Assembly: GCA_023261505.1 (NCBI GenBank)
Contig: JAHFOV010000013.1
Coordinates: 1-41,994 of the forward strand
Length of the DNA: 41,994 nucleotides
Reading direction: 5' to 3'
DNA from: Planctomycetota bacterium
Lineage (GTDB): Bacteria > Planctomycetota > Brocadiia > Brocadiales > Bathyanammoxibiaceae
Shown: positions 1 to 41,994 of the stretch, piece by piece
Layout: each line of letters starts with the position of its first letter
How positions within the stretch are numbered: position 1 is the stretch's first letter
Position numbers and translations under genes: made by a program
The notes under the pieces: model-generated
What the model was told of the DNA's origin: nothing
What the model saw: only the letters and a program-made list of their open reading frames with translations
Database searches by the model: none

Positions 1-1216
1 AACAGACGAGCCGATCACTAAAGAGCAATGGTGGCACTAAAACGTCCAGTGACAGTATTAGAGGAAATATAGCGAAGACAAGCAAGGCGAGAACTACACC
101 GGCCCTCTTTGGCCTCTCCCCATAACCGCTTACCAGCCAATACCAGAACTCAAGCGAGAACCAGCCCTTCATCTTCTGCCTGCACTCCATCTCCCCGTAA
201 TGGAAATCCCCTGCCTTGTTCCAATCCTTCTTGTCCTCGAAGTTGCGCTTAAGCTCCAGATACAGCCTACGCACTTGTTCATAGGGCTTCTCAAAAAGTT
301 CTTTTATAGCTTTTTTATATTGAGGATCAGTTGATAATTTTAGCAGTTCATTTTTTTCCTTGGAGGATAGAGTTCCTTTTAAAAATAGGAGTTTTTCCTT
401 CTTTTCGTATCGTATTTTGTCCTTAACATACGTGGGCCATTTTACTTCAGCAGGCAACTTTTCAAGTTCAACTGACACTTCAATGTTGCCTCTATCACAA
501 TCAAGTTCATCCCCTAAGACGTTTTGTCTGCAATGGGGAAAGACAAACAGGAGCTTCTCTGGTTTCTCATTAAATTTGCAATACCTGAAATCAATCTTGT
601 CTATGTTGGAATGGAGGAAGCTAACTTTACTCAGGTCTGTCTCTTCAAAGACCGCCTGTTTGTGTGTCCTGGGGAATTCACTCCACCAGAACTTACAGGG
701 CTTCTCAAATTTGGTCTTTATAAAATATACCTGGCAATCAAAATGAGGACTATCAAAATCTACTACTCCTTCCCCAATAAAATAGGTATCGCTAAAAGAA
801 ACTTCCTCACTTTTGAATTGTGTATCTGAAAACTTTACTTCTTTTTTAAACTCCGCTTCTCTAAAATTTGTCTTGCTTCCTTGAAAGATGGTTTTGGAGA
901 AGTCTACCACTTCCAAAAATTTAGTCTTGAAGAAATTCGCCCTGTGCGAGAATGTGGCCTCAGAGAAATCTACAGGTTTATCAAAGATACGTTTTATAAA
1001 ATAATTGCCATCAAAATCCCTGGGGAAGTAACAGCCCTTCAGGTTTATCCTTCCCTCTCCTGTGGTTACCCTTTTTTCTATCTCGTTCTTAAATTCCTCT
1101 GGATTCTTTGCCTCATCAGTAGAGTGCAGTATGCAGTAGCCGTCGGAAAGCGGAACTTCATGACACTTATAAGACGGGTCATATTTTGATTTCCATTTGC
1201 ACTTCTCGTCTGGCAT
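1..1216 (-). CDS. Pentapeptide-repeat membrane protein, C-terminus cut by window edge
   Basis: The frame is open on the minus strand from an ATG at 1216 to the window edge, about 405 codons. It is preceded by GGAGA eight bases upstream. The N-terminus has Cys6, Cys18, Cys28 and His31, a spacing that suggests a small metal site. Residues about 75-200 contain pentapeptide-type repeats with Phe recurring every 5 or 10 residues (for example FSEATFSHRANFFKTKF), which in this family fold as a quadrilateral beta helix. A charged helical segment follows, and a hydrophobic segment begins near residue 385 (VVLALLVFAIFPLILSL), so the protein is probably membrane-anchored. The family is often linked to membrane channels or signalling, but no specific function can be assigned. 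Several short plus-strand frames over this region are shadows. Confidence 0.85.
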   Translation of the reverse strand, partial: MPDEKCKWKSKYDPSYKCHEVPLSDGYCILHSTDEAKNPEEFKNEIEKRVTTGEGRINLKGCYFPRDFDGNYFIKRIFDKPVDFSEATFSHRANFFKTKFLEVVDFSKTIFQGSKTNFREAEFKKEVKFSDTQFKSEEVSFSDTYFIGEGVVDFDSPHFDCQVYFIKTKFEKPCKFWWSEFPRTHKQAVFEETDLSKVSFLHSNIDKIDFRYCKFNEKPEKLLFVFPHCRQNVLGDELDCDRGNIEVSVELEKLPAEVKWPTYVKDKIRYEKKEKLLFLKGTLSSKEKNELLKLSTDPQYKKAIKELFEKPYEQVRRLYLELKRNFEDKKDWNKAGDFHYGEMECRQKMKGWFSLEFWYWLVSGYGERPKRAGVVLALLVFAIFPLILSLDVLVPPLLFSDRLVC

Positions 1217-1572
1217 GAGTTTTTCTCCGAAAAACAGGGGTTAGAAGCAGGGGTTAGGGATTAGAGGTTAGGGGTTAGCAAAACAAAAGATTGCTACTCC
1301 CTGCTCCCTATTCCCTGGTCCCTATTCTCAATATTTTGTTGCGTCCTTTTTGGAGTCCCCGCCAAGGCGAGTCCGCCCTCCAAAATGACTGGCGGGCTTT
1401 CAGTCTATGGCGTGACTTCGGGGCCAAAGCCCCTCGTAATGACAGCACACTACACCTTCACTACAGATTCTTCGCTCCGCTCAGAATGACAGCTTTCTTA
1501 CTTATAAAAGGGGGTGGTAAGGGGGCTTTGCCCCCTTACATCTTCGGTAAGGTGTTAAACTAAAATATAGCA
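1217..1572. repeat. Gene-free repeat island (heptamer arrays and palindrome remnants)
   Basis: No gene is seen here. At 1235-1280 there is a tandem heptamer-like array of the form GGGGTTA/GGGATTA. At 1293-1330 a facing C-rich array (CTACTCC, CTGCTCC, CTATTCC) is roughly complementary, so a long imperfect hairpin is possible. Next come GC-rich fragments (GCCAAGGCGAGTCCGCC at 1363-1379) and AGATTCTTCGCTCCGCTCAG near 1468, a partial copy of the widespread AGAATCT...GCGAAGCG element seen more fully at 24178-24252. The 90-codon plus-strand frame across this region is composed of repeat sequence and is not called a gene. Confidence 0.7.
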
Positions 1573-1767
1573 TCATGAAAGGCCAAGTTTCTTTAACCTC
1601 TTCTCTACCTCCTCCAAAGGGCGAGTTGGTTCATTCCTCCTCTCAGCAAGGATTTTGAGGTCTTCTAGATCCTCCAGCATCGCCTCGTAATCCTTTATAT
1701 CCAGAACTACTGCCTCTTTTTTACCTTCTGCGCTAACGATGAACCTCTTTTTCTTTTTTGTCTTCAT
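1573..1767 (-). CDS. Small Phd/YefM-like putative antitoxin
   Basis: A 64-residue basic-then-acidic protein with a start ATG at 1767. The core (VVLDIKDYEAMLEDLEDLKIL) resembles the first part of Phd/YefM-type antitoxins, where 'VVLSxEDYExLxExLEDL' follows a DNA-binding strand. It begins 23 bp after the MNT nucleotidyltransferase stop on the same strand, so it is probably the third gene of the HEPN-MNT operon. No Doc, RelE or other usual Phd partner toxin is adjacent. It may be an orphan antitoxin or an accessory regulator; the assignment rests on a short motif only. Confidence 0.6.
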   Translation of the reverse strand: MKTKKKKRFIVSAEGKKEAVVLDIKDYEAMLEDLEDLKILAERRNEPTRPLEEVEKRLKKLGLS

Positions 1768-1790
1768 TTTGAAATCTCCTCTTATGGTTC

Positions 1791-2144
1791 TTAAATCTCA
1801 ATCTTTTCTTTAATAAAATTCTTATACCATTCTCGGTACTCTTTTGGGGTGATTAAGTGGATTTCGAAAGGGGCAGAAGTACCGAGCTTTTTTATAAGCC
1901 TTGCCCTGATTTCACTTTTTTGTTTATCGGTTTTTAATTCGGATGAGATTATCAAGATGTCAATATCCTGGGGGACTTCGTTTTTTCTAAGAATTGAGCC
2001 AAAGATAAAGACTTTCACCTTCCCTAAAACCTTTTCGCTCTCTCTTTTAATGAGTTCAGCGTATTTCAAGTAGTTTTTGAAATACTTTTCCTCCCTTTTC
2101 CTCCTGGCTAGCAAAAGGTCGGTAAGGGTTATTGCCTTTTTCAT
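1791..2144 (-). CDS. MNT-type nucleotidyltransferase (antitoxin partner of HEPN)
   Basis: A 117-residue minimal nucleotidyltransferase. The core motif is FGSILRKNEVPQDIDILI: Gly-Ser followed nine residues later by Asp-x-Asp, the metal-binding signature of the pol-beta superfamily, with FEIHLI as the likely third acidic strand. Members paired with HEPN proteins adenylylate or otherwise neutralise the HEPN toxin. Its ATG at 2144 overlaps the HEPN stop codon (ATGA), which implies translational coupling. The N-terminal 40 residues form a basic helix typical of the stand-alone MNT antitoxins. Toxin neutralisation is inferred from the family and the pairing. Confidence 0.85.
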   Translation of the reverse strand: MKKAITLTDLLLARRKREEKYFKNYLKYAELIKRESEKVLGKVKVFIFGSILRKNEVPQDIDILIISSELKTDKQKSEIRARLIKKLGTSAPFEIHLITPKEYREWYKNFIKEKIEI

Positions 2145-2548
2145 ATGGATTCGCTATGCTCACCACAAGATTTTTCTAAAAATCTGATTAGTTTCTTGAC
2201 AAAGTCTTGCATCTTTTCTACGCGATTCTTGCTAAATTCTACTGGTAAATATCTGGAAGTAAGATAAGCCTGCTCCAGGTCTCCAATCACGCTGGCATCC
2301 TTTCTCAAGATTTTCTCAATCTCTAATCTTTTATCAGAGTAGACCTTCGCCAGCCCTCCTAAGAGTTCCTCCAAAGAATGGGTCTTTGGATAATCTCTCA
2401 GTTTTAAGAACAGATAATATTTCAAGTAAAGCTGGGCAACTTGTTCCAGATTAAAGGCCGCCAGATTATAATTTCCTTCCTCAAGATAAAATTTGGCCCC
2501 TTTTAAAAACTCTTCTGCCCTCTTTTTCAGATAATCCACTTTGGCCAT
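2141..2548 (-). CDS. HEPN domain protein (probable toxin)
   Basis: A 135-residue all-helical protein of the HEPN family (higher eukaryote and prokaryote nucleotide-binding). It has the characteristic start (KKRAEEFLKGAKFYLEEGNYNLAAFNLEQVAQLYLKYYLF) and an Arg-x5-His motif in LRDYPKTHSLEELL, the RNase-type site of HEPN toxins. The usual Tyr two residues after His is replaced by Leu, so the AMPylation site known from HepT may differ here. It is followed by the MNT gene with a 4-bp overlap and then by a Phd-like gene. Likely a HEPN/MNT toxin-antitoxin pair; activity is inferred. Confidence 0.85.
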   Translation of the reverse strand: MAKVDYLKKRAEEFLKGAKFYLEEGNYNLAAFNLEQVAQLYLKYYLFLKLRDYPKTHSLEELLGGLAKVYSDKRLEIEKILRKDASVIGDLEQAYLTSRYLPVEFSKNRVEKMQDFVKKLIRFLEKSCGEHSESI

Positions 2549-2725
2549 CAGCTTATTTTACCCATTCGGAAAGACCTTAAATGTCTGTGCCTGCAATTTC
2601 CCATACCCTTGATGTTTTCAAAAGCATAATTGATTAACTGCAAAAACTCAATACTCAAGCCTGGGCCCTTCTCCGCCTTAGGCGGTTCAGGGTGACAATA
2701 GTGGACAAACCAGTGGAATCGCGTG

Positions 2726-2760
2726 GAATCTAGCCATTTACTTTTATGCTGTGCATGTTA
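2726..2760 (+). repeat. Left copy of 35-bp interrupted direct repeat
   Basis: A 20-bp block GAATCTAGCCATTTACTTTT at 2726-2745, then 8 unrelated bases, then CATGTTA at 2754-2760. The same arrangement occurs at 4493-4527 with 18 of 20 and 7 of 7 matches and identical spacing. The two copies enclose the hypothetical-HicB-HicA cassette. They could be boundaries of an inserted cassette or a duplicated promoter/operator. Confidence 0.55.
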
Positions 2761-2773
2761 AACTTTGGGTGTG

Positions 2774-2965
2774 ATGAACACGATGGAGAAACCTATAAAT
2801 AAAAGGGCAAAGGCCCGGCTGCATGAGAAGACCGACAAGATTCTGGAGGTCACCATGCGGCAGAACTTTTATGGCACTGTGACCCTGGAGGTCTCCCTGG
2901 TGGACGGCATCATCAGGAACATCCGCACCAGGATTGAGGAACAGGAGCTGGTGGGGAAGGAGTAA
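2774..2965 (+). CDS. Small protein, possibly DUF2292/YezD-like
   Basis: A 63-residue product if started at the ATG at 2774. A TTG at 2765 and an ATG at 2786 are also possible, and no start has a strong ribosome binding site. A basic helix is followed by NFYGTVTLEVSLVDGIIRNI, which resembles the YezD/DUF2292 pattern of a short strand pair '(Y/F)GSVxIxxxxGxVxxIE'. YezD proteins often occur with sulfur assimilation genes, but none are adjacent here. Codon usage and composition look like real coding sequence. Function unknown; the family call is tentative. Confidence 0.5.
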   Translation: MNTMEKPINKRAKARLHEKTDKILEVTMRQNFYGTVTLEVSLVDGIIRNIRTRIEEQELVGKE

Positions 2966-3006
2966 AAGAAGGATTCCACGCTTTGCATTTAAGCGTCCTT
3001 TTACAA

Positions 3007-3036
3007 TTGACTTCCACATAAAGTTTTTGGTACACT
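3007..3036 (+). promoter_or_regulatory. Putative sigma70 promoter for the 3065 operon
   Basis: TTGACT at 3007-3012, an 18-bp spacer and TACACT at 3031-3036 lie 28 bp upstream of the GTG start at 3065. The -10 match is 4 of 6. Placement fits the first gene of the hypothetical-HicB-HicA cassette. Confidence 0.45.
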
Positions 3037-3064
3037 TGCCACGGGCTGAGAGAGGAAAAATATT

Positions 3065-3778
3065 GTGCTGGGAGAAGCAAGATCTATATATTTCTCTACG
3101 CAGTTAATACACCCTCCTATAAATCTAGAAGGAAGTAAGGATTCAATAAGAGCTATATACCATGAACTCTCAAAGGTTAAGGATTGCGAATATGACAACA
3201 TCAGTTTTGACGGATTTCCTACTTCTCCGCCAGAGTTTACAAGAAAGATAGGAACGACAACGTCGCGCTGTCGTTTCTATCCAGACCGCATCTTAATTGA
3301 AGAAAATTGGGCAGATATTACATCAGACAGTTTTGCGCAGAAAATCAGAGAAATATTAGATAGAGGATTTCGACTGTTAAATCTTAAGTTGCTAATAATT
3401 CAGATCTGCAGTGTGAGGTGTCTATTTACTCCCCGTTATTCAAGTGATTCGAGGGTGTTTTTGGCTGAAAAAGCCTGTGGGTTGCAAAATAAAATATCGC
3501 CCTATTTTAAGCGACCCTCACAGATGTTTGGGATGAGACTCTTATTTCCCCCCTTGAAGGGGATGACGCATTCCTTTGACATTCGGATAGAATCCTTTAA
3601 TCAAGACACTCGCCAAATTTTCGTAGAAACAACAGGCACTTTCCCGTTAGTGCAACCTATAACGCCTACAAACGTTGATGTAGCTTTAGTAAATATGAGC
3701 ACAGCCTATGGATTCTGCACAAACGAGATAAGAAACTTTCTAAACCAATTCGACTTAGCAGAAGGAGGAATCCAATGA
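3065..3778 (+). CDS. Hypothetical protein upstream of HicB-like gene
   Basis: A 237-residue protein starting with GTG at 3065, preceded by GAGAGG about ten bases upstream. No signal peptide or clear membrane segment is seen. The sequence mixes strands and helices, with a central hydrophobic stretch (LLNLKLLIIQICSVRCLF) and a C-terminal helix. The overall pattern faintly recalls the sporadic TIGR04255 family, but I cannot support that assignment. The stop overlaps the next start (ATGA at 3775-3778), so it is translationally coupled to the HicB-like gene. AT content is higher than in the flanking phage genes, compatible with separate acquisition. Confidence 0.7.
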   Translation: MLGEARSIYFSTQLIHPPINLEGSKDSIRAIYHELSKVKDCEYDNISFDGFPTSPPEFTRKIGTTTSRCRFYPDRILIEENWADITSDSFAQKIREILDRGFRLLNLKLLIIQICSVRCLFTPRYSSDSRVFLAEKACGLQNKISPYFKRPSQMFGMRLLFPPLKGMTHSFDIRIESFNQDTRQIFVETTGTFPLVQPITPTNVDVALVNMSTAYGFCTNEIRNFLNQFDLAEGGIQ

Positions 3779-4140
3779 AAGACTGGGTCGCTCCTGTGAT
3801 AGACAGATCCGAGATAAGACCGAAGCACTTCGGCAGGTGGGGAGAGCTCCCTTACCCTGATTTTGCTCATGCCAATGAGGATATTTCTTACTTGCTGAGA
3901 GTTCGTAATCTGGAGCTTCGTATTATCTACGAGGAAAAGGGAGTTACTATTAGTTGTCCAGAATTAGAACTTGCAATGTGCGGTGCTGATGAACCCGAGG
4001 CGTGGGAAAACTTTATGGGAGCTTACATTGACCTACTGGCTTTTCTGCATGACCACGAAGAGGAACTATCTGAGGAGTTAAAAAGAAAGTTAGAAACTAT
4101 AAGGCAACCAGTTTCCTTTACCGCAACTAAGGGAAAATAA
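3775..4140 (+). CDS. HicB-like antitoxin candidate
   Basis: A 121-residue acidic protein. The central segment (LELRIIYEEKGVTISCPELELAMCGADEPEAWENFMGAYIDLLAFL) has the layout of a HicB partial RNase H fold: a strand, 'xxSCPEL', a short loop, then a helix with regularly spaced acidic residues. It is coupled by ATGA to the gene before it and is followed five bases after its stop by a HicA-like reading frame. In most hicAB loci the toxin comes first, so this order is reversed. The HicB call rests on motif and neighbour and could be wrong; the gene itself looks real. Confidence 0.6.
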   Translation: MKDWVAPVIDRSEIRPKHFGRWGELPYPDFAHANEDISYLLRVRNLELRIIYEEKGVTISCPELELAMCGADEPEAWENFMGAYIDLLAFLHDHEEELSEELKRKLETIRQPVSFTATKGK

Positions 4141-4145
4141 ATGGC

Positions 4146-4429
4146 ATGCCTTCCTCTGATGAACTTAAGCGAGGTCTCTCTAGAATTGGATTCACCATTG
4201 AAGAGAAAAGAGGTAAGGGTAGAGTCATTGCATGGCCTTTTTCAGGTACAAGAATAAGATTGTCCTTGTAACTACCATACCTTACAGTAAGGACATTCCC
4301 CCTGGTACGCTTAGTTCTATTAAGCGGAACATCTGTTTACAAGATCGTACGGAATTTAAGCTTATGCTTTCCGGTGAGCTCACGCAAGAAGATTATCTGC
4401 ATATTTTACGCAGGGAAAACAAAATTTAA
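4146..4429 (+). pseudogene. HicA/YcfA-like mRNA interferase, frameshifted
   Basis: Two overlapping frames together give one HicA-like protein. The first (ATG 4146 to TAA 4271) starts MPSSDELKRGLSRIGFTIEEKRGKG, the usual HicA opening 'S..ELir.L.r.GF....kGKG'. The second frame, open through 4232-4429, continues LVTTIPYSKDIPPGTLSSIKRN and then a segment ending LTQEDYLHILRRENKI, matching the family's 'IP.HskEIppGTLrsIlrq...s.eeFl.lL'. A frame change of one base between about 4232 and 4271 is needed. This may be a disabling mutation, a sequence error or, less likely, programmed frameshifting. The catalytic His usual in 'HGSH' or 'KGSH' appears as GRV here, a further sign of decay or divergence. 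Confidence 0.6.
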
Positions 4430-4492
4430 GCGCCTTCATGAGAAGGTTTTTAAATTTTTTAATTTCAGTGTTAAAACCTGTTGCACCCTGTT

Positions 4493-4527
4493 GAATCTGG
4501 CCATTTATTTTTCTTAAAAACATGTTA
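4493..4527 (+). repeat. Right copy of 35-bp interrupted direct repeat
   Basis: GAATCTGGCCATTTATTTTT at 4493-4512, 8 bases, then CATGTTA at 4521-4527, matching the copy at 2726-2760. A promoter-like pair TTGAAT (4491-4496) and TTAAAA (4514-4519) with a 17-bp spacer overlaps this copy and would drive transcription toward the terminator at 4685. Confidence 0.5.
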
Positions 4528-4724
4528 TATAAAGAGGGGTGCTTGGGAAAAGAGACAAATAGTGGGGTAAACTTACAGGCAAAAAATAAGATAAGAATGT
4601 AGCGTGCGACCCTGAATCGCACGTGGAGTGTATCTAAAAACATTTCGGTAACCGAAGGTCCCGTATAATAAAGGGGTTCCATGAGGCCCGAAGGATGACG
4701 CAAAATCCTTCGGGCCTTTTTTTT
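4520..4724 (+). other. Possible short untranslated transcript (unclassified)
   Basis: About 200 bp with no credible open frame lie between a promoter-like pair ending at 4519 and a strong intrinsic terminator at 4685-4724. Inside are two further small hairpins: GTGCGA/TCGCAC near 4612-4632, whose TAGCGTGCGAC start recurs at 21234, and TTCGG/CCGAA near 4645-4658. It could be a small RNA, an attenuated leader of the capsid module or simply repeat debris. I do not recognise a known riboswitch or RNA family. Confidence 0.3.
4685..4724 (+). terminator. Strong intrinsic terminator
   Basis: A perfect 12-bp stem, GGCCCGAAGGAT (4685-4696) with ATCCTTCGGGCC (4705-4716), has an 8-base loop and is followed by eight T residues (4717-4724). 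It separates the toxin-antitoxin-like cassette from the capsid module that begins at 4787. Confidence 0.9.
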
Positions 4725-4786
4725 ATTCGCTTTGGGTGGACTTTACTTAGGCGAACTAACTCTGGTTCTACAAAAGGAAAAACAAG

Positions 4787-5485
4787 ATGCCTACTACCCT
4801 TTACAAGGCCTTTCAAGCAGAGATTCAAAACAAAGAGTCCGCCTCAGGCGGACAGAGGAGCCTGTGGGCGGTGGCCAGCCTGGAAGAGCCTGATAGAGAG
4901 GGCGATGTAATACTGGCCGGTGGATGGGAACTAGAAAACTACAGGAAAAATCCCGTCATCCTTTTCGCCCACAAGTATGACCAGCCCCCTGTGGCAAGGG
5001 CAGTAGAGATTGGGATCTCACAGAAGGGACTAAGATTCAGGGCCCAATTCCCCAGCCGTAATGAGTATCCCTTTGCCGACACCATATATCAGCTTTACCG
5101 GGGTGGGTATCTCAGGAGTTTCTCGGTAGGCTTTATTCCTAAACTCTGGCAGGACAGGGAGTCTATCTCAGGGGAGGGGCCTGGGGGCAGGCTTTTCAGG
5201 AGACAGGAATTGGTGGAGATTTCTGTAGTTCCTATCCCGACGCATCCTAAGGCCCTGGTGGAGGCACAGAATAAGGGCCTCCTGGGAAGGGAGGAGATTA
5301 GGATTCTGGAGGACATCTCTGCCTCTGCAGAAAACGAGGCTGAAAGGGAGGCCATCGTCAGGTTGGAACTCTTACTTAAGGGGGTGAAAGACCTGAGTTC
5401 TCAGGCGTTCCTCTCCGAGGAAGATTTAGAAGCCGCCGTGGAAAGGGCAATGAAAAAGTCTTTAACTTTTCTCAGACGGATTTGA
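4787..5485 (+). CDS. HK97-family prohead protease
   Basis: A 232-residue U35-type prohead protease that trims scaffold and capsid N-termini during phage head maturation. Visible hallmarks are 'SLEEPDREGDVI' near residue 31, the catalytic His62 in ILFAHKYDQPPVARA, and the serine region LRSFSVGF with the likely nucleophile Ser113, followed by 'VEISVVPIPTHPKALV'. The C-terminal third is helical and may act as scaffold. It lies directly upstream of the major capsid gene, the normal phage order. The palindrome TCCGCCTCAGGCGGA is embedded in frame near residue 17, giving ESASGG just before the conserved domain. The protein looks intact and full length. Confidence 0.93.
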   Translation: MPTTLYKAFQAEIQNKESASGGQRSLWAVASLEEPDREGDVILAGGWELENYRKNPVILFAHKYDQPPVARAVEIGISQKGLRFRAQFPSRNEYPFADTIYQLYRGGYLRSFSVGFIPKLWQDRESISGEGPGGRLFRRQELVEISVVPIPTHPKALVEAQNKGLLGREEIRILEDISASAENEAEREAIVRLELLLKGVKDLSSQAFLSEEDLEAAVERAMKKSLTFLRRI

Positions 5486-5531
5486 CATCTTATATCTGAG
5501 ATATATCTGACATACACAAGGAGACGATTGG

Positions 5532-6701
5532 ATGAGTAAAGAAATCTTGGAAAGAGTAGAAGCGGTAGAAAAGGTACTTAAAGGGATGCCCGATTGTCTG
5601 GAGAAGCACAAGGAGGCCGTGGCCAGCAAGATTGAGGCAGTGGTAAAGGGCAAAGTCCAGGAGGCGGTGTCCACCTGCTTGTCCGAAAAGCTGCATACCA
5701 GGAAGCTGGAGTTTCCAAGAGGTGAGACTTATCTGGATGGTGCTGAGGGATTCAGCATGGGGCGTTTCTTCAGGGCTTTAAGTACTAAGGACTGGACAGG
5801 TGCCCGCACAGAGAAGAAGGCCCTGGGGGAGGCTACTGGCCCCGCAGGTGGTTACCTGGTCCCTGAGGAATACGTAAGAGATGTAAAGGATAGGATTACT
5901 GTCCAATCAGTAGTACGAATGGCAGGGGCCACCGTCTATCCGATGGCTACCGATACATTAAACATCCCTAAGGTCTCAGGTGGTGCCACTGCCTACTGGC
6001 TCGGGGAGAACACCCAGATTCCGGGTTCAGACCCCACCTTCGCGCAGGTGCAATTAGTGGCCAAGGTCCTAGCGGTCATGATAAAGGTCTCTAACCAGCT
6101 CCTTGCCGACAGCTCAGGAGCAGCCGAAGTGGCCATCCGAAGGGATGTGGCAAAGACCGTAGCGCTGGCCGAGGACCTGGCCTTTATACAGGGCTCTGGC
6201 ACAGGTAATGAACCAAGGGGTATAGTCAATACCTCTGGCGTCAATGCGGTCAGTCTTGGGGTCAACGGCGGTACGCCCACCTTTGACACCATCTACGACG
6301 CCCTTTATCAGGTAGAGAAGAACGACGGGGTTGCCACGGCATGGATTATGCACCCAAGGACCAAGAACACCCTCAGAAAGATTAAGGACTCACAGGGTGA
6401 TTATATCTACACTTTGAGCCCGAGCCTGAAGGAGCCGGACAGCCTGGTGGGTATTCCTGTGTATTTTACCACCCAGATCCCCACCAATCTCACCGTTGGC
6501 ACCTCCACGGATTGCTCCTACATACTGGTGGGGCAATTTGACGAGGCTATAATCGGCGAACGACTCGGGATGGAGTTCGCAATAGACCAATCTGGCACTG
6601 CCTTTGAGTACTACCAGAGCTGGATTCGCGCCATAAACCGATTAGACTTCGCCCTGAGAACCCCAGAGGTCTTCTGCAAGGTGACAGGGGTGAGGCCGTA
6701 A
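5532..6701 (+). CDS. HK97-fold major capsid protein
   Basis: A 389-residue capsid protein with ribosome binding site AAGGAGA upstream of the ATG at 5532. Residues 1-95 form a charged coiled-coil delta/scaffold domain. Then EKKALGEATGPAGGYLVPEE marks the conserved start of the mature shell protein, with probable proteolytic cleavage around Lys96/Ala97. Later family signatures include AYWLGENTQIPGSDPTFAQV, the AEDLAFIQGSGTGNEPRGI spine-helix end, and the C-terminal P-domain segment FEYYQSWIRAINRLDF. Domain order, length and neighbours match Caudoviricetes heads rather than an encapsulin, which would lack the delta domain and protease. The frame is intact. Confidence 0.95.
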   Translation: MSKEILERVEAVEKVLKGMPDCLEKHKEAVASKIEAVVKGKVQEAVSTCLSEKLHTRKLEFPRGETYLDGAEGFSMGRFFRALSTKDWTGARTEKKALGEATGPAGGYLVPEEYVRDVKDRITVQSVVRMAGATVYPMATDTLNIPKVSGGATAYWLGENTQIPGSDPTFAQVQLVAKVLAVMIKVSNQLLADSSGAAEVAIRRDVAKTVALAEDLAFIQGSGTGNEPRGIVNTSGVNAVSLGVNGGTPTFDTIYDALYQVEKNDGVATAWIMHPRTKNTLRKIKDSQGDYIYTLSPSLKEPDSLVGIPVYFTTQIPTNLTVGTSTDCSYILVGQFDEAIIGERLGMEFAIDQSGTAFEYYQSWIRAINRLDFALRTPEVFCKVTGVRP

Positions 6702-6774
6702 GTAGGGATTAGGGGACGGGGGTTAGGGGTTAGCAAAATTCTGCTAATCCCTAGTCCCTAATCCCTGACCCCTG
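6702..6774. repeat. Heptamer-array hairpin after capsid gene
   Basis: The left arm, GGGATTAGGGG and related units (6704-6735), faces GCTAATCCCTAGTCCCTAAT (6743-6762) and CCCCTG. The hairpin begins immediately after the capsid stop codon at 6701 and separates the capsid gene from the next phage genes. The same class of array lies at the ends of many host genes in this window. Confidence 0.75.
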
Positions 6775-6795
6775 TTTTAATAAGAGGTAAGGAAA

Positions 6796-6864
6796 ATGCA
6801 AAAGGTCTATAAGAATAAGATGGTAAGGCCCGGACAGACCGTTAAAAAGTCAAAGGGGAAGTAA
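6796..6864 (+). CDS. Tiny basic ORF between capsid and connector
   Basis: A 22-codon frame, MQKVYKNKMVRPGQTVKKSK ending GK, starts at 6796. It is preceded by GAGGTAAGGA at good spacing, and its TAA abuts the ATG of the connector gene at 6865. The strong ribosome binding site and tight packing argue for translation, possibly to couple expression of the connector gene. No family is recognised. Confidence 0.45.
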   Translation: MQKVYKNKMVRPGQTVKKSKGK

Positions 6865-7386
6865 ATGACCCTCACCACACTTGCAGCAGTAAAGGAATAC
6901 CTCGGCCTGGCAGGTACCGGAGAGGATAGCCTCCTTAATCGCCTAATGGATTGGGCTACGAACTTTATCCACTCCTACTGCGGGAGGATTTTCCTTCAAG
7001 GGAACTACGACGAGTATTACGATGGGGATGGTACGGATAGCCTTCTTAGCCATCAATTCCCCATCGTATCAGTGAACTCCCTGGAGGTGGACGGAGTAAT
7101 CCAGGATTCTACAAGTTTTGTCGTCTATGCCCAAATTGGGCTGATAAGACTGAATTGCGGAATCTTCTCAAAGGGGAAGAATAACATAAGACTTCAGTAC
7201 ACAGCCGGCTATGCCTTCTCACCGAAAGACCTTGAACAGGCCTGCATTGAACTTGTAGCCATGAAGTATTATGACAGGGGCAGGGAGAGGCTAGGCGTGG
7301 AAAAGAAGGATAGCACTTCCTTTGCCGCACAGCCACCACAGGAGATTAAACAGGTATTGGACCTTTACAAGAGATACGGAGTTTAG
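6865..7386 (+). CDS. Phage head-tail connector (gp6-like)
   Basis: A 173-residue protein of the HK97 gp6 / phage connector type. It has a helical N-terminus (TLAAVKEYLGLAGTGEDSLLNRLMDWATNFIHSYCGRIF) and a beta section with DEYYDGDGTDSLLSHQFPIVSVNSL, the classic 'YdGdGs..L.l..yPi.sv' motif. A C-terminal helix contains LEQACIELVAMKYYDRG. These adaptors form a ring under the portal. The gene begins directly after the tiny ORF stop and is in the standard position downstream of the capsid gene. Confidence 0.88.
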   Translation: MTLTTLAAVKEYLGLAGTGEDSLLNRLMDWATNFIHSYCGRIFLQGNYDEYYDGDGTDSLLSHQFPIVSVNSLEVDGVIQDSTSFVVYAQIGLIRLNCGIFSKGKNNIRLQYTAGYAFSPKDLEQACIELVAMKYYDRGRERLGVEKKDSTSFAAQPPQEIKQVLDLYKRYGV

Positions 7387-7456
7387 GGGTCAGGGTCTGG
7401 TAAAGTAAATTGATTCCTAACTCCCAACCACCAATACAAATAGAACAAACGCTCTA

Positions 7457-7933
7457 ATGTTAGAAGACATCATAAGACATTTAAGGGCCTTATTGCAGAA
7501 CCAGTTTCCAGCCAAACTAGACCAGATAGAACTGGAAAGGGCGGATGGCGTAACCCTGGAAGATATTAAATCCTTCCTTGTCCAGGGGGGGCAGAAGGAT
7601 AGTCGCCTAAAATATCCAAGCGTCACCATCCTGGGGGAAAATACGACAGCCACCAACGCCCTCTCCCGCCACAGGGAGCTAAAGCACAAGATTTCAATCT
7701 GGATTACCGACAGGGAGGTATCCCCCGACAGTGAACTCTCTACCGCCAGGCTGTGGCGATACGCGGAGGCACTAGAGCGGATACTGGCTAGCGACCCCAC
7801 GCTGGGTGGAAAGGCAGTGGATTCGGTAGTGACCGGCCATGTATATCATCAAAAAGAGGGAGAAGAATCTTTTGTAAGAAGGGCCCTTCTTATAATGGAG
7901 GTTCTGGAAAGGCCTTCCACAAGTAATTATTAA
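7457..7933 (+). CDS. Tail-terminator-like / minor tail protein
   Basis: A 158-residue protein beginning MLEDIIRHLRALLQNQF, the usual start of phage tail-completion proteins that bind the connector. The middle is a beta-rich segment (YPSVTILGENTTATNALSRHRELKHKISIWITD), followed by a helix (LWRYAEALERILASDPTLGG) and ending in VRRALLIMEVLERP. Position and fold pattern suggest a tail terminator or neck protein. No direct diagnostic motif exists, so the specific role is moderate confidence. Between 7387 and 7456 there is only a short TAGGGGTCAGGGTC remnant. Confidence 0.65.
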   Translation: MLEDIIRHLRALLQNQFPAKLDQIELERADGVTLEDIKSFLVQGGQKDSRLKYPSVTILGENTTATNALSRHRELKHKISIWITDREVSPDSELSTARLWRYAEALERILASDPTLGGKAVDSVVTGHVYHQKEGEESFVRRALLIMEVLERPSTSNY

Positions 7934-7949
7934 GCTTTGAAGGAAAGAG

Positions 7950-8213
7950 ATGCCTCACGTAGGAGAATTAGTAGAGGTTTACGCCCCAGCAAGCGGTGAA
8001 GTGGAATGGTTCGCAGTTGACGGTCAAGAAGTAGAACTGGATGAAGTCCTCGGCATTGTCATCGATAAAGAAGGACGCCGTTGGGATATCATTGCCGACC
8101 CAGATCTAAAAGGTGTTAGAGGCATTCTTCTCATCCTACCGAAGGTGGTATGGGAGGTTGGAGTAGGAGCAACCTTGGCCTACATAAGGATAACAAGGAT
8201 TACGAGGGCCTAA
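7950..8213 (+). CDS. Small biotinyl/lipoyl-hammerhead-like protein at end of capsid module
   Basis: An 87-residue protein with a good ribosome binding site (GAAGGAAAGAG) before the ATG at 7950. Its layout (VYAPASGEVEWFAVDGQEVELDEVLGIVID ... GVRGILLILPKVVWEVGVGATLAYIRI) follows the two-fold quasi-repeat of biotinyl/lipoyl hammerhead domains. The modified Lys in an (E)MK turn is absent, so it is unlikely to carry a cofactor. Just past the TAA, another frame reads GPKEADYAKGKAPPMKTKQQ to a TGA at 8276, which looks coding-like; the true C-terminus may extend by a frameshift. A structural role in a phage particle is possible but not shown. Confidence 0.55.
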   Translation: MPHVGELVEVYAPASGEVEWFAVDGQEVELDEVLGIVIDKEGRRWDIIADPDLKGVRGILLILPKVVWEVGVGATLAYIRITRITRA

Positions 8214-8299
8214 GGAGGCCGATTACGCTAAGGGTAAAGCTCCACCAATGAAAACCAAGCAACAAGGGGAGTGAAGTTAAGAATCTCTACAACCCCTGT

Positions 8300-9361
8300 T
8301 TAAGGGCACAGAATATTTACTGGGACGTCTGTGACCATGACTTTTATCGGAGAGACTTGTGGAATTGCATTGCTGTCCCTAACGTCTGCATTGGTGTCCC
8401 TAACGTCTGCATTGGTGTCTAGAATCGTAGCATTGCTATCTATTCCTGAGGCGTCAGTATCTATTACAAAGTAATTGCAAGAAGGGTTTATAGAGCCATC
8501 AGGGTTGAGTTTCAAGACCCAAAAGTCAAGGGTTTTTGGAGTACGACCGAAAGAAGCGGTCTTTCCGGCCACTATGTATCCCCCATCGCTCGTCTGCTGG
8601 ATGGACTCGGCCTCGTCATGATTAATCCCCCCATAAGCCTTCTGCCACTCTACTGCCCCATCGGGTCTAAGCTTCAAGACCCAAAGGTCTCCTCTAATAC
8701 CGAAGCCTGTATGACCAGCCACTATATACCCCTTATCACTAGTCTCGCAAATGGAATCAGCCCCATCAAAACTACCTCCCCCATAGGTCTTCTGCCACTC
8801 AACAGTTCCATCGGGTCTGAGCTTCAAGACCCAAAAGTCATCGTCTCCACGACCGAAGGAGTTTGTCCAACCAGCCACTATGTACCCACCACCAATAGTC
8901 TGCTGAATGGAACTGGATCTGTCGAAGTTATTTCCTCCATAAGCCCTCTGCCATTCAACAGCCCCATCGGACCTTAGCTTTAGAACCAAGAGGTGATGAA
9001 TTTCAAACCCTTCTGGACTGAAGGATCGTGTCGCACCAGCCACTATGTATCCACCATCTTTGGTCTGCTGGATGGACTCAGCCCCAACACCTTCATAAGC
9101 CTTCTGCCACTCCACAGTCCCGTCTGGCCTGAGCTTCAAGACCCAATGGCCCCAGCCTATCTCATAGGGGAAGCTTAAATAATAACTAGAATAATACCCA
9201 GCTACTATGAAACCCCCATCACTGGTCTGTTGGATGGAACTTGCCCAATCATTATTATATCCCCCATAAGTGGCAGCCCACTGTCCGTAAGAGGGGCTGA
9301 CAATAAAGAGAATGGACATAAAAAACAGGACGCAGAATATAGGATACAGAGTCAATGTCAA
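8300..9361 (-). CDS. Secreted beta-propeller-type repeat protein
   Basis: A 353-residue product from TTG at 9361. A hydrophobic leader (YPIFCVLFFMSILFIVSPSYG) ends at a likely signal peptidase site before QW. Five repeats of roughly 50 residues follow, with the unit 'SIQQTsDGGYIVAG.t.sf...DFWVLKLrPDGtVEWQkaYGG', typical of delta-60-like propeller proteins. The C-terminal tail has short repeats DTNADVRDTNADVRDSNA. A better start may be ATG at 9413, preceded by GGAGGGCAAGAG, reading MSYQMRFRFPKKIRSK. That stretch makes a good positively charged signal-peptide start but is one base out of frame and stops at 9363. Either the gene is frameshifted in its signal peptide or TTG is used. Function unknown, probably extracellular. 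Confidence 0.8.
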   Translation of the reverse strand: MTLTLYPIFCVLFFMSILFIVSPSYGQWAATYGGYNNDWASSIQQTSDGGFIVAGYYSSYYLSFPYEIGWGHWVLKLRPDGTVEWQKAYEGVGAESIQQTKDGGYIVAGATRSFSPEGFEIHHLLVLKLRSDGAVEWQRAYGGNNFDRSSSIQQTIGGGYIVAGWTNSFGRGDDDFWVLKLRPDGTVEWQKTYGGGSFDGADSICETSDKGYIVAGHTGFGIRGDLWVLKLRPDGAVEWQKAYGGINHDEAESIQQTSDGGYIVAGKTASFGRTPKTLDFWVLKLNPDGSINPSCNYFVIDTDASGIDSNATILDTNADVRDTNADVRDSNAIPQVSPIKVMVTDVPVNILCP

Positions 9362-9700
9362 TTTACTTGGAACGGATTTTTTTGGGGAAGCGAAACCGCA
9401 TTTGATAGGACATAATCTCTTGCCCTCCCATAATTTTTAAGCCTGCCCTAGCCAACAATACCTTTCCACAGCAAAATATTAAGATAACAATTTCTAGCAT
9501 AAATCCTATCAAAAGGTCAATACATTAGAAATAAGTCAAGATAATTTTTGGCGTGGATAGGCGGAGCATTGGGGCTACTGGAAGCCTTTATCTCTGACTC
9601 ACAGCAATTTTTGTGAGCGATTTCTGACTTTTAAAAACTTAAGCATCTTTTTATCGCTTATCTTGCAATAATCCACAAAAAATGTAAAATATTTTTTAAG

Positions 9701-11362
9701 ATGTTCAATTCTATAAAAATAAAACTCATCGTAATCTTTCTCTTGTGGTCCCTGGTGCCTCTGGTAATGCTGAGGTTTATAGTCTACCCAGTAGTCCATG
9801 GTACATTTGAACAGATGGTAATTCAGAACCTCACTGGGGTGGGGCACAAACAGTCAGAATTTGTCTCCTCGTGGATGAAAGAGAGAAAGAATGATGCCGC
9901 ACTCTTGGCTAGCGATGCCCGCATTATGAATTTCCATAAGTACCTCCCGGAGGGCCCGGATTACAAAAGGATACTAACCCAGCTAGAATTCGTGAGAGAT
10001 ACCCATGGTTACAAGGACATCCTTTTAATTGATAAAGAGGGCAAAGTAAAAGCAGGAACGGAAAAGAACCTTATAGGTATATACATGACCGATTTTGACT
10101 TTTTCCAGGAGGCTATAAAAGGAAAGGTTTATGTATCTAAGGTGTCCCCCTCTACGTTTCCCATCATTAATGAGTATGGAGACAGAGAGTACGGCGTGCC
10201 TACTCTTTTTGTCTCTTCTCCCATCAGGGACGAGGAATACAATATCCAGGGTGTACTCGCCCTCCAGGTGGACCTGGTTACACTTAGTAATGAGATGAGG
10301 AAAGTAAAACTGGGGGAAACAGGGGAAACTTACCTGGTGGATAAGGATGGCTTAATGATAACAGAGTCCAAGTTTGTAAACACTATCCATCAGATGGGAC
10401 TTATAAAAAAACGTACCTCGCTTGAACTGAAGGTCATAGACCCTACTACCGGCAAGCTTACACGTGCGACTGAGGGATGTGTAAAGGGGCAGGACGGCTA
10501 TGATGCCAGGGGTTATCTTGATTACCGTGGTGTGAAGGTTCTTGGGGTATGGCACTGGCTTCCGGAGTATGGCTGGGGCGTTATCTCAGAGATAGACCTG
10601 GAAGAGGGCTACTCTACCCTACTATCGCTGCGGCGCGAGTTTTTGGCAATCATCTTTGTCATGGCGGGGGTGCTGATGTTAGTGTCCATATATGTAGGGC
10701 GCAGGATTTCAGTACCTATAATAGGCATAAATGACGCTACAAAAAAACTCGCCGCAGGAGATTTCTCACAAAGGGTAACAGTAACCACCGCCGATGAGCT
10801 TGGTCAGCTCGCCCAGTCCTTCAATACCATGGCCAGTTCCTTGCAAGAAAAGGAGTTTATCCATAATTTTAACCGCATTATTGCCTCAAGCCTTCTTACC
10901 GATGTATTTGGCGCAGTGAGCAATGAAATTAAGAGGGTAGTAGACTTTGACCGCATAAGCATTACCAGAGTGCATGAAAGAGAGCAAGCCTGGTTTATTA
11001 CCTTTGCCCTTACGCGTGGTTATACTTCCAATGAGCTTCGCGAAGGCTCAATGTCTAGAAAAGAGGGAAGCATGATGGGTGATATGCTTGCCACTGGGAA
11101 GCCAGTCGTAGTGGAGGATACTGAGACAGGCAAATACTGGTCAGATAAACTACTATTAAAAGAGGGAATCCGCTCTCGTTTAGGTTACCCATTACACTTC
11201 AAGGGGGAGATTATTGGGGCTATAAACTTCGGCAGCAGGAAAAAAGGCTACTACACAGAGAAACATTTTGAAATCCTCTCAAGGATTGCACCTCAGCTAG
11301 CCATAGCCCTGGAGAATGCCACACTCATTGAGAAACTCAAGGTACAGAAGGTGGAAGTATAA
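9701..11362 (+). CDS. Double-Cache, HAMP and GAF membrane sensor without output domain
   Basis: A 553-residue membrane receptor. TM1 is at about residues 8-30, then a periplasmic dCache domain (about 35-300, with YKDILLIDKEGKVKAGTEKN and GETGETYLVDKDGLMI). TM2 is at about 310-332, then HAMP (RRISVPIIGINDATKKLAAG through FNTMASSLQ), a short linker, and a GAF domain (about 385-540, ending IAPQLAIALENATLIEKL). Such proteins normally continue into a histidine kinase, GGDEF or methyl-accepting domain, but this one stops after the signalling helix. The stop is followed at once by a repeat array, so the C-terminus may have been lost. No response regulator is adjacent. Confidence 0.88.
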   Translation: MFNSIKIKLIVIFLLWSLVPLVMLRFIVYPVVHGTFEQMVIQNLTGVGHKQSEFVSSWMKERKNDAALLASDARIMNFHKYLPEGPDYKRILTQLEFVRDTHGYKDILLIDKEGKVKAGTEKNLIGIYMTDFDFFQEAIKGKVYVSKVSPSTFPIINEYGDREYGVPTLFVSSPIRDEEYNIQGVLALQVDLVTLSNEMRKVKLGETGETYLVDKDGLMITESKFVNTIHQMGLIKKRTSLELKVIDPTTGKLTRATEGCVKGQDGYDARGYLDYRGVKVLGVWHWLPEYGWGVISEIDLEEGYSTLLSLRREFLAIIFVMAGVLMLVSIYVGRRISVPIIGINDATKKLAAGDFSQRVTVTTADELGQLAQSFNTMASSLQEKEFIHNFNRIIASSLLTDVFGAVSNEIKRVVDFDRISITRVHEREQAWFITFALTRGYTSNELREGSMSRKEGSMMGDMLATGKPVVVEDTETGKYWSDKLLLKEGIRSRLGYPLHFKGEIIGAINFGSRKKGYYTEKHFEILSRIAPQLAIALENATLIEKLKVQKVEV

Positions 11363-11462
11363 AAACAGAATCCAGAATACAGAAGACAGTACTCAGAATT
11401 AATGGCCTTTTTAAAGCCCTGTTCTACTTCTTAATTAAGACTTCTGAATCCTGAATTTGCTT
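11363..11462. repeat. Array-type hairpin between sensor gene and mobA
   Basis: The left units CAGAATCCAGAATACAGAAG (11367-11386) face CTTCTGAATCCTGAATTTG (11441-11459), giving an imperfect inverted repeat. The motif differs from the GTAGGCA and TTAGGGA arrays elsewhere, but the architecture (short-period direct units, facing arms, directly after a stop codon) is the same. Confidence 0.6.
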
Positions 11463-11478
11463 TCCTTGAAAAATCATA

Positions 11479-12093
11479 ATGAACATGAGCGCCGTCATCC
11501 TGGCTGGGGGCAGGAGTCAAAGGATGGGCCGAGACAAGGCCTTCCTGAAGATTGGCTCTTTTACCATAGTAGAACATCAACTCCAGAGACTCAAACCCCT
11601 CTTTGAGGAGATACTCCTTTCCGCCAATTTCCCCGATAAATTTTCGCACCTGGGTCTGGAAATTGTTCAAGATTACATTCCGGGCAGGGGGCCTTTAGTA
11701 GGTATCTACTCCTCTCTCTTGAGGGCCAAGCACCCTTACCTCTTTGCCATAGCCTGCGATATGCCCTTCATTAGTCCAGAATTAATTACTTACATGAAAG
11801 AGAACTGCAAGAACTACGATGTTACTGTACCCGAGACTGAGCGTGGGCTTGAACCCCTCCACGCCATATATTCTAAGACCTGCCTTACTGTTATGAAGAA
11901 GCACATAGATAATAACGGCAAGGGACGGGTAATAGAATTCTTCCCAGAGGTAAAGGTAAGGGTCATTAATCAAGAAGAAATCTCCAGGATACCAGGGGGC
12001 GAGGTGGGAGTGGCCCTGCCACCCTTCCTGAACTTCAACACCCCTGAGGAGTACAATAAGGCCCTTGAGCTGTTAGAGGCTACAAGGCCGTAA
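11479..12093 (+). CDS. mobA: Molybdenum cofactor guanylyltransferase
   Basis: A 204-residue MobA-family nucleotidyltransferase that joins GMP to molybdopterin to make the guanine dinucleotide cofactor. The N-terminal signature AVILAGGRSQRMGRDKAFLKI contains the GTP-binding loop and catalytic Lys. It also has IACDMPFISPELI (metal-binding DMP), PLHAIYSKTCL and the C-terminal NFNTPEEYNKA. Length is normal. The start is ATG 11479, with ATG 11485 (MSAVILAGG) an alternative. No other moco gene is adjacent. It implies molybdo- or tungsto-enzymes of the DMSO reductase type in this organism. Confidence 0.93.
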   Translation: MNMSAVILAGGRSQRMGRDKAFLKIGSFTIVEHQLQRLKPLFEEILLSANFPDKFSHLGLEIVQDYIPGRGPLVGIYSSLLRAKHPYLFAIACDMPFISPELITYMKENCKNYDVTVPETERGLEPLHAIYSKTCLTVMKKHIDNNGKGRVIEFFPEVKVRVINQEEISRIPGGEVGVALPPFLNFNTPEEYNKALELLEATRP

Positions 12094-12156
12094 TCCTTAA
12101 ATTTCCATTTAACATCTCAGCCCTTAAGTGTTAAAATAGTTTCTCAACAAAAACCC

Positions 12157-13329
12157 ATGAAAAGCACTGTATTTTTTATTCCAGCGAAGACTGCGGAAGG
12201 TCTGAGTTCCCTGGCCCAAAAAACCAAAAGACTTCTGGAGGCCCTAGCACCGGCAGGGGCAGGTTTGAAACCTGCCCCTGCAAACGGACCAGGGTTCATC
12301 AAAAAAGACGAACTCATTGGAATAAAGACCACCTTCGGGGAGAGGGGGAACATAGGGCACCTGAAGCCACCAATCATCAGGGCAGCGGTGGAGTACGTAA
12401 AGGCTGGTGGCGGAAAGCCATTTTTAATAGAGACAAATACCTTATATGTAGGGCAAAGGAGTAACGCTGTTGACCATATCCTCCATGCCTATAGCCACGG
12501 GTTTACCCCTGAGGCTGTTGGGGCACCCATAGTCATTGCTGATGGACTAAGGGGCGAGAACGACTACTGCATGCCACTACCAGAAAAGGTTCAAGAGTTT
12601 AAAGGTTCAAGGGTTCAAAGGTTGACCAGAACGGCATTTATCGCCGGGGGAGCAAAGGCGGCCAGTGGCTTTGTTTTTCTCTCACATGTTACTGGCCACA
12701 TGCTGACAGGACTGGGTGCAACGCTAAAGAACATTGGGATGGGACTGGCCTCAAGGGGTGGCAAACTGGCCATGCATTCAGGGGTGGTACCCCAAATCCT
12801 TACAGATAAGTGTAAGGCCTGTGGTCTTTGTGCTGAGTTTTGCCCAGCGGGGGCCATTACTATTAAGGACTACTCCATTATTGACGCCAGTAAATGTATC
12901 GGCTGTGGGGAGTGTCTGGCCGTATGTCCCCATGGGGCTGTGAAGATTTCCTGGGACGAAGATACAGAAAACCTCCAGAAGAAGGTGGCCGAGTACTGCC
13001 TGGCAATACTCAAGGGAAAGGAGAAAAAATCAGTCTTCCTGAACTTCATTATCCACGTCACTGAGCAGTGTGACTGCATGGACAAGGCCTACCCTCCTGC
13101 ATTTGAAGATATTGGAATCCTCGCCTCGCGTGACCCCGTGGCTGTAGAACAGGCAACTGTAGACCTAATTATGGAGCATGTGAGAGAAGATTTCTTCCGC
13201 AAAGCCTGGCCAGACATTGACTACACCACACAGATAGATTACGCCCATAAAATTGGGCTAGGAAATAAAGAGTACGAGCTGCTAGACATTACTAAGGGAC
13301 TGCGAAAGGTAGTAAGAAGTAGGCAGTAG
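12157..13329 (+). CDS. DUF362 ferredoxin-like protein with two 4Fe-4S motifs
   Basis: A 390-residue DUF362 protein. The domain is recognisable in ELIGIKTTFGERGNIGHLKP, GGGKPFLIETNTLY and the C-terminal ILASRDPVAVEQATVDLI. Two clusters of CxxCxxCxxxC type (CKACGLCAEFCP and CIGCGECLAVCP, about residues 215-260) are inserted in the middle. Probably an electron-transfer or redox-maturation protein; the exact role is unknown. Two repeat insertions lie within the frame: a 29-bp palindrome giving AGAGLKPAPA near residues 33-42, and a heptamer-type stretch (GGTTCAA units, 12590-12628) near residues 145-157. The last codons and TAG stop (RSRQ*) also come from a repeat array. Confidence 0.85.
   Translation: MKSTVFFIPAKTAEGLSSLAQKTKRLLEALAPAGAGLKPAPANGPGFIKKDELIGIKTTFGERGNIGHLKPPIIRAAVEYVKAGGGKPFLIETNTLYVGQRSNAVDHILHAYSHGFTPEAVGAPIVIADGLRGENDYCMPLPEKVQEFKGSRVQRLTRTAFIAGGAKAASGFVFLSHVTGHMLTGLGATLKNIGMGLASRGGKLAMHSGVVPQILTDKCKACGLCAEFCPAGAITIKDYSIIDASKCIGCGECLAVCPHGAVKISWDEDTENLQKKVAEYCLAILKGKEKKSVFLNFIIHVTEQCDCMDKAYPPAFEDIGILASRDPVAVEQATVDLIMEHVREDFFRKAWPDIDYTTQIDYAHKIGLGNKEYELLDITKGLRKVVRSRQ
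12253..12281. repeat. 29-bp palindrome inside DUF362 gene
   Basis: GCAGGGGCAGGTTT, one central base, then its exact complement AAACCTGCCCCTGC. The 29 bp sit in the coding frame without breaking it, in the poorly conserved N-terminal linker. It belongs to the same class as 15886-15913 (inside mqnA), 35213-35240 and 22921-23060. Confidence 0.85.
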
Positions 13330-13392
13330 GGAGTAGTCCGCCTGAGGCGGATTAGCACTTACTGCTTTGTGCTTACTATCACTTTCTACAGC
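13305..13392. repeat. Array hairpin with embedded TCCGCCTGAGGCGGA palindrome
   Basis: Units AGTAGGCAGTAGGGAGTAG (13314-13332) carry the DUF362 stop codon. They are followed by the short palindrome TCCGCCTGAGGCGGA, then facing TTACTGCTTTGTGCTTACTATC. Two repeat classes are therefore nested in one intergenic space ahead of the phosphodiesterase gene at 13423. Confidence 0.7.
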
Positions 13393-13422
13393 TTCCAGCG
13401 GCTTCATTTGTAAAGTAACCCA

Positions 13423-14820
13423 ATGAGCAAAACAGCTAAGATTGTTATTATTGGATTAGATTCCGCCCCTCCTGAGTTGGTCTTTGACCGCTGGCTGGAT
13501 GAGCTTCCTACCCTGAAATGGCTTACAGAACATGGAGCATATGGTGAGCTAGAGAGCACCATACCCTCAATTACCTGCCCTGCCTGGGCCACTATGGTAA
13601 CTGGAAAAGACCCAGGGAGGCTGGGCATCTACGGCTTCAGAAATCGTATTAGATACGATTATAGTGAGATGACCTTTGTGGATTCTAGCTGGGTAAAGGA
13701 AGAGACCTTGTGGGACATCCTTTCCAGGTATGGCCGCAAGTCTGTACTGGTCGGCATACCTCCTAGCTATCCTCCGAGGGCGATTAACGGACGGATGGTA
13801 AGCTGTTTCATGGCGGGGGATTCGCCAGACTATACCTATCCCAGGGAATTCCGTGCCGAGGTGGAGACGCTGACCGGTGGTTACATTCCAGATGTAAAGG
13901 ACTTCCGCAGTGGCGACAAAGAGACTATTCTCAGGACTGTCTATGAGATGACCCAGAGGCGATTTCGCCTGGCAAAGACCCTCCTCAAAAGGCAGGATTG
14001 GGACCTCTTTATGATGGTGGAGATGGGTACTGATAGAATCCAGCATGCCTTCTGGAGATACCTGGACGCAGATCATCCACTTTATTGTCATGGGACAGAA
14101 TACGGAGACGCAATATTGAGGTATTATAAATACCTGGACAGAGAACTGGGCGAAATCTTGGCCCTTATAGAGGGGCGTGCCGCCCTGATGATTGTCTCAG
14201 ACCACGGGGCTAAGAGGATGGAGGGGGGGATATGTGTCAACGAATGGCTGCTGGCTAATGGTTACCTGAGGCTCCTTGAGTACCCGACTGAGATTACTTC
14301 CTTTCACCACCTGAAGGTGGATTGGAGGCGGACAGTAGCCTGGGCCCATAGTGGCTACTATGGCAGGGTCTTCCTCAATGTGAAGGGGCGGGAGCCTTTG
14401 GGTCTTATTCCACCGCAGGATTACGAAAGAATAAGGAAGGAGGTTGCCCGGGGGCTTGAGGACATAAGAGATGAATGTGGACGAAAGCTAAATACCAGAG
14501 TCTTCAGACCGGAGGAGATTTACTCAGAGTGTAGGGGGATCGCGCCAGACCTGATCGTCTATTTCGGTGACCAGTACTGGCGGAGCATCGGTAGCGTTGG
14601 CCACAGAAGATTCTGGACAAGGGAGAACGATAACGGTTTTGATTACGCAAACCACTCGCAAAATGGTATTTTTTTATTGTATAATGGCGAAGTAAAAAGT
14701 TATTCCGATAGAAAATTCTTGAACATTCAGGATGTGGCACCAACGGTCTTAAGTTGTATGGGCTTGGAAGTCCCTTTTGATATGAAAAGGGAAGGTTTTA
14801 AATTACAAGTAGAGATTTAA
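13423..14820 (+). CDS. Alkaline-phosphatase-superfamily (type I) phosphodiesterase
   Basis: A 465-residue protein of the nucleotide pyrophosphatase/phosphodiesterase branch. Metal ligands and nucleophile are visible in order: Asp13 in IIGLDSAPP, Thr51 in PSITCPAWATMVTGKDPGRLGIYGF, Asp and His in EMGTDRIQHAFWRYLD, SDHGA (Asp-His pair), and the late His in FDYANHSQNGIFLL. No signal peptide is present, so it is cytoplasmic. The substrate is unknown; the family cleaves phosphodiesters or phosphosulfate bonds. It is followed after an 18-bp gap by APS kinase with AAGGAGG between, so the two are very likely co-expressed. Confidence 0.88.
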   Translation: MSKTAKIVIIGLDSAPPELVFDRWLDELPTLKWLTEHGAYGELESTIPSITCPAWATMVTGKDPGRLGIYGFRNRIRYDYSEMTFVDSSWVKEETLWDILSRYGRKSVLVGIPPSYPPRAINGRMVSCFMAGDSPDYTYPREFRAEVETLTGGYIPDVKDFRSGDKETILRTVYEMTQRRFRLAKTLLKRQDWDLFMMVEMGTDRIQHAFWRYLDADHPLYCHGTEYGDAILRYYKYLDRELGEILALIEGRAALMIVSDHGAKRMEGGICVNEWLLANGYLRLLEYPTEITSFHHLKVDWRRTVAWAHSGYYGRVFLNVKGREPLGLIPPQDYERIRKEVARGLEDIRDECGRKLNTRVFRPEEIYSECRGIAPDLIVYFGDQYWRSIGSVGHRRFWTRENDNGFDYANHSQNGIFLLYNGEVKSYSDRKFLNIQDVAPTVLSCMGLEVPFDMKREGFKLQVEI

Positions 14821-14838
14821 CAAGGAGGCGAACAAGGC

Positions 14839-15396
14839 GTGGAAAAAGGTGTAACGGTCTGGTTTACAGGATTACCCAGTTCAGGAAAGACTACTATCGC
14901 CCATAAGTTAGAAGGGACCCTTAGGAATAGAGGCTGTAAGGTAGAAGTTTTTGATGGAGATGTCATCAGACAGCACCTCTGCTCTGACCTGGGCTTTTCC
15001 AAAAAGGATAGAGACACAAATATCAAGCGTATTGCCTTCGTTTGTAAGCTCATGACCAGGAATGGCGTAGTGGCCATTGCCTCGGCTATCTCCCCTTACA
15101 GGGAGACAAGGGATTACGCCCGTAAAGAGATAGGGGATTTTCTAGAGGTATATGTAAAGTGCCCTATAGAGGTGTGTACGAAACGAGACGTCAAGGGACT
15201 TTACAAAAAGGCCCTTAATGGAGAAATAAAGGGCTTAACCGGTATAGATGACCCCTATGAAGAGCCGCTCAATCCCGAACTTGTCCTGGAGACACACAAG
15301 GAATCTGTAGAGGAGTCTGCGAACAAGGTCCTTCAACTCCTGGAGAGTGGAGGATATGTCCAGCCCGTCAAAAAGGGGCAGCGTGTACCTGTATAG
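14839..15396 (+). CDS. cysC: Adenylylsulfate (APS) kinase
   Basis: A 185-residue APS kinase, phosphorylating adenosine 5'-phosphosulfate to PAPS with ATP. The P-loop is GLPSSGKTT, then DGDVIRQHLCSDLGFSKKDRDTNI, the APS-binding helix ISPYRETRDYARKEIG, and the lid region KALNGEIKGLTGIDDPYEEP. The start is GTG at 14839 with AAGGAGGCGAACAAGGC just upstream. No cysND or sulfotransferase is adjacent. Together with the upstream phosphodiesterase it may serve PAPS supply and turnover for sulfation, though that link is inference. Confidence 0.93.
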   Translation: MEKGVTVWFTGLPSSGKTTIAHKLEGTLRNRGCKVEVFDGDVIRQHLCSDLGFSKKDRDTNIKRIAFVCKLMTRNGVVAIASAISPYRETRDYARKEIGDFLEVYVKCPIEVCTKRDVKGLYKKALNGEIKGLTGIDDPYEEPLNPELVLETHKESVEESANKVLQLLESGGYVQPVKKGQRVPV

Positions 15397-15422
15397 GCAT
15401 TAAATAGAAAACCTTGACCTCC

Positions 15423-16301
15423 ATGGAAAAAAGCCTGAAGGTTGGGGTAGTGCCCTACCTGAACGCAAAGCCCTTAATTGCGGGGATGGAAGAGGCAGGG
15501 GCAAAGCTAAATTTTGTTGTGCCCTCCAAACTGCCTAACCTCCTGGAGCAAGGAGGAGTGGATGTAGCCCTGATACCTTCCATAGAATATCTGCGTGGCC
15601 GCCCCTTTTTTGTTATCCCGGGCATATCCATTGCCTCCAGGGGAGCAGTGAGGAGTGTATTGCTATTCCTGAAAACGCCCGCAATAAAAGATATCAAACG
15701 GGTTGCCCTGGATGAAGCCTCCTTGACCTCTGCCACTTTGGTCGGGATTATCCTCCAAGAGAGGTATGGCCTGCCACCTTCCAAGATAGAGTATATCCCC
15801 TGGCCTGGTGGTCAGAACCTAAATGGTATACACGCTGATGCAGTACTGGTTATTGGGGATAACGCTATGAAGATGTCGGTAGGCGGTAGGGGCACGTTGC
15901 AACGTGCCCCTACACAAGATGTCTGCATGACCCTCGACCTGGGAGCAGAGTGGAAGGCCCTTACGGGACTACCTTTTGTCTACGCCCTGTGGGTTACCTC
16001 TAGAAAGGAGTTTCTTGGCAGTGCCACGAGGCTATTATCGGAGGCAAAGAGGAGGGGATTAGCAACTCTTGATGAGATTGCCAGGAGAGAGGCCAAAAGG
16101 CTGGGACTGTGGCAAGAAATCTGCTTGAGATACCTTTCTGAGAATATCCACTACGAACTGGGGGAGGAGGAGATGGCAGGGCTAAGGCGGTTCTACCGCT
16201 ATGCGCTGTCTATGGGCCTAGCTTCAGAAGGAGTTAATCTTGATTTTGGAAGTAAGAAAAATATTAGAGAAGCCGCTTTCCAGAAAACGGATAGGATTTG
16301 A
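15423..16301 (+). CDS. mqnA: Chorismate dehydratase, futalosine pathway
   Basis: MqnA converts chorismate to 3-enolpyruvylbenzoate, the first committed step of futalosine-route menaquinone synthesis. Family marks are VGVVPYLNAKPLIAGM at the N-terminus, VDVALIPSIEYLRG, LDEASLTSATLVGIIL and LTGLPFVYALWV. The ATG at 15423 is preferred over an upstream in-frame TTG at 15414. A 28-bp perfect palindrome (15886-15913) is inserted in frame at residues 155-164, giving GRGTLQRAPT between the conserved DAVLVIGDNAM and TLDLGAEWKALTG, a surface-loop position. The 3' end overlaps mqnC by 62 bp in a different frame. Confidence 0.92.
   Translation: MEKSLKVGVVPYLNAKPLIAGMEEAGAKLNFVVPSKLPNLLEQGGVDVALIPSIEYLRGRPFFVIPGISIASRGAVRSVLLFLKTPAIKDIKRVALDEASLTSATLVGIILQERYGLPPSKIEYIPWPGGQNLNGIHADAVLVIGDNAMKMSVGGRGTLQRAPTQDVCMTLDLGAEWKALTGLPFVYALWVTSRKEFLGSATRLLSEAKRRGLATLDEIARREAKRLGLWQEICLRYLSENIHYELGEEEMAGLRRFYRYALSMGLASEGVNLDFGSKKNIREAAFQKTDRI
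15886..15913. repeat. 28-bp perfect palindrome inside mqnA
   Basis: GTAGGGGCACGTTG (15886-15899) is followed directly by its exact complement CAACGTGCCCCTAC. It is in frame within mqnA. The outer GTAGGGGC is shared with intergenic copies, whereas the six inner bases differ at each locus, as expected for a family that keeps pairing while the inner sequence changes. Confidence 0.9.
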
Positions 16302-17310
16302 GGAGGGTCTAGCCCTCATTTCCTCTAAGGACCTCCTCACCCTGGGAAGGGCTGCTGAGGAATTTTCCAGAATCCTTCATCCCGAACCCTACCGAACATA
16401 CGCTATAGACAGGAACATTAACTATACCAATATCTGCGTGGCAAGGTGCCGTTTTTGTGCCTTTTCTAGAGACCTGGGTGAGAAGGAGGCTTACACAATT
16501 AGCGAAGAAGAACTCTTTCAGAAAATAAAAGAGACAGTAGAACAGGGAGGAACCCAGATACTTATGCAGGGAGGATTGCATCCCCATCTTCGACTGGATT
16601 TCTATGAAAAGCTTCTTCGTTCAGTAAAAAAGCAATTCTCTATACACATCCACTCCTTTTCACCACCAGAAATAATTCATTTCTCCAGGCTGGAAGGGTT
16701 GCCCGTAGGGGAGATAATTTTACGGCTAAGAGAGTCTGGGCTGGACTCCATTCCTGGTGGTGGGGCAGAGATACTTGTGGACCGCTGCAGGGGGGAAGTA
16801 AGTCCTAAAAAATGTACAGCAGAAGAATGGCTAACAGTCATGCGTGAGGCCCACAAGCTAGGCATGAAGACCTCAGCCACAATGATGTTTGGCCATATAG
16901 AGACGCTTGAGGAGAGGGTAGTCCATCTGGATAAAATTCGTACACTTCAGGAGGAGACGGGTGGTTTCACGGCCTTCATACCCTGGCCCTTTCAGCCCAG
17001 GAACACCCAGCTTGGACACCTCTCCCCTGTCGGAGGATTCGAGTACTTAAAGACCTTGGCCGTTTCCAGACTCTATCTGGACAATATTCCAAACATTCAA
17101 TCTTCCTGGGTAACTCAGGGACCAAAGATAGGGCAATTGGCCCTTAAATTCGGTGCTAATGATATGGGCAGCACCATGATTGAAGAGAATGTGGTGCGGG
17201 CCACAGGGATAAGTTTTCGCATGACAAGGGAAGAGATAGTACGCCTTATAGAAGACTTTGGATATAAGGCCCGCCAGAGGGATTTTTACTACAGAGTAGC
17301 CAGTAGATAG
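16240..17310 (+). CDS. mqnC: Cyclic dehypoxanthinylfutalosine synthase
   Basis: A 356-residue radical SAM enzyme that cyclises dehypoxanthinylfutalosine in menaquinone synthesis. It has the family signature IDRNINYTNICVARCRFCAF with the CxxxCxxC cluster ligands, GGTQILMQGGLHP, RESGLDSIPGGGAEIL and FIPWPFQPRNTQL. The start is TTG at 16240, supported by AGAAGGAG six bases upstream and lying inside the 3' end of mqnA, so the two are translationally coupled. The last residues (VASR) and the TAG stop are made of the heptamer repeat GTAGCCAGTAGATAG, suggesting the original C-terminus was replaced. Confidence 0.93.
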   Translation: MILEVRKILEKPLSRKRIGFEEGLALISSKDLLTLGRAAEEFSRILHPEPYRTYAIDRNINYTNICVARCRFCAFSRDLGEKEAYTISEEELFQKIKETVEQGGTQILMQGGLHPHLRLDFYEKLLRSVKKQFSIHIHSFSPPEIIHFSRLEGLPVGEIILRLRESGLDSIPGGGAEILVDRCRGEVSPKKCTAEEWLTVMREAHKLGMKTSATMMFGHIETLEERVVHLDKIRTLQEETGGFTAFIPWPFQPRNTQLGHLSPVGGFEYLKTLAVSRLYLDNIPNIQSSWVTQGPKIGQLALKFGANDMGSTMIEENVVRATGISFRMTREEIVRLIEDFGYKARQRDFYYRVASR

Positions 17311-17745
17311 TGGCAAGTAGCGAGTAGATTAAAATTAAACATTAAAATTCTTACTTGTTTTTCATTGGAGGCTTTTAATAAGGCCGTAAAGCATCCGTCC
17401 TACTTCTTCAACCTTGTTTATCAATCGCTGGTTATCCTCTAGATATTTCAGGTCTTTTGATAATATTAGGTAGTATCGCAACTCCTCAAGAGAAGCCTGG
17501 GCTACATTGTAAAAATTAGATTTATCCCGAAGAGTACGCTTTGTGAAGCCTTCTGCAATGTTTGCAGGGATTGAGACCGCAGCCCTCCGCATTTGAGAAA
17601 CGAGTCCAAATTTTTCTCCTGAGGGAAAATGACTTGTAATGCTGTAGACCTCCAGAACCAGTCCATGGGCCTTCTTCCAGACCTCAAGGTCTTCAGATTT
17701 TTTTGCCTTCATTTTCTACTGACTACTAGCTACTGGCTACTTCGT
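17296..17745. repeat. Inverted repeat arms enclosing the S23 gene
   Basis: The left arm GTAGCCAGTAG (17296-17306) is exactly complementary to CTACTGGCTAC (17730-17740), and pairing extends to 15 of 16. The left arm forms the end of mqnC, and the right arm forms the end of the convergent DUF542 gene. The 116-codon four-helix-bundle gene lies between, starting only 18 bases from the right arm. Confidence 0.75.
17362..17712 (-). CDS. Four-helix-bundle protein, S23 (23S rRNA intervening-sequence) family
   Basis: A 116-residue helical protein with the family signatures EDLEVWKKAHGLVLEVYSIT, FGLVSQMRRAAVSIPANIAEGF, FYNVAQASLEELRYYLILSKDL and LINKVEEVGRMLYGLIKSL. Relatives are encoded inside 23S rRNA intervening sequences or free in the chromosome; they form pentameric four-helix bundles and their function is unsettled. 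Here the gene is outside rRNA but sits between inverted repeat arms (17296-17306 and 17730-17740), recalling the stem-bounded architecture of the rRNA insertions. It is on the minus strand, downstream of the DUF542 gene. Confidence 0.9.
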   Translation of the reverse strand: MKAKKSEDLEVWKKAHGLVLEVYSITSHFPSGEKFGLVSQMRRAAVSIPANIAEGFTKRTLRDKSNFYNVAQASLEELRYYLILSKDLKYLEDNQRLINKVEEVGRMLYGLIKSLQ

Positions 17746-17920
17746 TAAGGGCCTTCAGAAGGTCCTCCAGGTTAACGCCGTCCGTTTTCGCCGTTTTCTC
17801 TATAGAAAATCCCCCTCCACAGCAGCTATCCACCTTAAATTCCTTAAAGACCTTCATGGTCTTGGGAAACTTACGAATAACCTCGTTTATTATCATGTCC
17901 TTGGCGATAAGTTTACTCAA
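17726..17920 (-). CDS. DUF542 / ScdA N-terminal-like protein
   Basis: A 64-residue protein with the DUF542 core (INEVIRKFPKTMKVFKEFKVDSCCGGGFSIEKTA, then LEDLLKALNE). It contains the double-cysteine SCCGGG motif found at the N-terminus of ScdA/RIC iron-cluster repair proteins and in stand-alone redox-type small proteins. The hemerythrin domain of ScdA is absent. ATG at 17920 is preceded by AGGAGG at good spacing (in GAAGGAGGTTAAGC). The last residues VASS and the TAG stop come from the heptamer array. Probably a small thiol or iron-sulfur-linked protein; the precise role is unknown. Confidence 0.82.
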   Translation of the reverse strand: MSKLIAKDMIINEVIRKFPKTMKVFKEFKVDSCCGGGFSIEKTAKTDGVNLEDLLKALNEVASS

Positions 17921-17937
17921 AGCTTAACCTCCTTCTA

Positions 17938-18014
17938 ATTAGTAGCCAGCAGATAGTAGCGAGTAGACAGTAGGTCACCCCATACCTACTACCTGCTGCT
18001 TACTGTCTACTATA
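17938..18014. repeat. Heptamer-array hairpin upstream of DUF542 gene
   Basis: Left units AGTAGCCAGCAGATAGTAGC and GAGTAGACAGTAGG (17941-17974) face CCTACTACCTGCTGCTTACT and GTCTACT (17985-18011). They form a long stem around a short GTCACCCCATA loop. As transcribed from the minus strand it precedes the DUF542 gene. Confidence 0.75.
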
Positions 18015-18168
18015 AAAAAATTTTATACATTTTTTTACCAAGACTCAAGCCTGCTTCTGAGAAAAGGCGTGAAGGGAGTTTTGTAACTCTCTCACACCCC
18101 TCACAATACAATTATTTTGCATCACCGCTTATATAAGCACAGGCTTCCAAATTTCCAATTGGTAAAAT

Positions 18169-18459
18169 TCAAAAAATAAACCGATAAATCATATTTACCA
18201 TTAACCAAAACAGCCCATTGGCACCCAATACTAGTCCTGCATAGGCCAGATTTCTACCTCTCAGGGGGAGTAGTGTCGTCCGCTTCATAGCCAGAAGTCC
18301 TGTTACAATAGCCCCTATCCCAAGCAAAATAGCCACCACCAAAATGAAAATGTTCAATTGTTGAAAAGGTAAAAGTATGAAACTTAAGATGCCCAGTATT
18401 AAGGCGGTAAGGGCCAACTTAGATAACCTCTCATCGTAATATTTTACTTTTTCCCTCAT
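18169..18459 (-). CDS. DUF4190-like small membrane protein
   Basis: A 96-residue protein with three hydrophobic segments: LALTALILGILSFILLPF, IFILVVAILLGIGAIVTGLLA and LAYAGLVLGANGLFWLMVNM. A basic, Arg-rich loop (KRTTLLPLRGRN) lies between the second and third. The 'ALxLGILSF ... GxxAxxxG ... GRxLAxAGLVLG' layout is that of DUF4190. It is a cytoplasmic-membrane protein of unknown function, apparently transcribed alone on the minus strand and divergent from the radical SAM gene. Confidence 0.78.
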   Translation of the reverse strand: MREKVKYYDERLSKLALTALILGILSFILLPFQQLNIFILVVAILLGIGAIVTGLLAMKRTTLLPLRGRNLAYAGLVLGANGLFWLMVNMIYRFIF

Positions 18460-18517
18460 TTAAGCCCAATGCTACAAAGTATAAGAATTAGAGTCAATAG
18501 TATGTCCTATTTTCGTC

Positions 18518-18546
18518 TTGCAAGAAGGCTCTGAGTCTACTATAAT
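18518..18546 (+). promoter_or_regulatory. Sigma70-type promoter of radical SAM gene
   Basis: TTGCAA at 18518-18523, a 17-bp spacer and a perfect TATAAT at 18541-18546. The gene starts at 18583, and AAAGGAAAG precedes its ATG. Confidence 0.7.
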
Positions 18547-18582
18547 CTTTCAAAGTTATTATTTCCTAATAAAAGGAAAGCC

Positions 18583-20016
18583 ATGAAAAAGTTAATTCTA
18601 ATAAACCCCCATCCTGAAGTACATTATGGCGAAGAAAACGTTACCGTTCTGGTTCAGATGCCCTTGAATCTGGGCTACCTGGCGGCGCTTACCCCAAGAG
18701 ATAAGTGGACAGTAGATATCATAGATGAGACCATAGAACTCGCCGTAGATTATCGTACTGGTGAGCTCCGCTTTGATGGGGCCGACCTTGTGGGCGTCTC
18801 TGCTGTGAGTTATCAGGCCCCCAGGGCATACGATATTGCCAGGGCATGCAGGAAACACAATATACCTGTGGTCATAGGTGGCCCTCACGCTTCCACTATA
18901 CCAGATGAAGTGACCCAGTATGCAGACGCAGCACTAATTGGAGAAGCAGAGAGTGTTTGGGGAGACCTGTTAAGAGACCTGGAGAACGGGCAACTGAAGA
19001 AACAATATTTTGGCGGCCTTACTCCACTTGAGAGATACAGGGATTTATACCCAGACAGGGAACTGCTGAAGCAGAAATATCACTATAAATATTCCTCCAT
19101 CATTACTACGCGGGGCTGTCCCAACCGGTGCGACTTTTGTGCAGTACCCCTCTTCCAGGGGAAGAAGTACCGTGAGCGTCCGGTAGAGGACGTCCTAAAG
19201 GAGATGGCCTCCACAAGCTATAAAGGGCTAATGTTTGCTGAGGACAACTTCTACGGCCACAGCAAAAAATCAAATGAGCGAGCCAGGGCACTCTTCAAGG
19301 GCATGACGGAAAGGAATATTATCAAGGACTGGTTCGGCTTTACCGCCCTCAATACCGCCTTTGATGAAGAAACCTTGAAGTATATGGCCTCTAGCGGATG
19401 CCTGGGCATCCTAATAGGAATAGAGTCCCTGGATGAGGAAGTTCTGAAGGGAATAAATAAGTATGTTAATCTCAGGATCGGTGTAGAAAATTATAAAAAG
19501 GGCATTGACAACCTGCACCGAAATGGGATTATCTGCTGGGGCTCGGTAATCTTTGGGGCAGATGGTGATACCAAGGACAATTTCAAGAGGATGACAGATT
19601 TCACCCTTGAGGCGGGTATGGACATCCTAACCTTTGGTATCTACACCCCAATGCCTATGACCTCCAGCTTTCACAGGCTCATGCAAGAAGGGCGCATCTT
19701 CCGCACCCATTTCCCAAAAGAATGGTTCTACTACAACTCCAACCACCTGGTTTTCACCCTAAGGGACATGACCATTGAAGACCTCATTGAAGGGCTAGAA
19801 TACGTCTACGAACACCTCTACTCCAAGGAGGCCTTAAAGGCCCGTTTTAACCGCACCCTAAAAGAAACAAATAATCCCAAAAACGCTATGTTCGCCTACC
19901 GCATAAATATTGACTGGAGGACAGTCTTTAAATCAGTAATAGACGACCTTAAGGCCCTGTATGATTCGGGGATGTATCCAGGGGTGAAAGGCCATTTTGC
20001 AGTAGGCAGTAGATAG
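18583..20016 (+). CDS. B12-binding-type radical SAM protein
   Basis: A 477-residue class B radical SAM enzyme. The N-terminal Rossmann domain (about 1-150: LILINPHPEVHYGEENVTVL, GADLVGVSAVSYQAPRAYDIA, PVVIGGPHAST, ALIGEAESVWGDLL) is the cobalamin-binding type. The radical SAM core follows with TTRGCPNRCDFCAVPLFQGKKYRERP (CxxxCxxC), then LMFAEDNFYG and GILIGIESLDEEVLKGINK. Class B members methylate or rearrange unactivated carbons in lipids, cofactors and natural products; the substrate is not evident. The final VGSR and TAG stop derive from a GTAGGCAGTAGATAG repeat. Confidence 0.88.
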   Translation: MKKLILINPHPEVHYGEENVTVLVQMPLNLGYLAALTPRDKWTVDIIDETIELAVDYRTGELRFDGADLVGVSAVSYQAPRAYDIARACRKHNIPVVIGGPHASTIPDEVTQYADAALIGEAESVWGDLLRDLENGQLKKQYFGGLTPLERYRDLYPDRELLKQKYHYKYSSIITTRGCPNRCDFCAVPLFQGKKYRERPVEDVLKEMASTSYKGLMFAEDNFYGHSKKSNERARALFKGMTERNIIKDWFGFTALNTAFDEETLKYMASSGCLGILIGIESLDEEVLKGINKYVNLRIGVENYKKGIDNLHRNGIICWGSVIFGADGDTKDNFKRMTDFTLEAGMDILTFGIYTPMPMTSSFHRLMQEGRIFRTHFPKEWFYYNSNHLVFTLRDMTIEDLIEGLEYVYEHLYSKEALKARFNRTLKETNNPKNAMFAYRINIDWRTVFKSVIDDLKALYDSGMYPGVKGHFAVGSR

Positions 20017-20184
20017 TAGACAGCATACAGGGGTAAATGAAAAGTTCAAATTCCAAAGCTCAAAATCCAAATGAAATCCAAAGCTCAAATTTTTGGAGTT
20101 TGGATTTTGGATTTGATTTGGGACTTTGAAATTTGGATTTGATATGGTTTTTCCTACCTACTGTTTGCTGTCTACTGTCTACTC
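19996..20184. repeat. Nested double inverted repeat
   Basis: The outer arms are AGTAGATAGTAGACAGCATA (20007-20026 region) and, facing it, CTGTTTGCTGTCTACTGTCT (20160-20179), matching at about 21 of 23 over the full arm. Inside is a second inverted repeat with a different unit: CAAATTC, CAAAGCT, CAAAATC, CAAATGA (20046-20090) against TTTGGATTTTGGATTTG and related units (20099-20145). Two array types are thus stacked in one hairpin. It separates the convergent radical SAM and mlaD genes and carries the radical SAM stop codon. Confidence 0.8.
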
Positions 20185-20185
20185 C

Positions 20186-21214
20186 TCACTCTGCCTCTCG
20201 CCCTTTTTTAATGCTCTTTTGTATCATTCTCCTTAGAAGAAAACTCCTCTGTACCCCGCCCATCAGGCTTTTGAGGTCTTCGTAAAGACCTGGGTCGTTA
20301 ATGATTGCACCGAGTGTACCTTCGCCCCTGGCGGTCTTTTCCGTGACGACCTTCAGGTTGGCAGAAATCTCAGCAAGGTTATTCAAAAGGGCCTTCTTCT
20401 CTGGGTCGAAGAGGAGAGAAGGCAAAAGACCCTGCTCTGTTTCCATAGATTGGTTGATCTTTTTGGACATAAGGGCCAGCGCCTTGACACCATCCCTAAA
20501 TTCCTTATCGTATAAAATGGTGTGGAAGGCATTATCCCCCTCGCGCATCTCACGTGTTATACCCTTTAAGGACTCTGTAGTAGCAAAGAGGTTGTCAAAC
20601 ATCTCTTTCCCTTTAGGGTCATAGACCAGGGAATGGAGGATACCCTCACCTTTCTGAACCGACTCTATACTAGCTCTCAAAGCGGAGGTAGCTCCGGCAA
20701 GTGTCTCTATAAGCCTGGTCTCCTCTAGTTTGGTAATACTCCTGGTAAGGCTGGAGAAGGCGTCCAGACTTCCCTCAAAGGCCGTAAAATAGTCAAGTGC
20801 CTCCTTGCTGTTTAAATAAGCCCCTTCTTCTACGATGGGCTTATCCGCACTACCAACGGTAATCTCTATGTAAGGTTCCCCAGTAACATAACTCAGCACT
20901 TTGATAGAGCAGACAGAATCCATGCGTATTCTTTTGCGGAAGCGTTTATTTATCTCCATTTCCACTTCTATAAGTTTACTAGAAGGATCCTCGGGAAACA
21001 CAACCTTCTTTACATGTCCTACACTAACCCCCGCAAGGCGCACAGGAGAGCCCTCCATCAAACCTTTCGCATTCAGGAAAGCGGTCTTCAAGGTATATGT
21101 TTGGGCGAAGTAGCCCCTCTTGGTGCCCAAGACAAAAATAGAGACCCCAAGCCCAGCCAGGGCCACCAGGAGAAATATCCCAGCCCTTATCGCTATTACC
21201 TTTTCCCTTTCCAT
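20186..21214 (-). CDS. mlaD: MCE-domain lipid transport substrate-binding protein (MlaD family)
   Basis: A 342-residue inner-membrane-anchored protein. A single TM (AGIFLLVALAGLGVSIFVLG) is followed by one MCE/MlaD domain (about 38-125: LKTAFLNAKGLMEGSPVRLAGVSVGHVKKV, DSVCSIKVLSYVTGEPYIEITVG). A long helical C-terminus carries three repeats of the form 'LxxSLLFDPExKxLxxNLxxxsxxLKxVTExxxxGEGTLGAIIxDPxLYEDL'. MCE hexamers shuttle phospholipids across the periplasm. It is the third gene of the mlaE-mlaF-mlaD set on the minus strand, starting about 170 bp after mlaF across a repeat-filled gap. GAAGGAA precedes the ATG. Confidence 0.92.
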   Translation of the reverse strand: MEREKVIAIRAGIFLLVALAGLGVSIFVLGTKRGYFAQTYTLKTAFLNAKGLMEGSPVRLAGVSVGHVKKVVFPEDPSSKLIEVEMEINKRFRKRIRMDSVCSIKVLSYVTGEPYIEITVGSADKPIVEEGAYLNSKEALDYFTAFEGSLDAFSSLTRSITKLEETRLIETLAGATSALRASIESVQKGEGILHSLVYDPKGKEMFDNLFATTESLKGITREMREGDNAFHTILYDKEFRDGVKALALMSKKINQSMETEQGLLPSLLFDPEKKALLNNLAEISANLKVVTEKTARGEGTLGAIINDPGLYEDLKSLMGGVQRSFLLRRMIQKSIKKGREAE

Positions 21215-21224
21215 TTCCTTCGCC

Positions 21225-21382
21225 TTTTTATAGCGTGCGACCTTGTGTCGCAGGCTTTTTGCTAACTAACGTGCCAGACTAGCTGGCACGCTACACTTCT
21301 TGTCCTCGTTCAGGAGAAGCATAAGGGCAGGGCCTAAAGGTTAGAGATCTTTTCCCTAATCCCTATTCCCTAACCCCTAGTC
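21225..21382. repeat. Palindromes and heptamer arrays within mla operon
   Basis: TAGCGTGCGACCTTGTGTCGC (21232-21252, also seen near 4611), the palindrome GTGCCAGACTAGCTGGCAC (21271-21289) and a short array CTAATCCCTATTCCCTAACC (21357-21376) with a weak facing GGTTAGAG all lie between mlaF and mlaD. They may affect relative expression within the operon. Confidence 0.65.
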
Positions 21383-22135
21383 TTAGCCCCCTTCTGCAAA
21401 GACTGCACCGCCTCTCATAAACTCTCTTATAAAGGGGTCCTGGGACTCCTCAAAATCCTTCCAGCTACCCTCTGCAATTATCTTTCCATCGTAGAGCATG
21501 GCTATGCGGTCAGTAACCGCCCTCACGCTGTGCATATCATGAGTTACAACGACGGAGGTGACACCCAACCGCTCTCTTAGGTTAACAATCATTTCGTTAA
21601 TCTTTCTGGCATTTATGGGGTCTACCCCTGTGTTGGGTTCATCATAAAGTATAATCTTGGGGTCGGTAGCAATTGCCCTGGCCAGGGCCACCCTCTTCTT
21701 CATCCCTCCACTTAGTTCCCCTGGCATCTTATTCTCTATCCCGTAGAGACCCACCATAGCCAGCCTTTCCCTCACACGCTCCCTTATCTCTGCCCCGCTT
21801 AGGCGCAGATGTTCCTTAAGAGGGTAAGCCACATTTTCTAAAACTGTAAGGGAATCAAATAGGGCGGAACTCTGGAATACCATCCCCACGTTCCTTCTTA
21901 TCTCCAGGAGTTCCTTCTCCTTTAATGTAGTCACATCCCTGCCCATTACAAAAATCTTTCCACGTTCCGGTCTCAAGAGTCCAATTATCTCCTTTAGCAA
22001 AACAGTCTTACCAGAACCGCTGGAACCGATGAGGGAGAGTATCTCCCCCTGCTTTATGAACAGATTTATTCCTTTATGGACCAGTAGCCCATTAAAGCTC
22101 TTACAGACATCCTTTAATTCTATTATACCCATCAT
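21383..22135 (-). CDS. mlaF: Mla-type ABC transporter ATPase
   Basis: A 250-residue ABC ATPase. It has Walker A GSSGSGKTVL, the Q-loop region VGMVFQSSALFDSLTVLENVAYPL (typical of MlaF), the signature LSGGMKKRVALARA, Walker B KIILYDEPNTGVDP, and the switch His in VVTHDMHS. It powers phospholipid transport with MlaE and MlaD. Its ATG overlaps the mlaE stop (ATGA at 22132-22135). The product ends just before the repeat region at 21382. Confidence 0.94.
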   Translation of the reverse strand: MMGIIELKDVCKSFNGLLVHKGINLFIKQGEILSLIGSSGSGKTVLLKEIIGLLRPERGKIFVMGRDVTTLKEKELLEIRRNVGMVFQSSALFDSLTVLENVAYPLKEHLRLSGAEIRERVRERLAMVGLYGIENKMPGELSGGMKKRVALARAIATDPKIILYDEPNTGVDPINARKINEMIVNLRERLGVTSVVVTHDMHSVRAVTDRIAMLYDGKIIAEGSWKDFEESQDPFIREFMRGGAVFAEGG

Positions 22136-22908
22136 AATATGAGAAAAAGCTTGGTAAGAAAAAAATCGGATATGAGCACTGCAATGGAGATAGTTACCAC
22201 TGCTTTAGTCGTGGACCTCCCCACCCCCATAGTACCCCCCTTGGTATAGAGTCCATAGTAACAGCCGAAAAGGGCGATAAGAAAGCCAAAAAAGACGGTC
22301 TTGCCTAGACCACTTAAAAAGTCGTCCATGGTAATGGTTGTCCATATCGTATTAAGATAAAAATTTGTATCAATGGGTAACTCATGAAGGGCTATCACCA
22401 GTCCCCCAAATATGCCCACTATATCGGCGGAGACTGTCAGGAGGGGAAGAACTATCATCGCTGCAAGCATCCTTGGGGTAACCAGCTTCTTAATAGGGTT
22501 TGCCCCAAGCGCCCTCATTGCATCTATCTGTTCCGTAACCTGCATTGAGCCTATCTCTGCAGCCATGCCTGACCCTGCCCTGCCACCAACCATTATAGCA
22601 GTCAACACTGGCCCCAGTTCCCTTATAAGGGTCAAAGAAACCAGACTTCCCACATAGAACTCAGCCCCATACCGCTTCATAGTATAAACTCCCTGAAGGG
22701 CAAGAACCATCCCAGAAAACAGGGCAACGGTATTTACCAGAAATAGGGACCTTGTGCCAATGTCCTCCGCCTCTTGCAAGATAAGCCCCGGGTTAAAGGG
22801 CCTTGTAAATATCCCATGAAGTCCCTTTATGGCCAGAAAAAATACTGCACCTATGGACAAAAAAATTTCCTTGGCAGATTCATCCAACCATAGTAGAAAT
22901 TTCTTCAT
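22132..22908 (-). CDS. mlaE: Mla-type ABC transporter permease
   Basis: A 258-residue MlaE/YrbE permease with about five membrane helices and an N-terminal amphipathic stretch. Conserved regions are ALFSGMVLALQGVYTMKRYG, SLVSLTLIRELGPVLTAIMVGGRAGSGMAAEIGSMQVTEQIDAM (the family hallmark EIGxMxVTEQIDAL), and PRMLAAMIVLPLLTV. It is probably transcribed with the lipoprotein gene upstream (23057-23593) and with mlaF and mlaD. MlaB and MlaC are not in the window, as is common outside Proteobacteria. Confidence 0.94.
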   Translation of the reverse strand: MKKFLLWLDESAKEIFLSIGAVFFLAIKGLHGIFTRPFNPGLILQEAEDIGTRSLFLVNTVALFSGMVLALQGVYTMKRYGAEFYVGSLVSLTLIRELGPVLTAIMVGGRAGSGMAAEIGSMQVTEQIDAMRALGANPIKKLVTPRMLAAMIVLPLLTVSADIVGIFGGLVIALHELPIDTNFYLNTIWTTITMDDFLSGLGKTVFFGFLIALFGCYYGLYTKGGTMGVGRSTTKAVVTISIAVLISDFFLTKLFLIL

Positions 22909-22920
22909 CTTTCATTTAAC

Positions 22921-23060
22921 GTAGGGCAAACGGTCTGCTTTTTTTCATTCACCGTAGGGCAGACCTTTAGGTCTGCTTCAGATTTTTATTTAATGTGGGG
23001 ACAGACCTGAAGGTCTGTCCTATTTATTTTATGTGGACAGGTCTAAAGACCTGTCCCTAC
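22921..23060. repeat. Cluster of GTAGGG-type palindromes
   Basis: Three palindromes lie in series: GTAGGGCAGACCTTTAGGTC plus TGC (22954-22976); GTGGGGACAGACCTGAAGGT plus CTGTCC (22995-23020); GTGGACAGGTCTAAAGACCT plus GTCCCTAC (23033-23060). A half copy, GTAGGGCAAACGGTCTGC, is at 22921-22938. All share the same inner arm AGACCT/AGGTCT, so this cluster looks like local duplication of one element. The last copy supplies the TAG stop codon of the lipoprotein gene. Confidence 0.85.
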
Positions 23061-23593
23061 TGACTTGCCGGTGTCTGCTCAACAAACCTAAAACTTTCCA
23101 TCATTTGCTGAAAATCCTTATGATAAATCTCAAACTCCTCAGGCCTTGCCCAATATACTATATCGTACACTAAATCCCCTTTAGTTAAAGTATAAGCCTC
23201 TATCTTCACCTTCTCCCCTTCTACCTTTCCTTCAAGCAAAGTCCTGATAGCTTGTTGCCCCGCAAGTGTTAAATACTCGCTTGAAATAATCTTTTTGCCC
23301 TTAATCTCCAGTAGCAGTTCTGTACGCAAAACCCCCAGGGGTATTTCGCCCGAGTCGGCCTTTTTCATGCGGGAGGGAATAAAGATAGCAAATGCCGCCC
23401 CGCCAGAGGCGGATTCCATGGCTATGTCAGCCCCCTCCATTTCCAGGGACTTCCACCCCTCCTTAGGAAGTGTAACCTGGTAGTTGCGTGGTGCCTGAGC
23501 CAAAAGCTTAAAGAATTCTTCTTCGGGCAGGGACTGGCAGCCTAATCCAGCTATAACAGACAAAAGCACGAGGGCAATAAGGCTCATTAACAA
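23057..23593 (-). CDS. Putative lipoprotein upstream of mla genes
   Basis: A 178-residue protein with an N-terminal hydrophobic leader ending AGLGC (a lipobox-like site with Gly at -3 rather than the usual Leu), then a soluble mixed alpha/beta domain ending in a conserved-looking DIVYWARPEEFEIYHKDFQQ MMESFRF. That ending resembles 'exxxxxxfxxxxxSFrf' tails of PsbP/DUF1795-like lipoproteins. No close family is recognised with certainty. ESASGG at about residue 60 is encoded by the in-frame palindrome GAATCCGCCTCTGGCGGG, and the TAG stop lies in a palindrome of another class. Likely an envelope protein co-transcribed with mlaEFD. Confidence 0.78.
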   Translation of the reverse strand: MLMSLIALVLLSVIAGLGCQSLPEEEFFKLLAQAPRNYQVTLPKEGWKSLEMEGADIAMESASGGAAFAIFIPSRMKKADSGEIPLGVLRTELLLEIKGKKIISSEYLTLAGQQAIRTLLEGKVEGEKVKIEAYTLTKGDLVYDIVYWARPEEFEIYHKDFQQMMESFRFVEQTPASQ

Positions 23594-24301
23594 GGTTATT
23601 TGGCGACCCTTAAACAGGGATTAGTGACCAGTAGATAGTAAGGAGTAAGCAGTAGGCACTAAATAGTAAGCACGAACTAACCACTGCCTACTGCCTACTC
23701 CCTACTGCTTACTGTCTACTTTTAACCAACCCCTGGATTCAGTATGACAGTGTCTCTACACCATATCAATGGAGAAACATTGGCTGTCATTATACGCCAA
23801 ATGCAGATAATTTCAGCACTTTATTTATTGGCAGGAGACCTTTGAAAAAGTCTACGGTAAAGCCACTCGAGGCGGATTGTCATTGCGAGGGCGTAAGCAA
23901 CTAACTCAGCAAACAATTAAAATCAGGTTTTTTCTTTTCGCATCATGACATATTTTGAACCTGAGGCAATCAGAAACCTTCACCTCTTTGGGCAGATTTT
24001 CTAGTTCTTCTAAGCTCTCAACCCCAAAAAGACTAAAAAAATAAATAAAGGCAGACCCCCGGGGCGTAAAGGGCCTTTCCAGGGAAGACCTGGAATATGC
24101 CAGGTCTAAAGGGGGCAAGAGTTGATGAACCTGCGGCAGAGAAATCCGAAGAGCCTACAAAATAACAGCGTACTTCTGTGTCATTCTGAGCGAAGCGAAG
24201 AATCTCCATGTTTAGCTGAGATTCTTCTCCGCCTCAGGCGGATCAGAATGACATTTTTGGCGTTTTTAGAGGCATCGTAATTTGTCATTCCCTTCCAAAA
24301 G
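23594..24301. other. 700-bp intergenic region rich in repeats, no confident gene
   Basis: Contents in order. A long heptamer hairpin occupies 23620-23720 (AGTAGATAGTAAGGAGTAAG facing CTACTGCTTACTGTCTACT). CTCGAGGCGGATTGTCATTGCGAGG (23867-23891) is a palindrome remnant. A 70-codon minus frame (23906-24118) contains FFSLFGVESLEELENLPKEV, faintly like the C-terminal tail of ScpB, and could be a gene fragment. An imperfect palindrome, CCAGGGAAGACCTGG with GCCAGGTCTAAAG, is at 24078-24111. Finally, 24178-24252 holds TCATTCTGAGCGAAGCGAAG facing GATTCTTC, interrupted by TCCGCCTCAGGCGGA, and TCAGAATGAC. Confidence 0.6.
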
Positions 24302-25315
24302 CTACAAAAGCCCCAGCACCTCTTCAAACCCAAACATCACATTCATGTTCTGCACTGCTTGGCCCGAGGCCCCTTTGATGAGATTATCTATTGCTGAAAG
24401 AAGGATAACCCTCTCACCTACAACTTTCAGAGAGATGTCACAGAAGTTGGTATTAGTGACCTCCTTGGTCCTTGGAAATTCTCCTGGCTCTTTTAGACGT
24501 ATGAAAGGTTCTTCCTTATAAAAACTCCTTAAAACCTCCCTCAAGGTCTCTTCCCCCACACCCCCTTTCAGTCTGGCGTAAATGGTGGAGAGGATTCCAC
24601 GATCCATGGGTACAAGATGGGGAGTAAAGTACACTTTCACCCTCATCCCTGTCCTGTCTGAAAGCACTTCTTCTATCTCAGGGGTATGGCGGTGGGCCCC
24701 AACGCTGTAGGCCTCTATGTTTTCATTACACTCACAATAATGGGAGGCCTCCGTCGCGTCTCTTCCCCTTCCTGATACCCCTGATTTAGAATCTATAATA
24801 ATGTCCGTGGAGTCTACGAGTCCTTTCTTCAATAAAGGGGCAAGGGGGAGGATGGTGGAAACGGGGTAGCACCCAGGATTACTCACCAGAGATGCCCCCA
24901 CCAGCTCCTTACGATACAACTCCGGCAGACCATACACGGCCTCTTTCAGGCCCTCCGGGTCAGTATGAGGAACCTTGTACCATTTCTCATAAACACCTGC
25001 ATCCTTGAAGCGATAATCTGCGCTGAAATCAATAACCCTCATCCCACGTTTCAGGTATTTAGGTACATAGTTCATAGAAACCTTTGGGGGAAGGGTTACA
25101 AAGAGGAGTTCCATCCCCTTATGGACATCCTCTGGCTCAAGTCCTGCGCAAGGTAATTCTATTAACCGCTTCAGGGAGGGGAATATTTCAGATATCTTTG
25201 GAGAGCCTTCTCTCCTGGTTCCCAGGTAAGCAATCTCCACCCTGGGATGTTTCAGGAGGAGCTTAATTAATTCAAGACTCGTATAGGCCGTTGCCCCAGC
25301 TATTCCAACTTTCAT
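24302..25315 (-). CDS. argC: N-acetyl-gamma-glutamyl-phosphate reductase
   Basis: A 337-residue ArgC, reducing N-acetylglutamyl phosphate to the semialdehyde in arginine synthesis. The NADP-binding start is VGIAGATAYTSLELIKLLLKHP. The catalytic Cys is in LVSNPGCYPVSTILPLAPLL, with KSGVSGRGRDATEASHYCECNENIEAYSVGAHRHTPEIEEVL (active-site His region) and PHLVPMDRGILSTIYARL. Length is normal and there is no sign of damage. No other arg gene is adjacent. A promoter-like pair lies at 25371-25399. Confidence 0.95.
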   Translation of the reverse strand: MKVGIAGATAYTSLELIKLLLKHPRVEIAYLGTRREGSPKISEIFPSLKRLIELPCAGLEPEDVHKGMELLFVTLPPKVSMNYVPKYLKRGMRVIDFSADYRFKDAGVYEKWYKVPHTDPEGLKEAVYGLPELYRKELVGASLVSNPGCYPVSTILPLAPLLKKGLVDSTDIIIDSKSGVSGRGRDATEASHYCECNENIEAYSVGAHRHTPEIEEVLSDRTGMRVKVYFTPHLVPMDRGILSTIYARLKGGVGEETLREVLRSFYKEEPFIRLKEPGEFPRTKEVTNTNFCDISLKVVGERVILLSAIDNLIKGASGQAVQNMNVMFGFEEVLGLL

Positions 25316-25370
25316 GTATATTACTACTATGGATACCTTTTTTAGAGACCTTAAATAGCAAAACTAAATT

Positions 25371-25399
25371 ATAATAATCCATCGCCAGAAAGTCGTCAA
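25371..25399 (-). promoter_or_regulatory. Putative sigma70 promoter of argC
   Basis: Read on the minus strand, TTGACG (25394-25399), a 17-bp spacer and TATTAT (25371-25376). A TATAAT three bases further on gives an alternative -10 at longer spacing. It lies about 55 bp upstream of the argC ATG. Confidence 0.55.
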
Positions 25400-25489
25400 A
25401 TAGCTTTGGTCTCTTTGTTTAAGATTTTAGGGGGAACGAGGTCTAAAGGTTCTTGCTTAAAGTAACTTCTTATTATCCGCTTCTTTTTG

Positions 25490-26494
25490 TCAGGATTCAG
25501 GAGGGCATTTCACCTCTCGAAGGAACCTTGCGCTATCCTCTGGCAGGCTGGGATTAATAAACATCCCGCTACCTAGCTCAAAACCTGCGGCCTTTGAGAC
25601 TCTAGGCGTAATGCTTAGATACCAGTGAAAATACTCGGAATCCCCATTCTTTGGCCCATTAGAGCGGATGGAATAGTTAAAATCAGGGTCATCCAAACCG
25701 TAGTGAATCTTGGCTAGAGTCGTCTTCAAGTTCAGGGCTAGGTCTTTTACTTCCTCCTCGGTAATATCACCAAAAGAGGCGGCATGCCTCTTTGGGACTA
25801 TCCAGGTGTGAAACGGTGTACTGGCCGCGTAGGGTATAAACGAAATGAACTGGTCGGTCTCAAGGATGAGTCTGCTTTCCTCCTTTTTCTCCATTTCAAT
25901 GCTCATACACAGGAGACACCTGCCAACGTAATCATAGAAATGTGCAGCCGATTCAAGCCTATCTCTAAGCTGGATGGGGGTAACGGGTAAACCTATTAGT
26001 TGAGAGTGGGGGTGCTCTAATGTAGTTCCTGCATCCTCACCGTGGTTCCTGAAGATGATGATGTGGTCTACCTGTGAGTCTTTGTAGCCTTGCAGGAAAC
26101 GAGCCTTATAAGTTCTTATAACATCCGCCACACTGGGGAGTGGAAGTAAGGCCATACCCATGTGGTGCAGTGGGGTTTCAATGATGACCTCATGGATGCC
26201 CACCCCTGTAACGAGTCGTTTCAGGCCGTCGTTTATCCTCTCCCTTTCCCCTTGGTAAGCCAGGGCTGGAAACTTATTTGGGATAACCCTTATCTTCCAA
26301 CTATCCCCCTCCCTGATACTAAAGACCTCAGGTGGGGTCTTGGCTTCATTGCCAGGACAGAAAGGACAGGTCTCTACAAAAGGGCGCAATTCCTTCTTAA
26401 GCTTTACCCTTTTAAAGGTCTCTGGCCTCTTGGACCTCTCTGGGGCTATTATGCACCACTCCCTTGTGACTAAGTTCAGTCTGAGTTCTGGCAT
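25490..26494 (-). CDS. galT: Galactose-1-phosphate uridylyltransferase
   Basis: A 334-residue GalT, exchanging UMP between UDP-glucose and galactose 1-phosphate (Leloir pathway). It has the Zn-binding CPFCPGNE, NKFPAL, the active-site HPHSQLIGLP (nucleophilic His is the second), and the second Zn-type CLLCM, followed by FISFIPYAASTPFHTWIVPKRHAASF and YFHWYLSITPR. The start ATG at 26494 is preceded by GGAGAG. It is a single gene with no galK or galE adjacent. It probably serves envelope sugar metabolism as much as galactose use. Confidence 0.94.
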   Translation of the reverse strand: MPELRLNLVTREWCIIAPERSKRPETFKRVKLKKELRPFVETCPFCPGNEAKTPPEVFSIREGDSWKIRVIPNKFPALAYQGERERINDGLKRLVTGVGIHEVIIETPLHHMGMALLPLPSVADVIRTYKARFLQGYKDSQVDHIIIFRNHGEDAGTTLEHPHSQLIGLPVTPIQLRDRLESAAHFYDYVGRCLLCMSIEMEKKEESRLILETDQFISFIPYAASTPFHTWIVPKRHAASFGDITEEEVKDLALNLKTTLAKIHYGLDDPDFNYSIRSNGPKNGDSEYFHWYLSITPRVSKAAGFELGSGMFINPSLPEDSARFLREVKCPPES

Positions 26495-26621
26495 GGCTCT
26501 CCGTTACCACAGGGTTAAAAAAGTTAAGGTTATTATACACTTTGTGACCGAAACTAAAGGCTTAAAAACTTATAAAATTCTCAAGCGCTTCTTTTCCCCA
26601 AATTTCGGCACGCCTATAATG

Positions 26622-29333
26622 TCATCGCCCAGTAATCACAAAGGTCTTCTCTGTCGAAAGTCCCTGGTCATCGTAGGCTACTATCCTGACGAGGTTGGGG
26701 CCTTTGGCTATAGGGAGATTGGCTGTGAAAGTATGCTCTGTAGTGTGTTCAGAATTATAATCAAAAAAAACCTTATGTTCATTAACCATTACATAGGCCC
26801 CCTCCAGGCGGCGGTCATCTCTTGCAGTAAAGGATAACTCTACAAACCCTTCCATTGCCCGCAGGGCGGCATTTTTAAGGATTATGGAAGGTGGTAGGCC
26901 AGCTAGCTCCTCCACGCCTCCTTCTACCTTCAGTGGCAATCTGACAGATAACTGGGTTCCTAAAAGGAGGTCTGTGATAAATAACTTCAGGGGTTTAACC
27001 TTTTTGGCAGTATCTTGCAAAGTGAAGGCAAGTTTTACATCCCTTTCGTCACCCGGTTTCAATACCCCTAGTTCTTGACGCCCCCTCAGGACTATCGTTC
27101 CCGCCTCTGCATCTCCTTTTAATACCACCACGTTCTTACACGATGGACCGTAGCCTATATTTTTTACTTTTAAAGACAGTTCGTTTTCCTTCCCTTTTTG
27201 AACCTGGGGCAATGAGCAGGAATATGCAAATAAGGGGGTAGGGTGCGCCCAAACAGTTATCCACTCTACGATATCTGCGGGAGGAAAACCATTATCTTCT
27301 GTGAACTTAATTACTATCTCATCCTGCCTGTCAAGTGCATCATCTGGAACTTTTACTTTTTGGCTATAATTGACCTTTTCACCTGGCCCTACTTTTCCTA
27401 TGGGGAACTCCAAATCGTTAAAGGTGGGATTTCCTGAAACGCTTTTGCCAAGCACTCTATAAAGAGGGCTTGCCCCACGATTTTCCACAGATAAAGTGAA
27501 AGTGACGATGTCCCCTGCCTCTAACTCCTCTTTGTCCAGGGTAAGACTGGCCACTGAGGAAGGAATTCCCTCGGCCGGCCCCACCGACCAGTCTATCTTC
27601 CTCGACTCAAGGGTCTTTACGATCTTCCTATCCTCTTCTTTTTGATACTTCTTCACTATCTCCAGTGGGGTTCTCCACAGTTTTACCAAAGGTGAATCTG
27701 CCTGACTCTGGGAGGGTGAAGAATCTGCTGCATGGATAGCCTCCCAACCACTTGAAAGGGCGGCCTTAAGGAGCCTCCTGGCCAATTGTATCTGGAAGTC
27801 TCCGCCTGAGGTGGGGAATCCACCTAAGGTACTCCCCTCTTTTTGACTTTCAAGATAGCATAAAATATCCAGTCTACCTGAGGCAGATTGACCTGCGGGT
27901 TTTTCCTTATTGTTCCTGGAAAGACCCTCCTGGGCGTAATGGACACGACGGGTCAATGTAGTCTTATTCTTATCAACCTTTATTGGTACAAGGAGGATGT
28001 CTGGCGTGAGCCCTTTGAGGTTTATATACTCTCCGCTGGGGGTGAAATACCTGGCAGTGGTTAGCTTAAGGGCGTACTTGCCATAGAGGCGAAAAACTTG
28101 TTGAATGCAGGCCTTGCCAAAGGTTTGCTCTCCTACAAGCAATCCTCGCCCATTATCTCTTAATGCGGCGGACAATATCTCTGCACCTGAGGCACTTCCA
28201 TCGTCTATCAGTACCACAATGGGACAGGCCTCCTCTAATCTCCCTGAGGGGTGAGCTATAACAAACTCGGGGAGCTTCTCCCCCGCACTCATCTTTATAG
28301 TGATAATTCCCGAAGGAAGGAAGAGTTCTGATACCCTTATTATCTCCTCCATCACCCCGCCATAATTATTTCTCAGGTCAAGCACCAAAGCCTTTAACCC
28401 TCCAGCATCCTCGAGGCCTCTTATGGCTTTTACCATGGAATAAAAGGCCCCCTCCTGAAAGCCCTTTAACTTGATGTATCCTAAACCTTCCTCCAAAAGG
28501 GTCCATTCAGCAAGCTCTAGCTCTATACGTTCTCTTTTTAAGTTGAAGCTCAGTATCTGTCCGCCCCTCCATACTGAAAGAATAACGCTAGTGCCCTGTG
28601 GTCCGTTCATACGGCTCAGCGCCTCAGAAAGGCCCATATTCCGGGTGCTTTCTCCTTCTATTTCTATTATCCTGTCCTCAAGCTGTAGACCCGCCTCATG
28701 AGCCGGTGAATCTTTGTAAAGGTAAATCACAGTTAGAAACCCTTCCTTAAACTCCACTTCCATTCCCAAGCCCACAAAACTCCCAGAACCTAGCGTTCTT
28801 ATCCTCTCCAGGTCTTCTGGTCGGTAGAGCCTGCAGTAAGGGTCAAAACTGCTCAGTACCCCATTCAAAGCCGCGTACTCCAGTTCTGTTGCACTTATGG
28901 CACAATTTCCACTGGCCTCTATATAGGTTATGACCTCTTTTAATAGCTCTCGTAACACCGCCCAATTTTTTATCCCTATGGTATCAAAGGTCTTGGTGGA
29001 ACCACCCGTATGGACCAAGACTTTCTCTGGACAGACGTCAATCTTTAAATCTGGCACGATGTCCTCAAGGCCCTTGAGGGAATTTTCCAGAACCTCTATA
29101 GCTACCAGGTTATGGAAATCTATGTAATAATCTCTTATGTTGGCAAAGACGGTGTTAGTCAGGCGGAATCGCTGTACACTCAGGTCTGGTTCTTCCCTTG
29201 GCATCTCCCAAGGCTGCCCCCCTGCCAGGATACAAGAGGAAGAAACTGCTATGGCCATGAGAGCGGCAAGCACAAAACATATCAACCGCTTAGAGATGTA
29301 AATAGTATTAAAAGGTAAACGTCTTGTTAACAA
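26622..29333 (-). CDS. S41 C-terminal processing peptidase with PDZ and CARDB-like domains
   Basis: A 903-residue exported protease. The N-terminus is basic and hydrophobic (KRLICFVLAALMAIAVSSSCILAGG). The CtpA-like part has PDZ at about 185-265 (FVGLGMEVEFKEG, DSPAHEAGLQLEDRI) and S41 at about 270-450 with catalytic Ser382 in DDGSASGAE and Lys407 in EQTFGKACIQ. After a linker (450-600) come beta-sandwich regions (about 610-810) like CARDB/NEW1 and a final domain (DRRLEGAYVMVNEHKVFF). This size is far above ordinary CtpA (about 450). The apparent start is TTG at 29333. Two in-frame palindrome copies occur in the linker (ASGR at 27870-27890 and TSGG at 27805-27820). Confidence 0.88.
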   Translation of the reverse strand: MLTRRLPFNTIYISKRLICFVLAALMAIAVSSSCILAGGQPWEMPREEPDLSVQRFRLTNTVFANIRDYYIDFHNLVAIEVLENSLKGLEDIVPDLKIDVCPEKVLVHTGGSTKTFDTIGIKNWAVLRELLKEVITYIEASGNCAISATELEYAALNGVLSSFDPYCRLYRPEDLERIRTLGSGSFVGLGMEVEFKEGFLTVIYLYKDSPAHEAGLQLEDRIIEIEGESTRNMGLSEALSRMNGPQGTSVILSVWRGGQILSFNLKRERIELELAEWTLLEEGLGYIKLKGFQEGAFYSMVKAIRGLEDAGGLKALVLDLRNNYGGVMEEIIRVSELFLPSGIITIKMSAGEKLPEFVIAHPSGRLEEACPIVVLIDDGSASGAEILSAALRDNGRGLLVGEQTFGKACIQQVFRLYGKYALKLTTARYFTPSGEYINLKGLTPDILLVPIKVDKNKTTLTRRVHYAQEGLSRNNKEKPAGQSASGRLDILCYLESQKEGSTLGGFPTSGGDFQIQLARRLLKAALSSGWEAIHAADSSPSQSQADSPLVKLWRTPLEIVKKYQKEEDRKIVKTLESRKIDWSVGPAEGIPSSVASLTLDKEELEAGDIVTFTLSVENRGASPLYRVLGKSVSGNPTFNDLEFPIGKVGPGEKVNYSQKVKVPDDALDRQDEIVIKFTEDNGFPPADIVEWITVWAHPTPLFAYSCSLPQVQKGKENELSLKVKNIGYGPSCKNVVVLKGDAEAGTIVLRGRQELGVLKPGDERDVKLAFTLQDTAKKVKPLKLFITDLLLGTQLSVRLPLKVEGGVEELAGLPPSIILKNAALRAMEGFVELSFTARDDRRLEGAYVMVNEHKVFFDYNSEHTTEHTFTANLPIAKGPNLVRIVAYDDQGLSTEKTFVITGR

Positions 29334-29466
29334 CTTGGTACTATGAAAAGTTCACAATAAAGATAGATTAATGTGAAAGCTGCTAATGCCTGATTGAATA
29401 AATAAAATATTTTGTTAAAGCTGTTAAAAAATTGATTATTTGAAGTCGAACTTACGGCAAAATGAA

Positions 29467-29493
29467 AAGAGAGGCTCTTCAAAGCCTCTCTTT
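29467..29493 (-). terminator. Intrinsic terminator of hsp20
   Basis: On the minus strand, AGAGAGGCT, a six-base loop and AGCCTCTCT are followed by TTTCATTTTG. It lies 25-50 bases after the hsp20 stop. Confidence 0.8.
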
Positions 29494-29518
29494 ACTTTAG
29501 AAAAGATGTAAGCAATTG

Positions 29519-29962
29519 TTACTCAACCTTAATTGGTATCTTCTTTGCCTTGACCTGCTCGACCTTTGGCAGGGTAATCTCGAGAACTCCGTTCTTATAA
29601 TCGGCCTTTGCCTTGTCTGCCTCCACAGGGGTAGGCAACTCAATGCTCCGTACGAACGCCCCATAGGATCTCTCCATCCTGTAGAAGGTCTTTCCCTTTT
29701 CCTCCTTTTCTTCTTTCTTTTCCCCTTTTATTGTTAGGGTATCGCCGCTTACAGAAATATCCACATCTTTAGGGTCTATCCCTGGCAATTCTGCCCTGAC
29801 TATCACAGTGTCTGGAGTTTCTACTACGTCCACCGCTGGCGCCCAACGCCATTCCCTCATAAGCCCTCCTCTGCGGAAAAACTCATCAAAAAGCCTATCC
29901 ATTTCCCTCTGAAGAGCGGTAATGGAAGGCAACTCTGGCCATTTCATTATTTCGCCTTTCAC
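29519..29962 (-). CDS. Small heat shock protein, Hsp20/alpha-crystallin family
   Basis: A 147-residue ATP-independent chaperone that holds unfolding proteins. The N-terminal arm has LQREMDRLFDEFFRRGG. The alpha-crystallin domain (about 43-140) has PAVDVVETPDTVIVRAELPGIDPKDVDISVSGDTLTIKGEK, YGAFVRSIELPTPVEADKAKADYKNGVLEITLPK and the C-terminal IPI anchor motif. The start is GTG at 29962, since AAAGGAGG lies eight bases upstream; an ATG five codons further in is less well placed. It has its own promoter (30004-30032) and terminator. A second hsp20 begins at 41683. Confidence 0.94.
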   Translation of the reverse strand: MKGEIMKWPELPSITALQREMDRLFDEFFRRGGLMREWRWAPAVDVVETPDTVIVRAELPGIDPKDVDISVSGDTLTIKGEKKEEKEEKGKTFYRMERSYGAFVRSIELPTPVEADKAKADYKNGVLEITLPKVEQVKAKKIPIKVE

Positions 29963-30003
29963 AGCTGGTTCCTCCTTTCAAATGAATTCCCGCACGACAT
30001 TGA

Positions 30004-30032
30004 TTTTAAAAACCCTATAGCCACCTTGTCAA
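30004..30032 (-). promoter_or_regulatory. Promoter of hsp20
   Basis: On the minus strand, TTGACA (30027-30032), a 17-bp spacer and TTAAAA (30004-30009), about 40 bp upstream of the GTG start. No CIRCE-type inverted repeat is seen nearby, so heat control by HrcA is not supported here. Confidence 0.65.
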
Positions 30033-30085
30033 TCAAAATTAGGTACTGGAAACTTGTAATTAGGGGTTAAACTTACCCCCTGTCG

Positions 30086-30115
30086 TTGACACCCAAAATT
30101 CCCCAATGCTATAAT
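30086..30115 (+). promoter_or_regulatory. Strong sigma70 promoter of polX
   Basis: TTGACA (30086-30091), an 18-bp spacer and TATAAT (30110-30115), both hexamers perfect. It lies 93 bp upstream of the polX ATG. Confidence 0.8.
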
Positions 30116-30207
30116 CCTTTTGGCAGATTGAAGAGCTATTACGAATCCTTTAGAGTTGGGGATTAATCCTATAGGCTTCAATCTATCAACGAGAAAGAAA
30201 AAGGGCA

Positions 30208-31959
30208 ATGAAGAATGCCGAGATAGCCTCCATGTTTGAACGTATGGCAGATGTCCTTGAATTAAAGGGGGAGAGTCTATTTCGCATAAATTCCTACCGC
30301 AGAGCGGCCAGGGTAATTAGCGACCTCACCGAGGATATTAAAGAGATCACCGAGCAGGGAAGACTCAGAGACATCCCGGGTATAGGGGAAAGCCATGCCG
30401 AAAAAATAGAGGAGTACCTCAGGACAGGAAGGATGTCCAAATATGAGGAGGTAATGAAAGGGGTATCTGAGGAGATGGTGGCGATGATGCAGATACCCGG
30501 CCTTGGCCCAAAGACTATAGCCATGCTAAATAAGGAATTGGGCATTTCTAGTATAGCCCAGCTTGAGGAGGCCATAAAGCAAGGAAAGTTGAAAGGACTT
30601 AGGGGGATTGCCGAGAAAAAGATAGAGAACATCCTCAAGGGGATAGAACTTTATCGCACCAGCCAACAGAGAATAGCACTGGGGGTGGCCTTTCCGGTGG
30701 TGAACCGTATTGTGGAGAAACTGCGAGGGGTAAAGGGAGTCCTCGCCATACAACCTGCCGGCTCCCTAAGGAGGATGAAGGAAACCATTGGTGATATTGA
30801 CATCCTCTGCACCGGTCATAACGGCAGAGAAATCATCCAGGCCTTCGTGAGCCTCCCGGAGGTTAGAGCGGTGCTGGCCGCAGGGGATACCAAAGGCTCG
30901 GTACGCATAGAAGAGGGACTCCAGGTGGACCTCAGGGTGGTAGAGGAAGACTCCTTCGGTTCCGCACTCCAGTACTTTACAGGCAGTAAGGCCCATAACA
31001 TCCACCTCAGGGAAATTGCCAAGAAACAGGGTTTAAAGATTAGCGAGTATGGAATTTTTCGTGGAGATAAGAAACTGGGCGGAAGGCTTGAAGAGGATAT
31101 ATATAATACTTTAGGGATGGACTGGATACCCCCCGAACTCAGGGAAGATAGGGGCGAAATAGAAGCCACTCAGGAAAAAAGACTTCCAAAGTTAGTAGAA
31201 TTAAAAGACATAAAAGGAGACCTTCATGTCCATTCTAAATGGTCCGATGGGCATTCTACCTTTGAGGAGATTGCCCAATATGCCCAAAAGATGGGCTATC
31301 AGTACTGTGTAGTATCAGATCACAGTAAGAGTACCCGTGTCGCCCATGGACTGGATGAAGAGAGGGTGCTTAAGGAGATTGAAGAAATTGATAAGTTGAA
31401 CAAGAAGCTCTCAGGTACAGGTTTTAGACTCCTTAAGGCCAGCGAGTGCGACATCAGGAACGATGGCTCTATGGACCTCCCCGACAAGGTGCTGGCCAAG
31501 CTGGACATAGTCCTGGGGGCTATCCACGCAGGCTTCAAGCAGAGCAAGGAGCAAATTACGGAAAGGATTGTGGCCGCCATCCATAACCCTTACGTAAATA
31601 TTATCGTCCACCCCACAGGCCGCCTCATTAGCCAGAGGGAGGGTTATGAGGCAGACATGGACAGGGTAATGGAGGCCGCTGCTAAGACAGGCACTGCACT
31701 TGAGATTAACTCTTTCTGGGACCGACTCGACCTCAATGATGTAAACGCCAGGAAGGCAAAGGAGATGGGGGTGAAGATTGCCATCTCTACAGATACCCAC
31801 TACCTGGACCAGATGTGGATGATGCAGTTAGGCGTGGGTGTGGCAAGGCGAGCCTGGCTGGAGAAAGAAGACGTTTTAAACACATGGCCACTTGAAAGAC
31901 TACTGGAATTCTGTAAAGCCAAAAGGAAGGTAAAACAGGGGCTAGGGATTAGGGTTTAG
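30208..31959 (+). CDS. polX: DNA polymerase/3'-5' exonuclease PolX
   Basis: A 583-residue family X repair polymerase fused to a PHP phosphoesterase. N-terminal helix-hairpin-helix motifs (RDIPGIGESHAEKIEEYL, IPGLGPKTIAML, LRGIAEKKIENIL) lie within the first 150 residues. The polymerase palm follows with GSLRRMKETIGDIDIL (metal-binding Asp-x-Asp) and LQVDLRVVEEDSFGSALQYFTGSKAHN. The PHP domain is at about 335-570 with DLHVHSKWSDG, VSDHS, GAIHAGF, IVHPTGR and ISTDTHY as metal ligands. Its role is gap filling in base excision repair. The final LGIRV and TAG stop derive from a GGGATTAGGGTTTAG array. Confidence 0.95.
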   Translation: MKNAEIASMFERMADVLELKGESLFRINSYRRAARVISDLTEDIKEITEQGRLRDIPGIGESHAEKIEEYLRTGRMSKYEEVMKGVSEEMVAMMQIPGLGPKTIAMLNKELGISSIAQLEEAIKQGKLKGLRGIAEKKIENILKGIELYRTSQQRIALGVAFPVVNRIVEKLRGVKGVLAIQPAGSLRRMKETIGDIDILCTGHNGREIIQAFVSLPEVRAVLAAGDTKGSVRIEEGLQVDLRVVEEDSFGSALQYFTGSKAHNIHLREIAKKQGLKISEYGIFRGDKKLGGRLEEDIYNTLGMDWIPPELREDRGEIEATQEKRLPKLVELKDIKGDLHVHSKWSDGHSTFEEIAQYAQKMGYQYCVVSDHSKSTRVAHGLDEERVLKEIEEIDKLNKKLSGTGFRLLKASECDIRNDGSMDLPDKVLAKLDIVLGAIHAGFKQSKEQITERIVAAIHNPYVNIIVHPTGRLISQREGYEADMDRVMEAAAKTGTALEINSFWDRLDLNDVNARKAKEMGVKIAISTDTHYLDQMWMMQLGVGVARRAWLEKEDVLNTWPLERLLEFCKAKRKVKQGLGIRV

Positions 31960-32006
31960 GGACTAGTAAATAAATCAATCCCTAATCCCTGGCCCTTATT
32001 CCCTAA
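31938..32006. repeat. TTAGGG-type array hairpin at end of polX
   Basis: The left arm GGGGCTAGGGATTAGGGTTTAGGGAC (31938-31963) contains the polX stop codon and faces CAATCCCTAATCCCTGGCCC (31977-31996) plus TTATTCCCTAATT. yacG starts six bases later. Confidence 0.75.
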
Positions 32007-32011
32007 TTACT

Positions 32012-32206
32012 ATGCCAAGAATTGACTGCCGTTATTGTGGAAAAGAACTGGAATATAAATACATAAAGGATTTGCCTTACTTCCCCTTTTGCTCGGAGCG
32101 TTGCAAGCTCATCGACCTGGGCCTTTGGGTGGAAGGGAAGCATAGAATTGAAGAACCGCTCACACCTGAAAAACAGGGCGAGTTGGAAAAAGAAGATACA
32201 GAGTAA
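32012..32206 (+). CDS. yacG: YacG-type zinc protein (DNA gyrase inhibitor family)
   Basis: A 64-residue protein with one zinc ribbon: CRYCGKELEY (CxxC) and FPFCSERCKLIDLGLW (CxxxC), then an acidic tail. E. coli YacG binds GyrB and inhibits DNA binding. There is no clear ribosome binding site, because the preceding DNA is a repeat array. It may be co-transcribed with polX. Confidence 0.9.
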   Translation: MPRIDCRYCGKELEYKYIKDLPYFPFCSERCKLIDLGLWVEGKHRIEEPLTPEKQGELEKEDTE

Positions 32207-32284
32207 TTTATTAGTGAAGTCTTTTCGAGAAGTTTACCTTTAAAAGCTTTTTGTATTCCTCCCATAAAAAGGGGTTTTCACCTG

Positions 32285-33324
32285 TTAGTTATAAAAGGAT
32301 TTTTGCCAGTCTTTTTGAGGCGACGCCTTATATTTTCTGATTAATTTTATCAATCTCTCCAAATCCTCAGGTATTGGGGCCTCTACGATTACTCTTCCCA
32401 TTCCCGGAAAAGGTTCAAATGTTATCCTATGGGCGTGGAGAGTTAGCCTTGAGATAGCTGGTGTTTCAGGCCGGCCTTTCGCGCCAAAGGCGGATTCGCC
32501 GCGGCAAACTTTCGGCTTGTAGTCTGCCTTCAGGCTGGAGAGAAAGATTGCCGACCTCTTACCATACAATGGGTCCACAGAAAGTGGGTGGCCGATGGCC
32601 TTTAAATGAAGCCTTATTTGATGTGTGCGGCCTGTTTTCGGAAAGACCTTTGGGAGGGTGAAGCCGTTGAGACGCTCGAGGGTCTTATAATGTGTTACGG
32701 CCTCTTTACCACTAGGGTCTATACGCATCTTACCACGGCCAGCTTCCTCTAGGGAAAGATTTACAATGCCTTCCTGTCTTTCGACACGGCCATCTACCAG
32801 TGCGATATATTTTTTTCTATAGTTCGTGTCTCAAATTGCCTGGAAAGGTGTCTTTCGGTCTCTGGGTCTTTTGCTACCAGAAGCACGCCGCTTGTATCCT
32901 TATCTAGCCTGTGCACTAACCTGGGCCGAAGTTCCTTACCTTTAGAGATTGGAGAGAGATTTTGCAGGTAATATAGAAGCCCATTAATAAAGGTTGCATC
33001 CCTTTCTCCTCTTTCTGGAATTACAGCCAGACCAGCCGGCTTATTTACCACAAGAACATGCCCATCCTCAAAAAGGACCTCAAGGGGCAAGAAGTGGGGT
33101 TCATATTTTCTGGTGCCCTCGGGGATAGAAATGGTTACTTCGTCTCCCTCTTTTAAGGGCATGCCTATACTTGCTCTCTTTGTATTTACACTTATTGAGC
33201 CTTTTTCTATTAAATCTTTAAGGGTATTAATGGGGTATAGAGGAAGTTTTACGGCCAGAAATTCCAGGAGCCGCGTACCTTCAAGGGGTTGGGAAACTGT
33301 ATAGGAGTAGTCTTCTATAGACAC
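32285..33324 (-). pseudogene. RluA-family pseudouridine synthase, split by a one-base frameshift
   Basis: Two minus-strand frames make one protein. The first (GTG 33324 to 32794) has an S4 RNA-binding domain (LEFLAVKLPLYPINTLKDLIEKGSISVN) and the catalytic domain with RLVHRLDKDTSGVLLVAK (catalytic Asp). It goes out of frame after FETRTIEK at a run of seven A near 32810. Adding one A restores KKYIALVDGRVERQEGIVNL and leads into the second frame, with FPKTGRTHQIRLHLKAIGHPLSVDPLYG to the stop at 32285. An assembly or read error is as likely as a real mutation. GESAFGAKGR is encoded by an in-frame palindrome-derived insertion. The GTG start follows the EamA stop by 26 bp. Confidence 0.85.
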
Positions 33325-33350
33325 CTTGTAAAACCTACCTTGATATATTT

Positions 33351-34208
33351 CTAAAAAGCAACAATAAAGGTCACCCCTAGTAACATTACTGCACACCCGA
33401 GCAGTCTCTCGCCGAGGTGTGTCTCTCCAAAGAAGACCCAACCGTAGAAAACTCCTATAAGGAGGCTGGTGCGCTTGATGGATATCATGTAAGGGACCTC
33501 TACCAGTTTTATAGCATGGCAATGAGCGACTATATTAAGGGCATTAAATAGCCCTATAAGGCTAAAAAGGGCTGGCCTAGATACGAAGGAGGAGAGACCA
33601 TAATTTAATGCGGTAATGGGAAGAAGTACAATAGCAAGCATAGCAGGATATGTAGCGGCAAAGAAAAATGGGCTTGAATGCTGTATGGCCAGTTTACCCA
33701 GATTGGAAGTTACGCTGTATATGAAGGCGACAATTATCATAATAAGGGAACCTTCCTCCTTAAGGACAGCCCTAAAGGGTGCCAGGAGCCCTTCTTTAGT
33801 GGTATGCATATTTAGTAGATAGATGCCGGTGGCCACCAGCACAACCCCTAACGCGCCAGATTTATCTGGCCGCTCCCCAAGCATGAGAAAGCTCGTCAAT
33901 AAAAGGAAGACCGGTGTTATGGAAAGAAAGGGGAGGGTCAAAGATAGAGGAGAAACTTTGATGGCCCTCTGGTATAAGATAAGGGCTGTTATATCCATAG
34001 GCAAGAGGAGTAGGATAGCAAAGAAGAAGGTCTTGTCTAGTTCAGGCAAGCCTGTAAATATCAAAGTGGGTAAAAGAAAGAGAGCGGCGTAACCCTGATA
34101 CACCCATGCCACGGTTAGCACCCCGCTCTCCCTTAGGGCCTTCTTACAAAGTGCGTCAGAGTTAGCATGAGCCCAGGCAGAGAGTAAGGAGAGATAAAAC
34201 CAAGTCAT
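33351..34208 (-). CDS. EamA/DMT-family membrane transporter
   Basis: About 285 residues with ten predicted membrane helices in two EamA halves. Examples are TVAWVYQGYAALFLLPTLIF, LLLPMDITALILYQRAIKVSPLSLTLPFLSITPVFLLLTSFLMLGERP, GALGVVLVATGIYLLN in half one, and YMISIKRTSLLIGVFYGWVFFGETHLGERLLGCAVMLLGVTFI in half two. It exports or imports small metabolites; the substrate cannot be told. ATG 34208 is preferred over an in-frame TTG at 34214. The DNA upstream is an AT-rich CAAATT-type inverted repeat (34213-34262). Confidence 0.9.
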   Translation of the reverse strand: MTWFYLSLLSAWAHANSDALCKKALRESGVLTVAWVYQGYAALFLLPTLIFTGLPELDKTFFFAILLLLPMDITALILYQRAIKVSPLSLTLPFLSITPVFLLLTSFLMLGERPDKSGALGVVLVATGIYLLNMHTTKEGLLAPFRAVLKEEGSLIMIIVAFIYSVTSNLGKLAIQHSSPFFFAATYPAMLAIVLLPITALNYGLSSFVSRPALFSLIGLFNALNIVAHCHAIKLVEVPYMISIKRTSLLIGVFYGWVFFGETHLGERLLGCAVMLLGVTFIVAF

Positions 34209-34276
34209 TTTCAATACAAATTACAAATTGCAAATTTCACATTTGTAATCTGTAACCTAAAATTTGATTTACTGGT

Positions 34277-34987
34277 TCAAGGAAGGAGGCTTAATGGGTC
34301 TACAGGTTTGTCATTATAGAAGACCTTGAAGTGGAGTTCTGGCCTTTGTGCATTACCCGTCTTCCCCACCTCGGCTATTGTCTGACCTTGTTTTACCCAA
34401 TTTCCTTTACTTACAAGAACCCTGGAGTTATAGGCATACCAAGTATGATAACCGCCATCATGCCTTAGTACCACCACCTTTCCCCACCCCTTTGGGTTAT
34501 CGACTACCACATCTACAACCCCACCTTTGGCAGCCGTAACGGGCTGACCTTGCTCGGCCTCTATATCTATTCCTGTATTCGTTTTCCCGCCTTTCCAGTC
34601 ACCGAAGCGGCTGAAGACCTTACCCTGTAAAGGCCATGAAAAACCTGTGGAAGAAACGGCTTTGGGCAAAACAAGCCTGGCCTCGTGCGCCCTGGGGATT
34701 ATAAGTTCTTGTCCCGCCTCCAGATCCCTGGCGTTCTTTATTCCATTCAGGTCCATGAGTTCCTGTGGGCTTATCCCATAAGCTTTGGCGATTTTCCATA
34801 TTGTTTCACCCTTTTTTACCCTGTAGGCAAGGCATCCTGAACCACCCAAGGCGGATTTCTTTGAAGGAGCAGGGGGAGCTTTTTTTGCCTCTTTGGGTAA
34901 AGAAACCTCTTTCTCAGGTGGGGCTGCACAACCTCCCATGAGGAATAAAATCAGTAAGGAAAAGAAGCAATATTTTAGAAAGGCCAT
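34277..34987 (-). CDS. NlpD-like lipoprotein: LysM plus degenerate M23 (LytM) domain
   Basis: A 236-residue lipoprotein with lipobox FLMGGC at about residue 20 and a Pro/Lys-rich linker. One LysM (YRVKKGETIWKIAKAYGISPQELMDLNGIKNARDLEAGQELIIP) is followed by an M23 fold (WPLQGKVFSRFGDWKGGKTNTGIDIEAEQGQPVTAAKGG to ELHFKVFYNDKPVDPLSLLP). The zinc ligands of active M23 enzymes are changed: the HxGiD His is Asn, YAH is YAY, and HLHF is ELHF. It is therefore probably a non-catalytic amidase activator, like E. coli NlpD, acting in the periplasm during cell separation. KSALGG in the linker is encoded by a palindrome copy. Confidence 0.9.
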   Translation of the reverse strand: MAFLKYCFFSLLILFLMGGCAAPPEKEVSLPKEAKKAPPAPSKKSALGGSGCLAYRVKKGETIWKIAKAYGISPQELMDLNGIKNARDLEAGQELIIPRAHEARLVLPKAVSSTGFSWPLQGKVFSRFGDWKGGKTNTGIDIEAEQGQPVTAAKGGVVDVVVDNPKGWGKVVVLRHDGGYHTWYAYNSRVLVSKGNWVKQGQTIAEVGKTGNAQRPELHFKVFYNDKPVDPLSLLP

Positions 34988-35016
34988 CTAGCCTTAATAT
35001 ATAGCTAATAAAATGA

Positions 35017-35091
35017 TGGAGCGGGCGATGGGATTCGAACCCACGACGCCTAGCTTGGGAAGCTAGTATTCTACCACTGAATTACGCCCGC
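35017..35091 (-). tRNA. tRNA-Gly (anticodon CCC), CCA encoded
   Basis: On the minus strand the acceptor GCGGGCG pairs with CGCCCGC. The D arm is ATTCAGTGGTAGAAT. The anticodon stem-loop is CTAGC-TTCCCAA-GCTAG, giving anticodon CCC. The T arm is GTGGG-TTCGAAT-CCCAT. The discriminator base is U, followed by encoded CCA at 35019-35017. A weak promoter-like TTGACT (35141-35146) lies upstream with an AT-rich -10 region around 35116-35123. Confidence 0.96.
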
Positions 35092-35156
35092 TTTCAATTG
35101 CCACCCCATTTTAAGGATATATTAGCTTTATCCCTGATAAAGTCAAGGGGCATCTG

Positions 35157-35190
35157 CCAGGAGAGATGTACCTTGAAAAACATCTCCTGG
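35157..35190. other. Conserved-looking hairpin between tRNA-Gly and proS
   Basis: CCAGGAG, a two-base bulge and ATGT pair with ACATCTCCTGG around a 10-base loop: an 11-bp stem without a following T run on the plus strand. It could be a leader structure of proS or part of the tRNA upstream region. It is not a T-box, since no specifier or antiterminator pattern is visible. Confidence 0.45.
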
Positions 35191-35212
35191 GTTATATAAT
35201 CACCTCTAGAAT

Positions 35213-35240
35213 GTATAGGCGTTCAATTGAACGCCCCTAC
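35213..35240. repeat. 28-bp palindrome ahead of proS
   Basis: GTATAGGCGTTCAA pairs with TTGAACGCCCCTAC at 12 of 14 positions. It has the same length and outer GTAGGGGC as the copy inside mqnA. It ends 11 bases before the proS ATG, where a ribosome binding site would normally lie. Confidence 0.8.
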
Positions 35241-35251
35241 ATAAAAATACG

Positions 35252-36955
35252 ATGAAGTGGTCACAAACCCTAATCCCTACACTTAGAGAAGACCCCGCAG
35301 AAGCAGAGGTGTCCAGCCACAAGCTTATGATAAGAGCGGGGCTTATAAGGAAGCTGTTGTCCGGAGCGTATTCCTATTTACCCCTGGGAACCAGGGTGCT
35401 AAATAAAGTCATTTCTATCGTTAGGGAGGAGATGAACCGTGCAGGAGCCGTAGAGGTATATCTCCCGGTCCTCCAACCCATAGAACTCTTACAAAAGAGT
35501 GGAAGGCTGGATGCCTTCGGAGACGACCTAATGCGATTTAAAGACCGGCATGGGCGGCTCATAGCCCTGGGTCCTACACATGAAGAAGTAATAACCTGCC
35601 TTGTGGAAAACGAAATTAGCTCCTACAGGCAACTTCCGTTGATTTTATATCAAATACAGAGCAAGTTCAGGGATGAGCCCAGGCCCCGTTTCGGGGTTCT
35701 GAGGAGTAAGGAATTCATTATGAAGGATGGCTACAGCTTTGACATAGATGGGGAAGGGCTTGCCAGGAGTTATGAAAAGATGTACCAGGCCTATTGCAGG
35801 ATATTTGACCGGTGTGGATTAAAGTATATTGCTGTGGAGGCGGACACAGGGGTAATGGGGGGGGACATTTCTCACGAGTTTATGGTACCTTCTGAGATAG
35901 GAGAGGACTTTCTAGTGAGATGTAAGGGCTGCACTTACAGTGTAAACAGGGAAAAGGGAGAGCCTGCCCCGCTACAAGCTGACGGTACTGACAGTCTGGA
36001 GGCCATGAGGGAGATACTTACCCCCAACGTGACTACCATTACACAAGTTAGCAGCTTCCTTGGTATAGAGCCTTCGCGTTTAGTTAAGACCCTGATTTAT
36101 AAAAGTGCCGGAGAGGCCCTAGCCGTCCTAGTGAGGGGTGACCACGAGGTGAATGAAATAAAACTCGCCAGGTTCTTAGGCCAGGAAGTCAGTCTTGCTG
36201 ATGAGGAGACTATCCGCACGCTTACTGGGGCACCTATGGGATTTACCGGGCCTGTGGGTCTGTCTGTAAAGGTTATTGCCGACCAGGCAGTGTCTGTCTT
36301 GAAAAATTTTGTGACTGGAGCAAACAAAGAGGACACCCACCTTATTAATGTGAACTCTGGACGGGACTTCCAGATACACAAGGCGGGCAATATAAGGTAC
36401 GTTACAGAAGGGGACCACTGCCCAAAATGCGGAAAAGAGTTAGAGATGTCCCACGGGATTGAGGTGGGACATGTCTTCAAACTAGGCACCAAATACAGCG
36501 AGTCCCTGGGAGCCTATTTCCTTGACCCTCATGGCAAACAGAGGCCCATCATCATGGGTTGTTATGGTATTGGCATTAACCGTATTATTGCAGCCGCAAT
36601 AGAGTGTTCTCACGACGAAAATGGAATTATCTGGCCTCCCAGTATTGCCCCCTATGAGGTACTCATTCTAACTTTAAATATGAAGGAATCAGCAACTTTG
36701 AATAAGTCCGAGTCCCTCCACAAACAATTGGAAGAGGCAGGCATAGATGCCCTGCTGGATGATAGAGACCTAAGGCCAGGGGTAAAGTTTAAGGATGCCG
36801 ACCTTATCGGTATACCCTTTCGCATTATCCTGGGAAAAGCTTTTACGGAGAGAGGGCTTTTGGAACTTCAGGTAAGAAAGGGAGACGAACCTATTTTCCT
36901 GTCTCCAGAGTCAATACTTCCAGAGATTAAGAAGAGGCTGTCTAACACCTCTTAA
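35252..36955 (+). CDS. proS: Prolyl-tRNA synthetase, bacterial type
   Basis: A 567-residue class II synthetase charging tRNA-Pro. Motif 1 is KLMIRAGLIRKLLSGAYSYLPLGTRVLNKV. Motif 2 is SKFRDEPRPRFGVLRSKEFIMKDGYSFD with LGPTHEEVIT. The editing insertion (about 225-400) has SFLGIEPSRLVKTLIYKS and GPVGLSVKVIADQAV plus a cysteine pair CPKCG. Motif 3 is MGCYGIGINRIIAAAIE, followed by the anticodon-binding domain (LLDDRDLRPGVKFKDADLIGIPFRIILG). Length and domain order are those of the long bacterial ProS with trans-misacylation editing. No good Shine-Dalgarno is visible; a palindrome lies immediately upstream. Confidence 0.96.
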   Translation: MKWSQTLIPTLREDPAEAEVSSHKLMIRAGLIRKLLSGAYSYLPLGTRVLNKVISIVREEMNRAGAVEVYLPVLQPIELLQKSGRLDAFGDDLMRFKDRHGRLIALGPTHEEVITCLVENEISSYRQLPLILYQIQSKFRDEPRPRFGVLRSKEFIMKDGYSFDIDGEGLARSYEKMYQAYCRIFDRCGLKYIAVEADTGVMGGDISHEFMVPSEIGEDFLVRCKGCTYSVNREKGEPAPLQADGTDSLEAMREILTPNVTTITQVSSFLGIEPSRLVKTLIYKSAGEALAVLVRGDHEVNEIKLARFLGQEVSLADEETIRTLTGAPMGFTGPVGLSVKVIADQAVSVLKNFVTGANKEDTHLINVNSGRDFQIHKAGNIRYVTEGDHCPKCGKELEMSHGIEVGHVFKLGTKYSESLGAYFLDPHGKQRPIIMGCYGIGINRIIAAAIECSHDENGIIWPPSIAPYEVLILTLNMKESATLNKSESLHKQLEEAGIDALLDDRDLRPGVKFKDADLIGIPFRIILGKAFTERGLLELQVRKGDEPIFLSPESILPEIKKRLSNTS

Positions 36956-36965
36956 AGGGTTTCCA

Positions 36966-37553
36966 TTGGGCAAGGTACGTCCACCTATTCCAGTTAATGT
37001 CATTGTAGGAATGCTTTCTAATAATCTAAGTCTTTTTGATATGGCTGAAAATAGATTAGAAGAACAACTCGGTCCTTTAGAATTGAAAAGCCATATCTTC
37101 CCTTTCCATTATACGGACTATTATGAAAAAGAGATTGGAAGGGACATAAACAGACAATTCTTGAGCTTCCAGAAACTTATAGACCCAGAGGCCCTTGCAG
37201 AAGTAAAGGTCTTTACGAATACATTGGAGGAAGAATTTAAAAGAGAAAAGGCTACCGCCGGACGTCCCATCAACCTTGACCCTGGATACCTGGCCAGTAG
37301 CAAGCTAGTCCTGGCCAGCACAAAGGACTATTACCACAGGATTTACCTGAGAAAAGGGATATATGCAGAGGTCACACTGAGATACTTAAAAGGGGCCTTT
37401 GAACCCTTTCCGTGGACATACTCAGATTATCGTAGTAAAGAGTATATTGACTTTTTTAAAGCGGTAAGGACCCTTTATATGAAAAAACTCAGCGGCCAAT
37501 TGAGCGAAAACCCGGAGGGATACCATAATGCAGAGGACACTAGTAATCCTTAA
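36966..37553 (+). CDS. DUF4416 family protein
   Basis: A 195-residue cytoplasmic protein that starts at TTG 36966 (MGKVRPPIPVNVIVGML), preceded by AAAGGG. Family marks are PVNVIVGMLSNNLSLFDMAENRLEEQLGPLELKSHIFPFHYTDYYEKEIG, RPINLDPGYLASSKLVLASTKDYYHRIYLRKGIYAEVTLRY and FEPFPWTYSDYRSKEYIDFF. The function of DUF4416 is unknown; it is frequent in Planctomycetota and other anaerobes. The gene follows proS by 10 bp and overlaps ndk by 26 bp, so it belongs to the proS-ndk operon. Confidence 0.9.
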   Translation: MGKVRPPIPVNVIVGMLSNNLSLFDMAENRLEEQLGPLELKSHIFPFHYTDYYEKEIGRDINRQFLSFQKLIDPEALAEVKVFTNTLEEEFKREKATAGRPINLDPGYLASSKLVLASTKDYYHRIYLRKGIYAEVTLRYLKGAFEPFPWTYSDYRSKEYIDFFKAVRTLYMKKLSGQLSENPEGYHNAEDTSNP

Positions 37554-37998
37554 GCCTGACGCCATTCAGAGGAGGCTAATCGGGAAAATTATCACCCGAT
37601 TCGAAGAAAAGGGACTCCAGATAGTAGGTCTCAAATTGATGCAAATGACCGAAGAATTGGCCAGGCGCAACTATGTCCAGCACGAAGGCAGAGACTTTTA
37701 TGAACCCCTTATAAGATATATGACTTCTAGCCCAGTTATAGCACTGGTATTAAAAGGCAAAGAAGCTATAGAAACAACCAGGAAGATGGCAGGCTTCACC
37801 TTTGGCACAAAAGCTGAGCCTGGAACTATTCGGGGTGACTATGCTATCTCTAACCGTTTTAATCTAATTCATGTCTCTGATTCGCAAGAGGCGGCAGAAA
37901 GAGAGATATCTCTATTCTTTAAAAAAGCAGAAATACTGGAATATAAAAGCGCAGACATCGCTTGGGTATATGACCTCTCTCAGGGTGCGGCAGTATAG
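37528..37998 (+). CDS. ndk: Nucleoside diphosphate kinase
   Basis: A 156-residue NDK, transferring the gamma phosphate between nucleoside triphosphates and diphosphates through a phospho-His. It opens with RTLVILKPDAIQRRLIGKIITRFEEKG. Further marks are FYEPLIRYMTSSPVIALVLKGKEAI, MAGFTFGTKAEPGTIRGDYA and the active-site NLIHVSDS, in which the usual 'NxxHGSDS' Gly is Val. The catalytic His is present. The ATG at 37528 has GGAGG nine bases upstream inside the DUF4416 frame. The C-terminus is some ten residues longer than typical. Confidence 0.95.
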   Translation: MQRTLVILKPDAIQRRLIGKIITRFEEKGLQIVGLKLMQMTEELARRNYVQHEGRDFYEPLIRYMTSSPVIALVLKGKEAIETTRKMAGFTFGTKAEPGTIRGDYAISNRFNLIHVSDSQEAAEREISLFFKKAEILEYKSADIAWVYDLSQGAAV

Positions 37999-38212
37999 CT
38001 AGTGCAATAAGTTCTCATCTCACAGCAAAAGAAATATTGCACTTGTTCGCCTGAAGTGGACCCATTTAGAGTCTCTTTCTTCATGTCAATCTTATACTTA
38101 TACAAACAAGAGCCGACATATACGCTTATCTTACAATAACTTACATTGGCTGACGTTCCAACCAAGCTATTAAAGCCTAACGGTTAGCAAAATTCTAGGA
38201 TTTTGGCACGAA

Positions 38213-38229
38213 AATTGTTAACATATAGG
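38213..38229 (+). promoter_or_regulatory. Sigma54-like promoter upstream of pssA
   Basis: TTGGCACGAAAATTGTT matches the -24/-12 consensus YTGGCACGRNNNTTGCW at every defined position except the C of the -12 GC. It lies about 60 bp upstream of the pssA ATG. No enhancer-binding site can be read with confidence. A small inverted repeat GTGCAATA/TATTGCAC (38003-38041) after ndk may terminate the preceding operon. Confidence 0.5.
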
Positions 38230-38289
38230 TGTAGGAAGAATTAACAAATAACAAACTCTAAAGTTTTTGACATACTAGGACATACTATT

Positions 38290-39018
38290 ATGAAAGATAT
38301 TACTAAGAAAATACCCCTCTTGTGCTCACTTGCCAATCTTGGATGCGGCTTCGGTGTGGCTATGTGCGTTGTCAATGGAAGGTACGACCTTGCACCCTGG
38401 CTAATTATCATCGCTATGCTCTTTGATGCCTATGATGGAAGACTAGCGCGTTATTTTAACGCCACCAGTCGATTAGGTTGTGAATTAGACTCTCTTTGCG
38501 ATGTCACCACCTTCGGCATCGCTCCCGCTATGCTTGTTGGAGGCCTGCTTCAACATCGTTCCCCAATGCTAGGCTGGCTTCTAGGGTTCTTGTTTGTGTC
38601 TGCAGCCGTATACCGCCTGGCCAGGTTCAACGCAATGGTTGAAGAAGGAACGGATTCTAAACAGTATTTCACTGGTCTGCCTACCACCGGGGCAGGAGGA
38701 ATGGTAGCGGCACTTGTTATACTTCATGAATATCTCATCTACCGCTCGCATAGTAGTAATATAATCCTTGAAATACTCCCCATAGTATCGGTCATCCTTT
38801 CTGTCCTGATGGTCACTAGGGTTAAATTTCCCAATTCCATGGTGGCAGTTGCGGACAAGTTAAGCTCACCCATTTACGCTTTCCTTGTGGTTATAGGTAC
38901 AATACTTTTCGCCCTCTTTCCCCAAATACTGCCAACGCTACTGTTTGGTGGCTACATTATCGTAGCCTTTCTCGGCATCTTGAAAGAAAAATTAGCCCTT
39001 AAAGCCCATAAACCATAA
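38290..39018 (+). CDS. pssA: CDP-diacylglycerol-serine O-phosphatidyltransferase
   Basis: A 242-residue integral membrane enzyme that makes phosphatidylserine, the precursor of phosphatidylethanolamine. The CDP-alcohol phosphotransferase motif DG-x2-AR-x8-G-x3-D-x3-D reads DGRLARYFNATSRLGCELDSLCD. About seven to eight hydrophobic helices follow, including TFGIAPAMLVGGLL and AFLVVIGTILFALFPQILPTLLFGGYIIVAFLGIL. It belongs to the type II PssA group of Bacillus-like membrane enzymes. No psd gene is adjacent. It is transcribed alone, possibly from the sigma54-like promoter at 38213. Confidence 0.93.
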   Translation: MKDITKKIPLLCSLANLGCGFGVAMCVVNGRYDLAPWLIIIAMLFDAYDGRLARYFNATSRLGCELDSLCDVTTFGIAPAMLVGGLLQHRSPMLGWLLGFLFVSAAVYRLARFNAMVEEGTDSKQYFTGLPTTGAGGMVAALVILHEYLIYRSHSSNIILEILPIVSVILSVLMVTRVKFPNSMVAVADKLSSPIYAFLVVIGTILFALFPQILPTLLFGGYIIVAFLGILKEKLALKAHKP

Positions 39019-39684
39019 ATCGGCTTTATGCCTGTAACGCATAGTTGACCTCACTGCAGGATATAAAGTCCAGTAACAGGTCTCAACGCAGAAGCTCAGT
39101 TACAAAGTTTTTATTTCCTCTCTCCAACGGTCAGCTAGAGATATCCCCCCTACACATAAAAATCCCAGGGCATATACCAGGAGAAAGGGCCCAAAAAAAA
39201 GCTCGGACTTCTTCAGAAGATATTCAAAAAATCCAAAAACACGGCAAAGGCCAAGTAGCATCTCAAAATAGAAAAACACCTTATTATCGAAAGTTAAGGG
39301 GGAGCATCTTCGGCTGGAGGGATTTCTATATCCCGACCCTGGCAAGGTTAAGTTCTAGAGAATTTTCCTTAAGCTCCAGCTCCGTTCCGAAAAAGTCTCT
39401 AGAAATCTGCTGCATTTTTTTGCATATCCTTTCGGCCTCTTTGCCCCGGGCAAGGTTTACTTGACAGTAGTTTATTATGATTAGTAACTAAAACAAAAAC
39501 CAACCACTAGCCTTACACCTTAACCCCTATGTTCCTGAAACCTCTGCCAATTTGACAGGCCCAATAATAAGTAGAAGGTCATGCCAAAGGCAGACTCGCC
39601 TATGGCGAGGATTAAGCCCTTTGCTTAAGTCTAGCAATTTACTATGATTAAGAGAAACTACCTGGGCAATCTCTACGTGGTAAT
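39019..39684. other. 660-bp region between pssA and groEL, no confident gene
   Basis: A 53-codon minus frame (39100-39261) encodes one hydrophobic segment (FFGPFLLVYALGFLCVGGISL) after basic residues and could be a small membrane protein, but it has no good ribosome binding site. A further minus stretch near 39350-39470 reads LARGKEAERICKKMQQ and ISRDFFGTELELKENSLEL without a start codon, perhaps a gene remnant. A 139-codon plus frame over the same DNA has no recognisable features. A palindrome remnant GACTCGCCTATGGCGAGGATT lies at 39591-39611. Confidence 0.45.
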
Positions 39685-39719
39685 TTGGCATTGATTTTGC
39701 GAACTTGTTACAGTATAAA
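39685..39719 (+). promoter_or_regulatory. Overlapping sigma54-like and sigma70-like promoters of groEL
   Basis: TTGGCATTGATTTTGC (39685-39700) has the invariant GG and GC at the correct sigma54 spacing. Overlapping it are TTGATT (39691-39696), a 17-bp spacer and TATAAA (39714-39719), which fits sigma70. No CIRCE repeat is present. The groEL ATG is at 39743 with GAGGAGG just upstream. Confidence 0.55.
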
Positions 39720-39742
39720 TAGAGAACAAGAGGAGGTAAACA

Positions 39743-41380
39743 ATGCCTGCAAAGAAAATAGTATTTGATCGTGAGGCCTGGGAGGCCATCCGCAACGGAG
39801 TAAAAAAGTTGTCTGATGCAGTAAAGGTAACCCTAGGTCCTAGAGGTAGAAATGTGATTATACAAAAGAGCTTTGGCTCCCCCACCATCACCAAAGACGG
39901 TGTAACAGTTGCCAAGGAAATAGAGCTAGAAGACCACCTGGAGAATATCGGCGCCCAGATGGTGAAGGCAGTAGCTTCCAAAACCAGTGACGTGGCCGGA
40001 GACGGCACCACTACAGCCACCATCCTTTCAGAGGCCATTTTCCTTGAAGGTCTAAAGAACGTTACTGCTGGGGCAAATGCCATGGCTATTAAAAGGGGAA
40101 TAGACAAGGCCGTTGAGGCTGTTGTAAACAGGCTCAAAGAGATGAGCATACCAGTAAAGGGCCGTAAGGAGATAGAACAGGTTGCTACCGTGGCCTCCAA
40201 TTACGACCCCGATGTGGGAAAAGTTATTGCCGATGCAATGGAAAAAGTGGGCAAGGATGGCGTTATAACCGTTGAGGAAGGCAAGAGCCTTCAGACCGAG
40301 GTAAAATGGATTGAAGGAATGCAATTCGATAAGGGTTACTTATCCCCTTACTTTATCACCACTCCCCAAACCATGCAGGCCATATTAGAGGAACCATACA
40401 TCCTCATCCATGAGAAAAAGATAAACGCAGCAAAAAGTATAATACCTATACTGGAGAAGGGAGCACAACAGGGAAAACCTCTTTTAATTATTGCAGAGGA
40501 GGTAGAAGGAGAGGCCCTGGCTTTAATAGTGGTCAATAAGCTCAGGGGAGTACTTAAGTGTGCGGCGGTGAAGGCCCCCGGCTATGGAGACCGCAGGAAG
40601 GCAATGCTCCAGGATATTGCCGTACTCACAGGTGGCACTGCCATATTTGAGGATCTGGGTATAGACCTTGAGGCATTGAAGTTAAAAGATTTGGGAAGGG
40701 CAAAAAAAGTAGTAATAGACAAAGACACTACCACCATAATTGAGGGTGCTGGTATCAGTTCGGCTATCAAGGGACGTATTGAACAGCTAAGGAACGAGAT
40801 AAAGACGACTACCAGCGAATACGATAGGGAAAAATTGGAGGAGAGGTTAGCAAAGCTGGCAGGGGGTGTGGCTCAGATAAATGTAGGGGCAGCAACGGAG
40901 AGTGAAATGAAGGAGAAGAAGGCCCGAGTGGAAGATGCCTTGCATGCAACCCGTGCGGCTGTGGAAGAGGGCATATTACCTGGAGGCGGAGTAGCCCTTC
41001 TACGTGCCATTTCTGTCCTGGGTTCATTAAAACTCAGCGGGGATGAGGCAGTGGGAGTGGACATCCTGCGCAGGGCTTTGCTGGCACCTGCACGCCAGAT
41101 AGCCGAGAACGCCGGACTTCATGGACCTGTAGTCGTACAGAAGCTCCTGGAAGCAGACGGCAATTTTGGCTTCGATGCCAGCGCCAATAAATATTGTGAC
41201 ATGGTAAAAGAAGGGATTATTGATCCCACCAAGGTTGTTAGATGCGCCCTGCAGAATGCTGCCAGTGTAGCCACACTACTCCTGACAACCGACGCCCTAG
41301 TTGGGCAGATTCCGGAAAAGAAGAAGCCCGCTGCTGCGCCTATGCCAGGCGGTTACGGTGGTTATGGCGAGATGTACTAA
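39743..41380 (+). CDS. groEL: Chaperonin GroEL (Hsp60)
   Basis: A 545-residue group I chaperonin with all expected regions. These are [37 protein letters not shown], the ATP site [48 protein letters not shown], and [27 protein letters not shown]. The usual GGM-rich tail is replaced by [10 protein letters not shown]. No groES gene lies upstream or downstream in the window, so this may be one of several groEL copies; multiple copies are common in Planctomycetota. Gene spacing and promoters indicate single-gene transcription. Confidence 0.96.
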
Positions 41381-41682
41381 AACATCCGTAACTCGACTAG
41401 GAATTGGAATTTAGGTACCAAACGCAGGATTGTGTGATTTCAAGATTGAAAGTCTGCCTTAAACGGATTACATCTATAAATCCCAAAATCTAAAATCACG
41501 CAATCCTGAAATCTCCTAATCCTCCACCCCCGAATTTGATATTCGTAATTCTCTTCCCATTAAAAAAATTCAGCGTTCAGAATTCAGATGGCAGAAATAT
41601 TTGAATTTTCATGGAGTATATGATAAACTATTGCTGAATCTGAGGTTTAAGTCTTTTCAACTAATATCTTTAGGAGGTTATT
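41381..41682. repeat. Repeat-containing gap between groEL and hsp20
   Basis: An imperfect long inverted repeat places AGGATTGTGTGATTTCAAGA (41426-41445) opposite TCTAAAATCACGCAATCCT (41489-41507), which could terminate groEL transcription. A second set, ATTCAGCGTTCAGAATTCAG (41569-41588) and TGCTGAATCTGAG (41632-41644), also faces. No reading frame is credible. Confidence 0.6.
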
Positions 41683-41994
41683 ATGGCAGTGACCCCTGGT
41701 TCCTGGATGGAAAAGGCGTTTCAGGAAATTATTTGCATCAAGAAGCCCTATTACTCTTTCAACACGGAGACCTGGCACCCCCCCACCGATGTCTATGAAA
41801 CAGAGAATGAGCTTGTGGTAAAGATGGCAATCTCCGGTGTACGTCCAGAGGATATTTCGGTAATCCTTACAGGAGATATCCTTACAATAAGTGGTAGGAG
41901 ACAGGACCCCTCTAATCATAAGAAGCTATGCTTTTACCTAATGGAAATACGTTATGGATACTTTGAGAGGAGCATAGTGCTACCAAAGAATATA
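41683..41994 (+). CDS. Hsp20-family small heat shock protein, cut by window end
   Basis: 104 codons are visible from ATG 41683, which has AGGAGG upstream. After a short N-terminal arm (WMEKAFQEIICIKKPYYS), the alpha-crystallin domain starts: TDVYETENELVVKMAISGVRPEDISVILTGDILTISGRRQD, then LMEIRYGYFERSIVLPKNI, the usual second beta half. The 3' end runs off the window. It is the second Hsp20 in the window, quite different from the one at 29519-29962 and positioned 300 bp after groEL. This suggests a local stress-chaperone group. Confidence 0.9.
   Translation, partial: MAVTPGSWMEKAFQEIICIKKPYYSFNTETWHPPTDVYETENELVVKMAISGVRPEDISVILTGDILTISGRRQDPSNHKKLCFYLMEIRYGYFERSIVLPKNI

Follow-up and report, generated by a model that had tools for sequence, protein, structure and literature searches.

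An S23 four-helix-bundle gene between inverted heptad arrays in a planctomycete: a probable small mobile element of gene 3′ ends

Genes of the S23 family (23S_rRNA_IVP, 'four helix bundle protein') are common and the fold of their products is solved, although to our knowledge no function has been assigned to them. Hairpins composed of heptad repeats are among the commonest unexplained repeats of several bacterial groups. A contig of a Planctomycetota bacterium (JAHFOV010000013.1, assembly GCA_023261505.1), analysed here over a stretch of 41,994 nucleotides that is termed the window, brings the two together, as an S23 gene lies between two inverted heptad arrays. This locus raises the question of whether such a gene and the repeats around it form a single entity and, if so, of what kind. 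The features concerned are as follows.

16240-17310, plus strand: mqnC, convergent neighbour, with its 3′ end within an array (TIGR03699, 495 bits)
17295-17329, plus strand: 3′ arm of the S23 element, inverted, five AGTAGNN units, doubling as the last codons of mqnC
17362-17712, minus strand: intact S23 / 23S_rRNA_IVP four-helix-bundle gene, 116 aa (PF05635, TIGR02436 and bAvd PF22296 profiles)
17714-17741, minus strand: 5′ arm of the S23 element, four AGTAGNN units, reaching up to the S23 start codon and forming the last ScdA_N codons
17726-17920, minus strand: gene of a ScdA_N/DUF542 protein, co-directional with and upstream of S23, ending within an array (PF04405, 51.9 bits)

The S23 protein matches PF05635 over its full length (128.8 bits, cut-off 33.8) and TIGR02436 with 123.5 bits, with a secondary profile match to bAvd PF22296 (44.5 bits, cut-off 40). 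Its profile matches are confined to IVP, bAvd, DivGenRetAVD and related four-helix models, and no nuclease, polymerase or recombinase domain was recognised in it. The repeat unit of both arms is a degenerate 7-mer, AGTAGNN. Across the outermost 12 bp (17295-17306 and 17730-17741) the arms are perfectly paired, and 15 of their first 16 bases match. A preliminary description of this DNA had given perfect arms of 11 bp; the perfect pairing and the 15-of-16 extension stand, whilst the length was one base short because the count began at 17296. The enclosure of the gene by inverted arms, also proposed there, is real, as judged by the profile scores and by an arm pairing above chance: the arm-pairing score of the window gene is 32, and scores of at least 30 were reached by 65% of 79 S23 genes and by 0.3% of 632 control intervals in the survey set out below. 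The arms were likewise correctly seen as the ends of both neighbours, the reading frames of MqnC and of the ScdA_N/DUF542 protein terminating inside the arrays with the C-termini YRVASR and NEVASS, respectively. The element measures about 0.45 kb, and the S23 transcript can be folded with its arms paired around the ORF, at a stability that is modestly unusual (z −1.8). The complementary stem around an S23 ORF that typifies 23S rRNA intervening sequences (IVSs) is thus present; however, the window yielded no rRNA gene, its only RNA-gene match being a tRNA, and the S23 flanks are protein genes. Nor was rRNA found at 14 surveyed S23 loci without strong arms, and a relic of an rRNA IVS was accordingly ruled out.

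The same repeat word recurs in the window at four further places.

13311-13338, plus strand: single AGTAG array forming the end of a ferredoxin-like ORF (12157-13329)
17941-18011: AGTAG hairpin without S23, beside the S23 element (arrays 17941-17975 on the plus and 17984-18011 on the minus strand)
20001-20190: AGTAG inverted pair around a second inverted pair (AAATCCAAA, 20062-20152), nested hairpins with no gene
23630-23720: AGTAG/AGTAA hairpin without S23

The inner word at 20001-20190, AAATCCAAA, is similar to the one in the arms of a divergent S23 gene (L217) in a relative, G005. The window also contains a perfect palindrome, GTAGGGGCACGTTG/CAACGTGCCCCTAC (15886-15913), in frame within the ORF at 15414-16301, and a like palindrome lies within a truB-like gene of G005 (C11, about 156.8-157.4 kb); palindromes of this type are a second repeat family, which inserts in coding sequence. 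Elsewhere in the window, genes for a HEPN protein and then a nucleotidyltransferase-domain protein (1791-2548, minus strand) are likely to be a HEPN-MNT toxin-antitoxin pair, and ORFs at 4787-8213 resemble a phage head module (prohead protease, major capsid, head-tail) in translations compared by eye only.

How general such arms are was addressed by searching a single genome of each species with a profile, which gave 80 S23 loci from many phyla, these being the best matches to the query. Each gene received as its arm score the best complementary match found between its two 300-nt flanks, and the controls were 632 size-matched intervals, not genes, on the same contigs. A score of at least 28 was found at 71% of 79 S23 genes and at 0.95% of the controls (Fisher p about 3e-57), so that the survey for flanking inverted arrays that the preliminary description had called for came out in its favour. 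Addition of the S23 genes of 58 relatives raised the set to 186 distinct genes, 143 of which have inverted arms (score at least 26). The remaining 43 have a periodic array on one or both sides in 74% of cases, compared with 4% of control windows, bringing the S23 genes with an array on at least one side to 175. The repeat unit is 7 nt long in 84 genes, 8 in 18, 9 in 14 and 10 in two, and the median arm comprises 4.6 units. In 392 kb of the array-rich G005, strong inverted-repeat brackets at S23-like spacing enclose four intervals, three of which are exactly its three S23 genes in that sequence, the fourth being a different palindromic repeat in the truB-like gene.

The upstream gene is co-directional with S23 in 98 of 106 cases, against a baseline of 69%, and the median distance between its stop codon and the point where the S23 domain begins is 91 nt. 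In 115 of 135 genes, the sense strand of the 5′ arm is rich in purines. The S23 protein evolves under purifying selection, as shown by dN/dS values of 0.30, 0.10 and 0.08 in the three pairs of genes that are informative; two closer pairs differ at too few positions to be used.

The words that make up the arms are diverse, including AGTAG, AACAGG, AGTGG, TAGGG, GCGGAAT, TCAGGAGTC, AGAAGTT, AGATTTG and many more. On sequence comparison, the word varies by lineage and tracks the S23 protein rather than the genome. Motif similarity is about 0.04 between proteins below 50% identity, 0.25 at 60-70% and 0.48 above 70%, although, array and gene being physically linked, co-inheritance alone could yield this correlation. 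Pairs of at least 50% identity that span families or phyla have a motif similarity of 0.130, compared with 0.0475 when shuffled (maximum 0.064 of 2000), and none of 75 same-genome S23 pairs below 50% identity shares a word. A further expectation, that exact arm complementarity is itself preserved, was not supported: arms within a hairpin score 32.2 and arms of different hairpins 31.4, in nine hairpins only, and unit-by-unit complementarity was dropped as a conserved feature. With pairing inside a hairpin no better than pairing between hairpins, it is the word that is conserved and not the pairing, as expected for a candidate protein binding site.

Beyond the S23 genes, the same words are dispersed through the genomes as gene-less hairpins. 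The S23-bearing G005 has 190 heptad arrays in 392 kb, compared with one in 400 kb of G002, an S23-less member of the same family. AGTAG gives 117-242 hits in four S23-bearing family members and 18 in a fifth, and none in any of four S23-less members, from which AACAGG is also absent; this absence is confounded by kinship because the S23-less genomes span only two genera. AGTGG arrays occur mainly in genomes whose S23 gene has AGTGG arms, and cluster beside that gene. G005 itself has five S23 genes, whose arms make up 4% of the library and are the best match of 33% of 128 dispersed arrays in that genome; each of the five words occurs in dispersed form. Several of the other words correspond to S23 genes in sister genomes, and the genome has more words than S23 genes. 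The suggestion that S23 might be linked to the array family as a whole thereby gains substance, the dispersed arrays of an S23-bearing genome matching its own S23 genes. The window's genome (G000, 2.5 Mb) has four PF05635 matches. Two of them (C41, C56) seem broken, one by an internal stop and one being partial, which is what a decaying mobile gene would leave.

Homologues of the window type (69-71% identical) lie at unrelated loci: between mqnC and scdA_N, between V-ATPase B and D (G005, with AACAGG arms) and between HD-GYP and bioA (G007, with AGTAG arms). Two relatives have AGTAG arrays but no S23 gene at the mqnC site, where one further relative has a different palindrome. The element is also missing from the V-ATPase site of a 94%-identical relative, which again carries another palindrome. 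Since the corresponding sites are occupied by other repeats, no direct insertion was seen in the family to which the window belongs. The comparison of occupied with empty sites advocated in the preliminary description nevertheless yielded five pairs, all from cyanobacterial plasmids, the window locus itself not being one of them. In the clearest pair, S23 and its arms are present in Trichormus variabilis ATCC 29413 plasmid C and in Scytonema NIES-4073, and at about 97.6% identity Tolypothrix PCC 7601 and Nostoc linckia have an empty site that consists of AAAAAGTAATTAACAAAT alone. When occupied, the site becomes AAAAAGTAAT, element, GTAATTAACAAAT, with a 5-bp GTAAT target duplication that overlaps the upstream stop codon. 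A decayed, truncated copy of the element lies at this very position on plasmid E of Nostoc C052. The Trichormus 5′ arm is 14 bp, or two units, longer than the Scytonema arm of the same insertion (L300 and L308), a difference from which arm units appear to be gained and lost quickly.

The other pairs are one between cas10 and cmr3 (occupied in Picosynechococcus PCC 7003, empty in PCC 7002), two at sites in Nostoc and Aulosira plasmids and one at an integrase-hypothetical gene site in Calothrix. All four insertions lie at or just before the upstream stop codon, and no duplication can be claimed for them because their junctions are ambiguous or target bases have been replaced. With a clean 5-bp duplication at one of five sites, and ambiguity or loss of target bases at the others, target duplication is not claimed as a consistent feature of the element. 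What presence and absence at otherwise matching sites demonstrates is that S23 and its arms insert as one unit; hairpin-bounded insertions associated with S23 thus exist outside rRNA, as had been surmised, and arms are general around these genes. S23 genes also occur inside CRISPR operons, namely, at the loci L303 and L316, the cas10/cmr3 case in Picosynechococcus PCC 7003 and a gene between cas6 and cas4 in Pseudanabaena galeata. Gene-less hairpins behave similarly, one of the TCAGGAGTC word being present or absent at another Nostoc plasmid gap. On two plasmids a second hairpin is nested in the first, with different loop contents; the nested hairpins of L311 and L324 (Nostoc plasmids) have the same arms and two different loop contents, as if arrays could capture or exchange cargo.

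Taken together, S23 and its two inverted heptad arrays probably constitute one small mobile element that inserts at gene 3′ ends, and this element decays in place and has many gene-less hairpin relatives with the same word. The main competing account is that the arrays propagate themselves, by replication slippage, template switching or a host transposase, and that S23 is captured cargo with no role in mobility. We consider this unlikely, though it deserves more weight than any other rival: S23-less hairpins do insert alone, with varied loop cargoes, relatives have arrays without S23 at the mqnC site, and one genome has more words than S23 genes. Capture, however, would predict diverse cargo rather than a single family that throughout many phyla comes with a word peculiar to the lineage; S23 is the sole gene family found between tandem-repeat arrays among the strongly bracketed intervals of the array-rich genome, and the two main words are missing from the four S23-less family members. 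Somewhat less likely again is movement of the element as RNA, with a reverse transcriptase acting in trans and S23 serving in the manner of Avd from diversity-generating retroelements (DGRs). The matches of S23 to the bAvd and DivGenRetAVD models would fit this, as would the position of the elements at mRNA 3′ ends, co-directional with the upstream gene, but the orientation is equally explicable by selection for read-through expression, and a genome-encoded reverse transcriptase partner was set aside for lack of any RVT_1 (PF00078) match in four array-rich family members (G000, G001, G005 and G007; assemblies 77-96% complete).

That the arrays instead terminate transcription of the flanking genes or stabilise their mRNA, with S23 an ordinary accessory gene between them, seems very improbable. 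Such a role would suit hairpins at gene ends and a transcript that folds with its ends paired, yet it does not explain why matching sites are occupied or empty, why insertions are nested and decay where they stand, or why words are specific to lineages, and elements also lie within operons such as cas10-cmr3 and V-ATPase B-D. Base composition or the chance occurrence of simple repeats has next to no likelihood, even though heptad repeats are common in some genomes (PMC4692102): the AGTAG pattern has 216 hits in the window's genome and the same pattern read backwards has one, and both the 1% against 71% of the control comparison and the disparity in arrays between G002 and G005 point the same way. 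Chance and composition were therefore excluded as the source of the arms. A Y1 transposase was also discarded as driver, as matches to it are found in array-free and array-rich family members alike and are weakest in the window's genome.

The element shares features with several known systems. The 23S rRNA IVSs of Coxiella and Leptospira have the same protein family in a hairpin-bounded insert and have been termed selfish elements; IVSs, however, reside in 23S rRNA and are removed by RNase III, whereas the window element is not associated with rRNA, and S23 elements occupy mRNA 3′ regions, have arrays on both sides and are accompanied by dispersed gene-less hairpins. In the Coxiella IVS, the S23 ORF is directly preceded by three GACAGAT heptads, the number of which varies (PMC4990558); this fits the same anatomy inside rRNA. 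The resemblance to REPIN-RAYT systems lies in a gene flanked by a repeat that is dispersed genome-wide as gene-less hairpins, as found here, and in a word that co-varies with the protein. RAYT genes mobilise REPINs in trans. In contrast to S23, a four-helix bundle with no known catalytic domain that is flanked by degenerate tandem heptads, RAYT has the catalytic domain of an HUH transposase, and the REPs are short palindromic sequences; the S23 profile search revealed no Y1/HUH tyrosine transposase, and Y1_Tnp matches in the family genomes do not track the arrays. Avd proteins act in retroelements as accessory proteins, and the Avd of DGRs belongs to a homologous four-helix-bundle family (PF22296, as above), but no reverse transcriptase was found in the four array-rich family members, the window's genome being without a PF00078 match nearby or elsewhere. 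MITEs, too, are short non-autonomous inverted-repeat inserts, and one S23 element has a 5-bp target duplication; unlike MITEs, S23 elements end in variable tandem arrays instead of fixed terminal inverted repeats, and no parent transposase was found for them. Degenerate tandem heptads are shared with the cyanobacterial STRR heptads and with the GGGAATC and GGGGATT heptads of Xanthomonas and Nostoc, respectively, which are described as G-quadruplex-forming, mostly of four units, with about 70 convergent inverted pairs per Xanthomonas genome, and without a link to S23 or mobility (PMC4692102).

Because it has neither the rRNA setting of an IVS nor the transposase of REPIN-RAYT, and no reverse transcriptase as in a DGR was found, the element is regarded as a new kind. 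It resembles rRNA IVSs and REPIN-RAYT systems in anatomy and spread, and if IVSs are viewed as the same element it would become a variant of the IVS. A search of the open-access literature found no work that ties S23 genes to heptad arrays or to movement outside rRNA.

A mechanism can be proposed, in which we infer that S23 recognises the arms and mobilises the element. Expression would come from read-through of the upstream gene. The structures of the S23 homologues 2GSC and 2RLD each contain five chains as deposited, and the Xanthomonas S23 protein is a toroidal homopentamer according to Lin 2006, as cited in PMC4990558; the numerical match between a five-chain ring and arms of four to five units is suggestive only. 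The gene behind 2GSC, XCC0516 of Xanthomonas campestris, is predicted on this proposal to lie between GGGAATC arrays. An S23 pentamer, as a relative of Avd, might bind roughly five units per arm, probably as single-stranded RNA or DNA, and could so bring the two element ends together, whereupon a host enzyme would copy or insert the element, replication or repair enzymes being the default guess. Hairpins of the same word may be mobilised in trans as non-autonomous copies, in a RAYT/REPIN-like manner, and S23-bearing 23S rRNA IVSs would then be elements that chanced to land in rRNA. The broadest form of this proposal is a phylum-spanning class in which a pentameric, non-transposase S23 protein recognises its own heptad arms and drives the spread of both the gene and the gene-less hairpins, with rRNA IVSs and the unexplained bacterial heptads belonging to the same system; it is put forward tentatively, as a possibility that we judge a little short of evenly balanced.

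The tie between S23 and the arrays gives both a testable role and supplies dozens of matched pairs of protein and candidate site, each with its own word. If the proposal is true, S23 elements would add to the known mobile elements a kind that has no transposase gene, the origin of S23-bearing rRNA intervening sequences would be explained, and the S23 family would provide small nucleic-acid-binding rings whose target can be read from the flanking DNA.
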